A stretch of DNA of 64,000 nt, taken from positions 930,001 to 994,000 of the forward strand of contig NZ_AUHA01000002.1 in assembly GCF_000422945.1 (NCBI RefSeq), written 5' to 3'. The stretch comes from Daejeonella oryzae DSM 19973 (lineage in GTDB: Bacteria > Bacteroidota > Bacteroidia > Sphingobacteriales > Sphingobacteriaceae). How positions within the stretch are numbered: position 1 is the first letter of the stretch; every line of letters starts with the position of its first letter. Of the stretch, positions 1 to 64,000 are shown piece by piece. The notes under the pieces were generated by a model, which was not told where the DNA came from, did not search any database, and was given only the letters and a program-made list of their open reading frames with translations. The translations under genes and the position numbers were made by a program.

Positions 1-1833
1 AAATGGTTGCCACAGGTTCATGTCGATTTTCATGAGCAGGGAGTTAATGAACCGTATTATTTTGCGCCGGCGGCCGAGCCTTTTCATCAGGATATTACCA
101 AATGGCAGCGGGAGTTTCAAACGATAATCGGGAAAAATAACGCCCGCTATTTTGATCAGAACGGCTGGATGTATTTTACCAAAGAACGTTTTGATTTGTT
201 ATATCCATCGTACGGAGATACATATCCAACCTATAATGGCTCCATAGGAATGACTTATGAACAAGGCGGAGGCGGGCGTGCAGGGCTTGCTATTATCAAT
301 GAAGAAGGAGATACATTAACCTTAAAAGACCGCATTGATCATCATTATACAACCGGACTTTCTACGGTTGAAGCCACGTCTAACAATGCTGAACGAGCTA
401 TAACTGAGTTTAAAAAATACTTCGCATCTAGCAAATCCAATCCTTCGGGAGATTTTAAAACGTATGTAATTAAAGGAGAGAATCCTGAAAAACTTAAAAA
501 ATTAGCTACTCTTTTAACCCGTAACGGGATAGAGTTTGGCTACGGAGCTGCAAAAGGTGGAAGTGGATTTGAATATTTTTCAGGTAAAACCGAGAATTTC
601 AATGTTGAAAAAACAGATATGGTGATTAGCGCTTATCAGCCCAAATCTGTTATGCTCAAAGTGTTGTTTGAGCCTAAAACATTTGTTTCTGATTCTGCCA
701 CCTATGATATTACAGCCTGGGCACTTCCATATGCGTATGGATTAAAATCATATGCCAGCCGTCAGTCTTTTAAACCTTTGTCTTCAAATTTGGATTTACC
801 AGCTGTTACCAACAGCGAAATTCAAAACCCTGTAGCTTATATAGCTAACTGGAACTCGGTTTCTGACGTGAAATTTCTTTCAGAACTGTTAAAGAAAAAT
901 ATCAAGGTTCGGTATTCTGAAGTTCCATTTGAAACTGCGGGCAAAAAATACAGCGCCGGTTCTCTGATTATTGCCCGTACAAGTAATGAAAGTTTGGGAA
1001 ATAAATTCGGAGAAATTATCGCTGATCTGGCAAAGAAATCTGAAGTTTCAATTCAGGCGCTGGCTTCGGCATTTGTAGACAAGGGCGCTGATCTGGGTTC
1101 GGATAAAATTCGTTTTATAAAGAAGCCAAGAATTGCTGTTGTAAGTGGTGATGGGGTTTCCTCGCTGGCCTTTGGAGAAATATGGCATTTCTTTGAACAG
1201 CAGATTGCTTATCCGGCAACTATTATTCGTTCACAGGATTTAAACCGTTTAAATTATTCTGATTTTGATGTTCTTATTCTTCCGAATGGAAATTATGAAG
1301 ATTTGGGAAATGAAAAAATGCAGACCTGGATACGTAATGGCGGAAAGTTAATTGCACTGGAAGATGCGGTTTCACAGCTGGCGGGTAAAAAAGGATTTGA
1401 TTTAAGAGCTAAGGAAGATCCAAAGAAAGATGACAAAAACAAGGATCCGTATGAAAATCTGAAGAGTTATGACAACCGCGAGCGGGATGATCTTAAAACC
1501 AGTATACCGGGCGCCATTTATAAAGTAAACATGGATAATACCCATCCGTTGGGTTTTGGTTTTCCGGATTATTATTATACTCTAAAATTGGATGACCGGG
1601 TTTATAATTATTTGGAATCCGGATGGAATGTAGGGGTATTTAAGAAAAATAATTATGTAACGGGTTTTGTGGGAACTCAAACAAAGAAAAAACTGGTGGA
1701 CGGTTTAATTTTCGGGGTTCAGAATACCGGAAACGGATCGGTAGTTTATTTAGCTGATGATCCTCTTTTCCGCAGTTTCTGGGAGAATGGAAAACTTATT
1801 TTTAGTAATGCCGTATTCATGGTTGGACATTAA
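1..1833 (+). CDS. M14-type zinc carboxypeptidase family protein, C-terminal part
   Basis: The reading frame is open from the first base of the window (K-W-L-P-Q-V-H-V-D-F-H-E), so the true start lies upstream and the first internal TTG is not the start. The stretch HVDFHEQGVNEPYYFAP close to the left edge is typical of the M14 metallocarboxypeptidase-like proteins of Bacteroidota that are annotated as zinc carboxypeptidases. About 375 residues in, a second domain begins (IAVVSGDGVSSLAFGEIW, then VLILPNGNY), resembling the class I glutamine amidotransferase-like domain that these proteins carry at the C-terminus. The N-terminal zinc ligands and any signal peptide are outside the window. The probable role is secreted or periplasmic peptide hydrolysis, inferred from the family. 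The next gene starts 127 bases downstream and is probably separate. Confidence 0.82.
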   Translation, partial: KWLPQVHVDFHEQGVNEPYYFAPAAEPFHQDITKWQREFQTIIGKNNARYFDQNGWMYFTKERFDLLYPSYGDTYPTYNGSIGMTYEQGGGGRAGLAIINEEGDTLTLKDRIDHHYTTGLSTVEATSNNAERAITEFKKYFASSKSNPSGDFKTYVIKGENPEKLKKLATLLTRNGIEFGYGAAKGGSGFEYFSGKTENFNVEKTDMVISAYQPKSVMLKVLFEPKTFVSDSATYDITAWALPYAYGLKSYASRQSFKPLSSNLDLPAVTNSEIQNPVAYIANWNSVSDVKFLSELLKKNIKVRYSEVPFETAGKKYSAGSLIIARTSNESLGNKFGEIIADLAKKSEVSIQALASAFVDKGADLGSDKIRFIKKPRIAVVSGDGVSSLAFGEIWHFFEQQIAYPATIIRSQDLNRLNYSDFDVLILPNGNYEDLGNEKMQTWIRNGGKLIALEDAVSQLAGKKGFDLRAKEDPKKDDKNKDPYENLKSYDNRERDDLKTSIPGAIYKVNMDNTHPLGFGFPDYYYTLKLDDRVYNYLESGWNVGVFKKNNYVTGFVGTQTKKKLVDGLIFGVQNTGNGSVVYLADDPLFRSFWENGKLIFSNAVFMVGH

Positions 1834-1960
1834 TTGATTCAAATTTAGTTTGAAAATAAATGTTTAACTCAATTTGTTAAACAATGAAATAAATTAAATC
1901 GAAAATTAATTTTTCAATTAATGGCCATGTAAGTATATTGCGATCTACCTGATTATTAAA

Positions 1961-4438
1961 TTGAGACGTATTTCTACCCATTTGCCCGGCCTATTGGTCC
2001 ATGCATTTTTTTCAATTCTGATTTTAATCAGCATTTCTGTAAATGCTCAGGTTGATGGATATAAAACTGTTTCAGGTAAAATAGTATCTAAAGAAGGCCT
2101 TCCGGTTGAATTTGCCACTGTTATTTTAAAGCATGCAGCAGATTCAGCTGTTGTTAAAGTTGAAATTTCCGGAAAACAGGGTTCTTTTAATTTTGAAGGG
2201 ATAACAGCAGGCAGTTATTTAATCTCGGTAAATTATATTGGTTTTGTGAATGCCACCTTCGGACCGTATCATCTGAGTTCAGCCGAGGTTCGGAAATTAA
2301 CAGGCGATCTCATTATTAAACCCTATAGTAAGGTTTTGGATGAAGTGGATATCACTGCCAAAGAACGGTTTGTAGAAATAAAATCAGGTAAAATTATTCT
2401 GAATATAGAAAGCAGTATTTTATCTTCCGGAAGTACAGCTTATGATATTTTAAACAGAGCTCCGGGTGTGCAGATAGATAATAGTGATAACATAAGACTT
2501 AATGGTAAGTCGGGTGTATTAATTATGATAGACGGGAAGCAAACGTTTATGGAAAACGAGAACCTGATTGATTTGCTTAAAAATACCCAGAGTGCTAACA
2601 TACAAGAGGTAGAATTGATCAGCAACCCATCCGCAAAATATGCAGCGGCGGGAATCGCATCCATAATAAATATCCGTATCAAAAAAGATAAGAATTTTGG
2701 TACTAACGGAGTTTTATCGGCTATGGCTGGGGGGAGTGATCTGGGCGAGGTTTATGATCCTAACTTTAGGTATTCTACCGGATTAAGTTTTAATCATCGC
2801 AATAAAACTCTGAACGTTTTTGGAAATTATAACCATGCAGACATCAGTCAGTCGAAGAATATTTTATCTTTTCGTCAGCTTGCAAATACCAACCGAACCG
2901 CAATTGATGTAGATTTTTTTAGTAAGCAGCAGCGGATAGGCGATTCCTATCGGGTCGGAACAGATTTCAATCTGGGAAAAGGTCAGATAATTGGATTTCT
3001 GATGAACGGTACATCAAACAGAATTGGAATTGATAAATTGAATAGTTCGGGTATCTTAAATCAGGGATCACTTGACTCCACTATTTTTGCAGAATCTAAT
3101 CAAAACAGAAAATTAACCAACCACATTTACAACCTGAATTATAAAGGGAGTCTGGGAAAAAAGGCCGGAAATCTGTCAGTAGATCTGGATTACCTCAGTT
3201 ATGACCGGACTTCCCTGGAATACCTCAAAAATAATTTCAGAACCGCTTCCGGATCTTCGTACCGCGAAAACCTGGACATTAAGAATAGTTCTCCTTCTGA
3301 ATACACTATTCAGTCATTTAAATTAGACTATTCTGTTCCTCTGAGTGAAAGTTCATCTTTAGATCTGGGTTTGCAGGCCAGTAAAGTTAAAGGTGAAAGC
3401 CAGCTTGATTTCGGATCATTAGTTAATTCGGTTTTTCTTCCGGATGCCCGGTTTACAAATCAGTTCAGCATTAATGAGCGTATTAATGCGGCATTTTTCA
3501 GCCTGAATAAGGATTTCAAAAATTCCACTTTAGTTATGGGATTGCGGGTTGAGCAAACCAATACAAAAGGACTTTCCATAACATCCTCACTTTTAAACAG
3601 CCGCAACTATTTAGACCTTTTTCCTAACCTGCAATACACTCAAAATTTAAATAAGAATAATAAGCTCCTGATAAGTTACAGCCGTAGAATTGGTCGCCCC
3701 GGATATGATGCTTTAAATCCTTTTTTAGCATATCTGGATCAATATAGTTTCAGATCAGGCAACCCACTATTAAGACCGGCATACACACAGGTTGTGGAGT
3801 TAGGTAATGTGTATAAAGATAAATTCAGCGCCACGCTAAGAGCGAGTTTTGTGGATGACGTTTTTCTTGATCTGAACGAACAGAATGACCAGACTTTTGT
3901 CAATACAATTATTACTAAGAATTTAGATAAGGAGTTTACTTACGGTTTGGAGCTGAATGCTCCGATTGAAATTTCGCCATGGTGGAATGCTGATCTGAAT
4001 TTGCAGGCCAATATGGTTAAATATTCTACTGGTTCATCAATGGGCCTCTTTAACAATACAAGCCCTGATATCATCATCACCACACTTCAGAGTTTTTCAT
4101 TAGGTAAAAGATTGCAGGCTGAACTTTCTACAGAGTATGAGAGTCCTACTGTATATGGAATTTATAATTTCAAAGCTTCGTATAACGTTGATGCCGGATT
4201 TAGTGCCAGTGTATTTCAAAAAAAGGGAAGTTTAAAACTGAGATTTACTGATATTTTTAATATTTCTCAGAATCAATATAGTTCAATTTTTGAAAACCTT
4301 GATTTAACCAATTTGAACAAAAATGAAAGCCGTTCAGCTCAGCTTAGTTTCTCTTATTCGTTCGGCAAAAAAACTATTAAATCTGCCAGAAGAAGAAGCA
4401 CAGGTTCTGAGATAGAACAAGGAAGGGTTGGAAATTAA
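1961..4438 (+). CDS. TonB-dependent-receptor-like outer-membrane beta-barrel protein
   Basis: This 825-residue protein starts with a signal peptide (residues 1 to about 29). A carboxypeptidase-regulatory-like beta-sandwich follows (SGKIVSKEGLPVEFATVIL, about 36-120), then a plug-like segment (SSILSSGSTAYDILNRAPGV; ASIINIRIKK) and a long beta-barrel. This is the Bacteroidota barrel family without SusD partners. The start is TTG, because no ATG or GTG occurs between it and the upstream in-frame stop at 1919. The protein ends with SFGKKTIKSARRRSTG plus a charged tail, shared with the convergent paralogue at 4511-6970. The substrate is unknown. Import, signalling or surface attachment are all possible for this family. 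Confidence 0.87.
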   Translation: MRRISTHLPGLLVHAFFSILILISISVNAQVDGYKTVSGKIVSKEGLPVEFATVILKHAADSAVVKVEISGKQGSFNFEGITAGSYLISVNYIGFVNATFGPYHLSSAEVRKLTGDLIIKPYSKVLDEVDITAKERFVEIKSGKIILNIESSILSSGSTAYDILNRAPGVQIDNSDNIRLNGKSGVLIMIDGKQTFMENENLIDLLKNTQSANIQEVELISNPSAKYAAAGIASIINIRIKKDKNFGTNGVLSAMAGGSDLGEVYDPNFRYSTGLSFNHRNKTLNVFGNYNHADISQSKNILSFRQLANTNRTAIDVDFFSKQQRIGDSYRVGTDFNLGKGQIIGFLMNGTSNRIGIDKLNSSGILNQGSLDSTIFAESNQNRKLTNHIYNLNYKGSLGKKAGNLSVDLDYLSYDRTSLEYLKNNFRTASGSSYRENLDIKNSSPSEYTIQSFKLDYSVPLSESSSLDLGLQASKVKGESQLDFGSLVNSVFLPDARFTNQFSINERINAAFFSLNKDFKNSTLVMGLRVEQTNTKGLSITSSLLNSRNYLDLFPNLQYTQNLNKNNKLLISYSRRIGRPGYDALNPFLAYLDQYSFRSGNPLLRPAYTQVVELGNVYKDKFSATLRASFVDDVFLDLNEQNDQTFVNTIITKNLDKEFTYGLELNAPIEISPWWNADLNLQANMVKYSTGSSMGLFNNTSPDIIITTLQSFSLGKRLQAELSTEYESPTVYGIYNFKASYNVDAGFSASVFQKKGSLKLRFTDIFNISQNQYSSIFENLDLTNLNKNESRSAQLSFSYSFGKKTIKSARRRSTGSEIEQGRVGN

Positions 4439-4450
4439 TTGCGTGATATA

Positions 4451-4488
4451 AAAAAGAAGGATCTGCAAATTTGCAGATCCTTCTTTTA
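4451..4488. terminator. Bidirectional intrinsic terminator between convergent genes
   Basis: A near-perfect palindrome (AAAAGAAGGATCTGC with its reverse complement, centred at 4469/4470) carries A-rich and T-rich ends. It forms a strong hairpin with a U tract on either strand. It lies between the stop codons of the two convergent barrel genes and can end both transcripts. Confidence 0.85.
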
Positions 4489-4510
4489 GGGGTATTTGTT
4501 GAGCGTTAAT

Positions 4511-6970
4511 TTAGTTCTTCATTCTGTTCGTTTCATCCTCCAGTCCGGTTGAGCGTCTGCGGGCGGCTTTTACTTCATTTTTACCGAATCGGTATGAAAG
4601 AGATATTCTTCCCACCTGACTTTCGCCTTTTTCGATAAAGTTTAAGTCCATATTCTGATAAGTAGTTGAAATTTTCTGCTGGCGGGTGTTGAAGATATCA
4701 TTCATGTTGAAGCTTAAGTTCATCTTGTTATTCATAAATGATTTGCGTAATCCGGCATTCATTACCACCTGCGATCCCACTTTAAATATACCGTATTGTA
4801 AAGGCGACTGATATTGGGTGGAAAATTGAGCAGTAAATGTTTTGTTAATGGTAAAAGAGTGATCCATGTTGTAAGTTACTGCCATCTGTCCTGCGTTTAA
4901 ATCTTCACCCTGGTCTGATTTTGATTTAAATCCCATATGGAAAACCTGCAGGTTATTGTTGATATTCCACCATTTTCTAACCGGTACAGGGGCGTAGATA
5001 TTTAATCCATAGATGTTTTGTTCATCAAGGTTACGCTGTGTGGCATACGTTCTTAAAGTTTCGTCCTCCTGCTCGGTTACAAAAGTCATTACATCGGCAG
5101 TATGACTGTAATTGATGGATGTGGTTATACCTCCTTTATACGTGTGTGAAAGGTCAAATGAACTTGTAAATTGTGGATTAAGGTAAGGATTGCCTTTCTG
5201 GAAAGTATATTCATCCAGGAAATTCATAAAAGGATTCAGGTCATCATAACCCGGACGGTCAATTCGTCTGCTGTAAGAAAATCCCAATTGATTGTTTTTA
5301 TCGAGTGTGCGGGATAATGAAAGGCTGGGAAAAAACTCAATATACTTACGGTCAACCAATTGATTTTTGGTTATTGAATTACCTTTAGAATGAGTGTATT
5401 CTGCACGTAGACCCAATTGAATTCCTAACTTTTTGTATTCAGTACTGTAATTTACGTAGGCTGCATTTACATTTTCATCATATAGAAATCGGTTGGTATA
5501 TTCCGGATCTGCAATCCACTCATTACTGCTTTCAGAAAGTTTTGCCAGCAGTAAATCATTATCAGTTTTTACTATACTTGCTTTAAAGCCTGTTTCAAAT
5601 TTGCTGCTTTTATTGAGAGGATGTGTGTAATCAATTTTAATAGATTTTACATCAATATCAGAAGGAGAAAAGTTCTTTACAAAAAGTGCGTTGCGCTGTT
5701 CTATATTGGTTGCGCTATAGCGGTTGTCTCTTAACTCATCATGATTTCCCTGGTAATTTGAATAATCAAGATCTACAGATAATTCCTTTCCTGCGGTATC
5801 CAAAGTGCCTTTATAATTAAAATTATAAGCAACGTTCTGATATTTTTCCTTGTTTGTTCCAACAATAACAATGTCTTCTGACTGATTAAAGTTGTTGTTT
5901 CGTGAAGTATAATTATTTGCTTTTTCAGTGTTGTTGTTAAAATATCCATTAACTAACAATCCTACAGTATGGTTTTTGTTGATGAAAAAATCCGCTCCGG
6001 TTTTAAAAGAATTGCTATTGCGGCGGTTGTCCAGATTGTTTAACTGGCTGAAATTGGTTACGGTATCTTTATAAGTTACTTTTCGATAAAGGTCCAGATT
6101 TTGCAGTCTTCCGTTATCAGAGAAATTATAATTCCCAAATAAATTGATCTTATTCTTTCTGTAATTAAGGGTTGTACCGCCATTATATTTAGATGTTTGG
6201 CCATATCCGGTTCCTGCGGTAAGAGTTCCGTTTACTCCATAATTTTTATTCTTTTTTGTTTTGATATTGATAATTCCGGAAGTTCCGGAGGCATCATATT
6301 TTGCCGAAGGGCTTGTAATCAATTCTATAGTTTCAATCTGGTTGCTTTGCATATTTCTAAGCATGTTAGCCACATCAGCAGAACTCATATAAGTGGGCTT
6401 ACCATCCAGCATGATTAATACACCTTGTTTTCCTTTCATTGAAATATTGTCATCTTTATCAATAGTTACACCCGGAGCTTTTTCCAGAACTTCCATTGCT
6501 GTATTGCCTGCGGATAAGCTGCTGCTTTCTACATTGACAATCAATTTATCCATTTTACGTTCAATAAAAGGCTTTTGAGCTACAATGCTTACCTCTTTTA
6601 ACTGTTTAGAATCCATAGAGCTTTGTAATGGAGGGAGGTCTATTTTCAGCTGGCCGGCATTTATATTAAATGATTTGCTGAATACTTTTTTATAGCCAAC
6701 CATGTTTGCGGATACACGGTATTCTCCTTCCGAAATATTTTCAAATACAAATTTCCCTTCCGCGTCTGCCATGGAACTTTTAACCATTGCAGAATCTTTG
6801 GTCTTAACCAGTAAAATGGTAGCAAAGTCTAATGGTTTATTCTGCTCATCAATCACACTTCCTGTAATTTTGCTGCCCGCTAATTTTGTCTGGGCCATAA
6901 TTTTTGAATTGCTTGATAGCATGATTACAATCATCAATATTGTAATAAATGCGCTGTAATTCTTTCTCAT
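4511..6970 (-). CDS. TonB-dependent-receptor-like outer-membrane beta-barrel protein (paralogue)
   Basis: This 819-residue protein has the same architecture as the convergent neighbour at 1961-4438. It has a signal peptide (about 1-26, ending KIMAQ), a carboxypeptidase-regulatory-like domain (ITGSVIDEQNKPLDFATILL, about 34-120), a plug-like region (SSLSAGNTAMEVLEKAPGV; SGIINIKTKK) and a barrel. Its tail, RFGKNEVKAARRRSTG, matches that of the neighbour. Motif spacing is conserved along the whole length, so the pair probably arose by an old duplication, now facing each other. No SusD-like partner follows. The ATG start is preceded by an A-rich leader. A 20-base palindrome lies about 55-75 bases upstream. 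The substrate is unknown. Confidence 0.87.
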   Translation of the reverse strand: MRKNYSAFITILMIVIMLSSNSKIMAQTKLAGSKITGSVIDEQNKPLDFATILLVKTKDSAMVKSSMADAEGKFVFENISEGEYRVSANMVGYKKVFSKSFNINAGQLKIDLPPLQSSMDSKQLKEVSIVAQKPFIERKMDKLIVNVESSSLSAGNTAMEVLEKAPGVTIDKDDNISMKGKQGVLIMLDGKPTYMSSADVANMLRNMQSNQIETIELITSPSAKYDASGTSGIINIKTKKNKNYGVNGTLTAGTGYGQTSKYNGGTTLNYRKNKINLFGNYNFSDNGRLQNLDLYRKVTYKDTVTNFSQLNNLDNRRNSNSFKTGADFFINKNHTVGLLVNGYFNNNTEKANNYTSRNNNFNQSEDIVIVGTNKEKYQNVAYNFNYKGTLDTAGKELSVDLDYSNYQGNHDELRDNRYSATNIEQRNALFVKNFSPSDIDVKSIKIDYTHPLNKSSKFETGFKASIVKTDNDLLLAKLSESSNEWIADPEYTNRFLYDENVNAAYVNYSTEYKKLGIQLGLRAEYTHSKGNSITKNQLVDRKYIEFFPSLSLSRTLDKNNQLGFSYSRRIDRPGYDDLNPFMNFLDEYTFQKGNPYLNPQFTSSFDLSHTYKGGITTSINYSHTADVMTFVTEQEDETLRTYATQRNLDEQNIYGLNIYAPVPVRKWWNINNNLQVFHMGFKSKSDQGEDLNAGQMAVTYNMDHSFTINKTFTAQFSTQYQSPLQYGIFKVGSQVVMNAGLRKSFMNNKMNLSFNMNDIFNTRQQKISTTYQNMDLNFIEKGESQVGRISLSYRFGKNEVKAARRRSTGLEDETNRMKN

Positions 6971-7023
6971 TTTGATGTTGTTTAAGCGTTAAGTTTGGTT
7001 TTTTTGGCATGTAGATTTCCTCT

Positions 7024-7043
7024 TAAGAGCATAAATGCTCTTA
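7024..7043. promoter_or_regulatory. 20-base palindrome upstream of the barrel gene
   Basis: TAAGAGCAT, two bases, ATGCTCTTA is a perfect inverted repeat 54-73 bases upstream of the ATG of the 4511-6970 gene. It has no U tract, so an operator or 5' leader hairpin is more likely than a terminator. The function is inferred only from its position. Confidence 0.35.
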
Positions 7044-7198
7044 TCCGGTAATCCAGGTAATATTTTTTGGTTGTAGTTTTGGTGGTGTCTTCTGTTATAT
7101 CAGCCGGTTATAGGTTTGACGACTAATTAGCAGATTGGGTTACATTCTGGTCTGATATTTTATGAAAGCACTATTTCGCAGGTATGTAATTGAGCTGT

Positions 7199-7444
7199 TT
7201 AATATTCGTGTCTGCTAAACTGGCTTTGCTTGTAATGGCAGTAATCTGAGTTGAAATTAACAGGTTTTGCAGGTACCGCAATCCAAAGGATTATATAGGC
7301 CAGAAAACCTGTTAAAGTAGCAACTGCAGCGAATAAGAATACTATTCTTACCAGAGTTACATCAACATCTAAATAATCTGCAAGCCCGGAACACACTCCA
7401 GCTATTCTTTTTGAATTTTGGTCCCGATAAAGTTTCTTTTCCAT
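7199..7444 (-). CDS. Small PspC-domain membrane protein
   Basis: This 81-residue protein consists almost entirely of a PspC domain: KKLYRDQNSKRIAGVCSGLADYLDVDVTLVRIVFLF, then a hydrophobic helix (about 31-57) ending IILWIAVPAKP. PspC proteins belong to phage-shock or envelope-stress systems and sit in the inner membrane. The gene follows the large PspC gene (155 bases apart, same strand) and probably belongs with padR and that gene. The last 20 residues (SDYCHYKQSQFSRHEY) look unconserved. The role in envelope stress is inferred from the family. Confidence 0.85.
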   Translation of the reverse strand: MEKKLYRDQNSKRIAGVCSGLADYLDVDVTLVRIVFLFAAVATLTGFLAYIILWIAVPAKPVNFNSDYCHYKQSQFSRHEY

Positions 7445-7599
7445 TATAATAAGTTTTAATCAATTAGTATTAAACAATTTTTTTAAAGCATTAATAATTT
7501 ATACTTCAAATGTATAATGAGAATGGTTTCGGGTCAATATCAAATAGGCAGACTGTCATGTGTTCTCGGTAAACAGCAATAAATCATCGGTTAATTAAA

Positions 7600-9177
7600 T
7601 CATTGTTCAACCAACTCACCACGGTTTTTGCGGTAAAGAGAATCATTCGTACATTTTAAACCTGATTCTGTAACAATCCATTCAGAACTTGCTGTATATG
7701 AATCGTCTTCCTGGCAATCACGAAGATTGTAATCCTCCAGATAACGGTTCAGGCCACCATCTATAATCAACTTTGTGTTCTTAGGTAAGCGCAGGGTTAA
7801 TCGTACTTCCTGATCCCTCCAAAGCTGATTTTTTCGCAATTGAGTATTCCAGTCAAATTGCAATACTGAATCTTGCTGAATAAAGCGATAATGGGTTTGC
7901 TGGGCAGTTTTTAATGCAGTTTCAAAGTCAGGACCTTTAGCACTGAATTCCTGGGTAAGAATCGGTTTATCTGTGTCACTCATTTCGATGTTTAATCTCA
8001 CATTCCGTGGCATGTTATAATCTTCATTTCTTCCGCGTATAATAGTTCTGCCCCTGAATTTCCCGGGATCGATATTATAAACCATACTGTCTTCTTTACT
8101 CAGGTATTTTTCGGTGTTCAACTTCAGGTAATACACAGAATCGGGTTTTATCTCTGTTACCTGCGAAAAGGTAGCCTCCTCTGTAAACTGTCCTGCTACT
8201 TTAGAACCAAAATAGATTGCTAAACCTAAGCCGGTAAGCCAGATTATTAACATCGCAAAAGAGGAGATTCTGGTTACAATTCGTCGATTAAATATTACAC
8301 GGATGGCAAATAATGTTAAGGCTGCTAGTGGTATAAATAATAGGATAAATGCACTCAGGGACAGCACTGATTTATATTCCGGATTAAAAATATTAAATGG
8401 GAATGTGTTCAACTCGCTGCTGTTCCAAAATCCAAGAAATACGAGCAAGCCAATTGTAAGTCCAAGCAGCACCATGCCTCCTATGAAGATTACAAATCCT
8501 CCAATAATTTTTATAAATACTTTCAGAATAGAACCCAGTGCTTTTCCCAGTTTGTTTATCAGGGGAACAGCTTCACTGTGCGCACGTGAAAATCCATGTC
8601 TTAAGCCTTCCACTTCTTCGTCAAAATTTCTTTTAAAATTTTGCAGGTTAATCGGTTCGCCTTTCATGGCCATTCTATCGGCACGGCTAACTGCTCTTGG
8701 CATTACCAGCCATAATATGACGTATAGCATAAAACCGGTTCCTCCAAACAGGAATAAAAGCAGGAAAATGATCCGCACCCAGCGTGCTTCGATGTCAAAA
8801 TAATGACCTACACCTGAACATACTCCGCCAATAATGCGGTCGTCCATGTCTCTGTATAATTTTTTTCCTGTTTTGAATGGTTCAGATTCTACAAATGCAG
8901 GAGCATCGTCATCAATTTCAAAATCAGAAACCCTGCCCATTTGCGCAGTTACATCAGTTACATCCACTAAATCGATCACCTGTTTTGCGGAAATAGTTAA
9001 ACGCTCTGTAAACATTTCTGCCAGGCGGTTTTCTATGTCTGTAACTATTTCTACGCTGTCGGGAGAATAAACAAAATGCCTTTTAACCTCAGTCATATAA
9101 CTTCGGAGCACTTCATAGGCATCTTCTTCAATATGAAAAACGATGCCGTTAATATTAATTATGATGGTTTTGTTCAT
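7600..9177 (-). CDS. Large PspC-domain membrane protein
   Basis: The 525-residue protein has three parts. A soluble N-terminal region (1-100, MNKTIIININGIVFHIEEDAY) is common in Bacteroidota PspC proteins. A PspC domain follows at about 105-161 (KKLYRDMDDRIIGGVCSGVGHYFDIEARWVRIIF) with its membrane helix at about 134-158. Three further membrane helices lie near 224-249, 270-296 and 306-325. The remaining roughly 195 residues after the last helix are beta-rich and probably extracytoplasmic. The gene starts 10 bases after the padR stop codon, so the two are almost certainly co-transcribed. A PadR regulator paired with PspC is a recurring Bacteroidota arrangement. An envelope-stress role is likely but the ligand is unknown. 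Confidence 0.87.
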   Translation of the reverse strand: MNKTIIININGIVFHIEEDAYEVLRSYMTEVKRHFVYSPDSVEIVTDIENRLAEMFTERLTISAKQVIDLVDVTDVTAQMGRVSDFEIDDDAPAFVESEPFKTGKKLYRDMDDRIIGGVCSGVGHYFDIEARWVRIIFLLLFLFGGTGFMLYVILWLVMPRAVSRADRMAMKGEPINLQNFKRNFDEEVEGLRHGFSRAHSEAVPLINKLGKALGSILKVFIKIIGGFVIFIGGMVLLGLTIGLLVFLGFWNSSELNTFPFNIFNPEYKSVLSLSAFILLFIPLAALTLFAIRVIFNRRIVTRISSFAMLIIWLTGLGLAIYFGSKVAGQFTEEATFSQVTEIKPDSVYYLKLNTEKYLSKEDSMVYNIDPGKFRGRTIIRGRNEDYNMPRNVRLNIEMSDTDKPILTQEFSAKGPDFETALKTAQQTHYRFIQQDSVLQFDWNTQLRKNQLWRDQEVRLTLRLPKNTKLIIDGGLNRYLEDYNLRDCQEDDSYTASSEWIVTESGLKCTNDSLYRKNRGELVEQ

Positions 9178-9187
9178 GACTTTAAGT

Positions 9188-9559
9188 TTAATTGCTTGTT
9201 GAGTTAGATTGTTCAGTGCTGGTTCCGGTGTTTCTGCCTTCTAAAGAAATTGAAACTGCGTACGCTAATTCTTCCCAGGTTTTATCCAGACGATTAAGTA
9301 CTTCTAATCCTGAGGGAGAGAGTACATAATATTTTCTGGGTGGCCCTGAAGTGGATTCCTGCCAATTATAACTAAGAAGTCCATTATTTTTTAAACGTGT
9401 TAATAAAGGATATAAAGTTCCTTCTACTACCAGGAGCCGGGCCTTCTTCAGCTCGTTGATAATATCAGAGGCATATATTTCCCCTCGGGAAATAATCGAA
9501 AGAATACAGTATTCCAGTATTCCCTTCCTCATTTGGGTTTGTGTGTTCTCAACTATCAT
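9188..9559 (-). CDS. PadR-family transcriptional regulator
   Basis: The 123-residue protein is a winged-helix PadR regulator. It starts with the conserved N-terminal run MRKGILEYCILSII, then a recognition region (ASDIINELKKARLLVVEGTLYPLLTRLKNNGLL) and the wing (SGPPRKYYVLSPSGLEVL). A longer frame from a TTG at 9595 is possible. I prefer the ATG at 9559 because homologues begin with this M-I-V-E-N-T-like sequence and because the candidate promoter lies between the two starts. It heads the PspC operon, whose next gene begins 10 bases later. An inverted repeat over its promoter suggests autorepression. Confidence 0.88.
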   Translation of the reverse strand: MIVENTQTQMRKGILEYCILSIISRGEIYASDIINELKKARLLVVEGTLYPLLTRLKNNGLLSYNWQESTSGPPRKYYVLSPSGLEVLNRLDKTWEELAYAVSISLEGRNTGTSTEQSNSTSN

Positions 9560-9563
9560 GATA

Positions 9564-9600
9564 CAAAGATATATGTATTGATTGGTAATATGCAATACAT
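9564..9600 (-). promoter_or_regulatory. padR-pspC promoter with overlapping PadR-type operator
   Basis: On the minus strand TATCTTTG (9571-9564) matches the Bacteroidota -7 consensus TAnnTTTG. A TTG (9595-9593) lies 21 bases upstream at the -33 position. The spacer is framed by a perfect 8-base inverted repeat, ATGTATTG (9573-9580) and CAATACAT (9593-9600). PadR proteins typically bind ATGT/ACAT dyads. The -7 box ends only four bases before the ATG, so the message is probably leaderless or nearly so. Confidence 0.55.
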
Positions 9601-9783
9601 AGTAGTATATTTTTTCTATGTGTCAGAATTTTATGGTTAATGTGGTTTGAATGCGTTGAAATAACTGTTAAATTATTCAAAAGTTGTTATCAAAACCAAT
9701 AATTTGTATATTTAATATGCTGATAATGAGATATTTACATTATTGTCAATGTACTTTTTTAAAATTTTTTAAAATTAATTGTT

Positions 9784-12700
9784 ATGAAAGCATTTTTAAC
9801 TACATGTTTATTCTTGCTCTTCTTAATTTCAAATTCTGTAGCGCAGGATAAATCCGTTACCGGGACGGTAAGGGATAAGGGTGACGGATTACCCATTCCC
9901 GGGGTATCTGTAAAAGTTAAGGGAACCACAACGGGTACTCAGACTAACGCTCAGGGGGAGTATAGTTTGCGGGTTCCAGCGGCCAATAATATTTTGCAGT
10001 TTTCTTTTCTGGGTTATACCTCTCAGGAATTGAGTATTCCGGCCTCAAACGTATTAAATGTTTTACTGGTAACTGATGCTCAGCAATTAGGTGAAGTAGT
10101 AGTAACTGCACTAGGTTTTGAAGCTCAAAAAGATAAGCTTGGTTCCACGAGTTCTACTGTAAAAGGAGAAAAACTTACTGAATCAGGTGAAACTAGTGTA
10201 CTGAACGGTTTGGCAAGTAAAGCATCCGGAGTCCGGGTAGAGCGTTCGGGAGGTGAACCCGGCGCCGGAACATTTGTTCAGATTCGTGGCCAAAGTACCA
10301 TAACCGGTAATACCCAACCTCTGTTTGTAGTTGATGGAATTCCGGTTTCAAATACCAATATCATTGGAAACGGAAATTCCAGTAACAGCCCGAATGAAGA
10401 TGTTGCAGGTACTGTTCAGCAATCCCGTTTAAGCGATTTAAATGCAGATGATATTGCATCTATGGAAGTTTTAAAAGGTGCTTCAGCTGCGGCATTATAC
10501 GGTACAAGAGCTGCAAACGGGGTTATAATTATCACCACGAAAAAAGGAAAACTTACTGATAATAAAGTAAATATTTCTTTGGTATCAACATATTCCGTTG
10601 ATAAGCTGAATCAATCCGTTCCGCTTCAAAGATCTTTTGGACAAGGATTAAACGGTCTTTACAATGGCACAAACCCTGCATCATGGGGAGATAAAATTGC
10701 GGACCGTGCCGGAGGAGTTGACGCATTCAATACTTCAGGAGCTTATGTTATTTTGCCGGATGGCAGTTTGCGATATCCAATTCCCAACGGTACAGCCGCT
10801 AATCCACACGGTGGCAAAAATTCTCAAAATGTTTTTGATCATAGTAAAGAATTATTTCAGGATGGCAATTTTTGGGACAATACATTATCTCTTAGCGGAG
10901 GAGATGAAAAAACAATGTATTATACAAGCTTTTCAAATCTCGATCAAAATGGAATTATACGGGAAGGAAGCGAATACCATCGCAAAAATTTTCGGCTAAA
11001 CGCCGACCGTCGATTCGGAACCAAAGTTAAACTCTCTACTAATTTAGCATATTCGCACGTAAATGCCGATCGGGTTCAGCAGGGTTCTAACTTAAGCGGA
11101 ATATTTCTTGGCGGTTTACGAACTGCCCCAGATTTCAATTCTGAATTTTTTGAAGGAAATTACGTAGATGCCAATGGTGCCATCTTTCCTAATCGCCAGA
11201 TCTCATATAGAAATCCTATTGGAGCGAATACCAATTCTGGTTATGATAATCCTTTTTGGATTATAAATAAAATTACAAGCACAACTACAGTAAATCGGCT
11301 TTCGGGTTCATTTCAGGGAGATTTAACAGCCAGCAACTGGCTATCATTTATAGCTAGAGGGGGTGTTGATTTTTGGTCCGATGCTCGTTATGACAATTAC
11401 CCTACTTTATCTGCTGCTTATCCGGGTGGACGTCTAGTCGTTCAGGAACTATCCGAAAATCAAATAAATGCAGATGTAATAGCGAAAGGAACTCACCGTT
11501 TTAGTGATCTTTTTGATGGTACGCTGCTGGTAGGATTTAATTACAATAACCGCTACTATGAAAATATCGGTTCGGCAGTTCAAAATTTTATATTACCCGA
11601 TGCACCTTTTGATCTGACTAATTCAGCAGCTTCATCCCGCTTTCCGTTTAATTACAGGTCCACAATCCGCACCGCTGCGGCGTATGCACAAGCCTCGATC
11701 GGTTTAGCTGACCAGTTATTTTTGGATCTTACAGGCAGGTCAGAAAATTCATCCACATTTGCTAATACATTCTTTTATCCTTCAGCAAGCCTGGCCTGGC
11801 AGTTTACAAAGCTTCCTTTATTCTCTGAGGGTGAAGGTAAAATATTATCATTTGGTAAATTCAGGGCCAGTTACGGTGAAGTGGGAGTTCAGCCTGATCC
11901 ATATTTAACCGGTACATATTTTAATCCGGCAGTATCTTTAGAATCTTACGGACCGCAACTGGATGCATCTTCACCAAACTATCAGGGCGGATATTCAAGA
12001 AATTTCCTGCAGGGAAATCCGGATATTGAACCGGAAAGGAAAAGAGAATTTGAATTGGGGACTGATCTTCGCTTTGTGAATGACCGGGCCAGTCTTGGTT
12101 TTACTTATTACGATAACAAAACAACCGGAGCAATTTTTGGAATTCAGGTTCCGGGTACAACCGGTTTTACACAAAGAAATGATAATGCTGCAGAAATCGC
12201 CAATAAAGGATTTGAAGTGGATCTGGGAGCAACTTGGGTTAAAAAACCAAACTTTGAATTCAGTACATCCGTTGTCTGGTCTAAAAATGAGAACAAAGTT
12301 ACTGATCTAAAAGGCGTTAAATCATTTTTTCTGAATGGATTCGCCGGTAATTCATCCCGGGCAGTAGAAGGTGAACCATTGGGCGTTTTGTGGGGCGTAC
12401 CTTTTAACAGAGATGCTTCAGGGAATTTAGTGCTCGATGCTAACGGTTTCCCAACTCCCGCTGTAGAAGAATCTATTTTGGGTGATCCCAATCCGAACTG
12501 GATAGGCGGAATTACCAATACTTTAAGATTTAAAAATGCGAGTCTAAGCTTTCTGTTTGACCATGTACAGGGAGGTGACGTTTGGAATGGGACAAAAGGG
12601 GCGCTATACTTTTTTGGAACACATGCCGATCTGGGTTCAGAAGTTACAGCAAATCAGGATTTAAGAGCCTACGATGGCAGTACAATTACTTCGGGATCAA

Positions 12701-13062
12701 CTTTTCGTGGTTCTATTGGAGATTTTGGTGCCGGTCCGGTTGCTTTAACCCAAGCCTGGTACAGAGATAACGGGGGTGGTTTTGGAAATGCAGGGTCTGA
12801 GCAATTTATAGAAGATGGAACCCGTACCCGTCTTCGGGAAGTGAGTGCGTCTTATTTATTTAATGGTTCAAAATTTAAAACTGCAACCAGACTTAGTTCA
12901 CTGGAATTATCAGTTACCGGACGGAATTTGTGGCTTAACACAGATTATACCGGTATTGATCCGGAAACGAATCTAACAGGTGCCTCAAACGGCCGTGGAT
13001 TGGATTATTTTAATAATCCAAGTACGAAGTCCTTTCTGTTTTCGGTAAAGGTTAATTATTAA
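9784..13062 (+). CDS. SusC/RagA-family TonB-linked outer-membrane transporter (pair 1)
   Basis: The 1092-residue protein has a signal peptide (about 1-20), then a carboxypeptidase-regulatory-like domain (SVTGTVRDKGDGLPIPGVSVKVKGTTTGTQTNAQGEYSL, about 24-107). A TonB-box-like EVVVTALG, a plug with the family signature GASAAALYGTRAANGVIIITTKKG and a 22-stranded-type barrel follow. It works with the SusD-like lipoprotein encoded 21 bases downstream to import a bound nutrient at TonB expense. No enzyme gene accompanies the pair, so the substrate is unknown. Codon use is more mixed than in pairs 2 and 3. Confidence 0.93.
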   Translation: MKAFLTTCLFLLFLISNSVAQDKSVTGTVRDKGDGLPIPGVSVKVKGTTTGTQTNAQGEYSLRVPAANNILQFSFLGYTSQELSIPASNVLNVLLVTDAQQLGEVVVTALGFEAQKDKLGSTSSTVKGEKLTESGETSVLNGLASKASGVRVERSGGEPGAGTFVQIRGQSTITGNTQPLFVVDGIPVSNTNIIGNGNSSNSPNEDVAGTVQQSRLSDLNADDIASMEVLKGASAAALYGTRAANGVIIITTKKGKLTDNKVNISLVSTYSVDKLNQSVPLQRSFGQGLNGLYNGTNPASWGDKIADRAGGVDAFNTSGAYVILPDGSLRYPIPNGTAANPHGGKNSQNVFDHSKELFQDGNFWDNTLSLSGGDEKTMYYTSFSNLDQNGIIREGSEYHRKNFRLNADRRFGTKVKLSTNLAYSHVNADRVQQGSNLSGIFLGGLRTAPDFNSEFFEGNYVDANGAIFPNRQISYRNPIGANTNSGYDNPFWIINKITSTTTVNRLSGSFQGDLTASNWLSFIARGGVDFWSDARYDNYPTLSAAYPGGRLVVQELSENQINADVIAKGTHRFSDLFDGTLLVGFNYNNRYYENIGSAVQNFILPDAPFDLTNSAASSRFPFNYRSTIRTAAAYAQASIGLADQLFLDLTGRSENSSTFANTFFYPSASLAWQFTKLPLFSEGEGKILSFGKFRASYGEVGVQPDPYLTGTYFNPAVSLESYGPQLDASSPNYQGGYSRNFLQGNPDIEPERKREFELGTDLRFVNDRASLGFTYYDNKTTGAIFGIQVPGTTGFTQRNDNAAEIANKGFEVDLGATWVKKPNFEFSTSVVWSKNENKVTDLKGVKSFFLNGFAGNSSRAVEGEPLGVLWGVPFNRDASGNLVLDANGFPTPAVEESILGDPNPNWIGGITNTLRFKNASLSFLFDHVQGGDVWNGTKGALYFFGTHADLGSEVTANQDLRAYDGSTITSGSTFRGSIGDFGAGPVALTQAWYRDNGGGFGNAGSEQFIEDGTRTRLREVSASYLFNGSKFKTATRLSSLELSVTGRNLWLNTDYTGIDPETNLTGASNGRGLDYFNNPSTKSFLFSVKVNY

Positions 13063-13083
13063 GATTTACTTAAATGCAGCATT

Positions 13084-14571
13084 ATGAAACCTTTAATACA
13101 ACGCAGATCCAGTATTTGTAAAATACTGTTTCTAAGCTTTATATTTTTTGTTGCCGGATCTTGTAAAAAAATAACGGACGACCTGAATATAAGCCCCAAC
13201 AGTCCAATAGATTCTCCTCCTGATCTATTGTTGAGTGGTGCACAAACTACATCCATTTTAGTTTATGAAGGAAACCTGGCACGAATCGGAGGAATATTCG
13301 CGAATACATTTACAGGCTCTGACCGCCAGTATGTGTTATTTGAAAATTATTTATCCACCGCACCTGATTATGATGATACCTGGGATAATTTATATCAGGG
13401 AGTAATAGCTCAGGCTAAAATCATACAGAATAAATCTGCAGCGGTAAACAATCGCGTATTGGTAGGAATAGCACAGGTTATGCAAGCTCAGGCTTTTGGT
13501 TTAGCAGCCGATTTATGGGGCGATATACCTTTTACAGAAGCTGGTAATGCGGAATTATATCCTCAGCCGGCTTTTGATCCACAGCTTGATGTGTATGCCG
13601 GAATTCAGCTGATGCTTGATTCGGCTATCAATAATCTCGCGTCGGGGGTTGGGCAAACTGCCTGGAATAATTCAAAGGATATATTTTATGGAGGAAACAC
13701 GGCTAAATGGATAGCTGCAGCTCATACGTTAAAAGCCAGATTTTATTTACATACAAAAAATTATGCATTGGCTTTAAGCGAAGCACAGCAAGGCATTCAG
13801 GATGTTTCTGGTAATATGATGGCTCCTCACGGATCTACTTTTGGTGCTGATTTTAATGTTTATTATGATTTTTTGACCTATAATCGCCCGGGATACATGA
13901 CAGCAGATGGTGCATATCTTCCTTCCTTGCTTGATAGCTCATCTCCAAATTATCGGGGCAACAGTAAAACGGATGAAACCGCTCGGTTCAATTATCTATT
14001 TCAGGAAGGATTAAACACCGGAGGGTTGGATCCAAATGTTCTTTGTGATTTTGACTGGGGAGTTCCTACTGAAGAAACAGGATTTTTTGGAGCAAATAAC
14101 CCTTTTCCATTAATTACTTACGAAGAGAATCAGCTCATAATTGCCGAAACTCAAATGAAGACCGGAAATGCAGCCAATGCTTTAGCAGCATTAAATGCAT
14201 TTAGAGCCTATTTAAATTCGGGAGGATATATCAGAAGCGGTTATATAGCTCTTGGCTTAAATTATGATCCGTATGTCCTTTCTGATTTTTCTGCCGGGGG
14301 AATTGCAAATGCCGCAGGGCTTTTATCTCAGAATGACGCTCTTTTAAAAGAGATCCTTGAGGAAAGATATGTTACGCTTGCCGGTCAGATGGAGCAATTT
14401 AATGATCTGAGGAGAACAAAAAATTTTATTGGTGTCCCACCTAAAACCGGCAGCCAAATTCCTCAACGGTACTTTTATCCTCAAAATGAAATTAATTCAA
14501 ATGCCAACACTCCTCAATTAGGATCAGCTGATTTGTTTGTGGCAACACCTGTAAATACTTCAGCATATTGA
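13084..14571 (+). CDS. SusD/RagB-like surface lipoprotein (pair 1)
   Basis: The 495-residue protein has a lipoprotein signal ending VAGSC, giving a lipidated Cys27. A SusD-like alpha-helical fold follows, with LYQGVIAQAKIIQ, ALAADLWGDIPFTEA-type and WIAAAHTLKARFYLHTKNY segments typical of the SusD-like_2 group. It is predicted to cap the SusC barrel and bind the substrate at the cell surface. It follows susC by 21 bases and ends 22 bases before a clear terminator, closing a two-gene operon. The substrate is unknown. Confidence 0.9.
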   Translation: MKPLIQRRSSICKILFLSFIFFVAGSCKKITDDLNISPNSPIDSPPDLLLSGAQTTSILVYEGNLARIGGIFANTFTGSDRQYVLFENYLSTAPDYDDTWDNLYQGVIAQAKIIQNKSAAVNNRVLVGIAQVMQAQAFGLAADLWGDIPFTEAGNAELYPQPAFDPQLDVYAGIQLMLDSAINNLASGVGQTAWNNSKDIFYGGNTAKWIAAAHTLKARFYLHTKNYALALSEAQQGIQDVSGNMMAPHGSTFGADFNVYYDFLTYNRPGYMTADGAYLPSLLDSSSPNYRGNSKTDETARFNYLFQEGLNTGGLDPNVLCDFDWGVPTEETGFFGANNPFPLITYEENQLIIAETQMKTGNAANALAALNAFRAYLNSGGYIRSGYIALGLNYDPYVLSDFSAGGIANAAGLLSQNDALLKEILEERYVTLAGQMEQFNDLRRTKNFIGVPPKTGSQIPQRYFYPQNEINSNANTPQLGSADLFVATPVNTSAY

Positions 14572-14592
14572 TTGTTTTTAAATTGAAATAAA

Positions 14593-14626
14593 AAAAATGC
14601 CTCTGAGTATCCTCAGGGGCATTTTT
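14593..14626 (+). terminator. Intrinsic terminator after susD (pair 1)
   Basis: A 15-base stem (AAAAATGCCTCTGAG with CTCAGGGGCATTTTT, one G-T pair) has a TATC loop and ends in a U tract. It lies 22 bases after the susD stop codon. Confidence 0.88.
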
Positions 14627-14766
14627 CATTATTGACATAATCATGTTGAAGGCTGTAAGCCAGTTTTATTTTAATTTTTTCCTTTTTATCACCATAATTT
14701 GATATAAACTACGCTATATTTTTAATTAATTCATTGTCAGTTGTTTGTAAAGTTGAAATAATAAAG

Positions 14767-14784
14767 AATGTTTAAACATTTTGT
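14767..14784. promoter_or_regulatory. Perfect 14-base palindrome upstream of susC (pair 2)
   Basis: AATGTTTAAACATT (14767-14780) is a perfect palindrome, extended rightwards by TTGT. The core GTTTAAACATTTTGT recurs at 19547-19561, and both copies end exactly 66 bases before their susC start codon. The constant position argues for a protein-binding or promoter site common to operons 2 and 3. Confidence 0.5.
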
Positions 14785-14850
14785 TTTCACATATTAGATG
14801 ATCATTTTTAAGAATTATATAATTGTAAACTAAACATTAATTATTTCACT

Positions 14851-17835
14851 ATGAAAAAACTTCTACAAAGTTTGTTTCTGCTTTTATTTGTAGCTATTCA
14901 GGCAATAGCACAAGTAAGTCCAGAGCGAACTGTAACAGGAACAGTAACAGGAGAAGACGATGGATTACCTCTACCGGGTGTATCTGTTAAGGTTAAAGGA
15001 AGCAATATGGCTACCCAAACTTCTGCCAATGGAAAGTATTCCATTGTTATTTCAGGAAATACCTCAACACTAGTATTTTCTTATGTTGGCTATGCCGAAA
15101 AACAGGTGCCTGTAGGCTCTGGTAGTACTATAAATGTTGCATTGCAAATTGACAACAAGCAACTTTCTGAAGTTGTTGTAGTAGGTTATGGTACGCAGAG
15201 CCGTGCTTTAAGTACTCAAACAATTTCTTCAGTTAATGCCGAATCTTTTAAAAACGTTCCGGTAATTAGTCCGCAGCAAATTTTACAGGGTCAGGCAGCA
15301 GGTGTTAACATGGTAAATTCATCAGGTATTTTAGGAGCAGCAGCGCAAATTACAGTTCGCGGTGGTTCATCTTTAAATGCAGGTGGTCAGCCATTATATG
15401 TTGTTGATGGAGTTCCATTGAATACTGGTGCTTATACTCAGGCTCAGGGTGGTTCATCAGGTTTAAATCCATTATTAAACATCAATGCAAATGATATTGA
15501 AAGCCTTTCAGTTCTTAAAGATGCTTCAGCAGTTGCTATTTATGGATCAAGAGGTGCCAATGGTGTAGTTTTAATTAAGACTAAATCAGGTGCTTTCAAC
15601 TCTAAAGGAAACATCAATTTTGATTATTACACAGGTTATTCAGAGCCGACTGATATTTTAAAATATATGAATGCTGACCAATGGCGTCAGTTTCGTACAG
15701 AATATTTAACAGCGAATAATCTGGCTGTGCCAAATTACCCAACAACAAGTTTTGACTGGGCTGATGCAGTTGTAAGAACAGGTAAAGTAAATAACTTTAA
15801 TCTGAACGCTGCCGGTGGTAGTGAGAAAACTAAATATTTTGTTGGTGGTACTTTCTCAGATGAATCCGGTTATACTTTAGGAAATGATCTGGAAAAATTA
15901 TCAGGACGTTTTAATTTCCAGCATAATGTATCTGATAAAGTTAGATTCGGTTTAAACTACAATTTAGCTCGTGTAAATTCAGATCGTATCGGTGCTGAAA
16001 ACAGTACTTACGCTCCCTTAACTGCAGCTTACTTACAGTTACCATACGTAGTTCCTTATGATGCTGATGGAAATCTTGTAAATACCGGTTTCGTTCAAAA
16101 CGTTATTGGTTTAGAAACTACCGGTTACAATACTCTTACTTCTACACGTAATACCGGTAACGCTTTCGCGGAAGTTGATATCATTAAAGGATTAACATTC
16201 AAAACTGACTGGGGTATTGATAATGTTTTATTTGACGAAAGATACCGTGAAGTTGATGTATTCACACCAGGTGGTTATGCATACGTATCAGAAAGCGGTG
16301 ATAATAAATGGTTAACCCAAAATACGTTGACTTATAACCGTATTCTTGGTCAGAACCATACATTAAACGCGTTATTAGGTTATAGCTTTGAAACTGCCCG
16401 TAATACCAACAACTTATTAGATGGTTCTGGTTTTGCAAGTGATGATCTTCCAAACTTAGGTTCAGCTTCTACCCCAACAACTGCTTCTCAAACTGCATTT
16501 GAATTTGCTTTAGAGTCTCAGTTTGCACGTTTAGGTTATGGATACGCCGACAAATATTTATTTGAAGGTTCTTTAAGAAGAGATGGTTCCTCACGTTTTG
16601 GTCAAAACAGCAAATACGGTATTTTCTATGCATTATCTGCAGGCTGGGTTTTATCTAACGAAAACTTCTTTAATAAGGATAGTAAATTTGCTCAATTCCT
16701 TAAATTAACAGCCAGTTATGGTACTGCAGGAAATGATAACATTGGTTATTATAACTATTTAGGAACTTTTGCTGCAGGTGCTGCTTATTCTGATGCTTCT
16801 GCTTCAACTCCTAACCGTGTTGCAAATCCAAACTTAAGTTGGGAAGAAACTGCACAGTTAGATGTTGGTTTAACAGCACGAGTTTTAAATGCGTTAGATG
16901 TTCAGCTGAACTATTACAACAAGCTTACTACAGGTTTATTAGCTAACGTTCCTTATCCGTTCACTACTGGTTTTGCTGCAGCGTCTCAAAACGTTGGTGA
17001 ATTAAGAAACAGAGGTTTTGAAATTACTTTAGGATCTCAAAACATAAAAACAACTAATTTTACCTGGAACACTAACTTCAACATTGGTTTCAACAAAAAC
17101 ACTGTTCTTTCATTACCTGAAAACCGTGATGCAGAAGGCCGTAACTTTATTTTAGGTTCTACTGCCCAAAGAGCTATTGAAGGTGAATCCAGAAACTCTT
17201 TTTATGTAATCAGATATAAAGGAATCAATCCTGAAACTGGTGATGCAGAGTGGTTGACAAAAGACGGAACGCCAACAACGACTCCGGTAGCTGCTGACAG
17301 AGTTTTAGCCGGTCATGCTGATCCTGATTTTGTAGGTGGTTTCACTAACTCATTCAGATATAAATCATTTGACCTGAGTGCATTCTTTAACTTTGCTTAC
17401 GGAAACAAAGTACTTATTGATGGATTACGCTTTACAGAAAATTTTGGAACAGGATCTTATAACAAGAGTACTGATCTGTTAGATTATTGGAAGCAGCCTG
17501 GAGATAATTCATTTGCTCCACGTTTAAACAGTCCAACACGTACCACTTTCCAACAGCTTTCTACCAGTCAGTTACAAGATGGTTCTTATGCCCGTTTGAA
17601 AACTGTAACTCTTGGTTACAATTTCTCACCTGAGTTATTAGGCAAAACTAAATTGATCCGTAGTGCAAGAATTTACGCTCTGGGACAAAATCTTTTAACA
17701 ATTCAAAACAAAGATTTTAGAGGACCGGATCCTGAAGTTTCAGCTAACGGTGCAAGTAACGGAGTAATCGGAGAATCTTTCTTTGCTCTTCCTCAAGCTA
17801 AATCAATCACTTTTGGTATTAACCTAGGATTTTAA
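14851..17835 (+). CDS. SusC/RagA-family TonB-linked outer-membrane transporter (pair 2)
   Basis: The 994-residue protein has a signal peptide (1 to about 21, ending AIAQ), a carboxypeptidase-regulatory-like domain (about 27-112, TVTGTVTGEDDGLPLPGVSV), a TonB-box-like SEVVVVGYGTQ near 112-122, a plug with DASAVAIYGSRGANGVVLIKTKSG and a barrel. Its signal-peptide codons are almost base-for-base identical to those of the susC at 19628, as is the leader just upstream. The coding sequence strongly favours CGT, GGT, GCT and TTA codons, a pattern usually linked to high expression. The SusD partner begins 10 bases downstream. The substrate is unknown. Confidence 0.94.
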   Translation: MKKLLQSLFLLLFVAIQAIAQVSPERTVTGTVTGEDDGLPLPGVSVKVKGSNMATQTSANGKYSIVISGNTSTLVFSYVGYAEKQVPVGSGSTINVALQIDNKQLSEVVVVGYGTQSRALSTQTISSVNAESFKNVPVISPQQILQGQAAGVNMVNSSGILGAAAQITVRGGSSLNAGGQPLYVVDGVPLNTGAYTQAQGGSSGLNPLLNINANDIESLSVLKDASAVAIYGSRGANGVVLIKTKSGAFNSKGNINFDYYTGYSEPTDILKYMNADQWRQFRTEYLTANNLAVPNYPTTSFDWADAVVRTGKVNNFNLNAAGGSEKTKYFVGGTFSDESGYTLGNDLEKLSGRFNFQHNVSDKVRFGLNYNLARVNSDRIGAENSTYAPLTAAYLQLPYVVPYDADGNLVNTGFVQNVIGLETTGYNTLTSTRNTGNAFAEVDIIKGLTFKTDWGIDNVLFDERYREVDVFTPGGYAYVSESGDNKWLTQNTLTYNRILGQNHTLNALLGYSFETARNTNNLLDGSGFASDDLPNLGSASTPTTASQTAFEFALESQFARLGYGYADKYLFEGSLRRDGSSRFGQNSKYGIFYALSAGWVLSNENFFNKDSKFAQFLKLTASYGTAGNDNIGYYNYLGTFAAGAAYSDASASTPNRVANPNLSWEETAQLDVGLTARVLNALDVQLNYYNKLTTGLLANVPYPFTTGFAAASQNVGELRNRGFEITLGSQNIKTTNFTWNTNFNIGFNKNTVLSLPENRDAEGRNFILGSTAQRAIEGESRNSFYVIRYKGINPETGDAEWLTKDGTPTTTPVAADRVLAGHADPDFVGGFTNSFRYKSFDLSAFFNFAYGNKVLIDGLRFTENFGTGSYNKSTDLLDYWKQPGDNSFAPRLNSPTRTTFQQLSTSQLQDGSYARLKTVTLGYNFSPELLGKTKLIRSARIYALGQNLLTIQNKDFRGPDPEVSANGASNGVIGESFFALPQAKSITFGINLGF

Positions 17836-17845
17836 ATAAAACATA

Positions 17846-19252
17846 ATGAAGATTAAATATATATTAGCAATATCAGCAGGACTAACCCTTTCTCTCAATT
17901 CTTGTGAGAAGAAATTAGCCCTTACGCCTGAGCAGGATTTAACTGAAGAGACTATTTTCAATAGTGCGTCTACAGCACGAAGTGCGGTTTTAGGAATTTA
18001 CAGTACTGCCCAAACTTTAGAATTTTCCGGATCTCTTCCACAGTTAATTGGTGAGTACATGGGAGATAACGTAGAATTTGTAGGCTCTTTTCCAACATTG
18101 CAGGAATTAAGAGATTTTACAACGGTTTCTACCAACACCAACATTTCGGGTCTTTGGCAGGTTCACTACCAGGTTATTACCAGAGCAAATAAAGTAATAG
18201 CTCAGATTGGAAATGTACCGGGACTTACTGATGCAGAGAAATCTCAGTTTGTGGGAGAGGCTAAATTCATGCGTGCTCTGGCTTACTTCCAGTTAGCAGA
18301 TATGTTTGCTCAGCCTTTCCAGGTTAGTAATGGAAGTAATCTTGCTGTTCCTTTAGTATTAGAGGATTTCACAGGAACTATTACTTTTCCTGCCCGTAAC
18401 ACTCTGAACGAAGTTCACACTCAAATTCAAACAGATCTGGAAGAAGCATCAGTTGCCTTACCTGCCAGTTATGCTACCGGTATTGATACCAGAGGAAGAG
18501 CTACCAAAGGTGCAGCATTTGCATTATTATCAAGGTTAAAATTATACCGTGAAGAATGGCCTGCTGCAGTTACAGCTGCCCGTGCAGCATTAGCAACCGG
18601 ACAGTATGCACTTGCAGCTGATTATTCTTTCTACGATAAAAATACGGCAGAAGACGTGTTCACAATCCAAAACTCAGCTGTAGATAACGGAAGAACAGGT
18701 TCAGGTGGCTGGGCCGCTTACTTCCGCCCAACAGCTGTTGGTGGTCGTGGTGATGCTCCTTTTTCAGCAAGCCTTATTGCTGCTTACGAAGCTGAACCGG
18801 GTGATTTACGTTATGCTTTAAAAAGTAGTGGTACAGCTGCCGATGGTTTAACAAGAGTGTTCTCTACTAAATATCCTGATGCTGTAAATAATTCAGATAA
18901 CTCTCCGGTATTAAGAACTACCGAAGTTTACTTAAATTTAGCTGAAGCTCTAGCAAGACAAACAGCTTTAAGTCCTGAAGCAATTACTATCTTAAATAAT
19001 CTAAGAAGCCGTGCTGGATTAGCGCCAAAATTGGTTTTCGCAACTCAGCAATCATTAGTAGATGCAATATTACTTGAGAGAAGAAAAGAATTGGCATTTG
19101 AAGGTCACAGAAGAATGGATATTCTTAGAAACCGTGGTAATCTGCGTCAGGGAGTAACTTTGGCCGCCTTTGGGGGTGAAAAAACAATCCTTCCAATTCC
19201 GCAGAGAGAAGTTGATAATAACCCAAGTTTAGTGCCTAATCCGGGTTACTAA
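17846..19252 (+). CDS. RagB/SusD nutrient-uptake lipoprotein (pair 2)
   Basis: The 468-residue protein has a lipobox ending LNSC (Cys20) and the classical SusD layout. ETIFNSASTARSAVLGIY opens the mature protein. The helical repeat region includes GEAKFMRALAYFQLADMFAQPF. The C-terminal signature is LLERRKELAFEGHRRMDILR, then ILPIPQREVDNNPSLVPNPGY. Of the four SusD proteins here it is the closest to canonical SusD. The other three look like the SusD-like_2 group. It follows susC by 10 bases and is followed by a terminator. It is predicted to bind substrate on the cell surface. Confidence 0.93.
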   Translation: MKIKYILAISAGLTLSLNSCEKKLALTPEQDLTEETIFNSASTARSAVLGIYSTAQTLEFSGSLPQLIGEYMGDNVEFVGSFPTLQELRDFTTVSTNTNISGLWQVHYQVITRANKVIAQIGNVPGLTDAEKSQFVGEAKFMRALAYFQLADMFAQPFQVSNGSNLAVPLVLEDFTGTITFPARNTLNEVHTQIQTDLEEASVALPASYATGIDTRGRATKGAAFALLSRLKLYREEWPAAVTAARAALATGQYALAADYSFYDKNTAEDVFTIQNSAVDNGRTGSGGWAAYFRPTAVGGRGDAPFSASLIAAYEAEPGDLRYALKSSGTAADGLTRVFSTKYPDAVNNSDNSPVLRTTEVYLNLAEALARQTALSPEAITILNNLRSRAGLAPKLVFATQQSLVDAILLERRKELAFEGHRRMDILRNRGNLRQGVTLAAFGGEKTILPIPQREVDNNPSLVPNPGY

Positions 19253-19270
19253 ATAGTAAGAAAATAATAA

Positions 19271-19307
19271 AAAAGGAAGCCATCTGATAAGATGGCTTCC
19301 TTTTTTT
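19271..19307 (+). terminator. Intrinsic terminator after susD (pair 2)
   Basis: AAAAGGAAGCCATC pairs perfectly with GATGGCTTCCTTTT around a TGATAA loop and is followed by more T residues. It begins 18 bases after the stop codon. Confidence 0.9.
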
Positions 19308-19546
19308 ATGACCTATTTTTCATAGTCTGTTTGCCTCTGTTTTCTGAATTTTTAAACTATAATCCTGAATCCAGATTTAGGGAGTAAAGTGTTGCATCTT
19401 ATTTTTTTAACTTAATAAATTAACTAAAACTAAAGAATGTACCTAAAAAGGCATTAGTTAAAATATTTTCATAAATAAATGTTAAAAAATGTTAAAGATT
19501 AAATACTTAATAATCAGGCAGTTGAAAAATTGTCATTAAAAAAAAC

Positions 19547-19561
19547 GTTTAAACATTTTGT
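19547..19561. promoter_or_regulatory. Shared GTTTAAAC element upstream of susC (pair 3)
   Basis: GTTTAAACATTTTGT is identical to the element at 14770-14784 and ends at the same 66-base distance from the ATG. Here the palindrome is AACGTTTAAACATT, with one base off perfect symmetry. Confidence 0.5.
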
Positions 19562-19627
19562 AATGCCTTATTGTATCAGCATTTTTAGCGATTAAATAAT
19601 CATAAACTAAACATTAATTAATTCAGT

Positions 19628-22600
19628 ATGAAAAAACTTCTACAAAGTTTGTTTCTGTTATTGTTCGTAGCTGTTCAGGCAATGGCTCAAACAACAACAG
19701 AGCGAACTGTAACAGGTACAGTAACCGCCCAGGAAGACGGGTTGCCACTTCCGGGTGTTAGTGTCGTAGTAACCGGCACTTCAGTTGGAACCCAAACAGG
19801 TGTTGATGGTAAATTTAGTTTGCGTGTACCTGCCGCAAGCAAAAGCATCACCATTACCTACATTGGTTATAGTACTAAAACTATAACATTAGGTGCAAGC
19901 AATTCCTTAAATGTTGTATTAACACAAGATATTAACTCATTAAACGAGGTTGTAGTAACCGCGGGTGGTGTTAATATTCAGCGTCGTGAGCAAGGTAACC
20001 AGGCTACTACTGTTAGAGCAGCTGAGTTAACTCAGGCTAAAGCGTTTAACGTTGGTAGTGCCTTAACTGGTAAAGTTGCCGGTTTACAGGTAAACGCAGT
20101 GAGCAGTGGTGTTAACCCAAGCGTTCGTTTAGTATTACGTGGTAACCGTTCTTTATTAGGTAACAACCAGGCTTTAGTTGTAGTGGATAACGTTATTGTT
20201 CCAACAAGTATTTTAGGAAACTTAAATCCTGAAGATATTGAAAGTATCCAGGTATTGAATGGTGCAGGTGCAGCTTCTCTTTACGGTTCTGATGCATCTA
20301 ACGGAGCTTTATTGATTACTACAAAAAGAGGTAAAAAAGGTCAGACTAAAATTAATGTTGGCCAGGTAACCAGTTTTGAGCAGGTAGCTTTCTTACCTCA
20401 GCTTCAAAAAAGATTCGGTTCAGGTACTGGTCCGGATGATATTCCTTCTTACACTGCTTATGAGAACCAGCAATACGGTCCTGCTTTTGATGGCAGCATG
20501 CGTGAAATTGGTAAGCCTTTAGCTGATGGATCTATCCAAACTGTTCCTTACAGCTGGTCAAATGATAAAAATAAATTCTGGGATACAGGTGTTTCTAACC
20601 AAACAGATTTAAGCTTTTCAGCTGGTGATGATAAAGGTTCTTACTATGCTTCTGGTCAGTATTTCAACCAAACTTCTACAGTTCCTGGTGATAAATACAA
20701 CAGATTTAGTTTCAGAGTAAACGGATCAAGAGAACTTACCAACAATTTGAATTTTGATTTCAGTACTAACTACGTTCAAAACAGATACGATCAGTCAAGT
20801 GATGTTGGTAATGCGTTCAATAACGTATTGCAAACTCCTGGTCAAATTCCATTGACACGTTACAGCGACTGGAGAAATGATCCTTATGCTTCACCGGACG
20901 GATACTTTAATGAGTACTATCCAAACCCTTATTTCACGTTAGATAACAATAGAATTTTAACAAGAAATGATTATTTAACCGGTAACGCACAATTAAAATG
21001 GTCACCGCTTAAGCCTTTATCTTTCTTATTCCGCGTTAGTTTAGCTACCCGTAATCAATCTAATAAAGGCTGGACTGATAAATTCACTTATTCTGATTAC
21101 AGATTAGGTATCACCGGTAACTTTGCTAACATCACTGGTAATGTGAACGATGGTTCATCATTTGAAACTCGTGTAAACCCTGAATTCCAGGCGCAGTACA
21201 TTAATAAATTAAGCAAAGATTTCTCTTTAAACGCTATTTTAGGAGCAAGTTCAAGAGATGATAACTCTAAATCAATTGGAGTATCTTCAAGCAACATGGT
21301 TCAGGGCGGACTTTATAACGTTTCAAACACAACTGGTAACCGTAATGGAAGTGAATCAGTAGGACGTGTACGTCAAATGGGTGTTTACGCAGATGCACGT
21401 ATTGGTTTCAGAGATTTCTTATATCTGCACGTTTCTGGTAGAAATGACTGGAGATCAGTACTGGCAGAAGATAACAGATCATTCTTTTACCCTGCAGCCG
21501 ATCTTTCATTCATCGCTTCTGATGCAATTCCTTTCCTGAAAAATTCAGAGTCAGTTAACAGCTTGAAATTAAGAGGTGGTATTTCTAAAGTAGGTTTAGT
21601 TAATATTGGTGCTTATTCATTAGTTCCAACTTTCGAACAACAGTATGGCTATCCGTACAACGGTATCCCGGGATTAGGTATCGGTAACAGAATCGTTGCT
21701 TCTGCTTTAAATCCTGAGATTACAACTTCACAGGAAGCTGGTTTTGATTTAGAAATGTTCAAATCAAGACTTATCGCCAACTTTACTGCATACCAATCAC
21801 AAACTACAGATCAAACAGTTCCGGTTCAGATTGCTTCAACCACTGGTTTTACTTCTTTCTTAACTAATACAGGAGAAGTTGCTAACAGAGGTTTAGAAAC
21901 TGCTTTAAGAATTGTTCCGGTAAGAACTGCTTCAGGTCTTGAAGTTACAATTGGTGGTAACTATACTTACAACGAAAACGAAGTTGTTTCAATCAGCAAT
22001 GATCAGGATCAGCTTTCTTTGGGAACTTTTGGGAATGCAACTATTGCAGCCGTTAAAGGTGAGCCTTTCCCAATGTTAAGAGGTACTGTTTATAACAGAG
22101 ATCCTCAGGGAAGAGTTATCGTTGATGCTATCACAGGTTTCCCTTCAGTATCTACTGCTCAGTTTAACTTAGGTAACACAGAGCCAAGACACCGTTTAGG
22201 TTTAGATGCTACAGTTGGATTTAAAGGTATTCAATTAGCTACTGTATTTGAATTCAGAGATGGTTATGTAATGTACAACGGAGGTTCTACAGGATTTGAT
22301 TTCTCTGGTGCAGGTATCAGAAATACTTATTTCAACAGAGAAAGGTTTGTAGTTCCAAATTCATCTTACCTGGATCCTGCAACAAATACATATGTTGAAA
22401 ACACAAACATTACTACCAGAACCGGTGGTGTTGATTTCTGGACTAACGGTCCAAGTAACACAGCGGTTGTAGAAAACTATACTTACTCTGCAGCTTTCTG
22501 GAAAATGCGTGAACTTTCTATTACTTATGATTTGCCAAAATCATTATTACAGAATGTAGGCTTTATCTCTGGTGCTAGAATTGGTCTTCAAGGAAGAAAC

Positions 22601-22747
22601 TTATTTTTATTTGCTCCTAAAACCAATCTTTACACAGATCCGGAATACAGTGCTTTTGACGCAACCAGCAATGCTATTGGTTTCAGCTCATTATCTCAAA
22701 CGCCTCCAGGAAGATTTTTTGGATTTAATCTTTCAGTAACATTATAA
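19628..22747 (+). CDS. SusC/RagA-family TonB-linked outer-membrane transporter (pair 3)
   Basis: The 1039-residue protein has a signal peptide (1 to about 21, ending AMAQ), a carboxypeptidase-regulatory-like domain (TVTAQEDGLPLPGVSVVVTG), a TonB-box-like NEVVVTAGG, a plug with GAGAASLYGSDASNGALLITTKRG and a barrel. The first 15 residues and their codons nearly duplicate the pair 2 susC, while the barrel differs. Codon choice is strongly biased, as in pair 2. The SusD partner begins 10 bases downstream and an accessory lipoprotein gene follows. The substrate is unknown. Confidence 0.94.
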   Translation: MKKLLQSLFLLLFVAVQAMAQTTTERTVTGTVTAQEDGLPLPGVSVVVTGTSVGTQTGVDGKFSLRVPAASKSITITYIGYSTKTITLGASNSLNVVLTQDINSLNEVVVTAGGVNIQRREQGNQATTVRAAELTQAKAFNVGSALTGKVAGLQVNAVSSGVNPSVRLVLRGNRSLLGNNQALVVVDNVIVPTSILGNLNPEDIESIQVLNGAGAASLYGSDASNGALLITTKRGKKGQTKINVGQVTSFEQVAFLPQLQKRFGSGTGPDDIPSYTAYENQQYGPAFDGSMREIGKPLADGSIQTVPYSWSNDKNKFWDTGVSNQTDLSFSAGDDKGSYYASGQYFNQTSTVPGDKYNRFSFRVNGSRELTNNLNFDFSTNYVQNRYDQSSDVGNAFNNVLQTPGQIPLTRYSDWRNDPYASPDGYFNEYYPNPYFTLDNNRILTRNDYLTGNAQLKWSPLKPLSFLFRVSLATRNQSNKGWTDKFTYSDYRLGITGNFANITGNVNDGSSFETRVNPEFQAQYINKLSKDFSLNAILGASSRDDNSKSIGVSSSNMVQGGLYNVSNTTGNRNGSESVGRVRQMGVYADARIGFRDFLYLHVSGRNDWRSVLAEDNRSFFYPAADLSFIASDAIPFLKNSESVNSLKLRGGISKVGLVNIGAYSLVPTFEQQYGYPYNGIPGLGIGNRIVASALNPEITTSQEAGFDLEMFKSRLIANFTAYQSQTTDQTVPVQIASTTGFTSFLTNTGEVANRGLETALRIVPVRTASGLEVTIGGNYTYNENEVVSISNDQDQLSLGTFGNATIAAVKGEPFPMLRGTVYNRDPQGRVIVDAITGFPSVSTAQFNLGNTEPRHRLGLDATVGFKGIQLATVFEFRDGYVMYNGGSTGFDFSGAGIRNTYFNRERFVVPNSSYLDPATNTYVENTNITTRTGGVDFWTNGPSNTAVVENYTYSAAFWKMRELSITYDLPKSLLQNVGFISGARIGLQGRNLFLFAPKTNLYTDPEYSAFDATSNAIGFSSLSQTPPGRFFGFNLSVTL

Positions 22748-22757
22748 TTTAACACAC

Positions 22758-24359
22758 ATGAAAAAGATTTTTAATTATATATTATTAGGTGCTGTTTTAA
22801 TAGGAGCTAGCTCTTGTGAAAAGTACCTTGATATAAACGAGAACCCGAATGGCTTTATATCGGCTACCCCGGATCTTGTTTTGCCACAGGCAATTGTGGG
22901 CTCAGCCTCATTGACCAACACGTTCAGCAATACTTTAGCTGATGTAGGTGGTCAAAGAGCAAATGGTGGTGGTTTCGGAGGTTTTGGTGACGTAGTTACC
23001 TACCAATGGACAAACAACAACGCTGGATATTCTGCCCTTTGGACTGGAACGTATGATAACGTAAACGATTATCAGTATGTGATCAGAGAAACATCTGCTG
23101 ATCCAAAATTGATTTATTCAACCTCCATTGCCCGGATTATGAAATCTATGGCTTTCGCCAGGTTGGTAGATCAATTCAATGATGTTCCATATTCTGAAGC
23201 TTTAATGGGTCAAAAGATACTGACTCCCAAATTTGATAAAGCTGAAGATATCTATCAGGATTTGGTTAAACAGCTTGATACGGCAATGATAGCAATTACA
23301 GCAGCTCAGGCAATTGCGTCTACTCCAGCGGCAGCAACAGTTATCGTGTCATCTACTGATCCTTTATTTGGTGGTAATATGACTATGTGGAAGCAATATG
23401 CCAATACATTGAAGTTGCGTTTATTGATTAAAATGGCAGGTGTTCCGGCTTTACAGTCAGTAGCAAATCAGGCATTTACAAATTTCAATACTTCTATAGG
23501 TTTTATTAACTCTGATGCTATTGTCAACCCTGTTTATGTTAAAATAGATCGTCCAAATCCAACTTATAATTCTTTAGGATACTTAACTACAGGTGCAATC
23601 TCTGTAACTTCAAGAATTCCAACAAGATGGATGTACTCTTTTTATAACGGTACAAAATTATCAGATTCATACAGAGGTAAAGCTGTTTACAGAAGCTTTC
23701 CATCTACTATCATCAATCAATTGGGTGATGAGTCTGCCGGTGTTCCGGCTGCACCTTCGACTGGTACTTCATGGAGCTTATTAAAAAATAAGGATGCCAT
23801 AGATACAGTTGGAATTACAAAAGGTGCTGCAATGGGACAGCCTATTATGTTAGCTGCAGAAAGCCAGTTTTTACAAGCTGAAGCTTATGCTCGCGGATAC
23901 TTAGCAGGTGATTCTAAAATTGCTTTTGATAACGGTATAGCTGCATCATTTACATATTTATATAAAGATGCAAGTAACAAGGTAAAAACAGGATTTAATG
24001 TAGCTGCTGATGTGGCTGCTTACCAAACTGAAAATGCACTTAGCTATTTAGTTAATTATGACCTGGCAGTTACCTTGGCTCAAAAAATAGAAGCTATTAT
24101 TACACAGAAATACATTGCTTTTAATATGATCCAAAATGATGAGGCTTTCAATGAATTCAGACGGACAGGTTACCCTGCAATCGTTGATGGTTCAATTGAT
24201 CCTACCAGAACTTTTGCATCTAAGCAATCTACTTCTACTAGACCTGATAAATTGCCATCACGTATATTGTATCCTCAAACGGAATACAACTTAAACCCAA
24301 CAAACGTTCCGGCTGGAATCAATCAGTTTACTTCACGCATTTTTTGGGACCTAAATTAA
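22758..24359 (+). CDS. SusD/RagB-like surface lipoprotein (pair 3)
   Basis: The 533-residue protein has a lipobox ending GASSC (Cys20) and SusD-like_2 features: YLDINENPNGF, IMKSMAFARLVDQFNDVPYSEAL, WKQYANTLKLRLLIKMAG and a C-terminal FNEFRRTGYPAI with LPSRILYPQTEYNLN. It is the second gene of a three-gene operon, between susC (10 bases) and a DUF1735-like lipoprotein gene (12 bases). It is predicted to bind the transported substrate at the surface. Confidence 0.91.
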   Translation: MKKIFNYILLGAVLIGASSCEKYLDINENPNGFISATPDLVLPQAIVGSASLTNTFSNTLADVGGQRANGGGFGGFGDVVTYQWTNNNAGYSALWTGTYDNVNDYQYVIRETSADPKLIYSTSIARIMKSMAFARLVDQFNDVPYSEALMGQKILTPKFDKAEDIYQDLVKQLDTAMIAITAAQAIASTPAAATVIVSSTDPLFGGNMTMWKQYANTLKLRLLIKMAGVPALQSVANQAFTNFNTSIGFINSDAIVNPVYVKIDRPNPTYNSLGYLTTGAISVTSRIPTRWMYSFYNGTKLSDSYRGKAVYRSFPSTIINQLGDESAGVPAAPSTGTSWSLLKNKDAIDTVGITKGAAMGQPIMLAAESQFLQAEAYARGYLAGDSKIAFDNGIAASFTYLYKDASNKVKTGFNVAADVAAYQTENALSYLVNYDLAVTLAQKIEAIITQKYIAFNMIQNDEAFNEFRRTGYPAIVDGSIDPTRTFASKQSTSTRPDKLPSRILYPQTEYNLNPTNVPAGINQFTSRIFWDLN

Positions 24360-24371
24360 TACACGAAAATC

Positions 24372-25340
24372 ATGAAAAAATACTTTTATAAAACATTAGG
24401 TGTATTCCTGGCAGCCGCTACTCTTTCTTCTTGTTTGAAGGATGATAGCATGGTGTTAAATCCGGATAAAGGCCATAACGTAATCGAATTCGCAAATACA
24501 ACGGATATCCTTGTTCACGGTAGTGTTATTCCATTATATGTTCACAGTTATGAGATTGTGCCTGAAGTAACTCTGCCGGTTTCGGTTAGTTATTCAGGTC
24601 CTGAAGCTGTAGCACCTGAGGATATCACAGTTAACATTGCAGTTGCAGATAATTCTCCAATTGATTTGTATAATGAAGAGCAGGAAACTGAATATGAAAT
24701 GATGCCTGCATCTAACTATACTCTTTCTGCAACTTCGGTAGTAATACCAAAAGGACAGAGCAAAGCAACTTTTTCAGTAAAGTTTAAGCCAAATACTTTT
24801 GATCTTTCAAAAGCTTTAGTATTGCCTTTGAAAATATCTTCTGTTTCATCTGGAATTATCAGCGGTAACTTTAATACCATTTTATTAAACGCAGGTGCTA
24901 AAAACAAGTATGATGGAAATTATACAGTTACAGCTACTGCTCCAATGGTAGATTTTGCGAATTCAACCATTACTGGTTACTATCCACTTGATTCTGATTT
25001 GCATACAACCGGTCCTAATTCAGTAGTAATGTACTGCTATACTTATTTAGGCGGTTTCCAGGGGCACCCTATTAAAGCTGCTGGTGCAAGTTCATATTAT
25101 GGTAGCTTTGCTCCGGTATTCACAATGGATGCTGACGGTAAAGTTGTAAGTGTAACTAACTACTATGGACAGCCAGCCGGAAACGGACGTTCTGCTCAAT
25201 TAAACCCAGCAGGTGTAAACAAGTTTACTGTTAATGCAAATGGATCTAAAACATTAGAAGTTAGCTATTATATGTTACAGCCGGGCACTTCGGTTAGAAC
25301 AACTTTCAGCGAGAAATGGACATTTGTTAAAAACCGTTAA
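24372..25340 (+). CDS. DUF1735-type surface lipoprotein, third gene of SusCD operon 3
   Basis: The 322-residue protein has a lipobox ending LSSC (Cys21) followed by negatively charged residues, compatible with surface export. Residues about 35-170 form a beta-sandwich resembling the BT_3987-like DUF1735 domain found in lipoproteins beside SusCD pairs (VSYSGPEAVAPEDITV; NYTLSATSVVIPKGQSKATFSVKF). The C-terminal half (YDGNYTVTATAPMVDF) is another beta-rich domain. Such proteins are thought to assist ligand capture. The ligand here is not known. The gene lies 12 bases after susD, and a terminator lies 17 bases after the stop. Confidence 0.8.
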   Translation: MKKYFYKTLGVFLAAATLSSCLKDDSMVLNPDKGHNVIEFANTTDILVHGSVIPLYVHSYEIVPEVTLPVSVSYSGPEAVAPEDITVNIAVADNSPIDLYNEEQETEYEMMPASNYTLSATSVVIPKGQSKATFSVKFKPNTFDLSKALVLPLKISSVSSGIISGNFNTILLNAGAKNKYDGNYTVTATAPMVDFANSTITGYYPLDSDLHTTGPNSVVMYCYTYLGGFQGHPIKAAGASSYYGSFAPVFTMDADGKVVSVTNYYGQPAGNGRSAQLNPAGVNKFTVNANGSKTLEVSYYMLQPGTSVRTTFSEKWTFVKNR

Positions 25341-25357
25341 TACGTTTTTAAATAATT

Positions 25358-25395
25358 AAAAAACCGTTCTGAATTATTTTCAGAACGGTTTTTTT
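25358..25395 (+). terminator. Intrinsic terminator of SusCD operon 3
   Basis: AAAAAACCGTTCTGA pairs with TCAGAACGGTTTTTT around a seven-base AT loop, 17 bases downstream of the lipoprotein stop codon. Confidence 0.9.
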
Positions 25396-25669
25396 GTGAA
25401 AGGATATTTGTGTTAATGTTAATGCCTGGAGTAATTCCGTTAGGAAGAATAGCTTAATGATACTTGGGACAGAAAGCGATTTGCAGCCTTGAATTCAATT
25501 CTGCAGGAGTATTATTACCGGATAAGGTTTTCTTCAACTAGCGTCTTTAGTATAATATTTTATTCGAGATGTTAAATACAATAGATGATCATGAAGGAAC
25601 CACAAATTGCTGATATCTTCTATACGCTATAGAAAACTTAAATCACCGGGAAATTACATACCTGTTTAA
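25396..25669. other. Non-coding gap between two terminators
   Basis: No ORF with family resemblance, repeat or RNA signature was seen. The stretch separates the plus-strand operon from the minus-strand gene at 25722-26447. With its flanking terminators it makes a 381-base interval without a gene. Confidence 0.5.
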
Positions 25670-25707
25670 ACAAAAAAAAGACTGCCTTACAGCAGTCTTT
25701 TTTTTGT
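25670..25707 (-). terminator. Intrinsic terminator of the 25722-26447 gene
   Basis: AAAAAAAAGACTGC pairs with GCAGTCTTTTTTTT around CTTACA. The minus-strand gene ends 15 bases before it. A and T runs on both sides would let it work in either direction. Confidence 0.82.
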
Positions 25708-25721
25708 TAGTTAGTTATTTC

Positions 25722-26447
25722 TTATTCATTCCATCTGAATCTCCTGTGGCCATCAGAAGAATTGGTATTGCCACTAATAGCTGTATTCACAATAAATTCG
25801 GACTTGATCGGATTTTTTTCATACATAGCCGGAATCCAGTCGATAGTAAAAGTGCTTCTTTTTAATTTAATCTGCTCCTCAATTTCTTTTCCGTTGTGGG
25901 TATAGATCAGAAAATATTTAGGTTCACCAGTAACTCCTATAACCGATTTAATTTTAATAAGCAACTCTTCGTTAGGTTTAAAGTGTTCTTCCGGGATGAT
26001 AATATTGTTTGACATTTCTGCTAAGAACAAATTAATAGGACTTAACATGACCGGAATTTGAGTATTCTCAATAACAGTTTTATCCTGTCCGGGAATATTG
26101 ATTGTAATTTTCTCTAAGAGCGTAGAATCTATAAAGGCCAGCCGATTTTGCTGATAACTGTAAATGCTTTCTGGCTTGCCAGCTTCATTATAAAAGTACC
26201 AGTTCCCTGATCTTTTATTGTTAGTATATGCTCCTCTTACAAGGAATTGATCTGACTTGGCATTTTTTATATAATAGGAACCTTCCTTTATATTGTTTTC
26301 TTTAACATGATAAATGAGCCTGGCGCCATCATTTATAAGTACCTTTTTTTCTTTAAGATCCGCATTTTGAGCATAGCTGACAACGCTTGAACTTATTATA
26401 ACAGATGCAACCAGAAAATTTTTAAGATAACATATCTTAAGTTTCAT
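25722..26447 (-). CDS. Secreted MORN/YwqK-like hypothetical protein
   Basis: The 241-residue protein has a signal peptide (about 1-27, ending VSYAQ). A segment with repeat-like wording follows (EGSYYIKNAKSDQFLVRGAYTNNKRSGNWYFYNEAGK). This pattern of aromatic-glycine pairs resembles MORN or YwqK-type repeats, with only about two copies. The C-terminal half (LLIKIKSVIGVTGEPKYFLIYT) has no recognisable family, but parts recall TonB-type C-terminal proteins. It stands alone, divergent from the fourth SusCD operon and closed by its own terminator. The function is unknown. Confidence 0.6.
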   Translation of the reverse strand: MKLKICYLKNFLVASVIISSSVVSYAQNADLKEKKVLINDGARLIYHVKENNIKEGSYYIKNAKSDQFLVRGAYTNNKRSGNWYFYNEAGKPESIYSYQQNRLAFIDSTLLEKITINIPGQDKTVIENTQIPVMLSPINLFLAEMSNNIIIPEEHFKPNEELLIKIKSVIGVTGEPKYFLIYTHNGKEIEEQIKLKRSTFTIDWIPAMYEKNPIKSEFIVNTAISGNTNSSDGHRRFRWNE

Positions 26448-26872
26448 AATAGATGAATTTGTAAAATGAATATTAATTGAGTTTTAAATCTATTAAAAAA
26501 AGTCTGTTTACTATTAAGAGTAGTAATAATAATACCTGAAATTCCTACAAGCTTTAGAAATAAGGATTTCTCTTCAGCCCGACAACCATTTTAACATTTT
26601 AAATAATTTTTGGAGAAATGGTCTTTGTTTATTTCGGATAATCTGATTACTAAAATTCTGTATTACTTTATATCAAAGATTCTGAATTTATTATGTAATA
26701 GAAAGAAAATCAGGCACTTACAAGATTTCTTTTTTTTATTTAAAAATTATTAAGTACCATATAACGAAAAAATATTGCATAATTGCGAATTTTTAAAAAT
26801 AAATACTGTATTATTTTTGTATCAAAGCTGATTTCCCTAAATTTAATTTATCACATATAAATTATTAAGCTT
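26448..26872. other. 425-base divergent intergenic region
   Basis: This very AT-rich region lies between the minus-strand MORN-like gene and SusCD operon 4. Apart from a candidate promoter near the right end I see no ORF, repeat or RNA gene. Confidence 0.5.
26812..26819 (+). promoter_or_regulatory. Candidate -7 promoter element of SusCD operon 4
   Basis: TATTTTTG matches the Bacteroidota TAnnTTTG consensus, 53 bases before the susC ATG. No well-spaced TTG at -33 is present, so support is moderate. Confidence 0.4.
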
Positions 26873-29800
26873 ATGAAAAGATTACTACAAACTTTGATGG
26901 TATTCTTGTTGGTATTTATATCGCAGGCTTACGGTCAAGACCGAACAATTTCGGGAACAGTTACAGGAAGGGAAGATGGTTTGCCGCTGCCGGGTGTCAG
27001 TGTGGTTGTAACCGGAACCCAGGTTGGAACTCAAACATCGGTTGATGGGAGATACACCTTAAAAGTTCCTGCGGGAAGCAATTCCCTTACATTTACGTAT
27101 ATAGGTTATACTCAGCAAAAAATTACCATAGGAGCTTCAGATATTTTGAATGTTTCTATGGTTACTGATGCCACTCAATTAGGGGAAGTAGTGGTTACAG
27201 CGCTGGGTATCGAAAGAACCAGAAACCAGCTCCCCTATGCCGTTCAGCAAGTCTCCGGAGCAGAGGTAAGCAAGACCAGAGCTAACAATTTTATCTCCGG
27301 CTTATCCGGTAAAGTTGCGGGTCTGGAACTCCGGCAAAATAATACCATGGGAGGATCTGTAAACGTGGTTTTACGGGGTAATAAATCTTTTACGGGTACT
27401 AACCAGGCTCTATTTGTAGTTGATGGTGTACCAATTGATAATACAGTTTCCAATACAAGTAATCAGCAAACCGGTCGGGGCGGTTATGATTATGGAAATC
27501 CGGCTGCTGATATTAACCCGGATAATATAGCATCAGTTACCGTTTTAAAAGGAGCTGCTGCTTCCGTTTTATATGGTTCCCGAGCAGTTAATGGTGTTGT
27601 ATTAATCACAACAAAAAAGGGCACCAAAGGATTAGGTATAACTGTTAATTCTGGAGTTACATTGGGATCGATTGACAAAACTACTTTCCTGAAATACCAA
27701 AAGTCATACGGTGCCGGATATGGAAGTTATTATGAATCCAGTGATGGTTATTTTTTATCACGGGATATAAACGATGATGGCGTTTTAGATTTGGTTACTC
27801 CCTTAAGCGAAGACGCTTCTTATGGCGGTGCATTTGATCCCAATAAGCTGGTTTATCAGTGGGATTCTTTTGATCCCAATTCTCCAAACTTTGGTAAGGC
27901 CACACCCTACGTTGCGGCTGCAAATGATCCCGTTTCATTTTTCGAAAGTCCTACATCATTTAATAACAGTATTTTTATTGATGGAGGCGGAGAAAATGGA
28001 TACTTTAAATTAGGGTACACCCGCTCTAATGATGAGGGAATATTAGCCAATAGTAAAATTGATAAAGATATTGCCAATCTAAGTGCTACCTACAACATTA
28101 CCAGTAAACTAACAGCCGGTGCGGCTATAGATTTTACCCGAACCAGGGGATTGGGACGTTACGGAACAGGGTATGATGATAAAAACCTGGCAACTAATTT
28201 CAGGCAATGGTGGCAAACAAACGTTGATTTAAAGGCTCAGGAAGAAGCCTACATGCGGAACAGGCAAAATATTACCTGGAATTTCGCTGATCCAAGCGAC
28301 CTGGTGCCAATCTATTGGGATAATCCCTATTTCACACGCTATGAAAACTTTCAAAATGATGAACGTAACCGCTATTTCGGAAACGTGAATTTAAATTATA
28401 AAGTAACTAACTGGCTGAATGTTTTAGGAAGAATTTCATTGGATTCGTACTCAGAGCAACAGGAAGAAAGGCAGGCGGTAGGAAGTGTGACAACATCTAA
28501 TTACTCTCGCTACAACCGGAATTTTAAGGAATTTAACTACGATTTCCTTGCTAATTTTAACAAGGATATAACCTCTGATATTGGCTTTACAGGTTTAATA
28601 GGTACTAATATTAGAAAGAGTACTTTCGAAGATATAGATGCAACCACAGAAGGTGGTTTGGTGGTACCAAGGATTTACTCTTTGTCGAATTCTTTAAATC
28701 CAATTCCAGCGCCTGTAGAACGACTTTTAGAAAGACAGGTGAACGGTATTTTTGCCGGGGCTACATTTAATTACAAGGAATTCATAACATTAGATTTAAC
28801 CGGCCGTAGAGATCAGTCATCGGCATTACCGGAGGGTAATAACGTTTACTACTATCCTGCAATTTCCGGAAGTTTCCTGTTTTCAAAACTGATGTCTAAA
28901 TCTGATTGGTTATCAAATGGTAAAGTGAGATTAAATTATGCAGAAGTTGGTAATGATGCCCCTCCTCAAAGTTTAGTAGATGTTTATTTCAAGCCATCTC
29001 CTTTTGGTTCAGCAACATTATTTTCTGTTCCGGGCATAAAAAACAATCCTGATTTAAAACCGGAAAGGACAAAAAGTATAGAAGCAGGTTTAGAAATGTC
29101 ATTTCTGAATGATCGCTTTGGATTTGATGCCACACTTTATAAAGCTAATACGGTTGATCAGATTCTTCCCGTCTCTGTTTCTAATGCAACAGGCTATAAC
29201 TCCAAATATGTTAATTCGGGTGACGTAGAGAATAGAGGAATTGAATTAAGCCTATTCGGTACTCCCATTAAGACAGATAACTTTACCTGGAATATGAATG
29301 TCAACTGGACTAAAAATCAGAGTAAAGTTCTGGAGCTTTATGAGGGAACGGATAATCTGGTTTTAGGTACTTTCCAGGGTGGTGTAAGTATTAATGCTAC
29401 AGTTGGTCAGCCTTTTGGAACTATCAGAGGATCTAATTTTACATATGTAAATGGTCAGAGGGTGGTTGGTCCTACAGGATACTATGAAACTTCATCTACT
29501 TCTAATCAAGTTATAGGTAATGCGAATCCTAACTGGATCGCTGGAATAAATAATAATCTGAAGTTTAAAGACATTTCTTTAGGCTTTCTTATTGATATTC
29601 GAAATGGTGGGGACGTATTTTCTTTAGACAGATATTACGGACTTGCAACCGGAATGTCTGTAGAAACCGCTGGTCTAAATGATTTGGGAAATCCTTCCAG
29701 AAACTCATTAGCTGATGGTGGAGGTATCATTCTGCCCGGTGTATTGGCTGATGGAACTCCCAATACAACTCGTGTGAGTAATTCTAATTATGGGTTATAC

Positions 29801-30085
29801 GGATATGCACGTAATCCTGCAGCAGGTTTTGTATATGATGCCGGCTACGTAAAATTGAGAGAAGTCATTCTTACGTATTCTTTACCTGGTAAATACCTTG
29901 CTAACCTTGGTCCTGTAAAAGGTGTAGATTTCTCGGTAATTGGTAAAAACCTTTGGATTATCGATAAAAATTTACCCGACGCAGATCCTGAAGATAATAT
30001 TTCTGCAGGTAATATACAGGGGTATCAGGGAGGAAGCTATCCGGCTATGCGGAATGTAGGCTTCAATGTTAAACTTAGATTTTAA
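26873..30085 (+). CDS. SusC/RagA-family TonB-linked outer-membrane transporter (pair 4)
   Basis: The 1070-residue protein has a signal peptide (1 to about 21, ending AYGQ), a carboxypeptidase-regulatory-like domain (TISGTVTGREDGLPLPGVSVVVTGTQVGTQTSVDG), a TonB-box-like GEVVVTALG, a plug with GAAASVLYGSRAVNGVVLITTKKG and a barrel ending VGFNVKLRF. Its N-terminal domain is closest to that of pair 3, but the upstream leader lacks the GTTTAAAC element. The SusD partner follows at 30096. The substrate is unknown. Confidence 0.94.
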   Translation: MKRLLQTLMVFLLVFISQAYGQDRTISGTVTGREDGLPLPGVSVVVTGTQVGTQTSVDGRYTLKVPAGSNSLTFTYIGYTQQKITIGASDILNVSMVTDATQLGEVVVTALGIERTRNQLPYAVQQVSGAEVSKTRANNFISGLSGKVAGLELRQNNTMGGSVNVVLRGNKSFTGTNQALFVVDGVPIDNTVSNTSNQQTGRGGYDYGNPAADINPDNIASVTVLKGAAASVLYGSRAVNGVVLITTKKGTKGLGITVNSGVTLGSIDKTTFLKYQKSYGAGYGSYYESSDGYFLSRDINDDGVLDLVTPLSEDASYGGAFDPNKLVYQWDSFDPNSPNFGKATPYVAAANDPVSFFESPTSFNNSIFIDGGGENGYFKLGYTRSNDEGILANSKIDKDIANLSATYNITSKLTAGAAIDFTRTRGLGRYGTGYDDKNLATNFRQWWQTNVDLKAQEEAYMRNRQNITWNFADPSDLVPIYWDNPYFTRYENFQNDERNRYFGNVNLNYKVTNWLNVLGRISLDSYSEQQEERQAVGSVTTSNYSRYNRNFKEFNYDFLANFNKDITSDIGFTGLIGTNIRKSTFEDIDATTEGGLVVPRIYSLSNSLNPIPAPVERLLERQVNGIFAGATFNYKEFITLDLTGRRDQSSALPEGNNVYYYPAISGSFLFSKLMSKSDWLSNGKVRLNYAEVGNDAPPQSLVDVYFKPSPFGSATLFSVPGIKNNPDLKPERTKSIEAGLEMSFLNDRFGFDATLYKANTVDQILPVSVSNATGYNSKYVNSGDVENRGIELSLFGTPIKTDNFTWNMNVNWTKNQSKVLELYEGTDNLVLGTFQGGVSINATVGQPFGTIRGSNFTYVNGQRVVGPTGYYETSSTSNQVIGNANPNWIAGINNNLKFKDISLGFLIDIRNGGDVFSLDRYYGLATGMSVETAGLNDLGNPSRNSLADGGGIILPGVLADGTPNTTRVSNSNYGLYGYARNPAAGFVYDAGYVKLREVILTYSLPGKYLANLGPVKGVDFSVIGKNLWIIDKNLPDADPEDNISAGNIQGYQGGSYPAMRNVGFNVKLRF

Positions 30086-30095
30086 TTCGAATTGT

Positions 30096-31541
30096 ATGAA
30101 AAAGATATTAATCATATTCATAGCGGTATTTACCCTGTCTTCTTGTGAAAAAGATCTGACGAGTTTAAATACCGATAAAAAGAATCCTACAGTTGTGGCT
30201 GCCGAACCTTTATTTGCCAGTGCGCAACGAAATCTTGCAGATATACTAGCAACACCAAACGTTAACTCAGGTATTTTTAGATTATTGGCCCAGCAGTGGA
30301 CAGAAACGACTTATTTTGACGAGAGTCGTTATGATCTGAACACCCGTAATATTCCGCAAAATTTTTATGCTGGAGTTTACCGGGATGTTTTGAGAGATTT
30401 GAAGGAAGCAAAAACTCTGATACCTAATAACATTAATACCTCAGCTGATGAAAAAGCCAACCAACTGGCCATCGCTGACATTATGCAGGTATATGCATAT
30501 TCATTACTGGTAAATACTTTTGGAGATATCCCCTATACTGAAGCACTGGATTTCAGTAATTCATTCCCCAAATTTGATGACGCACGAACTATTCATCTGG
30601 ACTTGCTAACCCGGTTAGATGCGGATATCGCAGCATTAAAATTAAACGCCGGAAGCTATGGAGGATCTGATAATATCTATCAGGGCGATCCCGCCAAGTG
30701 GAGAATTTTTGCTTATACGCTAAAATTGAAATTGGGAATGATGCTGGCAGATGCGGATCCAGCGGGACTGGCGGCGGCTAAAGCTGCAGCAGAATCTTCA
30801 GCTCCCAACGTTTTTACATCAAATGCCAACAATGCGGTATTTAAGTACTATAGTGCCAGTCCTAACACCAATCCGGTTTGGGTAAATTTAGTGCAAAGTG
30901 GACGAAAGGATTTTGTTGCAGCCAATACGATAGTAGATAAAATGAATGCTTTAGCTGACCCAAGAATCTCAATTTATTTTACTACTACCGATGCTGGTAA
31001 CTATGTCGGTGGTATTTATGGAACAAGTAATAACTACGCGGCATACTCTAAACCAGGCGATTTATTAATTGACCCGGCAAGGGAATATTTATTTCTGGAT
31101 TATGCTGAAACTGAATTCTTATTAGCCGAAGCAGTTGAAAGAGGCTTTGCTGTTGGAGGAACTGCCGCTGATCATTATAATAAAGCAGTTACTGCTTCTA
31201 TTGAATATTGGGGAGGAACTACCGCTCAGGCTACCGCTTATCTAGCCAATCCGGCTGTGAATTACGCAACTGCCACCGGAACTTACCGGCAAAAAATTGG
31301 AGAGCAAAAATGGATTGCTTTATATGACCGTGGCTTTGACGCCTGGACAGAATGGAGACGACTGGATTATCCTATTTTTAATGTCCCTCCGGGAGCTCCC
31401 GTATTAACGTATGCCGATATTCCAGTGCGGTTTACCTATCCTGTAAATGAGCAAAATTTAAATAAAACCAATTATGAAGCTGCATCATCTGCAATTGGAG
31501 GTGATAAGGTGCAGACAAAGCTATTCTGGGATAAATTTTAA
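30096..31541 (+). CDS. SusD/RagB-like surface lipoprotein (pair 4)
   Basis: A longer frame starts at 30066 inside susC. The ATG at 30096 is preferred because it gives a proper lipoprotein signal, MKKILIIFIAVFTLSSC, with lipidated Cys17. The resulting 481-residue protein has SusD-like_2 features: AIADIMQVYAYSLLVNTFGDIPYTEAL, WRIFAYTLKLKLGMMLAD, and a C-terminal WIALYDRGFDAWTEWRRLDYP with RFTYPVNEQNLN. It begins 10 bases after the susC stop codon and ends before a terminator. It is predicted to bind substrate at the cell surface. Confidence 0.92.
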   Translation: MKKILIIFIAVFTLSSCEKDLTSLNTDKKNPTVVAAEPLFASAQRNLADILATPNVNSGIFRLLAQQWTETTYFDESRYDLNTRNIPQNFYAGVYRDVLRDLKEAKTLIPNNINTSADEKANQLAIADIMQVYAYSLLVNTFGDIPYTEALDFSNSFPKFDDARTIHLDLLTRLDADIAALKLNAGSYGGSDNIYQGDPAKWRIFAYTLKLKLGMMLADADPAGLAAAKAAAESSAPNVFTSNANNAVFKYYSASPNTNPVWVNLVQSGRKDFVAANTIVDKMNALADPRISIYFTTTDAGNYVGGIYGTSNNYAAYSKPGDLLIDPAREYLFLDYAETEFLLAEAVERGFAVGGTAADHYNKAVTASIEYWGGTTAQATAYLANPAVNYATATGTYRQKIGEQKWIALYDRGFDAWTEWRRLDYPIFNVPPGAPVLTYADIPVRFTYPVNEQNLNKTNYEAASSAIGGDKVQTKLFWDKF

Positions 31542-31559
31542 TATAATCTGGTTATTGAC

Positions 31560-31592
31560 AGGGGTTGTCCAATTGCGGATAACCCTTTTTTA
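31560..31592 (+). terminator. Intrinsic terminator after susD (pair 4)
   Basis: AGGGGTTGTCC pairs with GGATAACCCTT (using G-U pairs) around AATTGC, followed by a T run, 18 bases after the stop codon. Confidence 0.75.
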
Positions 31593-31635
31593 TTGCAGGC
31601 TGTACCTATAGATAGAATTCTTACCGAAATACCAC

Positions 31636-34600
31636 ATGACCGGCAGGATATTCAGTATTTTCATTTCTATAACTTGTTCTTTACTGTTGAGTTTGCATCA
31701 TTCGGGCAAAGGTCAAATGGTATCCAACGAAGGAACTGAGTTTTGGGCAATTTTTCCGAGTCATGTTCCGGTCGATCCTAATTCTCTGGCAAATTATTCC
31801 ATATTTATTACGGGTAAAAAAGCTTCATCCGGTATAGTTACAGCGGGATCTTTTTCAAAAACCTTCAATGTTATACCAAACCTAGTTATAGAAATAAATA
31901 TTCCCCGTAATGTGAGCTATATAAATGGCAGCGAATCAGGTCAGGTTCTTTCACAAAGAGCTATACGGGTTAAAGTAAATGAGGGCGATCCTAAAATCGT
32001 AGTTTATGGCCATATCTTTGCCGGTAAAAGATCGGCAGCCTCCTTAATATTGCCCAAGGAAGCGCTTGGACAGAAATATTTCAGCATCAATTATAATACC
32101 CGGTTAAAAGAGAACGTCTCAGATCAAATATTAAGTTTTATAGCCATTGCAGCCATAGAGCCGAACACTAAAGTATATTTAAAAAAAGGAAATATTGATC
32201 TGGTACCCAGGGGCATACTTTTGCCAAATGCCGGAGACTGTTATCAGTATACCTCAGTAGATGATTTAACTGGTGTTTATGCCGAGATTGATACTCTGAC
32301 CTCAGCCTGTAAAAAGTTCGCCTTTTTTTCCGGGAACACAGGAGCCAGCATTGTAACAGAATCCTGCGAAGCAGAATTTCCTACAGTTGATCCTTTGTAT
32401 CAGCAAAATTATCCTATAGAAAATTGGGGCAATGTATATGGTTACATTCCTTTTAGCATGCGAACTCCCAACTCGACAGTTTCTGTAAGAACAAAAGGTA
32501 ACTTTGTTAGGATATTGGCGAAGGATAATGGAACTCAGGTTCAGATTAATGGTAGCACCGTTGCGGTATTAAATTCAGGAGAGTATTATACAACAACAGA
32601 GCCATTATTGCAGGCCGCAATTATATCTTCAAATAAGCCGGTGTGTGTAGCGCAATATGCCCTTTCCCAGGATTGCAGCGGTGGCGGAAATATTAAGGAG
32701 GGAATACTTTCTTTAAGTGATCCGGATATGGTTATTTTAAATCCCATAGAATATAATATCAGAGACATTACTATTTATTCTTCCAGTCGGGAAAATATTT
32801 CCGAGCAATTTGTTAATATCCTGATTAAAACATCTGCCACGTCAGGATTTAAAGTTAATGGTTTTAAGCCTGATGCCGGTTTTCAGCAAATCAGAGAAAA
32901 TCCCGAATACTCATACCTGCAGTTAAATCTGAATCTTTATTCTTCAAGCAGCTTAAACCTTACTGCCGATGAAGGATTTAACGCCATTGCATACGGTTTT
33001 GGAGACCGCGAATCTTATGCATATTCTGCAGGCACAAATTTAGCGACTACAGATTATCTCGATATAGTAAAAACGGGAACGCCCAAGATTCTGAAAAATA
33101 TTTGTGCTTTACAAGCTGTAGATTTTAAACTTACACTGCCATTTAAGGCTTCAAAACTTACATGGTATTTGGATCAGGCGGATGTCCGCATACAAGAAAC
33201 TTCACCAATACAGCAAATTTTAAGCAATGGACAAATTGCTTACGAATATATTTTCCGAACAAATAAAATATACGAAAAGCAGGGTTCTTTTTCTATAACC
33301 GTAATTGCAGAATTAGTATCTTCTGGAGGTTGTCCTTCAGGTGAACAGGAATTTAAATATACGGTAAATGTTATAGACCCGCCTACGACTTCTTTTTCTT
33401 CACTCACTGAAAGTTGTATAAATTCTGAAATGATTTTTGCGGCAGATTCAGCAGATAGTATAACAACCTGGCTATGGGATTTTGGAGACGGAACGACTTC
33501 GACCCAAAGAAATGCTGTACATTCTTTCAAATCCTCGGGCACTTATCAGGTAAGTTTAATCGCTGAAGCTGCTTCCGGATGCAGTTCAGTAGCTTTTCAG
33601 AAAAGTGTATTGATCTCAAAGCCTCCTCTTGCTAATTTTCTTATCTCAGGTTCGCGGTGCCAGGAGAGTGCCATCATTTTCACCGACCAATCTTCCGCTC
33701 CCGAATCAATTATTTCAAAATGGTTTTGGGATTTTGGGGATGGAACCCGTCAGGAAGCTGACAATAATAATCCGGTGACTCATGTTTATAAGGCAAGCGG
33801 AAATTACACGGTTCAATTGAAGGTTGTGAATGATCTGGGTTGTGAAAGTATTGAATTCAATAGAGAAATAGTGGTTTCTGCTATTCCGAAAGCTGATTTT
33901 AGTCTTCCTAATGTTTGTCTGAAAGATGCTTCCGCAGTTTTTAATGACAAATCTATTATTCCTGACAACTCTGCAAATCAGTTTACATATCAGTGGGATT
34001 TTGGAGATCGCAATTCTTCAGCAACAAATCCCGATACCTCATCTTTAAAAAATCCTTCACATCAGTTTAGCCAGGCAGGGAAATACCTTATAACTTTAAC
34101 TGTAACCTCCGGAGCAGGTTGCAGCTCAGTAAAAACAGATACACTTCAGGTTAACGGCACTAATCCAAAAGCTGACTTTTTAGTAGTAAATCCAAACTTT
34201 CTTTGCAGTCGTAATGAAGTTGTACTAGAGAATGCTTCCCTTGTTGATATTGGAAAAATTACCCGGTTAGAGTGGTATTATGATTTTCAAAATAATCCCG
34301 ACTTAAAGTATGTAGATGAAGAGCCCAAACCTGGCAAAAAGTATGCACACAAATATCCGGATGTTTTCGGAACGGGAAGCAAGAATTACTTGATCAAACT
34401 CATAGCATATTCAGGATCTGAATGTTTTGCAGAAGTTCAAAGAATTGTACAGGTATTAACAGTACCTGAATTAGTTTTTAGTGAGGTGCCAAATAGTTGC
34501 GAAAATGATCCGCCTTTTAAAATAACGCAGGCCCGGGAAATTGGCAATATTGCCGGAGCGGGTTATTTTTCAGGACCTGGAATAACTCCGGATGGTATAT

Positions 34601-35205
34601 TTAATCCTTTTGTTGCAGGTTCAGGTGTGCACTCTATTCAGTATATATTTGAACCTCTAAACGGATGTTCTGATACTATTTTCAGGCTAATAACTGTTTT
34701 TTCCAAACCTGATGTTGATGCCGGCAATGATACTACTATTTTAGAGGGCGGCCAGATAAGGCTTAACATACAAGTTACAGGAGATTCTTTGACTTATAAA
34801 TGGAGCCCGTCTATAGGTCTTGATAATGATACGTCGAAAAATCCCGTGGCTTCGCCATCTTCCAATACTATATATACTGTGGTGGTTTCCGGAGCTACAG
34901 GTTGTGTAGCATCTGATAAAATACTGATCAGGGTGCTAAGTTCAGCACCAATACCCAATACGTTCACTCCTAATGGCGATGGTGTTAATGATCTGTGGAA
35001 TATTAAATATATCAATAGTTATCCTGATGCTTTAATGAAAATTTATAACCGCTATGGTGCGGAGGTTTATTTTACTAAGGACTTTTCTAGCGGATGGGAT
35101 GGACAGTCAAACGGGAAATCATTACCCACCGGAACATATTATTATATCATCAGTCCAAATAACGGAAGAAAGCCTATTTCCGGATCAGTTACTATTATTC
35201 GCTAG
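31636..35205 (+). CDS. Large secreted IgGFc-like/PKD protein with type B T9SS C-terminal signal
   Basis: The 1189-residue protein has a signal peptide (1 to about 27). Its N-terminal region (about 30-460; GTEFWAIFPSHVP, VYGHIFAGKRSAASLILP, KPVCVAQYALSQDC) resembles the IgGFc-binding domain found in bacterial surface proteins. Three clear PKD domains follow, with WDFGDGT at 614 and 698 and WDFGDRN at 787. The last roughly 85 residues (PNTFTPNGDGVNDLWNI, MKIYNRYGAEVYF, LPTGTYYYII) form the gliding-motility-associated type B sorting domain. The protein is therefore probably exported by the type IX system and surface-attached or released. An adhesin role is inferred. It stands alone after the operon 4 terminator. 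Confidence 0.88.
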   Translation: MTGRIFSIFISITCSLLLSLHHSGKGQMVSNEGTEFWAIFPSHVPVDPNSLANYSIFITGKKASSGIVTAGSFSKTFNVIPNLVIEINIPRNVSYINGSESGQVLSQRAIRVKVNEGDPKIVVYGHIFAGKRSAASLILPKEALGQKYFSINYNTRLKENVSDQILSFIAIAAIEPNTKVYLKKGNIDLVPRGILLPNAGDCYQYTSVDDLTGVYAEIDTLTSACKKFAFFSGNTGASIVTESCEAEFPTVDPLYQQNYPIENWGNVYGYIPFSMRTPNSTVSVRTKGNFVRILAKDNGTQVQINGSTVAVLNSGEYYTTTEPLLQAAIISSNKPVCVAQYALSQDCSGGGNIKEGILSLSDPDMVILNPIEYNIRDITIYSSSRENISEQFVNILIKTSATSGFKVNGFKPDAGFQQIRENPEYSYLQLNLNLYSSSSLNLTADEGFNAIAYGFGDRESYAYSAGTNLATTDYLDIVKTGTPKILKNICALQAVDFKLTLPFKASKLTWYLDQADVRIQETSPIQQILSNGQIAYEYIFRTNKIYEKQGSFSITVIAELVSSGGCPSGEQEFKYTVNVIDPPTTSFSSLTESCINSEMIFAADSADSITTWLWDFGDGTTSTQRNAVHSFKSSGTYQVSLIAEAASGCSSVAFQKSVLISKPPLANFLISGSRCQESAIIFTDQSSAPESIISKWFWDFGDGTRQEADNNNPVTHVYKASGNYTVQLKVVNDLGCESIEFNREIVVSAIPKADFSLPNVCLKDASAVFNDKSIIPDNSANQFTYQWDFGDRNSSATNPDTSSLKNPSHQFSQAGKYLITLTVTSGAGCSSVKTDTLQVNGTNPKADFLVVNPNFLCSRNEVVLENASLVDIGKITRLEWYYDFQNNPDLKYVDEEPKPGKKYAHKYPDVFGTGSKNYLIKLIAYSGSECFAEVQRIVQVLTVPELVFSEVPNSCENDPPFKITQAREIGNIAGAGYFSGPGITPDGIFNPFVAGSGVHSIQYIFEPLNGCSDTIFRLITVFSKPDVDAGNDTTILEGGQIRLNIQVTGDSLTYKWSPSIGLDNDTSKNPVASPSSNTIYTVVVSGATGCVASDKILIRVLSSAPIPNTFTPNGDGVNDLWNIKYINSYPDALMKIYNRYGAEVYFTKDFSSGWDGQSNGKSLPTGTYYYIISPNNGRKPISGSVTIIR

Positions 35206-35266
35206 GATTCACTATTGATCTTTTAAAAAAAAAATTTAAAAATTCTTAATCCGATGGTAAAGAGCT

Positions 35267-36457
35267 TTATTTCACAAAAATAATCTCTACCCTTAAGTTC
35301 TTCATTCCTTCTTCAGGATCTTTGGTAACGATCAAAGGCTCTCTTCCGCCCAATCCGGAGCATGAAATACGCCTGGATGAAATTGCGTGGCCCAGCAGGT
35401 ATTTTTTTACGGCAACGGCCCGGTCAAATGAAAGTTTTTGAAGGTATCTGGCAGAAGCAAACACATTGAGATTTGTATGTCCAATGATTTTGATATTCCA
35501 TTTCGGATTTGTACTCAGAAATTTCGTTAATCTTTCCAGTTCAGGCGTGGAAGAAGTTAATATTTCATCCTTATTCGGCAAGAAATGAATATTGAATAAA
35601 ACCAGTTTTTTATCAGAAGCCAGCGTATCTAACTCAAAATTTAAAACTGTGTTTTGTTTAATAAAAACCTCCTGCGATGCAAACAAATATCGGGGATGAT
35701 ATGCAGTTGCATTCAGAGGCCTGTTTGACGGAACCTGTAACCTGTATTTTCCTGTAATGGAATCTGAATATACTTTTGCTATCAGCGCACCTGTAGAATC
35801 GTCCTCAACTATAACTTCGGCGGGGAGGTTTTTTAAAGAATACTTGTCCTTTACAGCTCCCTCAAGAGAGACCATTTTATCAGAAAAATACTGTTTTAAA
35901 TCAATTTTCAGATCAAAACCCTTCCCGCCATAAATATTATCAACTATCAGGTACAGGCGTTCTCCGGCATTTACCTGTAATGGGGAAGAGTAATTTTGAC
36001 CTGGGCCGGGTTTAACATATGCTGCTGCAGAATTTTTGTTAAGACCGGTTTTACTCTGGCTGGATTTATTGTTACGGGCATTGTTGCTGCGTACCGGATG
36101 GGCACGATCTGATTGGATTAATTTCTCAAGATCCGCGGATGCTTTAAAAATCATCCAGTCATAATCATTATTTAAATCATGAGGGGTTATATCAAATGTT
36201 AAAATCCCTTTAAAAGGGATATCAATCAAAAACCAGCCTGAATTTCTTTCTTCCCTGAATACTATAGAGGACCGTGATGGATTAAGCCGGAACTCCTTAT
36301 GATCTCCGTATCCTTTAAGTTCCTGTTTAAAAGAATAAGATTTATTTACATCTACCTTAAGTGCAGTTTTTAAATCAGCTCCGGGTGATTTGATTGGCTG
36401 GGAGTAAACGGTGCCTGCAATCAACATTAAAAATAATATGATAATGCAGGCCCGCAT
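35267..36457 (-). CDS. OmpA-family protein with C-terminal peptidoglycan-binding domain
   Basis: The 396-residue protein has a signal peptide (about 1-19). A beta-rich N-terminal region (FRLNPSRSSIVFREERNSGWFLIDIPFKG) is followed by a low-complexity N/S-rich linker, a carboxypeptidase-regulatory-like segment and an OmpA-like domain from about 285. That domain shows FNIHFLPNKDEIL, IKIIGHTN, LSFDRAVAVKKYL and GLGGREP. The usual NRRVE motif reads NLRVE and GHTD reads GHTN, so peptidoglycan binding may be altered. It is the last gene of an LD-carboxypeptidase, doxX, ompA-type operon, starting one base after doxX. Confidence 0.85.
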   Translation of the reverse strand: MRACIIILFLMLIAGTVYSQPIKSPGADLKTALKVDVNKSYSFKQELKGYGDHKEFRLNPSRSSIVFREERNSGWFLIDIPFKGILTFDITPHDLNNDYDWMIFKASADLEKLIQSDRAHPVRSNNARNNKSSQSKTGLNKNSAAAYVKPGPGQNYSSPLQVNAGERLYLIVDNIYGGKGFDLKIDLKQYFSDKMVSLEGAVKDKYSLKNLPAEVIVEDDSTGALIAKVYSDSITGKYRLQVPSNRPLNATAYHPRYLFASQEVFIKQNTVLNFELDTLASDKKLVLFNIHFLPNKDEILTSSTPELERLTKFLSTNPKWNIKIIGHTNLNVFASARYLQKLSFDRAVAVKKYLLGHAISSRRISCSGLGGREPLIVTKDPEEGMKNLRVEIIFVK

Positions 36458-36458
36458 C

Positions 36459-36866
36459 TTACTTTTTATCTACACTATATTTTCCGGGCCCGATAAAGGT
36501 CAGGCCAAGGAATACAATACCGGTTTCAATAGCATGTGAAGCGGCCATTAATCCATCCCCGTTTTTTAAATGCATAAGCGCTGCAATAGCCATTGTGAAA
36601 GTCAGCAACAAGGTGACCGGACGAAAAGCCAGGCCAAGAATTAATAGAAAGCCTCCAAAAGTTTCAGTAGCAGCAGCCATAAATCCCCATACTTCGGGTA
36701 AAAAAGTTATTCCGATATGTTTCATTGATGTACCTACTGCCATCCACTTATCCGGCCCGCCCAATAACTTTGGATATCCGTGAAATATAAACATGATGCC
36801 TAAGCCAACCCGGATTATCAGCAATCCGGTATTTTTGTACTTTGATAAACTTGATAAAATAGCCAT
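36459..36866 (-). CDS. DoxX-family inner-membrane protein
   Basis: The 135-residue protein has about four membrane helices and the DoxX pattern (LLIIRVGLGIMFIFHGYPKLLGGPDKW, then AAATETFGGFLLILGLAFRPVTLLL). DoxX proteins are small inner-membrane proteins of varied or unknown biochemical role, some tied to thiol or redox stress. Its start codon overlaps the stop of the upstream LD-carboxypeptidase gene by one base (TAATG), which implies translational coupling. Confidence 0.88.
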   Translation of the reverse strand: MAILSSLSKYKNTGLLIIRVGLGIMFIFHGYPKLLGGPDKWMAVGTSMKHIGITFLPEVWGFMAAATETFGGFLLILGLAFRPVTLLLTFTMAIAALMHLKNGDGLMAASHAIETGIVFLGLTFIGPGKYSVDKK

Positions 36867-37789
36867 TAATCTAAATATGTAATGTGTACCTCTTGCTGAT
36901 TTGCTTTTAAATTTAAGGTTTTTCCCAGTATTAATGCCTGGTTATCGTCTATATGCCCTGCAGGAAAATTAAAACAAACCGGGAAATTATAGTTCTGTAC
37001 ATGTTCCCGAATTATTTCTTCCGCCGTTTGTCCATATGGGATGTCATTGTCCTTTAACTCGGTGAAGCCGCCAACTATTAAACCTTTAAGTTTAGCAAGT
37101 TTACCTGCCCGCTTCAGGTTCCACATCATGCGGTCTATGGAGTATAAATACTCACCAACATCTTCCAGGAACAGAATTTTTCCTTCATAATTCATATCAG
37201 ATACCGAACCGGCCATCATAACCAGGAGCATTAAATTTCCTCCAATCAAAACCCCTTCTGCTTCGCCGCAGATATTTTGCGTACAAGCTGGAAAGTTATA
37301 CTCCAAAGGCTCATTAAATAAGGCTTTTCTTAAACTTTCCAGGGAAGTTTTGGTCCCGTCAGGAATGGTTAATGGCATCTGGCCGTGTATACTTAAAGTC
37401 TGATAAAGAGCATAAATGTGGCTGTGCAGCACCGTAATGTCACTAAATCCAATGATCCATTTTGGATTTTCTGCGAAACCGGTAAAATCGATCTCATCAA
37501 TAATTCGGATCGTTCCGTATCCGCCGCGAGCGGCAAAAATAGCTTTTACAGAATCGTCATCTAAAAATCTCTGGAAATCTTTTGCCCTTAGCTTATCATT
37601 TCCGGCAAACTGGTGATATGACGCTTCAACTGTTTCGCCTAATAATACGTTTAAACCCCATGATTCCAGTAGCTTAACAGCATCAGTGATTTCATGCGGA
37701 AGCTTTTTAGCCGGACAAGTAATAGCAACAGTGTCGCCTGGTTTTAAATATGGAGGAATTTTACTTGATTGAGTTTTTGGATTGATCAA
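36866..37789 (-). CDS. LD-carboxypeptidase, peptidase family S66
   Basis: The 307-residue protein has the S66 layout. An N-terminal substrate-binding half (PPYLKPGDTVAITCPAKKL; AIFAARGGYGTIRIIDEIDF) is followed by the nucleophile region IIGFSDITVLHSHIY with Ser116, the LFLEDVGEYLYSIDRMMWNL segment with the triad glutamate, and PAGHIDDNQALILG with the triad histidine. Family members remove the terminal D-alanine from tetrapeptide stems during cytoplasmic peptidoglycan recycling. The length is normal and no signal peptide is seen. It heads a three-gene operon with doxX and an OmpA-type gene and is divergent from metG. Confidence 0.92.
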   Translation of the reverse strand: MINPKTQSSKIPPYLKPGDTVAITCPAKKLPHEITDAVKLLESWGLNVLLGETVEASYHQFAGNDKLRAKDFQRFLDDDSVKAIFAARGGYGTIRIIDEIDFTGFAENPKWIIGFSDITVLHSHIYALYQTLSIHGQMPLTIPDGTKTSLESLRKALFNEPLEYNFPACTQNICGEAEGVLIGGNLMLLVMMAGSVSDMNYEGKILFLEDVGEYLYSIDRMMWNLKRAGKLAKLKGLIVGGFTELKDNDIPYGQTAEEIIREHVQNYNFPVCFNFPAGHIDDNQALILGKTLNLKANQQEVHITYLD

Positions 37790-37899
37790 TTTTATAACTT
37801 TTGGATGGTGTATGTTTATTTGGCTAATATGGCAATGTTCTGCGGCATTCTATTGTTGATCTTTCAGATTAGCTGGTTAGCAAATTAGCTAATTAGGTT

Positions 37900-37907
37900 T
37901 ATCTTTG
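37900..37907 (+). promoter_or_regulatory. Candidate -7 promoter element of metG
   Basis: TATCTTTG matches TAnnTTTG and lies 29 bases before the metG TTG start. The -33 position carries GGTTAG, only a weak match to TTTG. Confidence 0.45.
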
Positions 37908-37936
37908 CCAAATTATAAAAACAAGCAATTCAGATT

Positions 37937-40036
37937 TTGATAGAAGATAAATATAAACGGTACACAGTTACTGCAGCACTTCCTTATACCAACGGACCGG
38001 TACACATTGGTCATTTGGCCGGCGTTTATGTGCCTGCTGATATATATGTCCGCTATTTGCGTGCTAAAGGTAAGGATGTTATTTTTATCTGCGGATCTGA
38101 TGAACACGGTGTTCCCATTACTCTTAAAGCTAAAAAAGAAGGCATCACTCCGCAGCAGGTAGTTGATAAATATCATCACCTGATTGGGGATTCCTTCCGC
38201 GATTTTGGTGTTTCGTTCAATATTTATCATCGCACTACTTCCAAAACCCATCATGAAACAGCTTCCGATTTTTTCAAAACGCTTTATGACAAGGGAGTTT
38301 TTACCGAAGAAGTAACCGAGCAGTATTTTGATGAAAAAGCAAATCAGTTTCTGGCCGACCGCTATATCACGGGCACATGCCCCAATTGCGGAAACGAAAA
38401 TGCCTATGGCGATCAGTGCGAGAAATGCGGAACTTCTTTAAGTCCTACAGAGCTGATTAATCCCAAATCAACATTATCCGGAGACAAACCTGTTTTGCGA
38501 AAAACGAAGAACTGGTTTTTACCGCTGGATAAAATGCAGCCTCAGATTGAAGGATATATTGATTCTCATAAAGACTGGCGTCCTACAGTTTTCGGCCAGT
38601 GCAAATCATGGCTCAATGGCGGTTTACATCCCCGTGCCATGACCCGCGATTTAGACTGGGGTGTGCAGGTTCCGGTTGAAGGTGCAGACGGCAAGGTTTT
38701 ATATGTTTGGTTTGACGCTCCTATAGGATATATTTCAGCTACAAAAGATCTTTGCGATCCGGCATTAAGCGAGGACAAAAAAAGAGATTATTATTTTAAT
38801 GAAGATCTTAAACCAGTGGCCGCCTGGGAAGATTACTGGCAGTCGGAAGAAAGCAAACTGGTGCATTTTATAGGAAAAGATAACATCGTTTTCCATTGTA
38901 TTATTTTTCCGGCCATGCTCATGGCTCACGGGAAATTTAAGCCTGCAGATGAAGTTCCGGCAAATGAATTTCTAAATCTGGAAGGAGATAAAATTTCGAC
39001 CTCACGTAACTGGGCAGTTTGGCTCCATGAATACCTGGCCGATTTTCCGGGAAAACAGGATGTTTTGCGTTATGCTTTAACAGCCACAGCACCCGAAACC
39101 AAGGATAATGACTTTACCTGGAAAGATTTTCAGGCTCGTAATAATAATGAGCTGGTAGCTATATTCGGAAATTTTGTCAACAGGGTGCTCGTGCTTTCCC
39201 ATAAATATTTTGATGGCCAGGCGGCAATGGGTACTGCTTTCACCTCAGAAGATCAGCAGGTTTTAAATGACCTGAAAGTGTATTCAGATAAAATCAGCTC
39301 GTCATTAGAAAATTATCGCTTTCGCGAAGCATTATCAGAATTCATGAATGTGGCCCGCTCCGGCAATAAATATCTTGCGGATGCAGAGCCATGGAAATTA
39401 TATAACACGGATCCAGAGCGTGTTAAAACCATTTTAAACGTGGGATTGCAGATTGCAGCTAACCTGGCGGTACTGGCTCAGCCTTTCTTGCCTTTTTCTG
39501 CTCAGAAATTATCCCGCATGCTGAACATTCCGCAACTTAACTGGGATCAGGCCGGAAGGACGGATATTCTGGAAACTGGTCACCAGCTTAATGAAGCAGA
39601 GTTATTATTTGAGAAAATTGAAGACCAGGCGATTGAAGAGCAGATCCAGAAATTATTAAACACTAAAAACATGAATGAGCAGCAGGAAACAGTTTTACCG
39701 GAAGCAAAAGCAAATATAAATTTTGATCAGTTTTCTGCCATGGATATTAGGGTTGGAACTATTCTTTCAGCCGAAAAAGTAGCTAAAACTAAAAAATTAC
39801 TAAAACTAACTATCGATACCGGACTGGATCAGCGTACTGTAGTTTCTGGGATTGCTGAACATTTTGATCCTGAAAATATTATTGGCAAGCAGGTTTCAAT
39901 TCTGGTAAATCTTGAGCCAAGAGAGATCAAGGGAATTTTATCACAAGGAATGATCCTGATGGCTGAAAATACCGATGGAAAACTTAGTTTTGTAATTCCG
40001 GGAGAAAACCTTGCAAATGGTTCTGTCATCCGGTAA
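37937..40036 (+). CDS. metG: Methionine--tRNA ligase
   Basis: The 699-residue protein is a full-length MetG1-type methionyl-tRNA synthetase. It shows the class I HIGH motif at residues 23-26 ([14 protein letters not shown]), a zinc knuckle with CPNC and CEKC, the KMSKS-equivalent KISTS at 352-356, and a C-terminal EMAP-like tRNA-binding domain from about 600 ([14 protein letters not shown]). The start codon is TTG: no in-frame ATG gives a complete N-terminus, and the frame begins just before the conserved [17 protein letters not shown] broken tRNA-Arg copy begins nine bases after its stop codon. Confidence 0.97.
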
Positions 40037-40040
40037 TATT

Positions 40041-40066
40041 ACAATGGTCCCGTAGTTCAACGGATA
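40041..40066 (+). repeat. 26-base direct repeat, left copy (tRNA-Arg 5' end)
   Basis: ACAAT plus the first 21 bases of tRNA-Arg are repeated exactly at 40359-40384, a spacing of 318 bases. The repeat brackets the GIY-YIG gene and extends a few bases upstream of the mature tRNA, pointing to a tandem duplication or insertion at the tRNA gene. Confidence 0.85.
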
Positions 40067-40127
40067 CCCGCCCGTACCGAAAGGCACGTTCGGGCGGGGA
40101 ATAGAAGTTTCCTAAACATTAGATATG
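40046..40127 (+). pseudogene. Broken tRNA-Arg(CCU) copy
   Basis: GGTCCCGTAGTTCAACGGATA matches positions 1-21 of the intact tRNA downstream. After a 32-base insert the copy resumes as GAATAGAAGTTTCCTAAAC, covering the D-stem 3' strand and a full anticodon arm with CCT. It then degenerates (ATTAGAT) in the variable loop, where the GIY-YIG ATG begins. The T arm and acceptor 3' strand are missing, so it cannot fold as a tRNA. Confidence 0.8.
40067..40098 (+). repeat. 32-base GC-rich hairpin inserted in the broken tRNA
   Basis: CCCGCCCG and CGGGCGGG form a perfect 8-base outer stem. Inside, CC-GAAA-GG can form a GNRA tetraloop. It sits between tRNA positions 21 and 22 and is much richer in GC than its surroundings. 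It looks like a small mobile palindrome of REP type, but no second copy is present in this window. Confidence 0.6.
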
Positions 40128-40373
40128 TTTTTCACTTATGTTGCTAAAAGTTTAATAAGGGAGTTCTACTATAAGGGTCATTGTGCTAATTTAGAGTTAA
40201 GATTACAGGAACATAATGAAGGAAAAACGAAATCAAATAAATGTTATGCTCCTTTTAAAATAGTATATTTTGAGGAATTTAATACAAGATTAGAAGCTAT
40301 AGATAGAGAAAAGTATTTTAAAACTTCGGCAGGTAGAAAATTTATAAAAGCAAAAATAACAATGGTCCCGTAG
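40125..40373 (+). CDS. GIY-YIG nuclease-domain protein embedded in a tRNA-Arg duplication
   Basis: The 82-residue protein is a single GIY-YIG domain of the small UPF0213/COG2827-like type. FTYV and YYKG stand for the GIY and YIG motifs. R26 and H30 (NLELRLQEHNEGKTKS) follow, then a C-terminal EAIDREKYFK helix with the probable catalytic glutamate. The ATG lies in the variable loop of the broken upstream tRNA. The last codons and the TAG stop come from the intact tRNA-Arg, since the final bases GGTCCCGTAG are tRNA positions 1-10. Small nucleases of this class are common in Bacteroidota and their role is unclear. Position and duplication suggest a mobile cassette. Confidence 0.8.
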   Translation: MFFTYVAKSLIREFYYKGHCANLELRLQEHNEGKTKSNKCYAPFKIVYFEEFNTRLEAIDREKYFKTSAGRKFIKAKITMVP

Positions 40374-40435
40374 TTCAACGGATAGAATAGGCGTTTCCTA
40401 AACTCTAGATGTGGGTTCGATTCCCGCCGGGACCA
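40364..40435 (+). tRNA. tRNA-Arg (anticodon CCU)
   Basis: A complete cloverleaf is visible. The acceptor stem GGTCCCG pairs perfectly with CGGGACC. The D arm is GTTC/GAAT with GG in the loop, the anticodon loop is TTCCTAA and the T arm is GTGGG-TTCGATT-CCCGC, with discriminator A. CCA is not encoded in full. The anticodon stem GGCGT/ACTCT has one C-U mismatch (29-41), and pair 28-42 is G-C rather than the A-U implied by the broken copy's GAAG. The first bases double as the end of the GIY-YIG reading frame. Confidence 0.93.
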
Positions 40436-40436
40436 C

Positions 40437-40472
40437 AACAAAAAGGCCGCTAAATGAGCGGCCTTTTTTGTT
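40437..40472. terminator. Bidirectional terminator after tRNA-Arg and the kinase gene
   Basis: AAAAAGGCCGCT pairs with AGCGGCCTTTTT around AAATG, with A and T runs on both sides. It ends the tRNA transcript and, on the other strand, the kinase operon, whose last stop codon lies 15 bases away. Confidence 0.87.
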
Positions 40473-40487
40473 CTATAATCTGTTTTA

Positions 40488-41891
40488 TTAAAATATTCCC
40501 AGAAATTTCTTTTTCTTTCCCTTTTTCTTTCCCTTCGTTTGACCAGAATCAGAGCTGCCCCTGTATTTTTTAACGGCGTTTTTTAAAGCTGCATTTTTAA
40601 TGCTGTCTGCTCTTTCCTGGCTTGCCGATCGGGTGTCGACAGGTCTGAACGGGCCAAATCTGTTAATCTGTCTTTTATTTATCTCATTCGGATCTTTTAC
40701 ATAATTTGAATCTGTAACCGGCGGATAATAGGAGCTTTCAGCAGAATTTTTTCCTAAAAATGAATAGCCCGCAAAACCCATAAGAAGGAAAAATGCAATA
40801 AGTGAGGCATATACCAATGATCTGGATATCTGAAGTTTTCCGGGCTGTGATTCAGCTTTTATTTTTTGTTCATTTCCAGAATAATTGAGGGCTGCGGCGG
40901 TTTCAAACTCAGCAATTTTTTGCTGCAAGCGCTCATTTTCACTTTGTAAAAGAATTATATTTTCCTCTGAAAGCTGTTCTGTATGATGGATGCTTTTACC
41001 GCAAATAGCCCTGTGCAATTCTATGCCATTGCTAAACCGATTTTCAGGTTTTTTTTCCAGGCATTTGTAGATAATGTCAATCAGCCATACCGGAACCTGC
41101 ATTTCCCGGTGTCTCTTGTCCGGACTCCAGTTTTGCGGCAAATGTTTCTTCCTCAACTCCAGAATATCCGGAACAGGTATTTCCATATGTGAAAGCATGA
41201 CTTTATTGCGGGAGCTGTGCCCGTTATCATCTAATGGGAAAGGAACTACCCCGGCAATCAGTTCGTATAAAATAACTCCGAAACTATACACATCCGACTC
41301 GAAAAGCATTTGCCCTTCGTTCTGTTCCGGAGCCATAAATTCTACGGCTCCTGCATTTCTCAGACTTGTTCTGCGCTGCTCGTCAGACATAATGGCCAGG
41401 CCAAAATCCAGCAGGACGTAATTGCCGAAATACGAATTCAGTTTAACGTTATTGCTTTTAATGTCTCCATGCTTAACATCCACTTTGTGGCAGTGAGATA
41501 AAGCGCCTGAGAGTTGTTCAGCAACCTTAATACTTTCCTTAATGGTAAAAACTGGATCATGCGGGGATTTTAAAAGATCTTCCAAATCCGGTCCTTCTAT
41601 ATATTCCATTTCTATGAATGGAAAAGAGCCGCTTTCTGTAATCCCGGAATTCAAAATCTTCACCACATTCGGGTTCGGATCCCTGTTTACCCGCTTGAGT
41701 TTTTCAACTTCATTATTGAAATCACGAAAATTTTTGTCTTCAAGGCTCTCTGTGAATATGGGCGTTGGCAAAAGCTTTACAGCAGAAATAAGTTCTCCCA
41801 TTCGCTTACCTTTAAATACAGAACCCTGCCCGCCGCTGCGCAAAGCGCCCATGTTCTCTAAACCTTCTGTAATTGTAAATATCTTCGCCAT
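40488..41891 (-). CDS. Transmembrane Hanks-type serine/threonine protein kinase
   Basis: The 467-residue protein has a cytoplasmic kinase domain (about 10-300). Visible motifs are the glycine loop SGGQGS (19-24), the ATP lysine K39, the catalytic loop HGDIKSNN with D143, K145 and N148, DFG at 162-164 and MAPEQ at 186-190. The arginine of the usual HRD is glycine, making it a non-RD kinase. A coiled-coil-like stretch (about 308-332) leads to one membrane helix (359-379) and a periplasmic tail of about 88 residues, lysine-rich and without PASTA repeats. It is the last gene of the FHA/PP2C/SEDS-PBP operon, 9 bases after the FHA gene. Likely targets are its operon partners. Confidence 0.92.
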   Translation of the reverse strand: MAKIFTITEGLENMGALRSGGQGSVFKGKRMGELISAVKLLPTPIFTESLEDKNFRDFNNEVEKLKRVNRDPNPNVVKILNSGITESGSFPFIEMEYIEGPDLEDLLKSPHDPVFTIKESIKVAEQLSGALSHCHKVDVKHGDIKSNNVKLNSYFGNYVLLDFGLAIMSDEQRRTSLRNAGAVEFMAPEQNEGQMLFESDVYSFGVILYELIAGVVPFPLDDNGHSSRNKVMLSHMEIPVPDILELRKKHLPQNWSPDKRHREMQVPVWLIDIIYKCLEKKPENRFSNGIELHRAICGKSIHHTEQLSEENIILLQSENERLQQKIAEFETAAALNYSGNEQKIKAESQPGKLQISRSLVYASLIAFFLLMGFAGYSFLGKNSAESSYYPPVTDSNYVKDPNEINKRQINRFGPFRPVDTRSASQERADSIKNAALKNAVKKYRGSSDSGQTKGKKKGKKKKFLGIF

Positions 41892-41900
41892 CTTATCGCT

Positions 41901-42689
41901 TTACTCCTGCTCTTTTAAATAGCTAAATTCTATAACTGCCGATTCTCCCAATATTACCTGATCGCCCTCGCCTAACTGATAACCTATCTTAACTGAATTC
42001 AATTTGATTAAAGCATCGTTGGCTGCAGAACGGATTTTTATTTTATTCCTTGGCGGGATTCCACCTTCATCCCCATAGATCATAAAGCAGGCTATATCAT
42101 TGTTCCAGATTATATGGGCATGAGACCGGCTGATATATTTATTTGCATCATGATTTGCTTCATCCGGAAAGGCAATTTTATTGACCCTGAAAAAGCCATC
42201 ATTAGCCAGCACTTTTTTGCCTCTTCCGATGGTAATTTTTCCGCTTTCCGAATTAATAGGATACTCATTCTTTTCTGCTTCGCCATGTAAAATGCGGATA
42301 TACGCTTCTGCTGTTCTATGTAAAACGTGCTTACTGGTTTTGATAAAAAGGGCAGAATTTAGTCCATCAATTTGTAACGCTTCTGCCGGAATATTTTCTG
42401 AGAAAGTAAATTCCATCATCCAGTTTTCCGGCAGGTCAATAGCATAATCATCAGCAATTTTCTGAACTTCAGTTTTAAAGCGGCCTGGATTTTCAACGTA
42501 TAAAGCAGATTCGTATAAATGCCTTTCGTCATCGCTGCAGCTGATAAACAGATGCAAACCTCTGATATGGCTGCCTTCTCCACCTTCAACTTTCTGAAGT
42601 TGCTCTTTTATAAAACACAAAAATAATTCCCTGATATTTTTAACGTCAGGCGTACTATTATTGGCTTGGGTGTTGAATATATTGAACAT
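41901..42689 (-). CDS. FHA-domain protein
   Basis: A longer frame opens with TTG at 42737. The ATG at 42689 is preferred, giving 262 residues. The C-terminal half (about 145-258) is an FHA domain with the phosphothreonine-binding signature: ITIGRGKK (G155, R156), ISRSHAHIIW (S187 to H190), and a late LNSVKIGYQLGEGDQVILG. The N-terminal half is soluble and of unknown family. Its LYVENPGRFKTEVQKIADDYAIDLPENW stretch weakly recalls the N-terminal domain of actinobacterial FhaA. It probably docks phosphorylated partners between the kinase encoded 9 bases downstream and the SEDS-PBP fusion encoded upstream. Confidence 0.85.
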   Translation of the reverse strand: MFNIFNTQANNSTPDVKNIRELFLCFIKEQLQKVEGGEGSHIRGLHLFISCSDDERHLYESALYVENPGRFKTEVQKIADDYAIDLPENWMMEFTFSENIPAEALQIDGLNSALFIKTSKHVLHRTAEAYIRILHGEAEKNEYPINSESGKITIGRGKKVLANDGFFRVNKIAFPDEANHDANKYISRSHAHIIWNNDIACFMIYGDEGGIPPRNKIKIRSAANDALIKLNSVKIGYQLGEGDQVILGESAVIEFSYLKEQE

Positions 42690-42778
42690 GCTATTGATAA
42701 ATTTTCTCCGGATTATTCTATTCAAGAAATAGTCCAAAATTTTAAAAACTGAACTGAGCTGAAAACTTAATTTAAGTT

Positions 42779-45700
42779 TTAGTTAAGAGCTTTACCCGCT
42801 GAACTCGCCAAAAGTGAATTTCGAGCAAAACTTTTAATGTATCCTTTTTTAATTAAAAGAGGAACCACATGCTTGCCGGCAAGCTGAACTGCGTCACTTG
42901 ATCCTTTGGTTGATTCGATGCGTACACAAACAACCATATTCCCGGGCCCATTGGCTTTGGGCGCAAAAAATACATACCATCCATCATTTATCCCTTTGCC
43001 TTTCCAGATTCTTTCCGGTGTTCCGGTTTTACCAGCTACAGATATTCCTAAAGTATATGCTTTGGGAGCACTTTGTTCTTTCATGTAATTGGTAAGCAGG
43101 CGGGCATATTCTGAACTGTTTGCCAGCTTTGTTCCACTTTCTGTTGGTATTTCCCGATTTCCGGCTTTTAAAACGTAACGGTCAGGCAGCATAATTCCGT
43201 TATTGGAAATTCCCGCCGCCAGGCGTGCTACCGATGCAGGCGTAGCAATGAGCTCCCCTTGTCCCCATGACATTCCCGAAATTCCTTTGGCACGTGTTCG
43301 ACGTATGTTGGCCGGATTGTAACGGGGTTTGCTGTTAAATTCGGTCTTTTCCCAAAGCTCACGCCACTTACTTTCCTGAATGCTATTACCAGGTTTTTTC
43401 CCGTAATAATATCCGCCAACTCCGTGCAAAAACATCCCGGTTTTCATATAAAGGTTGGTCATTTCATTTTGAAGATGTTCTTCATTCGCCAACTTTATAA
43501 AAAATACGTTGTTGGATTTCACAATGGCTCGCTGCATATTGATCAACCCGGTTTCATCCGGTTCAGGCCCTTTTGTGCGGATTCGTTCAAAAGCGCTTAC
43601 GCTGTATTTTTTATCAGCGGCAGCCTCACCCATTTTATTAAAAGCTGCCAGCGCAGTTAATACTTTTGCTGTAGAACCGGGCTGCGAGGCGTATGTAAAT
43701 CCTAAATCCTGGGTGCTGGTCCATTCCGACAGATTGTTTTGTTCAGCAGGAGACATGGTAAGTCTTTCCCAGTTCTTGGTTTCGGGAAGCGGATACATCG
43801 CTGAAGCGATTACATCACCGCTGGAACCCTCCATAATTACCACAGAAACCCGGTTGTCTTTTAATGAATCATCCAGTGAAATGGATTTTTGAATGCTGGT
43901 TTGTAAGCCTGCATCCATGGTTAACTGTACATCCCGGTTTTGATTTTTAAAGGATTCGACTTTTTCGCTGTTTATTCCGGCGATAAGTAAAGGTCCCAAG
44001 GCGCTATAATCTTTTTTGCTGACGGTCATTTCCTTAACTCCTCTGGCAAGAAAACGGTCTTCGCGGTAGCGGTTTGCGATTACATCAAATTTACTTGAAG
44101 TTGTTTCAAATCCCCTTAGTTCGGCAGAATGCTCATATTCTGCAAAATAACCGTTAACGCTGCCATTAAAAACTCCCGTATTCGCATCTCCTATCCAGAA
44201 AAACATTTGTTCTTCAAAAGGATAATACCGGTCGAGCCGTTTATGCTCAGCTGAGTCGATGTCGTAATTAGAAATACCCGCTTCGCGAAGGATATTCTTT
44301 TGTTTTCGGATCAGATCGGGTTTACTTGTTGCCAGAATTCTTCCCTGCCGGTCATATAAAGATCCGGCTTCGAGTTTGTTCATCAGAATAGAAATCCGGG
44401 GATTGTAGCTGAACATACGTGCTCCGCTTTTATCGGCAACCAGCGAAGGTTTTACCACCCATTTTGTATTATTCAGAAAATATCTGGATACACTTGCAGT
44501 CAATAACAGAATCCCGATAAAGGCGGCAGCAAGAGCGGGAACGAGGTTACGGTCATGCTGTGTGCTTACGTAAGTCATCTGTACCACGGTTCCTTTGGTT
44601 AAGGATGCCGATAGCAAAAATCCGGCAGCAAGCATGTTTACAACCAGAGAAGATCCGCCATAACTTTGAAAAGGCAATGATACGCCCGATAGCGGCAAGG
44701 CACCGGTTGAGCCTCCGGCAATCAGCAGGAATTGTACAAATGTGCATATTCCGATTCCGGCACATAAGTAAAAGAGAAAAGTCATGCCCGTTTGCCGGCC
44801 TATTATAATCGACCTGTGCAAATACAAAATGAATAATATAAAAACCGAAATAATTCCTGCCCAGCCAAATTCTTCGCCGATGGAAGGCAAAATCATATCG
44901 GTATGCGCCTCCGGAATTGTTTTGGCAAAACCCTGCCCGATTCCCTGCCCGGTCAGTCCGCCGGAAGACATGGCCCATATTCCATTGGCTACCTGGTCTC
45001 CGCCATATACTTCATTGTTCCAGGCATCCAGCCAGATTGCCTTCCGTTCAACAAGCCGTTGTACCGGTCCCGGGAAAATTTTATTAAGCTGTGGAATTTG
45101 ATCAATAGTTAAAAATCCGGCCATTATGATCAATACCATAATAGCAGATTCACTTAGTTGTTTACGTTTAAACAGAGTAACTAAGATTAACACAAATACG
45201 GTAAGACCTGCGGATAACCACACGCTTTTCAGTATCCAGTTAGCCAGCACGTAGAAAACAACCGAGGCTATCATAAACATGAAATCGCCTCTAGAAAAAG
45301 AAAATAAAATAATGAAGGTAAAACAAACCACCATTGCGGGACCCAGATCTCCCAAAAGAAGAAATAGCAGCAAGCAGACAAATATGGCAATCAGTGCGAA
45401 TGAGAAAAACGACCAGCGTTTTTTTAAGCTGGGATACTGACTTATAAATTTTTCATTGGCTGTAAAAAATCCCGCAAGGAACAGTATTACGAGGTATTTA
45501 ACAATTTCGCTGGGCTGAATGCCAAATAAATTTACTTTTACCCCGCTGCCTTCGGGCCCGGTTCCCAGCACAATGGTTGAGGCCAGTAAAACAATAGCCA
45601 GTGCAATCCACGGCCATCCGTTGGCAGCTTTGCGTATGCTTTTAAAAATAAACATGCGATATAAAAGGGAGTCGGCATTGAATTTTCGCACATTAAATAA

Positions 45701-46876
45701 CAAGAGTGCACAAATTCCGGCCATGCCGATTCCAAAAAATGTAAGCGTGTTTTTGGCCAGAAACCGATCCCGTAAAGGGTCCTGAAGACTCAGTAATGTA
45801 AGAAAGGATAAGCCGGTCATGATCATTAAAAATGGGAGGATCAATTGGTCGGCCTGCGGAAAAAATCTGGATATAATTACATGGAGCAGTAAAAATGAAA
45901 CGATAAAACTAGCCGCAATAATCCAGTACCATCGGTTAAATTCATCAGGTGTACGTACAATTAAAGATTTTTCCTTTTTCAGGATAGTAAAATCACGAGG
46001 TGATAACAGGCGAATGGTATGAGGAGATTGTAAAAAACGGAAGGAAACATTTTCATCAAGTTTTTGAATCCCCTGGGAAGTTCCAAATTGGAAACCCGGC
46101 TGCAAAGGTAAAACCCGGTATGCTTTTTCATCGGGAAGGTTGCTGAAAGCGAACTCGCCATTGTCGTTTGTACGGGCATAAGCTGTTAAAGACTGTAGTT
46201 TTTTAAGTTTATTTTCATCCTGAATAAAAACTTTAGTAATTCCTGAAGTGCTTTCTATAGCTACTTTTTCTACCTCTTCCATATCGCTGGAAATACTATC
46301 CTGCGGGATTATCATTTGGAGCCGAACCACAACACCGCTAACCGGCTTTTCATCCTTATTGAGGATAGTACCGCTTAAAGTATATTGTCCGGCGGCAAGG
46401 TTTGTTGTTGAAGAAAAGGATTGCGGTTTGGTTCTTTCCTGATCGAACAGGAGAGAATCGTTGCCGGTAAAGCCCAGCAAAGAGCGGGATGCTTTTACGC
46501 GTTTCTTAAAAGATTCTCCGCCGCGTGTGTACGCTTCATCCGCAGAAATTGTGTATTTACGTTTATTGATTTCGCCTGTGTTATCAATCTGACTATTTTT
46601 ATTTGGCAATCTTTCCTCAACAACCGACTCAATCAATTGAATATCCTTTTTGTCCTCAAAATAATAGCCTTTTTCCAGAAGCGTTTTAATGCGTTCGCCG
46701 GGATTTCCTTCATTCAGGTTCACCATGGTGCCGTCGGCCAATCTTCTGGAAACATCACTAAAGTCTTTTTGCAACGTATTATATAAGCTGAAGAATAGCA
46801 GAAGAAAAACAAAGCCGATAAGTATTAAAAAAATCCGTTCTCTTTTTCTGTTGGTAGCAGGTAGATTTTTAATCAT
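42779..46876 (-). CDS. SEDS glycosyltransferase fused to class B penicillin-binding protein
   Basis: The 1365-residue protein combines both halves of a peptidoglycan synthase. Residues 14-32 form a membrane helix. About 165-265 form a carboxypeptidase-regulatory-like domain (YTLSGTILNKDEKPVSGVVVRL), placed in the periplasm. About 317-760 form the multi-helix SEDS (RodA/FtsW) domain with GIGQGFAKTIPEAHTD, where D660 matches the catalytic aspartate. After a helix at 778-797 comes the transpeptidase with S1068-x-x-K1071, S1121-N-N and K1283-T-G-T. Both active sites look intact. RodA/FtsW and their PBPs are normally separate proteins. It lies between PP2C (45 bases) and FHA (89 bases) genes. Confidence 0.93.
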   Translation of the reverse strand: MIKNLPATNRKRERIFLILIGFVFLLLFFSLYNTLQKDFSDVSRRLADGTMVNLNEGNPGERIKTLLEKGYYFEDKKDIQLIESVVEERLPNKNSQIDNTGEINKRKYTISADEAYTRGGESFKKRVKASRSLLGFTGNDSLLFDQERTKPQSFSSTTNLAAGQYTLSGTILNKDEKPVSGVVVRLQMIIPQDSISSDMEEVEKVAIESTSGITKVFIQDENKLKKLQSLTAYARTNDNGEFAFSNLPDEKAYRVLPLQPGFQFGTSQGIQKLDENVSFRFLQSPHTIRLLSPRDFTILKKEKSLIVRTPDEFNRWYWIIAASFIVSFLLLHVIISRFFPQADQLILPFLMIMTGLSFLTLLSLQDPLRDRFLAKNTLTFFGIGMAGICALLLFNVRKFNADSLLYRMFIFKSIRKAANGWPWIALAIVLLASTIVLGTGPEGSGVKVNLFGIQPSEIVKYLVILFLAGFFTANEKFISQYPSLKKRWSFFSFALIAIFVCLLLFLLLGDLGPAMVVCFTFIILFSFSRGDFMFMIASVVFYVLANWILKSVWLSAGLTVFVLILVTLFKRKQLSESAIMVLIIMAGFLTIDQIPQLNKIFPGPVQRLVERKAIWLDAWNNEVYGGDQVANGIWAMSSGGLTGQGIGQGFAKTIPEAHTDMILPSIGEEFGWAGIISVFILFILYLHRSIIIGRQTGMTFLFYLCAGIGICTFVQFLLIAGGSTGALPLSGVSLPFQSYGGSSLVVNMLAAGFLLSASLTKGTVVQMTYVSTQHDRNLVPALAAAFIGILLLTASVSRYFLNNTKWVVKPSLVADKSGARMFSYNPRISILMNKLEAGSLYDRQGRILATSKPDLIRKQKNILREAGISNYDIDSAEHKRLDRYYPFEEQMFFWIGDANTGVFNGSVNGYFAEYEHSAELRGFETTSSKFDVIANRYREDRFLARGVKEMTVSKKDYSALGPLLIAGINSEKVESFKNQNRDVQLTMDAGLQTSIQKSISLDDSLKDNRVSVVIMEGSSGDVIASAMYPLPETKNWERLTMSPAEQNNLSEWTSTQDLGFTYASQPGSTAKVLTALAAFNKMGEAAADKKYSVSAFERIRTKGPEPDETGLINMQRAIVKSNNVFFIKLANEEHLQNEMTNLYMKTGMFLHGVGGYYYGKKPGNSIQESKWRELWEKTEFNSKPRYNPANIRRTRAKGISGMSWGQGELIATPASVARLAAGISNNGIMLPDRYVLKAGNREIPTESGTKLANSSEYARLLTNYMKEQSAPKAYTLGISVAGKTGTPERIWKGKGINDGWYVFFAPKANGPGNMVVCVRIESTKGSSDAVQLAGKHVVPLLIKKGYIKSFARNSLLASSAGKALN

Positions 46877-46921
46877 ATTTATTAATTGGAGTAGATGAGA
46901 TCTGGTTGATTGAGGGTAATT

Positions 46922-48319
46922 CTATTCGGGCTGCTTGTTAACAGGAGCGTTTCGTTGCAGAGTGGGAAGTGTTTCTACCTCTGTTTTGCAATTATAAAAT
47001 CTGGCGTTTTTCAATAGCAAAACATCCGGAGCTGCTGATATGGCGATATTGAAATTCCGGAATGTTAAACTGTCAAGCACAGTATTTCTAGCATCCGGCG
47101 AAATCAGTAAAGCGGGTCCGGAATAATTGCCGGCACTTTTAAGCTCCAGCTTGCCGCTGGCTTTCATGTAAAGGGAATCCCGCCTGATAAAGATCGTATC
47201 GCTAATAATAATAGTTTTTCCAAAAACGGAATCAGAAAGAATCAGTGAGTCTCCCTGAAAGGCATCGATAGTTTCCTGTAATTTTATTTCAGATGAATTT
47301 CTGGTATTTACAACAACCGCAGGGGCATAATTTTCTTGTTTTACCTGTTCTTTCGTATTGCTATTCCAAAGCATCCATAAAAATGAACTCAGAAATATGA
47401 GGCACAGAACAGAAAGTATAATAATGCTTTTTCGGCCTCTCTTTTTTGGCGGCCCGGATTGTTCTGATTCAGCACTATTCACGACGGTTTCTGTCAAAGC
47501 TGATTCCTTAACAGAAGGCATTTTTTCTTTCAGGTTTTGAACCGGCATTGTTGCCGATTGTTTAACCGGCTGATTGTTGTTAAATACCAGTACAACGGTA
47601 ATATTATCCTTGCCGCCATTTTGGTTGGCAGCATCTATTAATAAATTGCATTTTTCCTGCAGCGAATTTTCCCGTACAAGAATAGATGTAATTTGCTTCT
47701 TATCCACCATATCGGTCAGCCCGTCGCTGCAAAGCATTAATATGTCACCGGGTAAAAACGGAGATTGGCCGGTTTCAATAAAATCATCCTTGCTTCCAGA
47801 TTGCTCTTTCATGCCCAGGGCTTTATTTATTTCATTCCTTTTGGGATGACGCATGGCTGCTTCTTCTGTCAGGCGACCGCTTTCTTCCAAAAACCCTATA
47901 AAAGAATGGTCTGTAGATATTTTAACCAGTGACTTATCGCGAAGCAAATACAATCTGGTATCGCCAACATGGGCGTATGAAAATTGATTTTTTTCCAGAT
48001 CGACTATCGCCAGCGTGAGCACACAGGCCATATTAGAATGCTGAGGATTACTTAATTTGGCTTCGTAAATTCTTTCGTTAGCTTTATTAAACGATTCTTT
48101 CATTAGGGAAGTCAAATCCTTAACAGGATTTTCGAAATGCTCGATAATGCTTTTCCGGGCAATTTCTGCTGCTATTTCACCGCCGGAGTAACCGCCTACG
48201 CCATCAATTACGCAGGCAATAATCAGCTCATTTGCGCTTATTTTTTCAGCAATAAAAGTATCTTCATTATTGCCGCGAACTTTCCCCGTATCTGTTTTTC
48301 CGAAGTAAATTTCAGTCAT
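46922..48319 (-). CDS. PP2C-family protein phosphatase with transmembrane helix and periplasmic domain
   Basis: The 465-residue protein begins with a complete PP2C domain (1-246): RGNNEDTF with D20, VIDGVGGY with D39 and G40, AHVGDTRLYLL, CSDGLTD with D199 and GGKDNITVV with D238. These supply the metal ligands. A lysine/arginine-rich linker (PPKKRGRKS) precedes one membrane helix (298-317). The remaining roughly 145 residues, a beta-rich possibly right-handed helix-like domain, are periplasmic. Actinobacterial PstP has the same phosphatase, helix, external-domain order. Its start overlaps a 32-codon membrane-peptide gene by 8 bases. Predicted role: reversing the operon kinase. Confidence 0.92.
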   Translation of the reverse strand: MTEIYFGKTDTGKVRGNNEDTFIAEKISANELIIACVIDGVGGYSGGEIAAEIARKSIIEHFENPVKDLTSLMKESFNKANERIYEAKLSNPQHSNMACVLTLAIVDLEKNQFSYAHVGDTRLYLLRDKSLVKISTDHSFIGFLEESGRLTEEAAMRHPKRNEINKALGMKEQSGSKDDFIETGQSPFLPGDILMLCSDGLTDMVDKKQITSILVRENSLQEKCNLLIDAANQNGGKDNITVVLVFNNNQPVKQSATMPVQNLKEKMPSVKESALTETVVNSAESEQSGPPKKRGRKSIIILSVLCLIFLSSFLWMLWNSNTKEQVKQENYAPAVVVNTRNSSEIKLQETIDAFQGDSLILSDSVFGKTIIISDTIFIRRDSLYMKASGKLELKSAGNYSGPALLISPDARNTVLDSLTFRNFNIAISAAPDVLLLKNARFYNCKTEVETLPTLQRNAPVNKQPE

Positions 48320-48410
48320 TACGTTTATATGAGTTTTTTATATCCATAAAATGAGCAATTAATAAAAATACGCAGAGGACCAATAAGGCCATGGATAGAA
48401 TATGAGCCAT
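48312..48410 (-). CDS. Predicted 32-residue membrane peptide in the kinase/PBP operon
   Basis: A short ORF fills the gap between the FHA-like and PP2C genes. It reads M-A-H-I-L-S-M, then a hydrophobic run (ALLVLCVFLLIAHF) and a polar tail (MDIKNSYKRND), i.e. one predicted membrane helix. It begins 5 bases after the upstream stop codon. Its TGA overlaps the PP2C start (ATGACTGA), a classic coupling geometry. This tight fit at both ends is the main support. No family is recognised, and a chance ORF cannot be excluded. Confidence 0.5.
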   Translation of the reverse strand: MAHILSMALLVLCVFLLIAHFMDIKNSYKRND

Positions 48411-48414
48411 CAGA

Positions 48415-49362
48415 TCAGGATTTAAAAATATTAATGCCAATAATACCGTTCAGCATAATTCTGGAGTTAAGGGGTAATTCTACCCATTCCGGATGATTTA
48501 TTTCGCTGATTTTAACTTCTTTTTCATTGAGAATTGTTTTTTCGCCGAACGAAGCAAGGTAAAATTTACCATCAGAAGTATTATGCCGTATTTGCAGATG
48601 CGGTGTATTAACCCAGTCTGATGGAACTATGAAAATATTTTTATCATCACGGGTTTCATCTTTTCCGGATACCAGAATTTCATTTTCTTTCATTAAATAT
48701 TCGACCCGCTTTCCGGAAAATTCCTTTTCGTGAAGAATTGTCTCCAGGCGGGCCAGTGTTTTCACCGGAGCCGCAGGATTTTTTTCGTCGTATTGCAGTT
48801 CTTCCGCATACGGAACCTCGTAATAACCCTCGCTGTAAAATGTAAACCCTTTGAGAATTTCCTGGTTCACGTCATAAGTCTGAGCAATTCCCGTTTGCCG
48901 GGGAATAAAAGTTACCCGCAAATTTTCTTCTTTCTGATCGCTACCCGGTAAAAGCTTTCCCATAAAACCCATATCTCCTTTTTGATAATCGGGATGAGAA
49001 ACAAACCTGAACACCCATTTAGAACTGGATGGCTCTACCGTTTTTCCTTTATTTCGGTAATCCTGCAAAAGCAAATAAAATTTCTTTACGGATTCATGTA
49101 CAATCAAACCAAAAATGCCTTGTTTGTTATCCATAAATTCTTTGAAATCATCAGGACTAAAGCAGATGATAAATTCATGATAAAATACCTGCCTGTTTGC
49201 GAAAGATAATTCGGTTATAGATTCGTTAAATTTATTCAGAATATAGGTGTAAACATCATTTGGAGTAAGTGACTGAGGTTTTGAAGAGGTGTTAACCTCA
49301 TCTCCGGTCAAAAACCATTCATGTATATTAAGGCGCTCCCAGAAGGTAGATTTTTCTTCCAT
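48415..49362 (-). CDS. FhaA-like protein with degenerate FHA domain
   Basis: The 315-residue protein appears to be the first gene of the kinase/PBP operon. Its N-terminal part (about 30-100; YTYILNKFNESITEL, FYHEFIICFSPDDFKEFMD) recalls the N-terminal DUF3662-type domain of actinobacterial FhaA. The C-terminal roughly 90 residues have the secondary-structure rhythm of an FHA domain (NEILVSGKDE, TPHLQIRHN, YLASFGEKTILNEKEV, VELPLNSRIMLNG). The G-R and S-R-x-H residues that contact phosphothreonine are absent. It may be a structural rather than phospho-reading partner. The assignment rests on pattern and neighbourhood, not on a database match. Confidence 0.62.
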   Translation of the reverse strand: MEEKSTFWERLNIHEWFLTGDEVNTSSKPQSLTPNDVYTYILNKFNESITELSFANRQVFYHEFIICFSPDDFKEFMDNKQGIFGLIVHESVKKFYLLLQDYRNKGKTVEPSSSKWVFRFVSHPDYQKGDMGFMGKLLPGSDQKEENLRVTFIPRQTGIAQTYDVNQEILKGFTFYSEGYYEVPYAEELQYDEKNPAAPVKTLARLETILHEKEFSGKRVEYLMKENEILVSGKDETRDDKNIFIVPSDWVNTPHLQIRHNTSDGKFYLASFGEKTILNEKEVKISEINHPEWVELPLNSRIMLNGIIGINIFKS

Positions 49363-49500
49363 AAATTATAAAGAATAAATTTATTTCGTGTAATTACAAT
49401 TTTTATACCACTAAAACCTGTACTGAATACGTTTTAATAAGATTAAGTAATTGCTAATAATTATCAGATTAATATTTTCTGATATTCAGATAATTACAAA

Positions 49501-49528
49501 CAAAAAAAGGCGGGATTGCTCCCGCCTT
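49501..49528 (-). terminator. Intrinsic terminator of the OmpA-type gene
   Basis: AAGGCGGGA pairs with TCCCGCCTT around TTGC. Read on the minus strand it ends in a run of seven T, 20 bases after the stop codon of the 49548-51485 gene. Confidence 0.86.
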
Positions 49529-49547
49529 GTATTTTATTTGATGCTGA

Positions 49548-51485
49548 TTATTTAACCGGAATAATATCAATAATTACGGTTCTGTTGTAAAAACGTTCTT
49601 CGGGAAGATTGTTTTCAAACGGTGAGTGGCTCACGTCTTCTCCAAAACCCATAGTTTCAAATTTTACATTATTTCTTCCGGAAGCGGACAATGCACGCTC
49701 AAGAATTTTCTGAGTTTGCAAGGCCCGGTTTGAAGATAATTTCTGGTTGTAACCTTCTTCTCCGATAACATCTGTGTGACCATGTACAATTACTGTTGAA
49801 CCTTCAGATATTAATGGAGTAACTACATCCGTTAAGAATTTATCATATGAAGCGATTGAATTGGCCTTGTTGAAATCGAATAAAATACTGTAGCGGAAAC
49901 CTTTTGGAGTAGTTTCATCCTGGCGTACCAAACGAAGAGTACTTTCTTTTTTAACAGGAGTTCCATTTTTAGTTTCGCCCAATAAAGTCACTTTGTAGTT
50001 TCCTTCTGCTGCATTACCTAAAATTGACATTCCCGGAACACTTTCCTGATCTCTTGTAAAAGGACCGAATTTTTGGATAGTACCTGCTTCATTAGTCATT
50101 TCTACAGACCATGTTTTCAATAAAACATTTGCTCCGTCTGCGTTGAAAACTACATGACTGTCAAGAGGATCTGCTTGAGTAGCAATAAATTGTACAGGTT
50201 TCATCATACCGCCGCCAACTTCCATTAATAATTCAGAAGAACTGCTTTCAATATCAACACGTCTGTCTCCAGCACGAAGTACTACCAGCTCTTTGGTTGC
50301 ACCCGGCTGCTCAGAAGGAATAAGGGGCTTAGTCCGGCCTTTAGTAGAAATCCTAGAGGCCTCAATTCCGAATACAGAAACCAAATATTGTTTTATCGAC
50401 TCAGCAAACGCTTTACCTTCCTGAGGTCCTTTGGCAGAAGCACCGCTTAACGCGATACTTGAACCCGAATTTGCTCTCATGCGATCTCCTAAAATATTCA
50501 GGATGTTATAATAAACGTTCAATTGTCTGGCAGAACGGCCAGTCATAGTTTCTGTTTGTTCTTTCTGTAATTGCTCTTCTTTAAAAGCCGTTGCCTGCGT
50601 GCTGGAAAGCAATATGTAACGGCCTGGTATCATCGCTGATCCTTCATCAAAAAATACAGAATTACGAAGTGGCAAAGTTTCACTTATCTGGCGTGTTAAA
50701 GGAAGGGTTTTAGGACCACGTACAGCAAAAGTAACTTCACGTACAGGTACTGCAACAACAGGAGATTCTGTAACCGGGGCTTTTTTAGATTTACCAAATT
50801 TTAAGGCAATTCCGGTTCTAACTGTGGTAATAGATAAACTTTCTATATCACGCGGATCTTGTCCGAAGTATGGATGGAAGGAAACAAATGGTGAAAGATT
50901 CACTTTGTTTGCACTGCCTGCAGGAGAAATTTGGAAATCATATCCCATACCTACCTGACCTGAAATCAGAGAATTGCGCATTGCGCTCATTTCTCCATCG
51001 GTATTAGGCTGCTTTTCTTGAGTGTATTCAAAATCATTCTGTAAATTGAATGCTACACGAGGACCGGCAAAAAAGTAGAAGTTAGAAGAAGGAAGTCCCA
51101 AACGCAGGCTTGGTTCAACGGTTAGGTAACTCGTATTGGTTTGCAAAGTTGCCGGGCAATCGCAAGCTGCAATCACATCATCAAACTTTGCACCGCGGCC
51201 ATCATAGCCAACATTTAACATGGCTCCTAATATTCCTGCTGGACGATATTCCATTAGAAAAGATCCGAAAGGACGTACTCCAAATCCTTTATGAAAGGCA
51301 GCAGGAACAATTAATGAATTATTTAATCTTTGAGTTGTTCCATCATAGAAGTTAAAATTTGCGGCACCAGATACACCAAACCACCAGGTTGGCTGTGTAG
51401 TCTGTCCCTGCACTGAACCGAAGCCCAGTATGATCATCAAAGAACAGATGATAAATTTTTGTGTTATTTTATTTGTGGGTAACAT
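49548..51485 (-). CDS. OmpA-family outer-membrane protein paired with ice-binding adhesin
   Basis: The 645-residue protein has a signal peptide (about 1-27, ending SVQGQ). An N-terminal porin-like beta-barrel follows (about 30-235; TSYLTVEPSLRLGLPSSNFYFFAGPRVAFNL, VRTGIALKFGKSKK). The middle region includes SGASAKGPQEGKAFAESIKQYLVSVFGIEASRISTKGR, itself OmpA-like. The C-terminal OmpA domain has VHGHTDVIGEEGYNQKLSSNRALQTQKIL and GFGEDVSH. It starts 77 bases after the ice-binding-type gene on the same strand, separated by a short hairpin. Predicted role: outer-membrane anchor to peptidoglycan. Confidence 0.88.
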   Translation of the reverse strand: MLPTNKITQKFIICSLMIILGFGSVQGQTTQPTWWFGVSGAANFNFYDGTTQRLNNSLIVPAAFHKGFGVRPFGSFLMEYRPAGILGAMLNVGYDGRGAKFDDVIAACDCPATLQTNTSYLTVEPSLRLGLPSSNFYFFAGPRVAFNLQNDFEYTQEKQPNTDGEMSAMRNSLISGQVGMGYDFQISPAGSANKVNLSPFVSFHPYFGQDPRDIESLSITTVRTGIALKFGKSKKAPVTESPVVAVPVREVTFAVRGPKTLPLTRQISETLPLRNSVFFDEGSAMIPGRYILLSSTQATAFKEEQLQKEQTETMTGRSARQLNVYYNILNILGDRMRANSGSSIALSGASAKGPQEGKAFAESIKQYLVSVFGIEASRISTKGRTKPLIPSEQPGATKELVVLRAGDRRVDIESSSSELLMEVGGGMMKPVQFIATQADPLDSHVVFNADGANVLLKTWSVEMTNEAGTIQKFGPFTRDQESVPGMSILGNAAEGNYKVTLLGETKNGTPVKKESTLRLVRQDETTPKGFRYSILFDFNKANSIASYDKFLTDVVTPLISEGSTVIVHGHTDVIGEEGYNQKLSSNRALQTQKILERALSASGRNNVKFETMGFGEDVSHSPFENNLPEERFYNRTVIIDIIPVK

Positions 51486-51526
51486 GAGATATCTTTTTTA
51501 AAAAGTTTTTTCGTTTGTTTTAGTAA

Positions 51527-51542
51527 ATCCCCCGAAGGGGAT
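51527..51542 (-). promoter_or_regulatory. UUCG-capped hairpin between adhesin and OmpA genes
   Basis: On the minus strand ATCCCC-TTCG-GGGGAT forms a six-pair stem with a C(UUCG)G loop, which is exceptionally stable in RNA. No real U tract follows, so it is more likely a message-stability or partial-termination element that tunes the ratio of the two genes. Confidence 0.45.
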
Positions 51543-51562
51543 AAACTTATAATATAAGGTGA

Positions 51563-53617
51563 TTATGGTTTGATAACCGTGGCTGTATTTAAGGTAACAG
51601 CAGTTTGTGCCAATAATCTACCAGTAACTTTTGAACCTGTATTCAGGGAAATAAGCGTTTTACTCAGGATATTTCCGAATAATACTGTGTTGGTTTGAAG
51701 AACTGCCTGACCTGCAACAACCCATGTAATGTTTTTGGCTTGTGCGCCGCCCAGCAACCTAACCTGTGCACTATTATTCAGAGTAAGGTCTTGTGCGATC
51801 TGGAAAACCCATGTATCATTTGGTCCTCCTGATAAAGTCACACTAGCATTAGGATCAATTAAAACTCCAGTACTCCATTTATAAAGACCTGGAGCCAACG
51901 TAAGACCGCTTATATTTCCGGCTCCTCTTTCAAGAATAGGTGCAGGAGTTACTAAATTATTTGCAGTGGTATATGCAGTTTCCATATTTGCAATTGCTAC
52001 TGTCAAATTGCTTGGAGTAGGTGCAGCATAATCAGATGCATAAACTTTTCCGGTAACATGTGTAGCAATGGTTGTGTGTGAAGACTGACCGTTGGTATCC
52101 ATTATTAATCCAAAACCGGTAATTGAGGTGGCAGCAGCCGGACTCACTCCAATATTACCCTCTACTGAAGTAATACCTGTACTTGATATGCCGGATTTAG
52201 TTAAGATTGAATAATCAGCAGCTAAGCCTAAATTGATAGGGCCGGGGCCGATAGCTAACACTGGAGTAAAATTAGCAGTGATTATTTTGTTCGAATTCAT
52301 ATTAACCGTTAGAGGATTTGCTGAACCCGAAGCATCTCCGCTCCATGATGAGAATACGAAACCTGCATTTGCAGTAGCTGTAAGCTGAACTGTGCTTCCA
52401 TGATTGTAATTTGCCTGATTAGGGTTTTTTACAACGTTTCCATTGACAGCATTTACAGTTAGAGTGTAGGTGTTAATTGTAAAATTAGCAACCAATGTTC
52501 TGTTGGCATTTAATACGAACGTATAATTTGCGCTTGTAGACGCAACAACTCCGGTAGCTTTATCTGTCCAGTTAGTAAAAGTGTAACCCGGGTTTGGATT
52601 CGATGTTACAGTTACTGAAGATCCAGAATTATAAGAACCTTCTCCGTCAGTTGTACCACCTGCAGTAGGGCTCGATGATAATACTACCGCTAATTGGGAA
52701 GCAGGTACAACTCTGTAGTTGGCCACCAGTGTTCTGTTTCCGCTTATTAAAAACTGAAAGCTTGAACTGGTAGAAACAATAGCTCCGTTATCTGTCCAGT
52801 TTACAAACGTATAACCTGTATTTGGAGAAGCTGTGACAGTTACTAAAGAACCTGCACTAAATTGACCGCCTCCGGCAGTTATTCCGCCAGCAGCTGGATT
52901 TGAAGATAAATTCACTGCAAAATTTCCTACAGTTACTGCTGCAAAGTTTGCAACCAGTGCTCTGTTACCTGCCAATGTGAACTGGTAACTCGGACTTAAT
53001 GAAGCAACTACACCATTATCTGTCCAGCTTGTAAAGGTAAAGCCTGTATTTGGTACAGCAGATACAGTAACAACTGACCCATTTGCAAAAGTACCAGCTC
53101 CAAGAAGGGTACCGCCGACTGCCGGATTAGCTGATAATGAAACCTGAGGAATTGTGGTGAATGACCATACATAATCCTCAACCATTGCTGTACGCAATGT
53201 ATCAGTTGCACCTGTTGAGATTGTTCCCGTGTAAGTGGTAAATGGCAACAAAGCAACGTCCGGCTTAAATGTGAATACAGTTCCGTTTGCAGTAGGAGCA
53301 ACCGTGCCTTTTATAAGCGTGGTTCCTTGTTTAATTGTAAACGTTGTATTGTTAATTGTAGAAGCCTCCATATCGGTATTGAAGGTTGCAGATATTACTT
53401 TACCCAGAACAACATCAATAGCTTTATCTGTAGGGTCGGTTGAAACAACAACCGGGCAAAGGCCTACAATTTCGCCTTCAAAATTATCTTTTTTACATCC
53501 TGCTAAAAAGACAATCAGTAATAAGGAGAAGGACCATATGGTATTATAAATTTTAGAATAGCTCCGGCTATGGTGCACCTGCGTACTATCCGTTTTAAAA
53601 GTAATTGTTTTGCTCAT
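51563..53617 (-). CDS. Lipoprotein with DUF3494 ice-binding-type domain and repeated beta domains
   Basis: The 684-residue protein has a lipoprotein signal ending FLAGC (Cys41). A Big_5-type Ig domain lies at about 55-153 (VVVSTDPTDKAIDVVLGKVISATF). Four divergent InlB-B-like repeats lie at about 155-450, each with a GSxVTVTAxPNxGYTFxxWTDNG core. The C-terminal DUF3494 domain (about 455-684) shows LGLAADYSILTKSGISSTG, EGNIGVSP, LAPGLYKW and LGGAQAKNITWVVAGQAVL. DUF3494 covers ice-binding proteins and adhesins whose real ligand is often unknown. No ice-binding residues can be confirmed here. The unusually long, charged N-terminal extension before the lipobox is odd. Confidence 0.88.
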   Translation of the reverse strand: MSKTITFKTDSTQVHHSRSYSKIYNTIWSFSLLLIVFLAGCKKDNFEGEIVGLCPVVVSTDPTDKAIDVVLGKVISATFNTDMEASTINNTTFTIKQGTTLIKGTVAPTANGTVFTFKPDVALLPFTTYTGTISTGATDTLRTAMVEDYVWSFTTIPQVSLSANPAVGGTLLGAGTFANGSVVTVSAVPNTGFTFTSWTDNGVVASLSPSYQFTLAGNRALVANFAAVTVGNFAVNLSSNPAAGGITAGGGQFSAGSLVTVTASPNTGYTFVNWTDNGAIVSTSSSFQFLISGNRTLVANYRVVPASQLAVVLSSSPTAGGTTDGEGSYNSGSSVTVTSNPNPGYTFTNWTDKATGVVASTSANYTFVLNANRTLVANFTINTYTLTVNAVNGNVVKNPNQANYNHGSTVQLTATANAGFVFSSWSGDASGSANPLTVNMNSNKIITANFTPVLAIGPGPINLGLAADYSILTKSGISSTGITSVEGNIGVSPAAATSITGFGLIMDTNGQSSHTTIATHVTGKVYASDYAAPTPSNLTVAIANMETAYTTANNLVTPAPILERGAGNISGLTLAPGLYKWSTGVLIDPNASVTLSGGPNDTWVFQIAQDLTLNNSAQVRLLGGAQAKNITWVVAGQAVLQTNTVLFGNILSKTLISLNTGSKVTGRLLAQTAVTLNTATVIKP

Positions 53618-53716
53618 GATTAATCGTTTTATTGATACTTGTTTTAATATTCTGTTATGAATTGATCAGAATTTAGGACGCTATAAACCTACCTTCTATT
53701 GCATTAGAAAACGTTA

Positions 53717-53739
53717 TACAACTCTGTAAATAAGTTGTA
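53717..53739. promoter_or_regulatory. Inverted repeat upstream of the ice-binding-type gene
   Basis: TACAACT, nine bases, AGTTGTA lies 100-122 bases before the ATG of the 51563-53617 gene and downstream of the AraC gene. A second hairpin (CACACTT/AAGTGTG, 53745-53761) follows the AraC stop codon. Operator function is inferred from position only. Confidence 0.3.
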
Positions 53740-53765
53740 AGATTCACACTTTTTAAGTGTGGATT

Positions 53766-54296
53766 TTAGTTCAAATGCTTGAAGGCGGAGGGAGTAATTC
53801 CCGTAATTTTTTTAAATTGATTTGATAAATGGGCCACGCTGCTATAATTTAACTTCCACGAAATTTCTGTTAAATTCAATTCATCATTGCCAATTAATTC
53901 TTTTACTCTCTTTATTTTATGAAGGATCATATAATGTTCAATGGTAATTCCTTCTGTTTCTGAAAAGATATTTGCCAGGTAGGTATAATTGAGATTTAAT
54001 TCAGAACTTAAATAATTAGAGAAATTAATTTTCAGATCGCAATCTGAATAGTGAACCATTTCGATAACAACATTTTTAATTTTTTGAATGAGAATGCTTC
54101 TTTTGTTATCTATCAGCTCTAAACCGCATTTTTGCATAGCGACTTTAATCATTTGAAGTTGTTTGTCTGATATAAAGTCAAGAATTTCTACTGCTCCAAG
54201 TTCCACAGACGTGCAATAAAGACCAATTTTTTCAAATTCGATTCTTACAATCATTTTGCATCGCTCGCAAACCATGTTTTTTATGAATAGTTTCAT
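53766..54296 (-). CDS. AraC-family transcriptional regulator
   Basis: The 176-residue protein has a short N-terminal domain with a CxxC pair (C10, C13 in MVCERCKM), reminiscent of heavy-metal-associated domains. A typical AraC double helix-turn-helix follows at about 90-176 (LNYTYLANIFSETEGITIEHYMILHKIKRVKELI; LTEISWKLNYSSVAHLSNQFKKITGITPSAFKHL). This compact architecture recurs in Bacteroidota. Whether the cysteines bind metal or sense redox state is unknown. It lies upstream of the ice-binding-type gene on the same strand, a plausible but unproven target. Confidence 0.88.
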   Translation of the reverse strand: MKLFIKNMVCERCKMIVRIEFEKIGLYCTSVELGAVEILDFISDKQLQMIKVAMQKCGLELIDNKRSILIQKIKNVVIEMVHYSDCDLKINFSNYLSSELNLNYTYLANIFSETEGITIEHYMILHKIKRVKELIGNDELNLTEISWKLNYSSVAHLSNQFKKITGITPSAFKHLN

Positions 54297-54915
54297 TATG
54301 ACCTGTTATACAAAGGAGAGTCCCTTAATTAAATAATGAGTTTTGAGGATTTTGATGAGTTGCAATTAGAAACGAGTCTACAGGAAGATTTCTGCTATTA
54401 GCCGCTTCTGGCGGCATTTTCTGCTTAAAATCTTATTTGAAATTTATATGCGATAAATAAAGAGATGTATTTTATGAGGATTTTTTAAACTTAAATATGA
54501 TAGTAATTAATTCACAGAATTAAAATATTTCTTATGAAGTTATTAATAGCCATTTTTTGAGATAAAATTTTTAATTTTTATAATATTAGATTAAAGTATA
54601 GTTATGATTATTGATTCATGTATACGTGAGTTTCCTCTGATTAGTTTAAAGGAGTTTATGTATCTTTTTAACTAAATTTTTACAAAACTCCTTAAAATTT
54701 TTAAAACAATTTCAAATTCTCAAAATATCCTCTTGGTTTCCATTGCCTGAAAATTGCCTCTGGACTCAATTTTTTGATCTGGCATAAAAAGTGATATTAA
54801 TTTTATTCCTGACTAAAGATGCCTTTAAGAGGTTTAATCATCATTCAGGGACTAATTAAATTTTTAATATTTCTTAAATCATACCGATTTTAAGAAATGA
54901 ATTAAGCTCGTAGCA
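54297..54915. other. 619-base non-coding region upstream of the kai operon
   Basis: This very AT-rich region lies between the divergent AraC and kaiC genes. A small hairpin (GCCGC/GCGGC, 54401-54415, followed by ATTTT) is the only structure noticed. No convincing ORF, RNA gene or TAnnTTTG promoter is visible. Its length leaves room for regulatory sites of both flanking genes. Confidence 0.5.
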
Positions 54916-56658
54916 ATGGCTGAAACTCAAAAGAATAAAAGTAACAGATCTGGCTTGCCTTATTTACATAAATCTAATTCTGGAATTTCTGGTCTGGATG
55001 AAATCACAGGAGGCGGCTTACCAACAGGCAGACCAACTTTACTTTGCGGTGAAGCGGGCAGCGGTAAAACGCTGATGTCAGTGGAGTTTATAGTTAGAGG
55101 GGCTTTAGAATATAACGAGCCCGGAGTATTTATGGCTTTCGAAGAAAAAGCTGAAGAACTAGCCATGAATGTAGCTTCCTTAGGTTTTGATTTGCAGAAA
55201 CTTCAGCAAGACAAAAAAATCAGGGTTGACCATGTTCATATAGAAAGAAGCGAAATTGAGGAGACCGGAGAATATGATCTGGACGGATTATTTATAAGAC
55301 TAGGACATGCAATTGATAGTATTGGAGCTAAAAGAGTGGTTTTAGATACTATTGAGAATTTATTTTCAGGATTATCCAATCAAAATATATTAAGAGCTGA
55401 GCTTCGCAGATTATTTCACTGGCTGAAATCAAAAGGAGTAACGGCAATTATTACAGCAGAACGCGGTGAAGGAAAATTAACACGCCAGGGATTGGAAGAG
55501 TATGTATCTGATTGTGTGATTTTGCTGGATCATCGGATTGTGAACCAGATTTCTACCCGGCGGTTAAGGATTGTTAAATACCGAGGTTCTGTTCACGGAA
55601 CCAATGAGTATCCTTTCCTAATAGACGAAGAAGGAATCTCTGTGTTGCCGGTTACTTCCTTGCTGCTAGAAAAGGAAGTTTCTATGGAGCGGGTATCTTC
55701 AGGTATAAAATCTTTGGATAAAATGCTGGGAGGAGAAGGTTTTTACAAAGGCAGCAGTATCCTCGTTTCGGGTACAGCCGGAACCGGAAAAACCAGTATA
55801 GCTTCTTATTTTGCTAATGAAGCGTGCAAAAGAAAGGAGCGCTGTATCTATTTTGCTTTTGAAGAATCGCCAAATCAGATTATCCGGAACATGAAATCTA
55901 TTAACATCGATCTGAAAAAACATGTTGACGACGGATTTTTGCTTTTTAATGCCTCCCGCCCAACCTTATATGGATTGGAAATGCATCTGGTTTCTATTTA
56001 CAAAATGATTAGAAAATTTAAACCAAGCGTCGTAATTCTTGATCCCATCACTAACTTAATTACTGTAGGATCTGTTAGTGAAGTGAAAGCAATGCTCATC
56101 AGATTAATAGATTTTTTACAGGATGAGCAGATAACAGTGATGTTTACCGCCTTAACTTTAAATACGGTTGTTAATGAACAAACTGACGAAGGTGTTTCCT
56201 CATTAGTGGACAGCTGGCTGTATGTACGTGATATTGAATTAGACGGAGAACGAAACAGGGGAATGTATATCATGAAATCCAGAGGTATGAACCATTCCAA
56301 TCAAATCCGCGAATTTATTATTACGGATGAAGGTATTGATCTTATGGATTTGTATTTAGGACCTGACGGCGTTTTAACAGGCTCAGCCAGAGAATCTCAG
56401 CAATTAAGGGAAAAAACCGGTGAAGCTTTAAAGAATCAGGCCGCTAATAGAATGGATAGAGAAATTAGCAGAAAAAGAAAAGTTCTGGAGGCGAAAATAT
56501 CCAGTCTAACTACCGAATTTGAGTCAATTGAAGAAGAACTAAATAAGGTTTATCTGGAAGAAACTTTAAAAAAGCAAATTTCAGATAATAATAAGGAACA
56601 AATATTGAACTTGCGTACGGGTCAATCTAAAAAGAAAAATGATGATGATGCCAATTAA
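54916..56658 (+). CDS. kaiC: KaiC-family double-domain ATPase
   Basis: The 580-residue protein has two RecA-like KaiC domains. CI carries Walker A GEAGSGKT (45-52) and the catalytic pair E76-E77. CII carries Walker A GTAGTGKT (286-293) and E316-E317. The CII phosphosite segment reads T423-D-E-G-V-S428-S429-L, where cyanobacterial KaiC has T426 and S431-T432. Autophosphorylation is thus possible, with Ser replacing Thr. A charged coiled-coil-like tail (about 500-575) follows. The neighbours are two kaiB genes and a histidine kinase gene, making a Kai-type signalling module without kaiA. Circadian function is not implied, since many bacterial KaiC homologues serve stress or biofilm control. Confidence 0.94.
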
Positions 56659-56674
56659 TCCCGAGGTAAATACG

Positions 56675-56956
56675 ATGGAAGATATGTGGGAATTAAAGCT
56701 CTATGTAGCCGGTAATACCCCTAAATCTGCCACCGCATTAGAGAATCTTAAAAAATACTGCGAAGAACATTTATTTGGTAAATACCGTATCGAAATAATT
56801 GATCTTCTCGTAAATCCGCAACTTGCAGAGGGCGATCAGATTTTTGCAATCCCTACTTTGGTGAAAAAAGTTCCGGAGCCTATCAGGAGAATTATTGGTG
56901 ATTTATCTGATAAAGAAAAAGTTTTAGTAGGATTGAACATCATTCCTGTAAAATGA
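56675..56956 (+). CDS. kaiB: KaiB-domain protein, first copy
   Basis: The frame is open from 56639, where four ATG codons in a row overlap the end of kaiC. The ATG at 56675 is preferred because GAGG lies about 7 bases upstream and homologues start there, though the longer form cannot be excluded. The 93-residue product is a full KaiB domain: [50 protein letters not shown] and [19 protein letters not shown]. All hallmark stretches of the thioredoxin-like, fold-switching KaiB are kept. It is expected to bind the KaiC CI ring. Confidence 0.9.
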
Positions 56957-56960
56957 TTGT

Positions 56961-57305
56961 ATGATATATAATGACGAGGAATTGGAGTCGGCAGATTCTC
57001 AGAAAAATGAAAATACGGCGACCTATATTTTACGCTTATTTATAACAGGAGCCTCGCCAAATTCGGTTCGGGCGATGTCAAATATTAAAAATATTTGTGA
57101 TACCTATTTAAAAGATAAGTATCAGTTGGAAGTGATTGATGTATATCAGCAACCAAAAATGGCGGAAACGGAGCAAATTATTGCTCTTCCTATGCTGGTA
57201 ATAAAATCAGCAATTCCGGAGCGCAGATTAATAGGAGATATGTCTGATAAAGGAAAAGTACTTAGAGGTCTGGGTTTAAAATTTAACGATTGGGAAATTG
57301 AATAA
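56961..57305 (+). CDS. KaiB-domain protein, second divergent copy
   Basis: The 114-residue protein has an acidic N-terminal extension of about 20 residues, then a KaiB domain: YILRLFITGASPNSVRAMSNIK, YQLEVIDVYQQPKMAETEQIIALPMLVIK and RRLIGDMSDKGKVLRGLGL. It begins 4 bases after the first kaiB and its end overlaps the kinase start by 8 bases, so the four genes form one operon. Compared with the first copy, NPQLAEGD becomes QPKMAETE and the PT of AIPTL becomes PM. This suggests specialisation, perhaps binding the kinase rather than KaiC. Confidence 0.9.
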   Translation: MIYNDEELESADSQKNENTATYILRLFITGASPNSVRAMSNIKNICDTYLKDKYQLEVIDVYQQPKMAETEQIIALPMLVIKSAIPERRLIGDMSDKGKVLRGLGLKFNDWEIE

Positions 57306-58959
57306 GGAAAAATCATACGATCAGTTACTTGATGAAAATAGAGATCTTAAGCTACAATTGGAGGAAGCTACTGATACAATATTTGCCATCAGATCCGGGC
57401 AAATTGACGCATTAGTTGTCAAAAGTCTGGATGGCCACCAATTATACACCTTAAAAAGCTCTGACCACACCTATCGCATTTTTATAGAAAAAATGAATGA
57501 AGGTGCTGTCACTTTAAATAAGGATCGTACTATATTATACAGCAATTCTAAATTCGCCAGACTGGTAAATATTCCTTTAGATAAAGTTATAGGCTCTAAA
57601 TTTGATTCGTATGTATTCCATCAGTCTCATCAAAATTATCATAACCTGATAGAAGAAGGATGGATTGTTGATAGTAAAGCAGAAATTCTGTTGAATAACG
57701 ATAATACTGCAACTTCATGCCTTATTTCCTGTAATGCAATGGATTTGGAAGATGGCAAGGCTTTAAGTTTAATTATCACCGATCTCACCTCTCAAAAGGC
57801 TACACAAAATCAGTTAATAGAGCAAAATAAACTTCTGGAGGATTCGCAGAATCTCTCCAAAAAACTTAACGACGAGTTAGAGCAAATTGTTAGAGAAAGA
57901 ACTTCTGATCTGATGATCAGCAGAGAGCATTTTAAATTTTTAGCTAATAATATCCCGGTATTTGTATGGACTGCCAATGCCAAAGGTGAACTGGATTATT
58001 ATAACAGTCGTTGGTACGAATATACTGGTTTAACTTTTGAAGAAACTCTGGGCTGGGGCTGGCAGCCGGTTATTCACCCCGATGACTTGGAAAGTACATT
58101 ACAAACCTGGAAATATTCTCTGGAAACCGGTCACCCATATGAAATGGAGTACAGGCTGAAGCGGAGTGATGGCGTATACCGGTGGTATTTAGGATATGCG
58201 ATTGCCTATAAAAATGATAATGATGAAATTGTAACATGGTTTGGAACCAATACTGACATCGAAGATCAAAAGAAAGCTTTGGAGATTAAAGATGAGTTTA
58301 TTGGAATTGCAAGTCATGAACTTAAAACGCCATTAACAAGTCTAAAAGGTTATCTGCAAATAATTTCATCTTATAAAAAAGAAGAAGTTCCTGCTATTGT
58401 AAAAGATCTGATTGGTAAAGCAAATGTCGCACTAAACAAACTTCAGGGTTTGGTTAGTGATTTACTTGACGTAAGTAAAATTAATGCCGGCAGATTAGAT
58501 TATAACAGAGAGATCTTCAATATTTCTGAACTGGTGGAATATTGTATAGAAAATTCCAATCATATTTATCCCGATTTTCAGATTGAAAAAAGCATTGAAA
58601 ATAATTTATTTGTTCATGGAAATGCTGAAAGACTGGAGCAGGTTTTAATGAATTTAATTAGTAATGCAGTAAAGTATTCAAGCGGCAACAAAGATATGAT
58701 TGTTAGCGTTTGGAAAAATTTTAATGAAGTTCTTGTTTCTGTCACCGATTTCGGAATTGGATTGCTGCCTGAGCAAAAGGAAAAAATATTCGAACGTTTT
58801 TATCGGGTTGAAGACAAAAAATTTCTGGCCAGTGGCTTAGGCATGGGTTTATTTATAAGTGCAGAAATAATCAAGGATCATGACGGAGAATTAGGTGTAG
58901 ATAGCAATCCAGGAGCCGGCTCAACATTTTATTTTAAGCTTCCGCTGATACAGCAATAA
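57298..58959 (+). CDS. PAS-domain sensor histidine kinase of the kai operon
   Basis: The 553-residue protein has no membrane helix. An N-terminal coiled coil leads into AIRSGQIDALVVKSLDGHQ (about 30-48). A first PAS domain (about 65-170), a coiled coil, and a second PAS_3-type domain (about 215-325; FVWTANAKGELDYYNSRWYEYTG) follow. HisKA has H340 in ASHELKTPLTSLKG, and HATPase_c has NLISNAVKYS, DFGIGL and GLGMGL. The TTG start overlaps kaiB2 by 8 bases. No response regulator gene is nearby. It may play the role that SasA plays in cyanobacteria, though it lacks a KaiB-like sensor domain of its own. Confidence 0.92.
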   Translation: MNKEKSYDQLLDENRDLKLQLEEATDTIFAIRSGQIDALVVKSLDGHQLYTLKSSDHTYRIFIEKMNEGAVTLNKDRTILYSNSKFARLVNIPLDKVIGSKFDSYVFHQSHQNYHNLIEEGWIVDSKAEILLNNDNTATSCLISCNAMDLEDGKALSLIITDLTSQKATQNQLIEQNKLLEDSQNLSKKLNDELEQIVRERTSDLMISREHFKFLANNIPVFVWTANAKGELDYYNSRWYEYTGLTFEETLGWGWQPVIHPDDLESTLQTWKYSLETGHPYEMEYRLKRSDGVYRWYLGYAIAYKNDNDEIVTWFGTNTDIEDQKKALEIKDEFIGIASHELKTPLTSLKGYLQIISSYKKEEVPAIVKDLIGKANVALNKLQGLVSDLLDVSKINAGRLDYNREIFNISELVEYCIENSNHIYPDFQIEKSIENNLFVHGNAERLEQVLMNLISNAVKYSSGNKDMIVSVWKNFNEVLVSVTDFGIGLLPEQKEKIFERFYRVEDKKFLASGLGMGLFISAEIIKDHDGELGVDSNPGAGSTFYFKLPLIQQ

Positions 58960-58972
58960 AAATAATGTTAAC

Positions 58973-59007
58973 CAAAAAAGGAGCAATATTAAATTGCTCC
59001 TTTTTTG
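58973..59007 (+). terminator. Intrinsic terminator of the kai operon
   Basis: AAAAAAGGAGCAAT pairs with ATTGCTCCTTTTTT around ATTAA, 14 bases after the kinase stop codon. Confidence 0.88.
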
Positions 59008-59139
59008 TGATTTCAAACAGCTGTGATTACTTCAATATTAAAATTTTATTTTTTTCAGGATAATGAAAATCATTAAATAAAAATTCTAATTTCAGCGCCG
59101 AGGATTTTTCAAAAAGAAAAATATAATCTAAACGCTATT

Positions 59140-59226
59140 ATGAGTAATACCACATTTGCAATTATTGTTTTGACTTTGCTGATCGCAGTTGTATATCATT
59201 TTTTACTCTCATCTAAAAGCAAATAA
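59140..59226 (+). CDS. Possible 28-residue membrane peptide
   Basis: ATG at 59140 opens M-S-N-T-T-F followed by a hydrophobic stretch (AIIVLTLLIAVVYHFLL) and a short polar tail SSKSK. It lies downstream of the kai operon terminator and ends 3 bases before the convergent receptor gene. The composition is that of a single membrane helix. No homologue is known to me, and a chance ORF is possible. Confidence 0.3.
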   Translation: MSNTTFAIIVLTLLIAVVYHFLLSSKSK

Positions 59227-59229
59227 ATT

Positions 59230-62019
59230 TTAAAAACTAGTGTTGCCGCCCCTCATTTGCATACGGTTTTCCCTGCCCGGCATCTGCATCTGACTTTGCT
59301 GACCATTGAATTTTTGAAGGCGCATAGTAAAGCTCAGCATAAAATATCTGGATAGCCTGTTGTTGCGACTATCAGTTATCGAGGTAGCTGTAACATTTCT
59401 GGAAACGCTTGTATTCTCGTTAAACAAATCATAAGACTGTAAACGCAGTGTTCCATTCTTGTTTTTGAAAAACTGCTTTTCCAGGTACGTATTCATAATA
59501 AACGGATCGGCTGCCAGTAAGCTGCTATATCCGCTGTTAAAAGTTTTATTCAGATCTATACCAATCAGCCAGGTTTTAAGAAAATAAGTTTTACTGTTGA
59601 AGTTAATGCCGTAAGTAGAAACTTCTGTATTTGAATTGGTTACCAGATCATTCGAATTCTTATTGAAACTGTAACTAAACCCAGGATTTATTTCCAGCCA
59701 TTTGCTTGGATTTAGCTGGACATTTAAACCCTGAGATAAAATCCAGTTTCGTCCTGTATTTTTTTCATCATCACTAAAAGAAACGTTATTATTAAAATTT
59801 GCCGAACCATTTAAAGAGAAAACGTACTTACGTTCTGCAAATGGTTTGGAAAAGTTATAAAATCCGTTTACTGCGTAATATCCGTCGGTGTTTAAATACC
59901 GGGTTTCTTGAATTAATCCTATCGCCGGATCATTTCTTCTGGAAATATTGGTTACAATCTTGTTTTGTGCAAATGTTGCAGTTAAACTGGTGAATAAAAC
60001 ATTTCCGGATGCGAAATCGAAATTATTGTAACGCATATTCAGGCTATGATTGAATTCGGCATTCAGATCGGGATTACCAAAAATGGGATACTGGGGATTT
60101 GCAATATTGGCAATAGGCTGCAACTGACTGTAAGATGGCTCGCTGCTTCTGCCAAAATAACGCACATTGAATGAGCGGGTTTTCGAAAAATTATATGCAA
60201 AACGGGCTACGGGAATAAAATTCAGGCCTGTGTTCCGGTAAGTTGTAAATACATTTGAAATAACGGCATTTCCCTCTAAAACTGTTGGCTGAATGCTGGC
60301 TCCCAATGAGTAATTATATCTTTTTTGGTTTACACGATAATTCATCCCGATGTTGCTTGTGGTAAATGAATAATCATAATCATTACTTTGATCTGTATTC
60401 AATGCCGAATTTCCTGTTTCATCTATATCATAAGTTTGGCGTTCATTATTATTATGCGAATAATTATAGCTGTAATTGAATTCCAGATTAGCCGTTCGGC
60501 TTAAAGGTTCGTTATATGATAAGGTTGCTCCGCTGCTTAAATTCCGGTTCAGAATATCCAGTTGCTGGCGGCGATAAACATCCGTATTGCCGGCGGCAGC
60601 ATCGTAATTGATGTACTCATTAATCTGATCCTCTTCAGAATCATTCTCAGAGCTATTAAGAGATAAATTAAGAGAGATATTTCTTCCACGCTTTGGAAAG
60701 CGATGGTTCAGTAACAAATTGGCTCCTAATGAAGGAGTTTCAGAGCCCGTATTGCTAAATGTAGAGCCCTGAGAAATCAGAGCAGTATTATTACTTTGCA
60801 GGTAATTAGAAATACCCTCATTATCGCTTAATGAATAATTAAAAGTTGGCGAAAATTTAATAAAATTTAAGCTGTCAATTTTATATTCCAGATTCCAGTT
60901 TAAGCGGTGATTGTTGCTGATGGTATTATTATTATTATTCTGATCATTACTAATCAGTGAATTCTGGAAATTGTTCTGGCGGATTTCGTTGCTCAATACA
61001 TCATTGTTGCGGTTAGAAAAACTATAACTTCCATAAGAGGACACTTTTTTGCTCCACTCATCCCGATAATTTAAGCCCAGAGAACCTACTGAAGTAATTC
61101 CGTCTCCTCCACCCTGTGCCGGCCCGCGGCCACCGCCACCTCCCATTATCTGAATTCTACCGCCACCGCCGGCACCACCGCTAAAATTAAATAAGGAGGC
61201 ATTGGTATTATTCAGGTTGGCCAATACAGAAAGCTGTTGAGTTTCCCTAAATGAATTGGCTGTAACTGATGCCTGGTATCGTTCTTTATTTCCTCCGCCT
61301 AGAGTAGCCCGTGCAAAATAACCGTTATTTTTATTTGGCTGTGTTTGAATGTTTAGTATCCGTTCAGGATCGCCGTCTTTTATACCGGTCAGATTAGCCT
61401 GATCTCCATAATCCTCAACAATCTGAATTTTATCAATGATGTTTGCCGGTATCTGCTGGGTTGCAGTTTTTAAATCTCCGCCAAAAAAATCTTTTCCATT
61501 AACCCGAACCCGGGTAACTGCTTTTCCCTGCGCTTTAACGTTTCCGTCTTTATCAACCTCTATTCCCGGAAGTTTTTTCAGAAGATCTTCTGCAAGGGCA
61601 TTTTCCCGAAGCTGATAGTCGGATGCTCGGTATTCGACTGTGTCTTCTTTTATAACAACTGCAGGCGTACCAGAAATAACCACTTCATTGAGCAACTTGC
61701 TCTCGAATTTTAAAATAATCGGGTCTAGCTGAAGTTCTGAAATACCCTCTTTGTACAGATATTTCCGGATTACAGGTTCATATCCAAGTCTGGTTACAGT
61801 AATAATAAAAACAGAGGTCTTTACATCCCTGAAAACAAAAGCGCCCTTATCGTTGGTACTGCTGGTTAATGTGTCTCTGGCTGATATTAGTTTAACACTT
61901 GCTGCGATGATTTTGATCCCTGTAGAATCACTAATAATTCCGCTAACCTGTCTGCCGCTTTGCGCATTAGCCGAAAAATGAAAGAAGGCAATAAAAAGAA
62001 AAAGTAAAGTTTTATTCAT
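59230..62019 (-). CDS. TonB-dependent-receptor-like outer-membrane protein
   Basis: The longest frame begins at 62055, but the ATG at 62019 gives a clean signal peptide (MNKTLLFLFIAFFHFSANAQ) and a 929-residue protein. A carboxypeptidase-regulatory-like domain follows (about 23-110), then a plug (EDLLKKLPGIEVDKDGNVKAQGKAVTRVRVNGKDFF) and a barrel. A glycine-rich loop lies near residues 285-315 (GGAGGGGRIQIMGGGGGRG). The C-terminus is methionine-, arginine- and glycine-rich rather than ending on an aromatic residue. It follows the CBM9-like gene by 16 bases and probably forms a two-gene operon with it. The ligand is unknown. Confidence 0.87.
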   Translation of the reverse strand: MNKTLLFLFIAFFHFSANAQSGRQVSGIISDSTGIKIIAASVKLISARDTLTSSTNDKGAFVFRDVKTSVFIITVTRLGYEPVIRKYLYKEGISELQLDPIILKFESKLLNEVVISGTPAVVIKEDTVEYRASDYQLRENALAEDLLKKLPGIEVDKDGNVKAQGKAVTRVRVNGKDFFGGDLKTATQQIPANIIDKIQIVEDYGDQANLTGIKDGDPERILNIQTQPNKNNGYFARATLGGGNKERYQASVTANSFRETQQLSVLANLNNTNASLFNFSGGAGGGGRIQIMGGGGGRGPAQGGGDGITSVGSLGLNYRDEWSKKVSSYGSYSFSNRNNDVLSNEIRQNNFQNSLISNDQNNNNNTISNNHRLNWNLEYKIDSLNFIKFSPTFNYSLSDNEGISNYLQSNNTALISQGSTFSNTGSETPSLGANLLLNHRFPKRGRNISLNLSLNSSENDSEEDQINEYINYDAAAGNTDVYRRQQLDILNRNLSSGATLSYNEPLSRTANLEFNYSYNYSHNNNERQTYDIDETGNSALNTDQSNDYDYSFTTSNIGMNYRVNQKRYNYSLGASIQPTVLEGNAVISNVFTTYRNTGLNFIPVARFAYNFSKTRSFNVRYFGRSSEPSYSQLQPIANIANPQYPIFGNPDLNAEFNHSLNMRYNNFDFASGNVLFTSLTATFAQNKIVTNISRRNDPAIGLIQETRYLNTDGYYAVNGFYNFSKPFAERKYVFSLNGSANFNNNVSFSDDEKNTGRNWILSQGLNVQLNPSKWLEINPGFSYSFNKNSNDLVTNSNTEVSTYGINFNSKTYFLKTWLIGIDLNKTFNSGYSSLLAADPFIMNTYLEKQFFKNKNGTLRLQSYDLFNENTSVSRNVTATSITDSRNNRLSRYFMLSFTMRLQKFNGQQSQMQMPGRENRMQMRGGNTSF

Positions 62020-62035
62020 GTATATGTATTTAGAT

Positions 62036-62842
62036 CTATTTTTTTGCCAGTACACTTTTTATCCAAAACTCAGTTGAGGCAGACACTTTATAACTGCTTG
62101 GTCCTTCCATTCTTCCGCTTCTAATCCTGTCCCTATTGGTCATTAACCCCCGGTTTTGGCTATTAAAATTCCTGCCGGGAGACATAACCATTCTTTGAGG
62201 ACCATTAACTTTAATGTTGTAATAAATAGGATCTTTAAAATTTTGGTCAATTCCCAGAGAACTCAGAGGAATCGCTAATTCTATTTGCAGTTCATTCTGC
62301 TCATTAAATGTTGCGGCCGCTTTAATTCCATAAGTATTGTAAAGCGAGATGGAGCCGTCCATAATGTCCTTAAAGCCATTAATTTTTATAGATGTTACAC
62401 GGGCCAGCATTTCTTCTCGCATTCTTTTCATCTCAATACCTGAAGATGTTGTGTCTGAAATTTTAGATGGATTTGGACGCACGGTCCTTGGTTGTGCAAT
62501 TGGAAATGTAATGCCGGTTTCGGCTTTCTTTTTCCCCTCCGTATTTACCGAAAAGCTGATTCCGTATTTAAAAATTTTTGCAAGTTCCTGAGGAGCTGCA
62601 TTTTTTAAAGCAACAAATATTAACTTTTCATTACTTGAGATGGTATAGAATAACTTGGTTGTTTCATTGAAATTTAGCTTCTCCGGCCAGTCATTCAGCT
62701 TGCCATCTACCTCCAGATTGTTAGAAGCCCATTTGCTAATAAATACTTCATCAGATTTTTTTTGAGAATAGGCATTAAAGGAAATAGTTAAAGCTGCAAA
62801 TAATAGTAACTGAGCAGTTAGTTTGGGGCGGAAATAAATCAT
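62036..62842 (-). CDS. Secreted protein with CBM9-like domain
   Basis: The frame extends to a TTG at 62890. The ATG at 62842 is preferred because it gives a normal signal peptide (MIYFRPKLTAQLLLFAALTISFNAYSQ) in a 268-residue protein. The mature start (EVFISKWASNNLEVDGKLNDWPEKLNFNETTKLFYTISSNEKLIFVALK) resembles the CBM9-like fold seen in many Bacteroidota secreted proteins. The C-terminal half contains an R/P/N-rich stretch. It is the first gene of the pair with the TonB-type receptor 16 bases downstream. Binding partner and export site are unknown. Confidence 0.7.
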   Translation of the reverse strand: MIYFRPKLTAQLLLFAALTISFNAYSQKKSDEVFISKWASNNLEVDGKLNDWPEKLNFNETTKLFYTISSNEKLIFVALKNAAPQELAKIFKYGISFSVNTEGKKKAETGITFPIAQPRTVRPNPSKISDTTSSGIEMKRMREEMLARVTSIKINGFKDIMDGSISLYNTYGIKAAATFNEQNELQIELAIPLSSLGIDQNFKDPIYYNIKVNGPQRMVMSPGRNFNSQNRGLMTNRDRIRSGRMEGPSSYKVSASTEFWIKSVLAKK

Positions 62843-63059
62843 ATTTTTCTTTGACTCACGAAACGGTAAAGAGTTTAATGCTTTGATCAATTGATAAAAA
62901 TCAGAAATCAGTAATTGAATTGTTCTAGCTTAAGCCCGACCGGTGATGATGCAAGATAGACAAGCTTCCAGATCTGCTTTGTTAAATAGTGTTAAGAAGC
63001 CATTTACCCTGAAATTGTTACAGGGCAGGCTGATAGAAATCAGAATATTTGATTTCTGC

Positions 63060-63311
63060 TTATTTTAAAAGATCACTGATGGCACTTCGGGCACGGTCAA
63101 AAATTCCGCCCCTCAGATTATTTTCATCCAGAAAATCCCTAATCTCTCTGGCAATACGCCGTAATTCATCTTCGTTTCCGCTGGCTCTTGCAGCTTCCAG
63201 CTTACTCAGTAGATGACTGACTTCTATCGCCCTCTGAGATTCTCCCGCTCCCTGTAAAAGTGATATAATGATCCCTAAAATGATAATAAGTAGAATGATA
63301 ACCAACCACAT
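63060..63311 (-). CDS. Small membrane-anchored hypothetical protein
   Basis: The 83-residue protein has an N-terminal membrane helix (about 2-19, LVIILLIIILGIIISLL). A strongly amphipathic, charged helical region follows (HLLSKLEAARASGNEDELRRIAREIRDFLDENN), then a short tail (FDRARSAISDLLK). No family is recognised. It could form a coiled-coil oligomer at the membrane. It stands between pepT and the receptor pair on the same strand, with gaps of 100 and 217 bases. Confidence 0.7.
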   Translation of the reverse strand: MWLVIILLIIILGIIISLLQGAGESQRAIEVSHLLSKLEAARASGNEDELRRIAREIRDFLDENNLRGGIFDRARSAISDLLK

Positions 63312-63411
63312 TAAGCAATCAATTTACCCTTATAAAGTTAAGGATTCCTGGAAATTTTATAAAAAAATTTGTTAATAAAAATACCTGTAAGCAGTATATT
63401 CTAAAAATATA

Positions 63412-64000
63412 TTAGGATTTTTCTTCCCAGATTACAGCTAAATGAATAAGGGTTTCTACGGCTTTTTGCATATCCTGTAAAGAAACCCATTCCTGCCTGC
63501 TATGAAAAGCATGTTCTCCGGCAAAGATATTCGGACAAGGCAAACCCATAAATGAAAGCCTCGAGCCGTCTGTTCCGCCGCGTATACTTTGCAGTTTTGG
63601 CTTTAAGCCGGCCCTTTGAATTGCAAGCTTTCCAAACTCAATTATATGAGGGAATTCATCAAGTACTTTTTTCATGTTTCGATATTGCTCTTTCACCTCC
63701 ATTTTAAATGAGGAGTGAGGGTAATTTCCAATCACCTCATCTGCAATTATTTTCAGGATCTGTTCATGATTTTTTAAAGCTTCATCTGTAAAATCACGGA
63801 TTATAAACTCAATACTGGCCTGTTCAACATTGCCCTTCATTTGAGTGGGATGAATAAAACCTTCTTTACCCTCCGTGCTTTCAGGCGAAAATTTTTCCCT
63901 GGGAAGAAGGGCCACAATTTCTGATGCAATCTTCAGGGCATTTTCCATCTTTCCTTTTGCAAATCCGGGATGAGCGCTCAATCCTTCAATACTGATTTTT
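63412..64000 (-). CDS. pepT: Peptidase T (tripeptide aminopeptidase), C-terminal part
   Basis: The frame is open to the right edge of the window (K-I-S-I-E-G-L-S-A-H-P-G), so the 5' end lies outside and the TTG at 63981 is not the start. The visible roughly 195 residues match the dimerisation and C-terminal catalytic regions of PepT: GLSAHPGFAKGKMENALKIA, IRGGTDGSRLSFMGLPCPNIFAGEHAFHSRQEW and LQDMQKAVETLIHL. The EHAFHS histidine is a zinc-region residue. PepT is a cytosolic dizinc M20 exopeptidase that removes the N-terminal residue of tripeptides. Confidence 0.93.
   Translation of the reverse strand, partial: KISIEGLSAHPGFAKGKMENALKIASEIVALLPREKFSPESTEGKEGFIHPTQMKGNVEQASIEFIIRDFTDEALKNHEQILKIIADEVIGNYPHSSFKMEVKEQYRNMKKVLDEFPHIIEFGKLAIQRAGLKPKLQSIRGGTDGSRLSFMGLPCPNIFAGEHAFHSRQEWVSLQDMQKAVETLIHLAVIWEEKS

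Follow-up and report, generated by a model that had tools for sequence, protein, structure and literature searches.

A cassette of six open reading frames in Daejeonella oryzae DSM 19973 (positions 40488–49362, minus strand, of the 64,000-nucleotide stretch analysed, hereafter the window) encodes a peptidoglycan synthase alongside a kinase, a phosphatase and FHA-type proteins. We read it, with somewhat more confidence than doubt, as an accessory module for peptidoglycan synthesis, complete in itself, which shares ancestry with the actinobacterial fhaA–pstP–rodA–pbpA–pkn cluster and is conditional and gated by phosphorylation. The transcription order is F1 (FHA fold), a membrane peptide, a PP2C phosphatase, SP (a SEDS–PBP fusion), F2 and a Hanks kinase (Table 1); the ORF calls recover every part, in order, that a sequence-only reading had listed here as FhaA-like protein, peptide, PP2C, SEDS–PBP, FHA and kinase.

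Table 1. Features of the cassette and its flanks, in window coordinates.
Feature	Position	Strand	Evidence
F1, 315 aa; N-terminal domain homologous to FhaA_N via intermediates, C-terminal degenerate FHA	48415..49362	-	Fold prediction, profile chain
Membrane peptide, 32 aa, single helix	48312..48410	-	Hydropathy, synonymous excess, 70/80 loci
PP2C phosphatase, one membrane helix (res. 295-320), C-terminal part probably external	46922..48319	-	Pfam, hydropathy, invariant Asp
SP, 1365 aa, SEDS glycosyltransferase–PBP transpeptidase fusion	42779..46876	-	Pfam, invariant catalytic motifs
F2, FHA protein, GR / SRxH residues intact	41901..42689	-	Homologue Pfam matches, fold search, invariant residues
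Hanks Ser/Thr kinase, HGD for HRD, one membrane helix (~res. 355-380)	40488..41891	-	Pfam, hydropathy, invariant residues
Terminator-like hairpin 3' of kinase gene, 12 pairs	40440..40468	. (scan: +)	Near-palindrome, flanking A / T runs
Terminator-like hairpin between F1 and upstream OmpA gene	49507..49528	-	Hairpin scan
Promoter-like site 5' of F1, sigma-70 consensus 10/12	49365..49394	-	Motif scan (29 such sites vs 23.6 expected, no more frequent here than chance)

By coordinates, with the ATG of F2 at 42689, the intergenic spacing is 4 bases between F1 and the peptide, 45 between PP2C and SP, 89 between SP and F2 and 9 between F2 and the kinase, and the peptide and PP2C genes overlap by 8 bases; the six genes are probably co-transcribed. 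Terminator-like hairpins number 13 in all, against 9.1 expected by chance, so that the weight of the argument lies in their position and not in their number.

The synthase is a single chain in which Pfam recognises FTSW_RODA_SPOVE (2.1e-45) and Transpeptidase (1.2e-22). Hydropathy places an extra helix (~11–36) and then a probably periplasmic part ahead of the SEDS helices, with a CarboxypepD_reg match of 24.6 bits, below the cut-off of 32.3, in this pre-SEDS part. The HTD Asp of the SEDS part and the SxxK, SxN and K[ST]G motifs of the PBP part are invariant in 80/80 sequences, and SP is predicted to polymerise lipid II and to cross-link the product. Among solved structures, PBP2a/MecA resembles the PBP part, weakly and locally (60 bits). 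In all nine genomes searched SP is a third SEDS protein next to FtsW- and RodA-type genes, labels that we assigned to the canonical genes from searches and trees.

The phylogeny of the SEDS part bears on where this synthase came from, the sequence-only reading having left deep conservation, transfer and convergence side by side. In a 38-row tree SP joins the RodA of the actinobacterial fhaA–fhaB–pstP–rodA–pbpA–pknA–pknB cluster (support 100/99), and approximately unbiased (AU) tests of groups named once that tree was known reject SP with its own RodA (p 0.005), with its own FtsW (p 0.015) and with both (p 0.0002). The trees are unrooted, contain two actinobacterial cluster RodA rows and have long branches on either side (1.0 and 1.1). 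The grouping recurs when just three fusions from another class of Bacteroidota are used (100/100), and in the concatenated SEDS and PBP alignment (99/98, alternatives at p 6e-6 and 0.017). Left out of the SEDS and PBP trees and the AU tests was a long-branched second fusion of genome G247, and the Rhodococcus plasmid fusion and Rossellomorea rows were left out of the AU tests and of the first follow-up tree. The SEDS part of SP and the actinobacterial cluster RodA thus appear to be of common lineage. In a tree of the PBP domain by itself, where the automatic cut was misplaced, with a wrong SxxK, in some rows, no grouping with PbpA is recovered, and a single clade of the two is not rejected (p 0.278).

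A second line of evidence comes from F1. The Pfam scan gives the window protein no match, and one of 36 homologues reaches FHA (0.026); a fold search with the predicted structure (mean pLDDT 71.5, about 90 in the FHA part) nevertheless identifies its C-terminal part as an FHA fold (Z 14.8, rmsd 1.9, 101 residues). The Arg and Ser-Arg of this domain are missing and His255 is retained in 76/76, so that, read from its residues, the FHA of F1 is degenerate and has lost those that usually recognise phosphothreonine. The earlier label ‘FhaA-like’ holds through homologues only, because the window F1 falls below the Pfam FhaA_N (PF12401) cut-off, which also rules it out as an ordinary FhaA member by Pfam. 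Three F1-position proteins of the other class scanned against FhaA_N score 26.5, 27.4 and 19.9 bits, two of them passing the cut-off of 25, and a profile chain links window-type F1 to these FhaA_N proteins (E 1.8e-14, then 1e-40, each a single comparison). Across 195 genomes, FhaA_N (E 0.01) occurs in six, exactly the six with SP, and its gene adjoins SP in five of them, lying on a different contig in the sixth. The fold searches of F1 and F2 covered the FHA halves and listed no structure of the FhaA N-terminal domain; the case for FhaA_N draws on Pfam and on the profile chain. Against two actinobacterial FhaA proteins, the profile alignment of other-class F1 covers the FHA part only, to which BLASTP adds a weak N-terminal piece. 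Taken through these intermediates, a common ancestry of F1 and FhaA is supported by sequence comparison.

It might be supposed that a similar operon was instead built independently, from the bacterium's own FtsW or RodA and local PP2C, kinase and FHA proteins. The behaviour of the PBP domain on its own would suit such convergence, as would the lack of PASTA domains in the kinase and the failure of window-type F1 and F2 profiles to detect Nocardia FhaA and FhaB, but the SEDS trees with their AU tests, together with the co-occurrence of other-class FhaA_N and SP, make it very unlikely.

F2 retains what F1 has lost. Its homologues match PF00498 at E ≤1 in 29/29 aligned sequences (best 1.6e-6), while the window protein by itself reaches 15.9 bits (E 0.017), below the cut-off of 20.7; a fold search with the predicted structure (mean pLDDT 85.9) returns an FHA fold (Z 14.3, rmsd 2.0, 101 residues), and the G, R, S, R and H residues are all kept in 79/79. 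Residues and predicted fold both indicate an intact FHA domain. A comparison of the F1 and F2 profiles with each other gave nothing, and searches of solved structures with either profile gave no useful match. Two F2-position proteins of the other class carry a Swt1-like HEPN domain.

The phosphatase matches PP2C_2 (9.8e-13) and scores 217 bits against the Stp1/IreP model, below its cut-off of 230; the Asp residues of the PP2C motifs are invariant (79/79). Hydropathy agrees with the earlier description of a phosphatase with one helix and an external domain, about 145 residues following the helix and their external placement being probable. For the membrane peptide, which hydropathy reads as one helix over its entire length, 69% of single-difference codons are synonymous against 23% expected, and because of this excess the peptide is judged a genuine coding sequence.

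The kinase (Pkinase 5.4e-33) is the sole Pkinase match above cut-off in the genome, which holds no other clear Hanks kinase. Among window-type kinases Lys39 is conserved in 122/122, Asp143 in 121/122 and DFG in 122/122, and H-G-D takes the place of H-R-D in 121/122; H-R-D is found in 2 of 126 kinase ORFs from cassette loci. No PASTA match was found in the kinase, which scores 134.9 bits against the PknB_PASTA model (cut-off 450), 147 against PADLOC mad6 and 143 against PD-T4-6, and so resembles PknB no more than it does these defence kinases. The proposed parallel to the pknAB–pstP cluster stands for a linked Hanks kinase and fails for PASTA domains and a fixed place. These matches raise the question of a role in defence or conflict, with a kinase that responds to a toxin or to phage and with SP mending or remodelling the wall. 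The patchy occurrence, the single plasmid copy (see below) and the HEPN domains are compatible with this, but the mad6 and PD-T4-6 matches span scarcely beyond the kinase domain, F1, F2, SP and PP2C have no PADLOC match, and none of the 25 largest flanking gene clusters was recognised by eye as defence; we regard such a role as highly improbable. A known anti-phage system by PADLOC is ruled out, the kinase being the sole match among the five proteins tested.

The neighbourhood survey bears on whether the genes separate in relatives, and they stay together: of 80 named loci, 78 have F1–PP2C–SP–F2 in that order on one strand, and in the remaining two the contig stops inside the cluster. The peptide was detected in 70/80 and a kinase match in 75/80, the kinase gene lying upstream, downstream or within the cluster. 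In seven loci of the other class, a kinase match lies 4–5 kb off in three and none was seen in four. Conserved order and the linkage in the other class rule out chance adjacency, and uphold the view of a kinase, phosphatase and FHA set around a wall synthase, parallel to the actinobacterial cluster. The window neighbours metG (near 2/80 loci) and the OmpA gene (near 0/80), neither of them present at 19 further loci, are not part of the cassette. The most frequent of the 25 largest flanking clusters occurs in 17/80 loci; by eye they comprise response regulators, sigma/FecR/TonB-type genes and synteny of related species, and one, on either side of 4/80 loci, resembles a beta-lactamase-family serine hydrolase.

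Within the family the cassette is found in 20/121 genomes, the 21 SP matches less that of G044, a 425-aa RodA-like ORF. One copy occurs among 72,556 plasmid records, on a plasmid typed non-mobilizable; the other-class F1 query found no match in these records. In the SP tree one clade for the window's genus is not recovered, yet not rejected (p 0.18), and one clade for genus g15 is rejected (p 3e-6); in the MetG comparison tree several rows are truncated and that of G025 is a wrong ORF, and it was used for supported genus groups only. The cassette is thus a patchy, accessory third system, lacking from most genomes searched and apparently dispensable. The sequence-only reading of a Bacteroidota wall-synthase operon is right as to the synthase set, which is not the main wall machinery but stands beside the FtsW and RodA of the latter. 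Accessory occurrence and a plasmid copy would also be expected of a backup or drug-tolerant synthase, in which SP would mainly stand in for canonical PBPs when these are inhibited, for example by natural beta-lactams, with damage, not growth, as the signal sensed by the phospho-module. The PBP2a/MecA likeness and the flanking hydrolase lend this some colour, but the former is weak and local and the latter is found at few loci and on either side, and we consider it unlikely.

Under the reading we prefer, that of a phosphorylation-gated accessory synthase, the SEDS part of SP would polymerise glycan strands and the PBP part cross-link them within one chain. The membrane kinase would phosphorylate threonines of module proteins, the FHA of F2 would dock at the phosphorylated sites and thereby assemble or gate the synthase, and PP2C would undo the phosphorylation. 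F1, its phosphate-binding residues lost, may be a phosphorylation-independent scaffold, and the membrane peptide may be placed with SP or PP2C. Since the module coexists with complete FtsW–FtsI and RodA–PBP2 machines, it is probably used in particular conditions; this conditional use, like the phosphorylation targets and the FHA docking, we infer.

Most work on how Ser/Thr kinases control wall synthesis concerns Actinobacteria and Firmicutes, in which key genes are in many cases essential. In Bacteroidota, several named isolates among them, the cassette combines a synthase of the actinobacterial SEDS lineage with a kinase, phosphatase and reader of its own and is apparently dispensable; as the window's genome has no other clear Hanks kinase, phospho-gating of a SEDS–PBP enzyme becomes directly testable. 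No description of the cassette in Bacteroidota was found in titles and abstracts of the open-access literature, among the matches listed. With SP, Bacteroidota gain a third SEDS lineage, which raises the question of how the module passed between phyla. A further proposal, which could equally well prove right or wrong, is that Gram-negative Bacteroidota have here a mobile, stand-alone third wall machine, a phosphorylation-controlled peptidoglycan synthase module of actinobacterial type with the two enzymes fused and the sensor parts replaced. If true, phospho-control of wall synthesis would be a portable unit and not a Gram-positive cell-cycle trait.

Considering known systems, SP shares enzyme families and catalytic motifs with FtsW–FtsI and RodA–PBP2, whereas it differs from those of the same genomes in its separate clade, its fusion, and an added helix at the N terminus followed by a probably periplasmic part. 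With PknB/Stk1 PASTA kinases and Stp1/PstP the cassette has a Hanks kinase and PP2C pair in common, while both its kinase and its PP2C fall under the PknB_PASTA and Stp1–IreP model cut-offs; given no PASTA domain and 134.9 bits against 450, the locus is not classed as a PASTA-kinase locus, but it looks like a relative of such loci and, by analogy, may work like one. In the actinobacterial fhaA–fhaB–pstP–rodA–pbpA–pknA–pknB cluster, whose linkage and gene roles are taken from PMC6554272, the second FHA gene precedes PP2C, whereas in the cassette it lies 3' of the synthase. The cassette further differs in having SEDS and PBP fused in one chain, a kinase variable in number and place and without PASTA, and a degenerate FHA in F1, and in being an accessory third system where the actinobacterial locus is conserved across its group. 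Common to both are linked FHA, PP2C, SEDS, PBP and kinase genes, the relative order FHA–PP2C–SEDS–PBP and a SEDS protein that appears to be of the same lineage.

The Bacteroidota cassette is real, conserved and accessory, and appears to be an altered relative of the known actinobacterial cluster. In the window it comprises six co-directional minus-strand genes running from 49362 to 40488 and spaced, in cassette order, by 4, -8, 45, 89 and 9 bases, with one terminator-like hairpin between the upstream OmpA gene and F1 and a second 3' of the kinase gene. An OmpA/beta-barrel protein and a repeat protein, the latter resembling the ice-binding-like DUF3494 family, are encoded upstream (window 49548-53617). 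Window 9784-31541 contains four gene pairs, recognised by eye from ORF translations, in which a gene for a SusC-like TonB-dependent receptor precedes one for a SusD-like protein.

Genes of the cassette, all within the window
Gene	Length	Start	Strand	Place in cassette
F1	315 aa		minus	first
Membrane peptide	32 aa		minus	second
PP2C	465 aa		minus	third
SP (SEDS-PBP fusion)	1365 aa		minus	fourth
F2	262 aa	ATG 42689	minus	fifth
Hanks kinase	467 aa		minus	sixth

Kinase, SEDS, transpeptidase and PP2C domains are Pfam matches in the window proteins. F2 of the window reaches only E 0.017 against Pfam FHA, below the cut-off; all 29 aligned homologues match at E up to 1, the best at 1.6e-6, and its fold is that of an FHA domain, with 101 residues superposed at an rmsd of 2.0 (Z 14.3). 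The Pfam search of the window F1 gave no match, and its C-terminus has the FHA fold, with 101 residues superposed at an rmsd of 1.9 (Z 14.8). Conservation was scored on alignments of window-type relatives, for motifs that are the functional ones of their families. The kinase retains Lys39 (122/122), Asp143 (121/122), which sits in an H-G-D rather than an H-R-D motif, and DFG (122/122); the motif Asp residues of PP2C are kept in 79/79, the SEDS HTD Asp and the PBP SxxK, SxN and K[ST]G of SP in 80/80, and the FHA residues GR and S-R-x-H of F2 in 79/79, and from these alignments the cassette enzymes look intact. In F1 the FHA His is kept in 76/76, and the Arg and Ser-Arg are substituted, which makes phosphothreonine reading in the usual way improbable.

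The sequence-only reading had proposed phospho-regulatory genes grouped round a wall synthase, and both the domain and fold matches and the neighbourhoods bear this out; the core genes stay together in the Bacteroidota loci examined. A scan of named genomes gave 287 SP relatives, and the best 80 of these come mostly from Mucilaginibacter and Pedobacter, with Daejeonella, Paradesertivirga, Hufsiella and Chitinophagaceae also represented. The order F1-PP2C-SP-F2 on one strand is found in 78 of these best 80 loci, the remaining two being contigs that end inside the cluster; among the 78, SP is split into two ORFs in L121, F2 lies 4.2 kb distant in L131, and L134 has two F1 ORFs. Within the same 80, a kinase match is present at 75 loci (upstream, downstream or on both sides) and the membrane peptide, which is under purifying selection, at 70. 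Pedobacter panaciterrae O48 (NZ_LGEL01000011.1) carries two copies, L128 and L134, in opposite orientation and ~124 kb apart, representing either a duplication or an assembly artefact. The core order is identical in 19 loci of the family (Sphingobacteriaceae) read separately, whose genomes partly overlap with those of the 80. In a second set, F1, PP2C, SP and F2 occur together in 25 of 32 loci, the other seven being from another class of Bacteroidota (hereafter other-class); the layouts, with K for kinase, are window type (9), K-F1-PP2C-SP-F2-K (4) and F1-PP2C-K(-K)-SP-F2 (12). Spirosoma oryzicola carries one locus of the last type on a plasmid of 137 kb, which was the only strong hit when 72,556 plasmid records were searched.

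The module is accessory. SP was found in 20/121 family genomes, the window's included (of 21 matches, G044 was left out as a RodA-like ORF), in 15/395 genomes over the phylum (E 1e-100), and in 23/195 (one a fragment), 5/194 and 6/195 genomes of other groups. The window's genus supplies three of the 20, and ten other genomes of the genus are listed without SP. Besides SP, two canonical SEDS genes, placed in the FtsW and RodA clades, are present in 9/9 genomes searched; in the window genome PBP2- and FtsI-type genes lie near them, and the operon kinase is the sole Pkinase match over the cut-off, with a second site below it. One genome already holding a fusion has a second, divergent one of 36% identity (G247:C121:5312-9085). 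SP identity to the window protein is 67-68% within the genus and 64-69% in other family members, whereas MetG identity falls from 79-80% to 61-71% over the same range. In the SP tree a single clade was rejected for genus g15 (p 3e-6) and was not recovered, yet not rejected, for the window's genus (p 0.18). Taken together, this suggests some horizontal movement of the cassette along with vertical descent and loss.

Outside Bacteroidota, an other-class SP found its top-ranked match in the plasmid collection at a locus of Nocardia farcinica whose ORFs were read here as fhaA-fhaB-pstP-rodA-pbpA-pknA-pknB. Window-type profiles detected its PP2C (138 bits), SEDS (90), kinases (81 and 62) and, weakly, PBP (22), and did not detect FhaA or FhaB. 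A Tsukamurella locus is annotated as DUF3662+FHA, FHA, SEDS, PBP, kinase and PASTA kinase, with no gene listed at the PP2C position. In an unrooted 38-row SEDS tree, 11 fusions and the RodA of the actinobacterial cluster, represented by two rows, lie on one side of a branch (100/99), and Bacteroidota FtsW (9) and RodA (9), proteobacterial RodA, FtsW and SpoVE on the far side. Forcing the fusions with their own RodA, own FtsW or both was rejected (p 0.005, 0.015 and 0.0002, for constraint groups named after the first SEDS tree was seen). The grouping persists, again in unrooted trees with two cluster RodA rows, for three other-class fusions alone (100/100) and for SEDS and PBP concatenated (99/98); a tree of the PBP domain alone did not resolve it. 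FtsW/RodA-type genes are frequent in the plasmid collection, where a RodA-type query matches 214 records (Enterococcus 54 and Priestia 34 among them). A mobilizable-typed Rhodococcus sp. WAY2 plasmid, pRWAY03, carries a lone 941-aa SEDS-PBP fusion (L261:5077-7902), which forms a long branch outside the fusion-plus-cluster side of the 38-row tree.

The window F1 fails against the Pfam FhaA_N model, and the other-class protein at the F1 position combines FHA with FhaA_N, which exceeds the cut-off of 25 bits in two of three scanned (26.5 and 27.4) and reaches 19.9 bits in the third. FhaA_N (E 0.01) occurs in exactly 6/195 other-class genomes, three over the cut-off, identical to the six with SP; it adjoins SP in five and is on a separate contig in the sixth. 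In profile comparisons other-class F1 aligned with the intermediate-layout F1 over most of its length (E 1.8e-14), and the latter with window-type F1 (E 1e-40); directly compared, other-class and window-type F1 aligned in the FHA part alone. Other-class F2-position proteins (L147:12435-13805, L150:12479-13753) carry a Swt1-like HEPN domain (E 1.5e-25, 7.4e-22) ahead of FHA. PP2C, SEDS and PBP matches fall in a single 1384-aa open frame at L150:8262-12416 (G294), a triple fusion that joins the phosphatase to both parts of the synthase. The parallel drawn earlier with the actinobacterial pknAB-pstP cluster is supported by the SEDS tree and FhaA_N, and judged by these two the cassette and that cluster appear related by descent; the fused SEDS-PBP and a kinase without PASTA set the cassette apart.

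In the working proposed from the parts, with targets, signals and conditions inferred, the kinase would phosphorylate module proteins, F2 would bind phosphothreonine on them, and PP2C would reset the phosphorylation state; F1 and the membrane peptide may form a scaffold, and SP would both polymerise and cross-link glycan. For mycobacteria, PMC6554272 presents FhaA and FhaB as regulators of growth and division that recognise phosphothreonine, and reports that pstP shares a transcript with rodA and pbpA. In Corynebacterium glutamicum rodA could be deleted and the mutant studied (PMC8262863), which fits a RodA lineage able to be dispensable.

No description of this module in Bacteroidota was found among the matches listed from an open-access library. 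PMC6554272 reports that the cluster genes are linked across Actinobacteria, and pknB with fhaA in some Firmicutes; words beginning 'Bacteroid' are absent from its main text. The survey covered Bacteroidota groups and a plasmid collection, and the module may occur in further phyla. Compared with the actinobacterial fhaA-pknB cluster, the Bacteroidota module is altered by SEDS-PBP fusion and is without PASTA.
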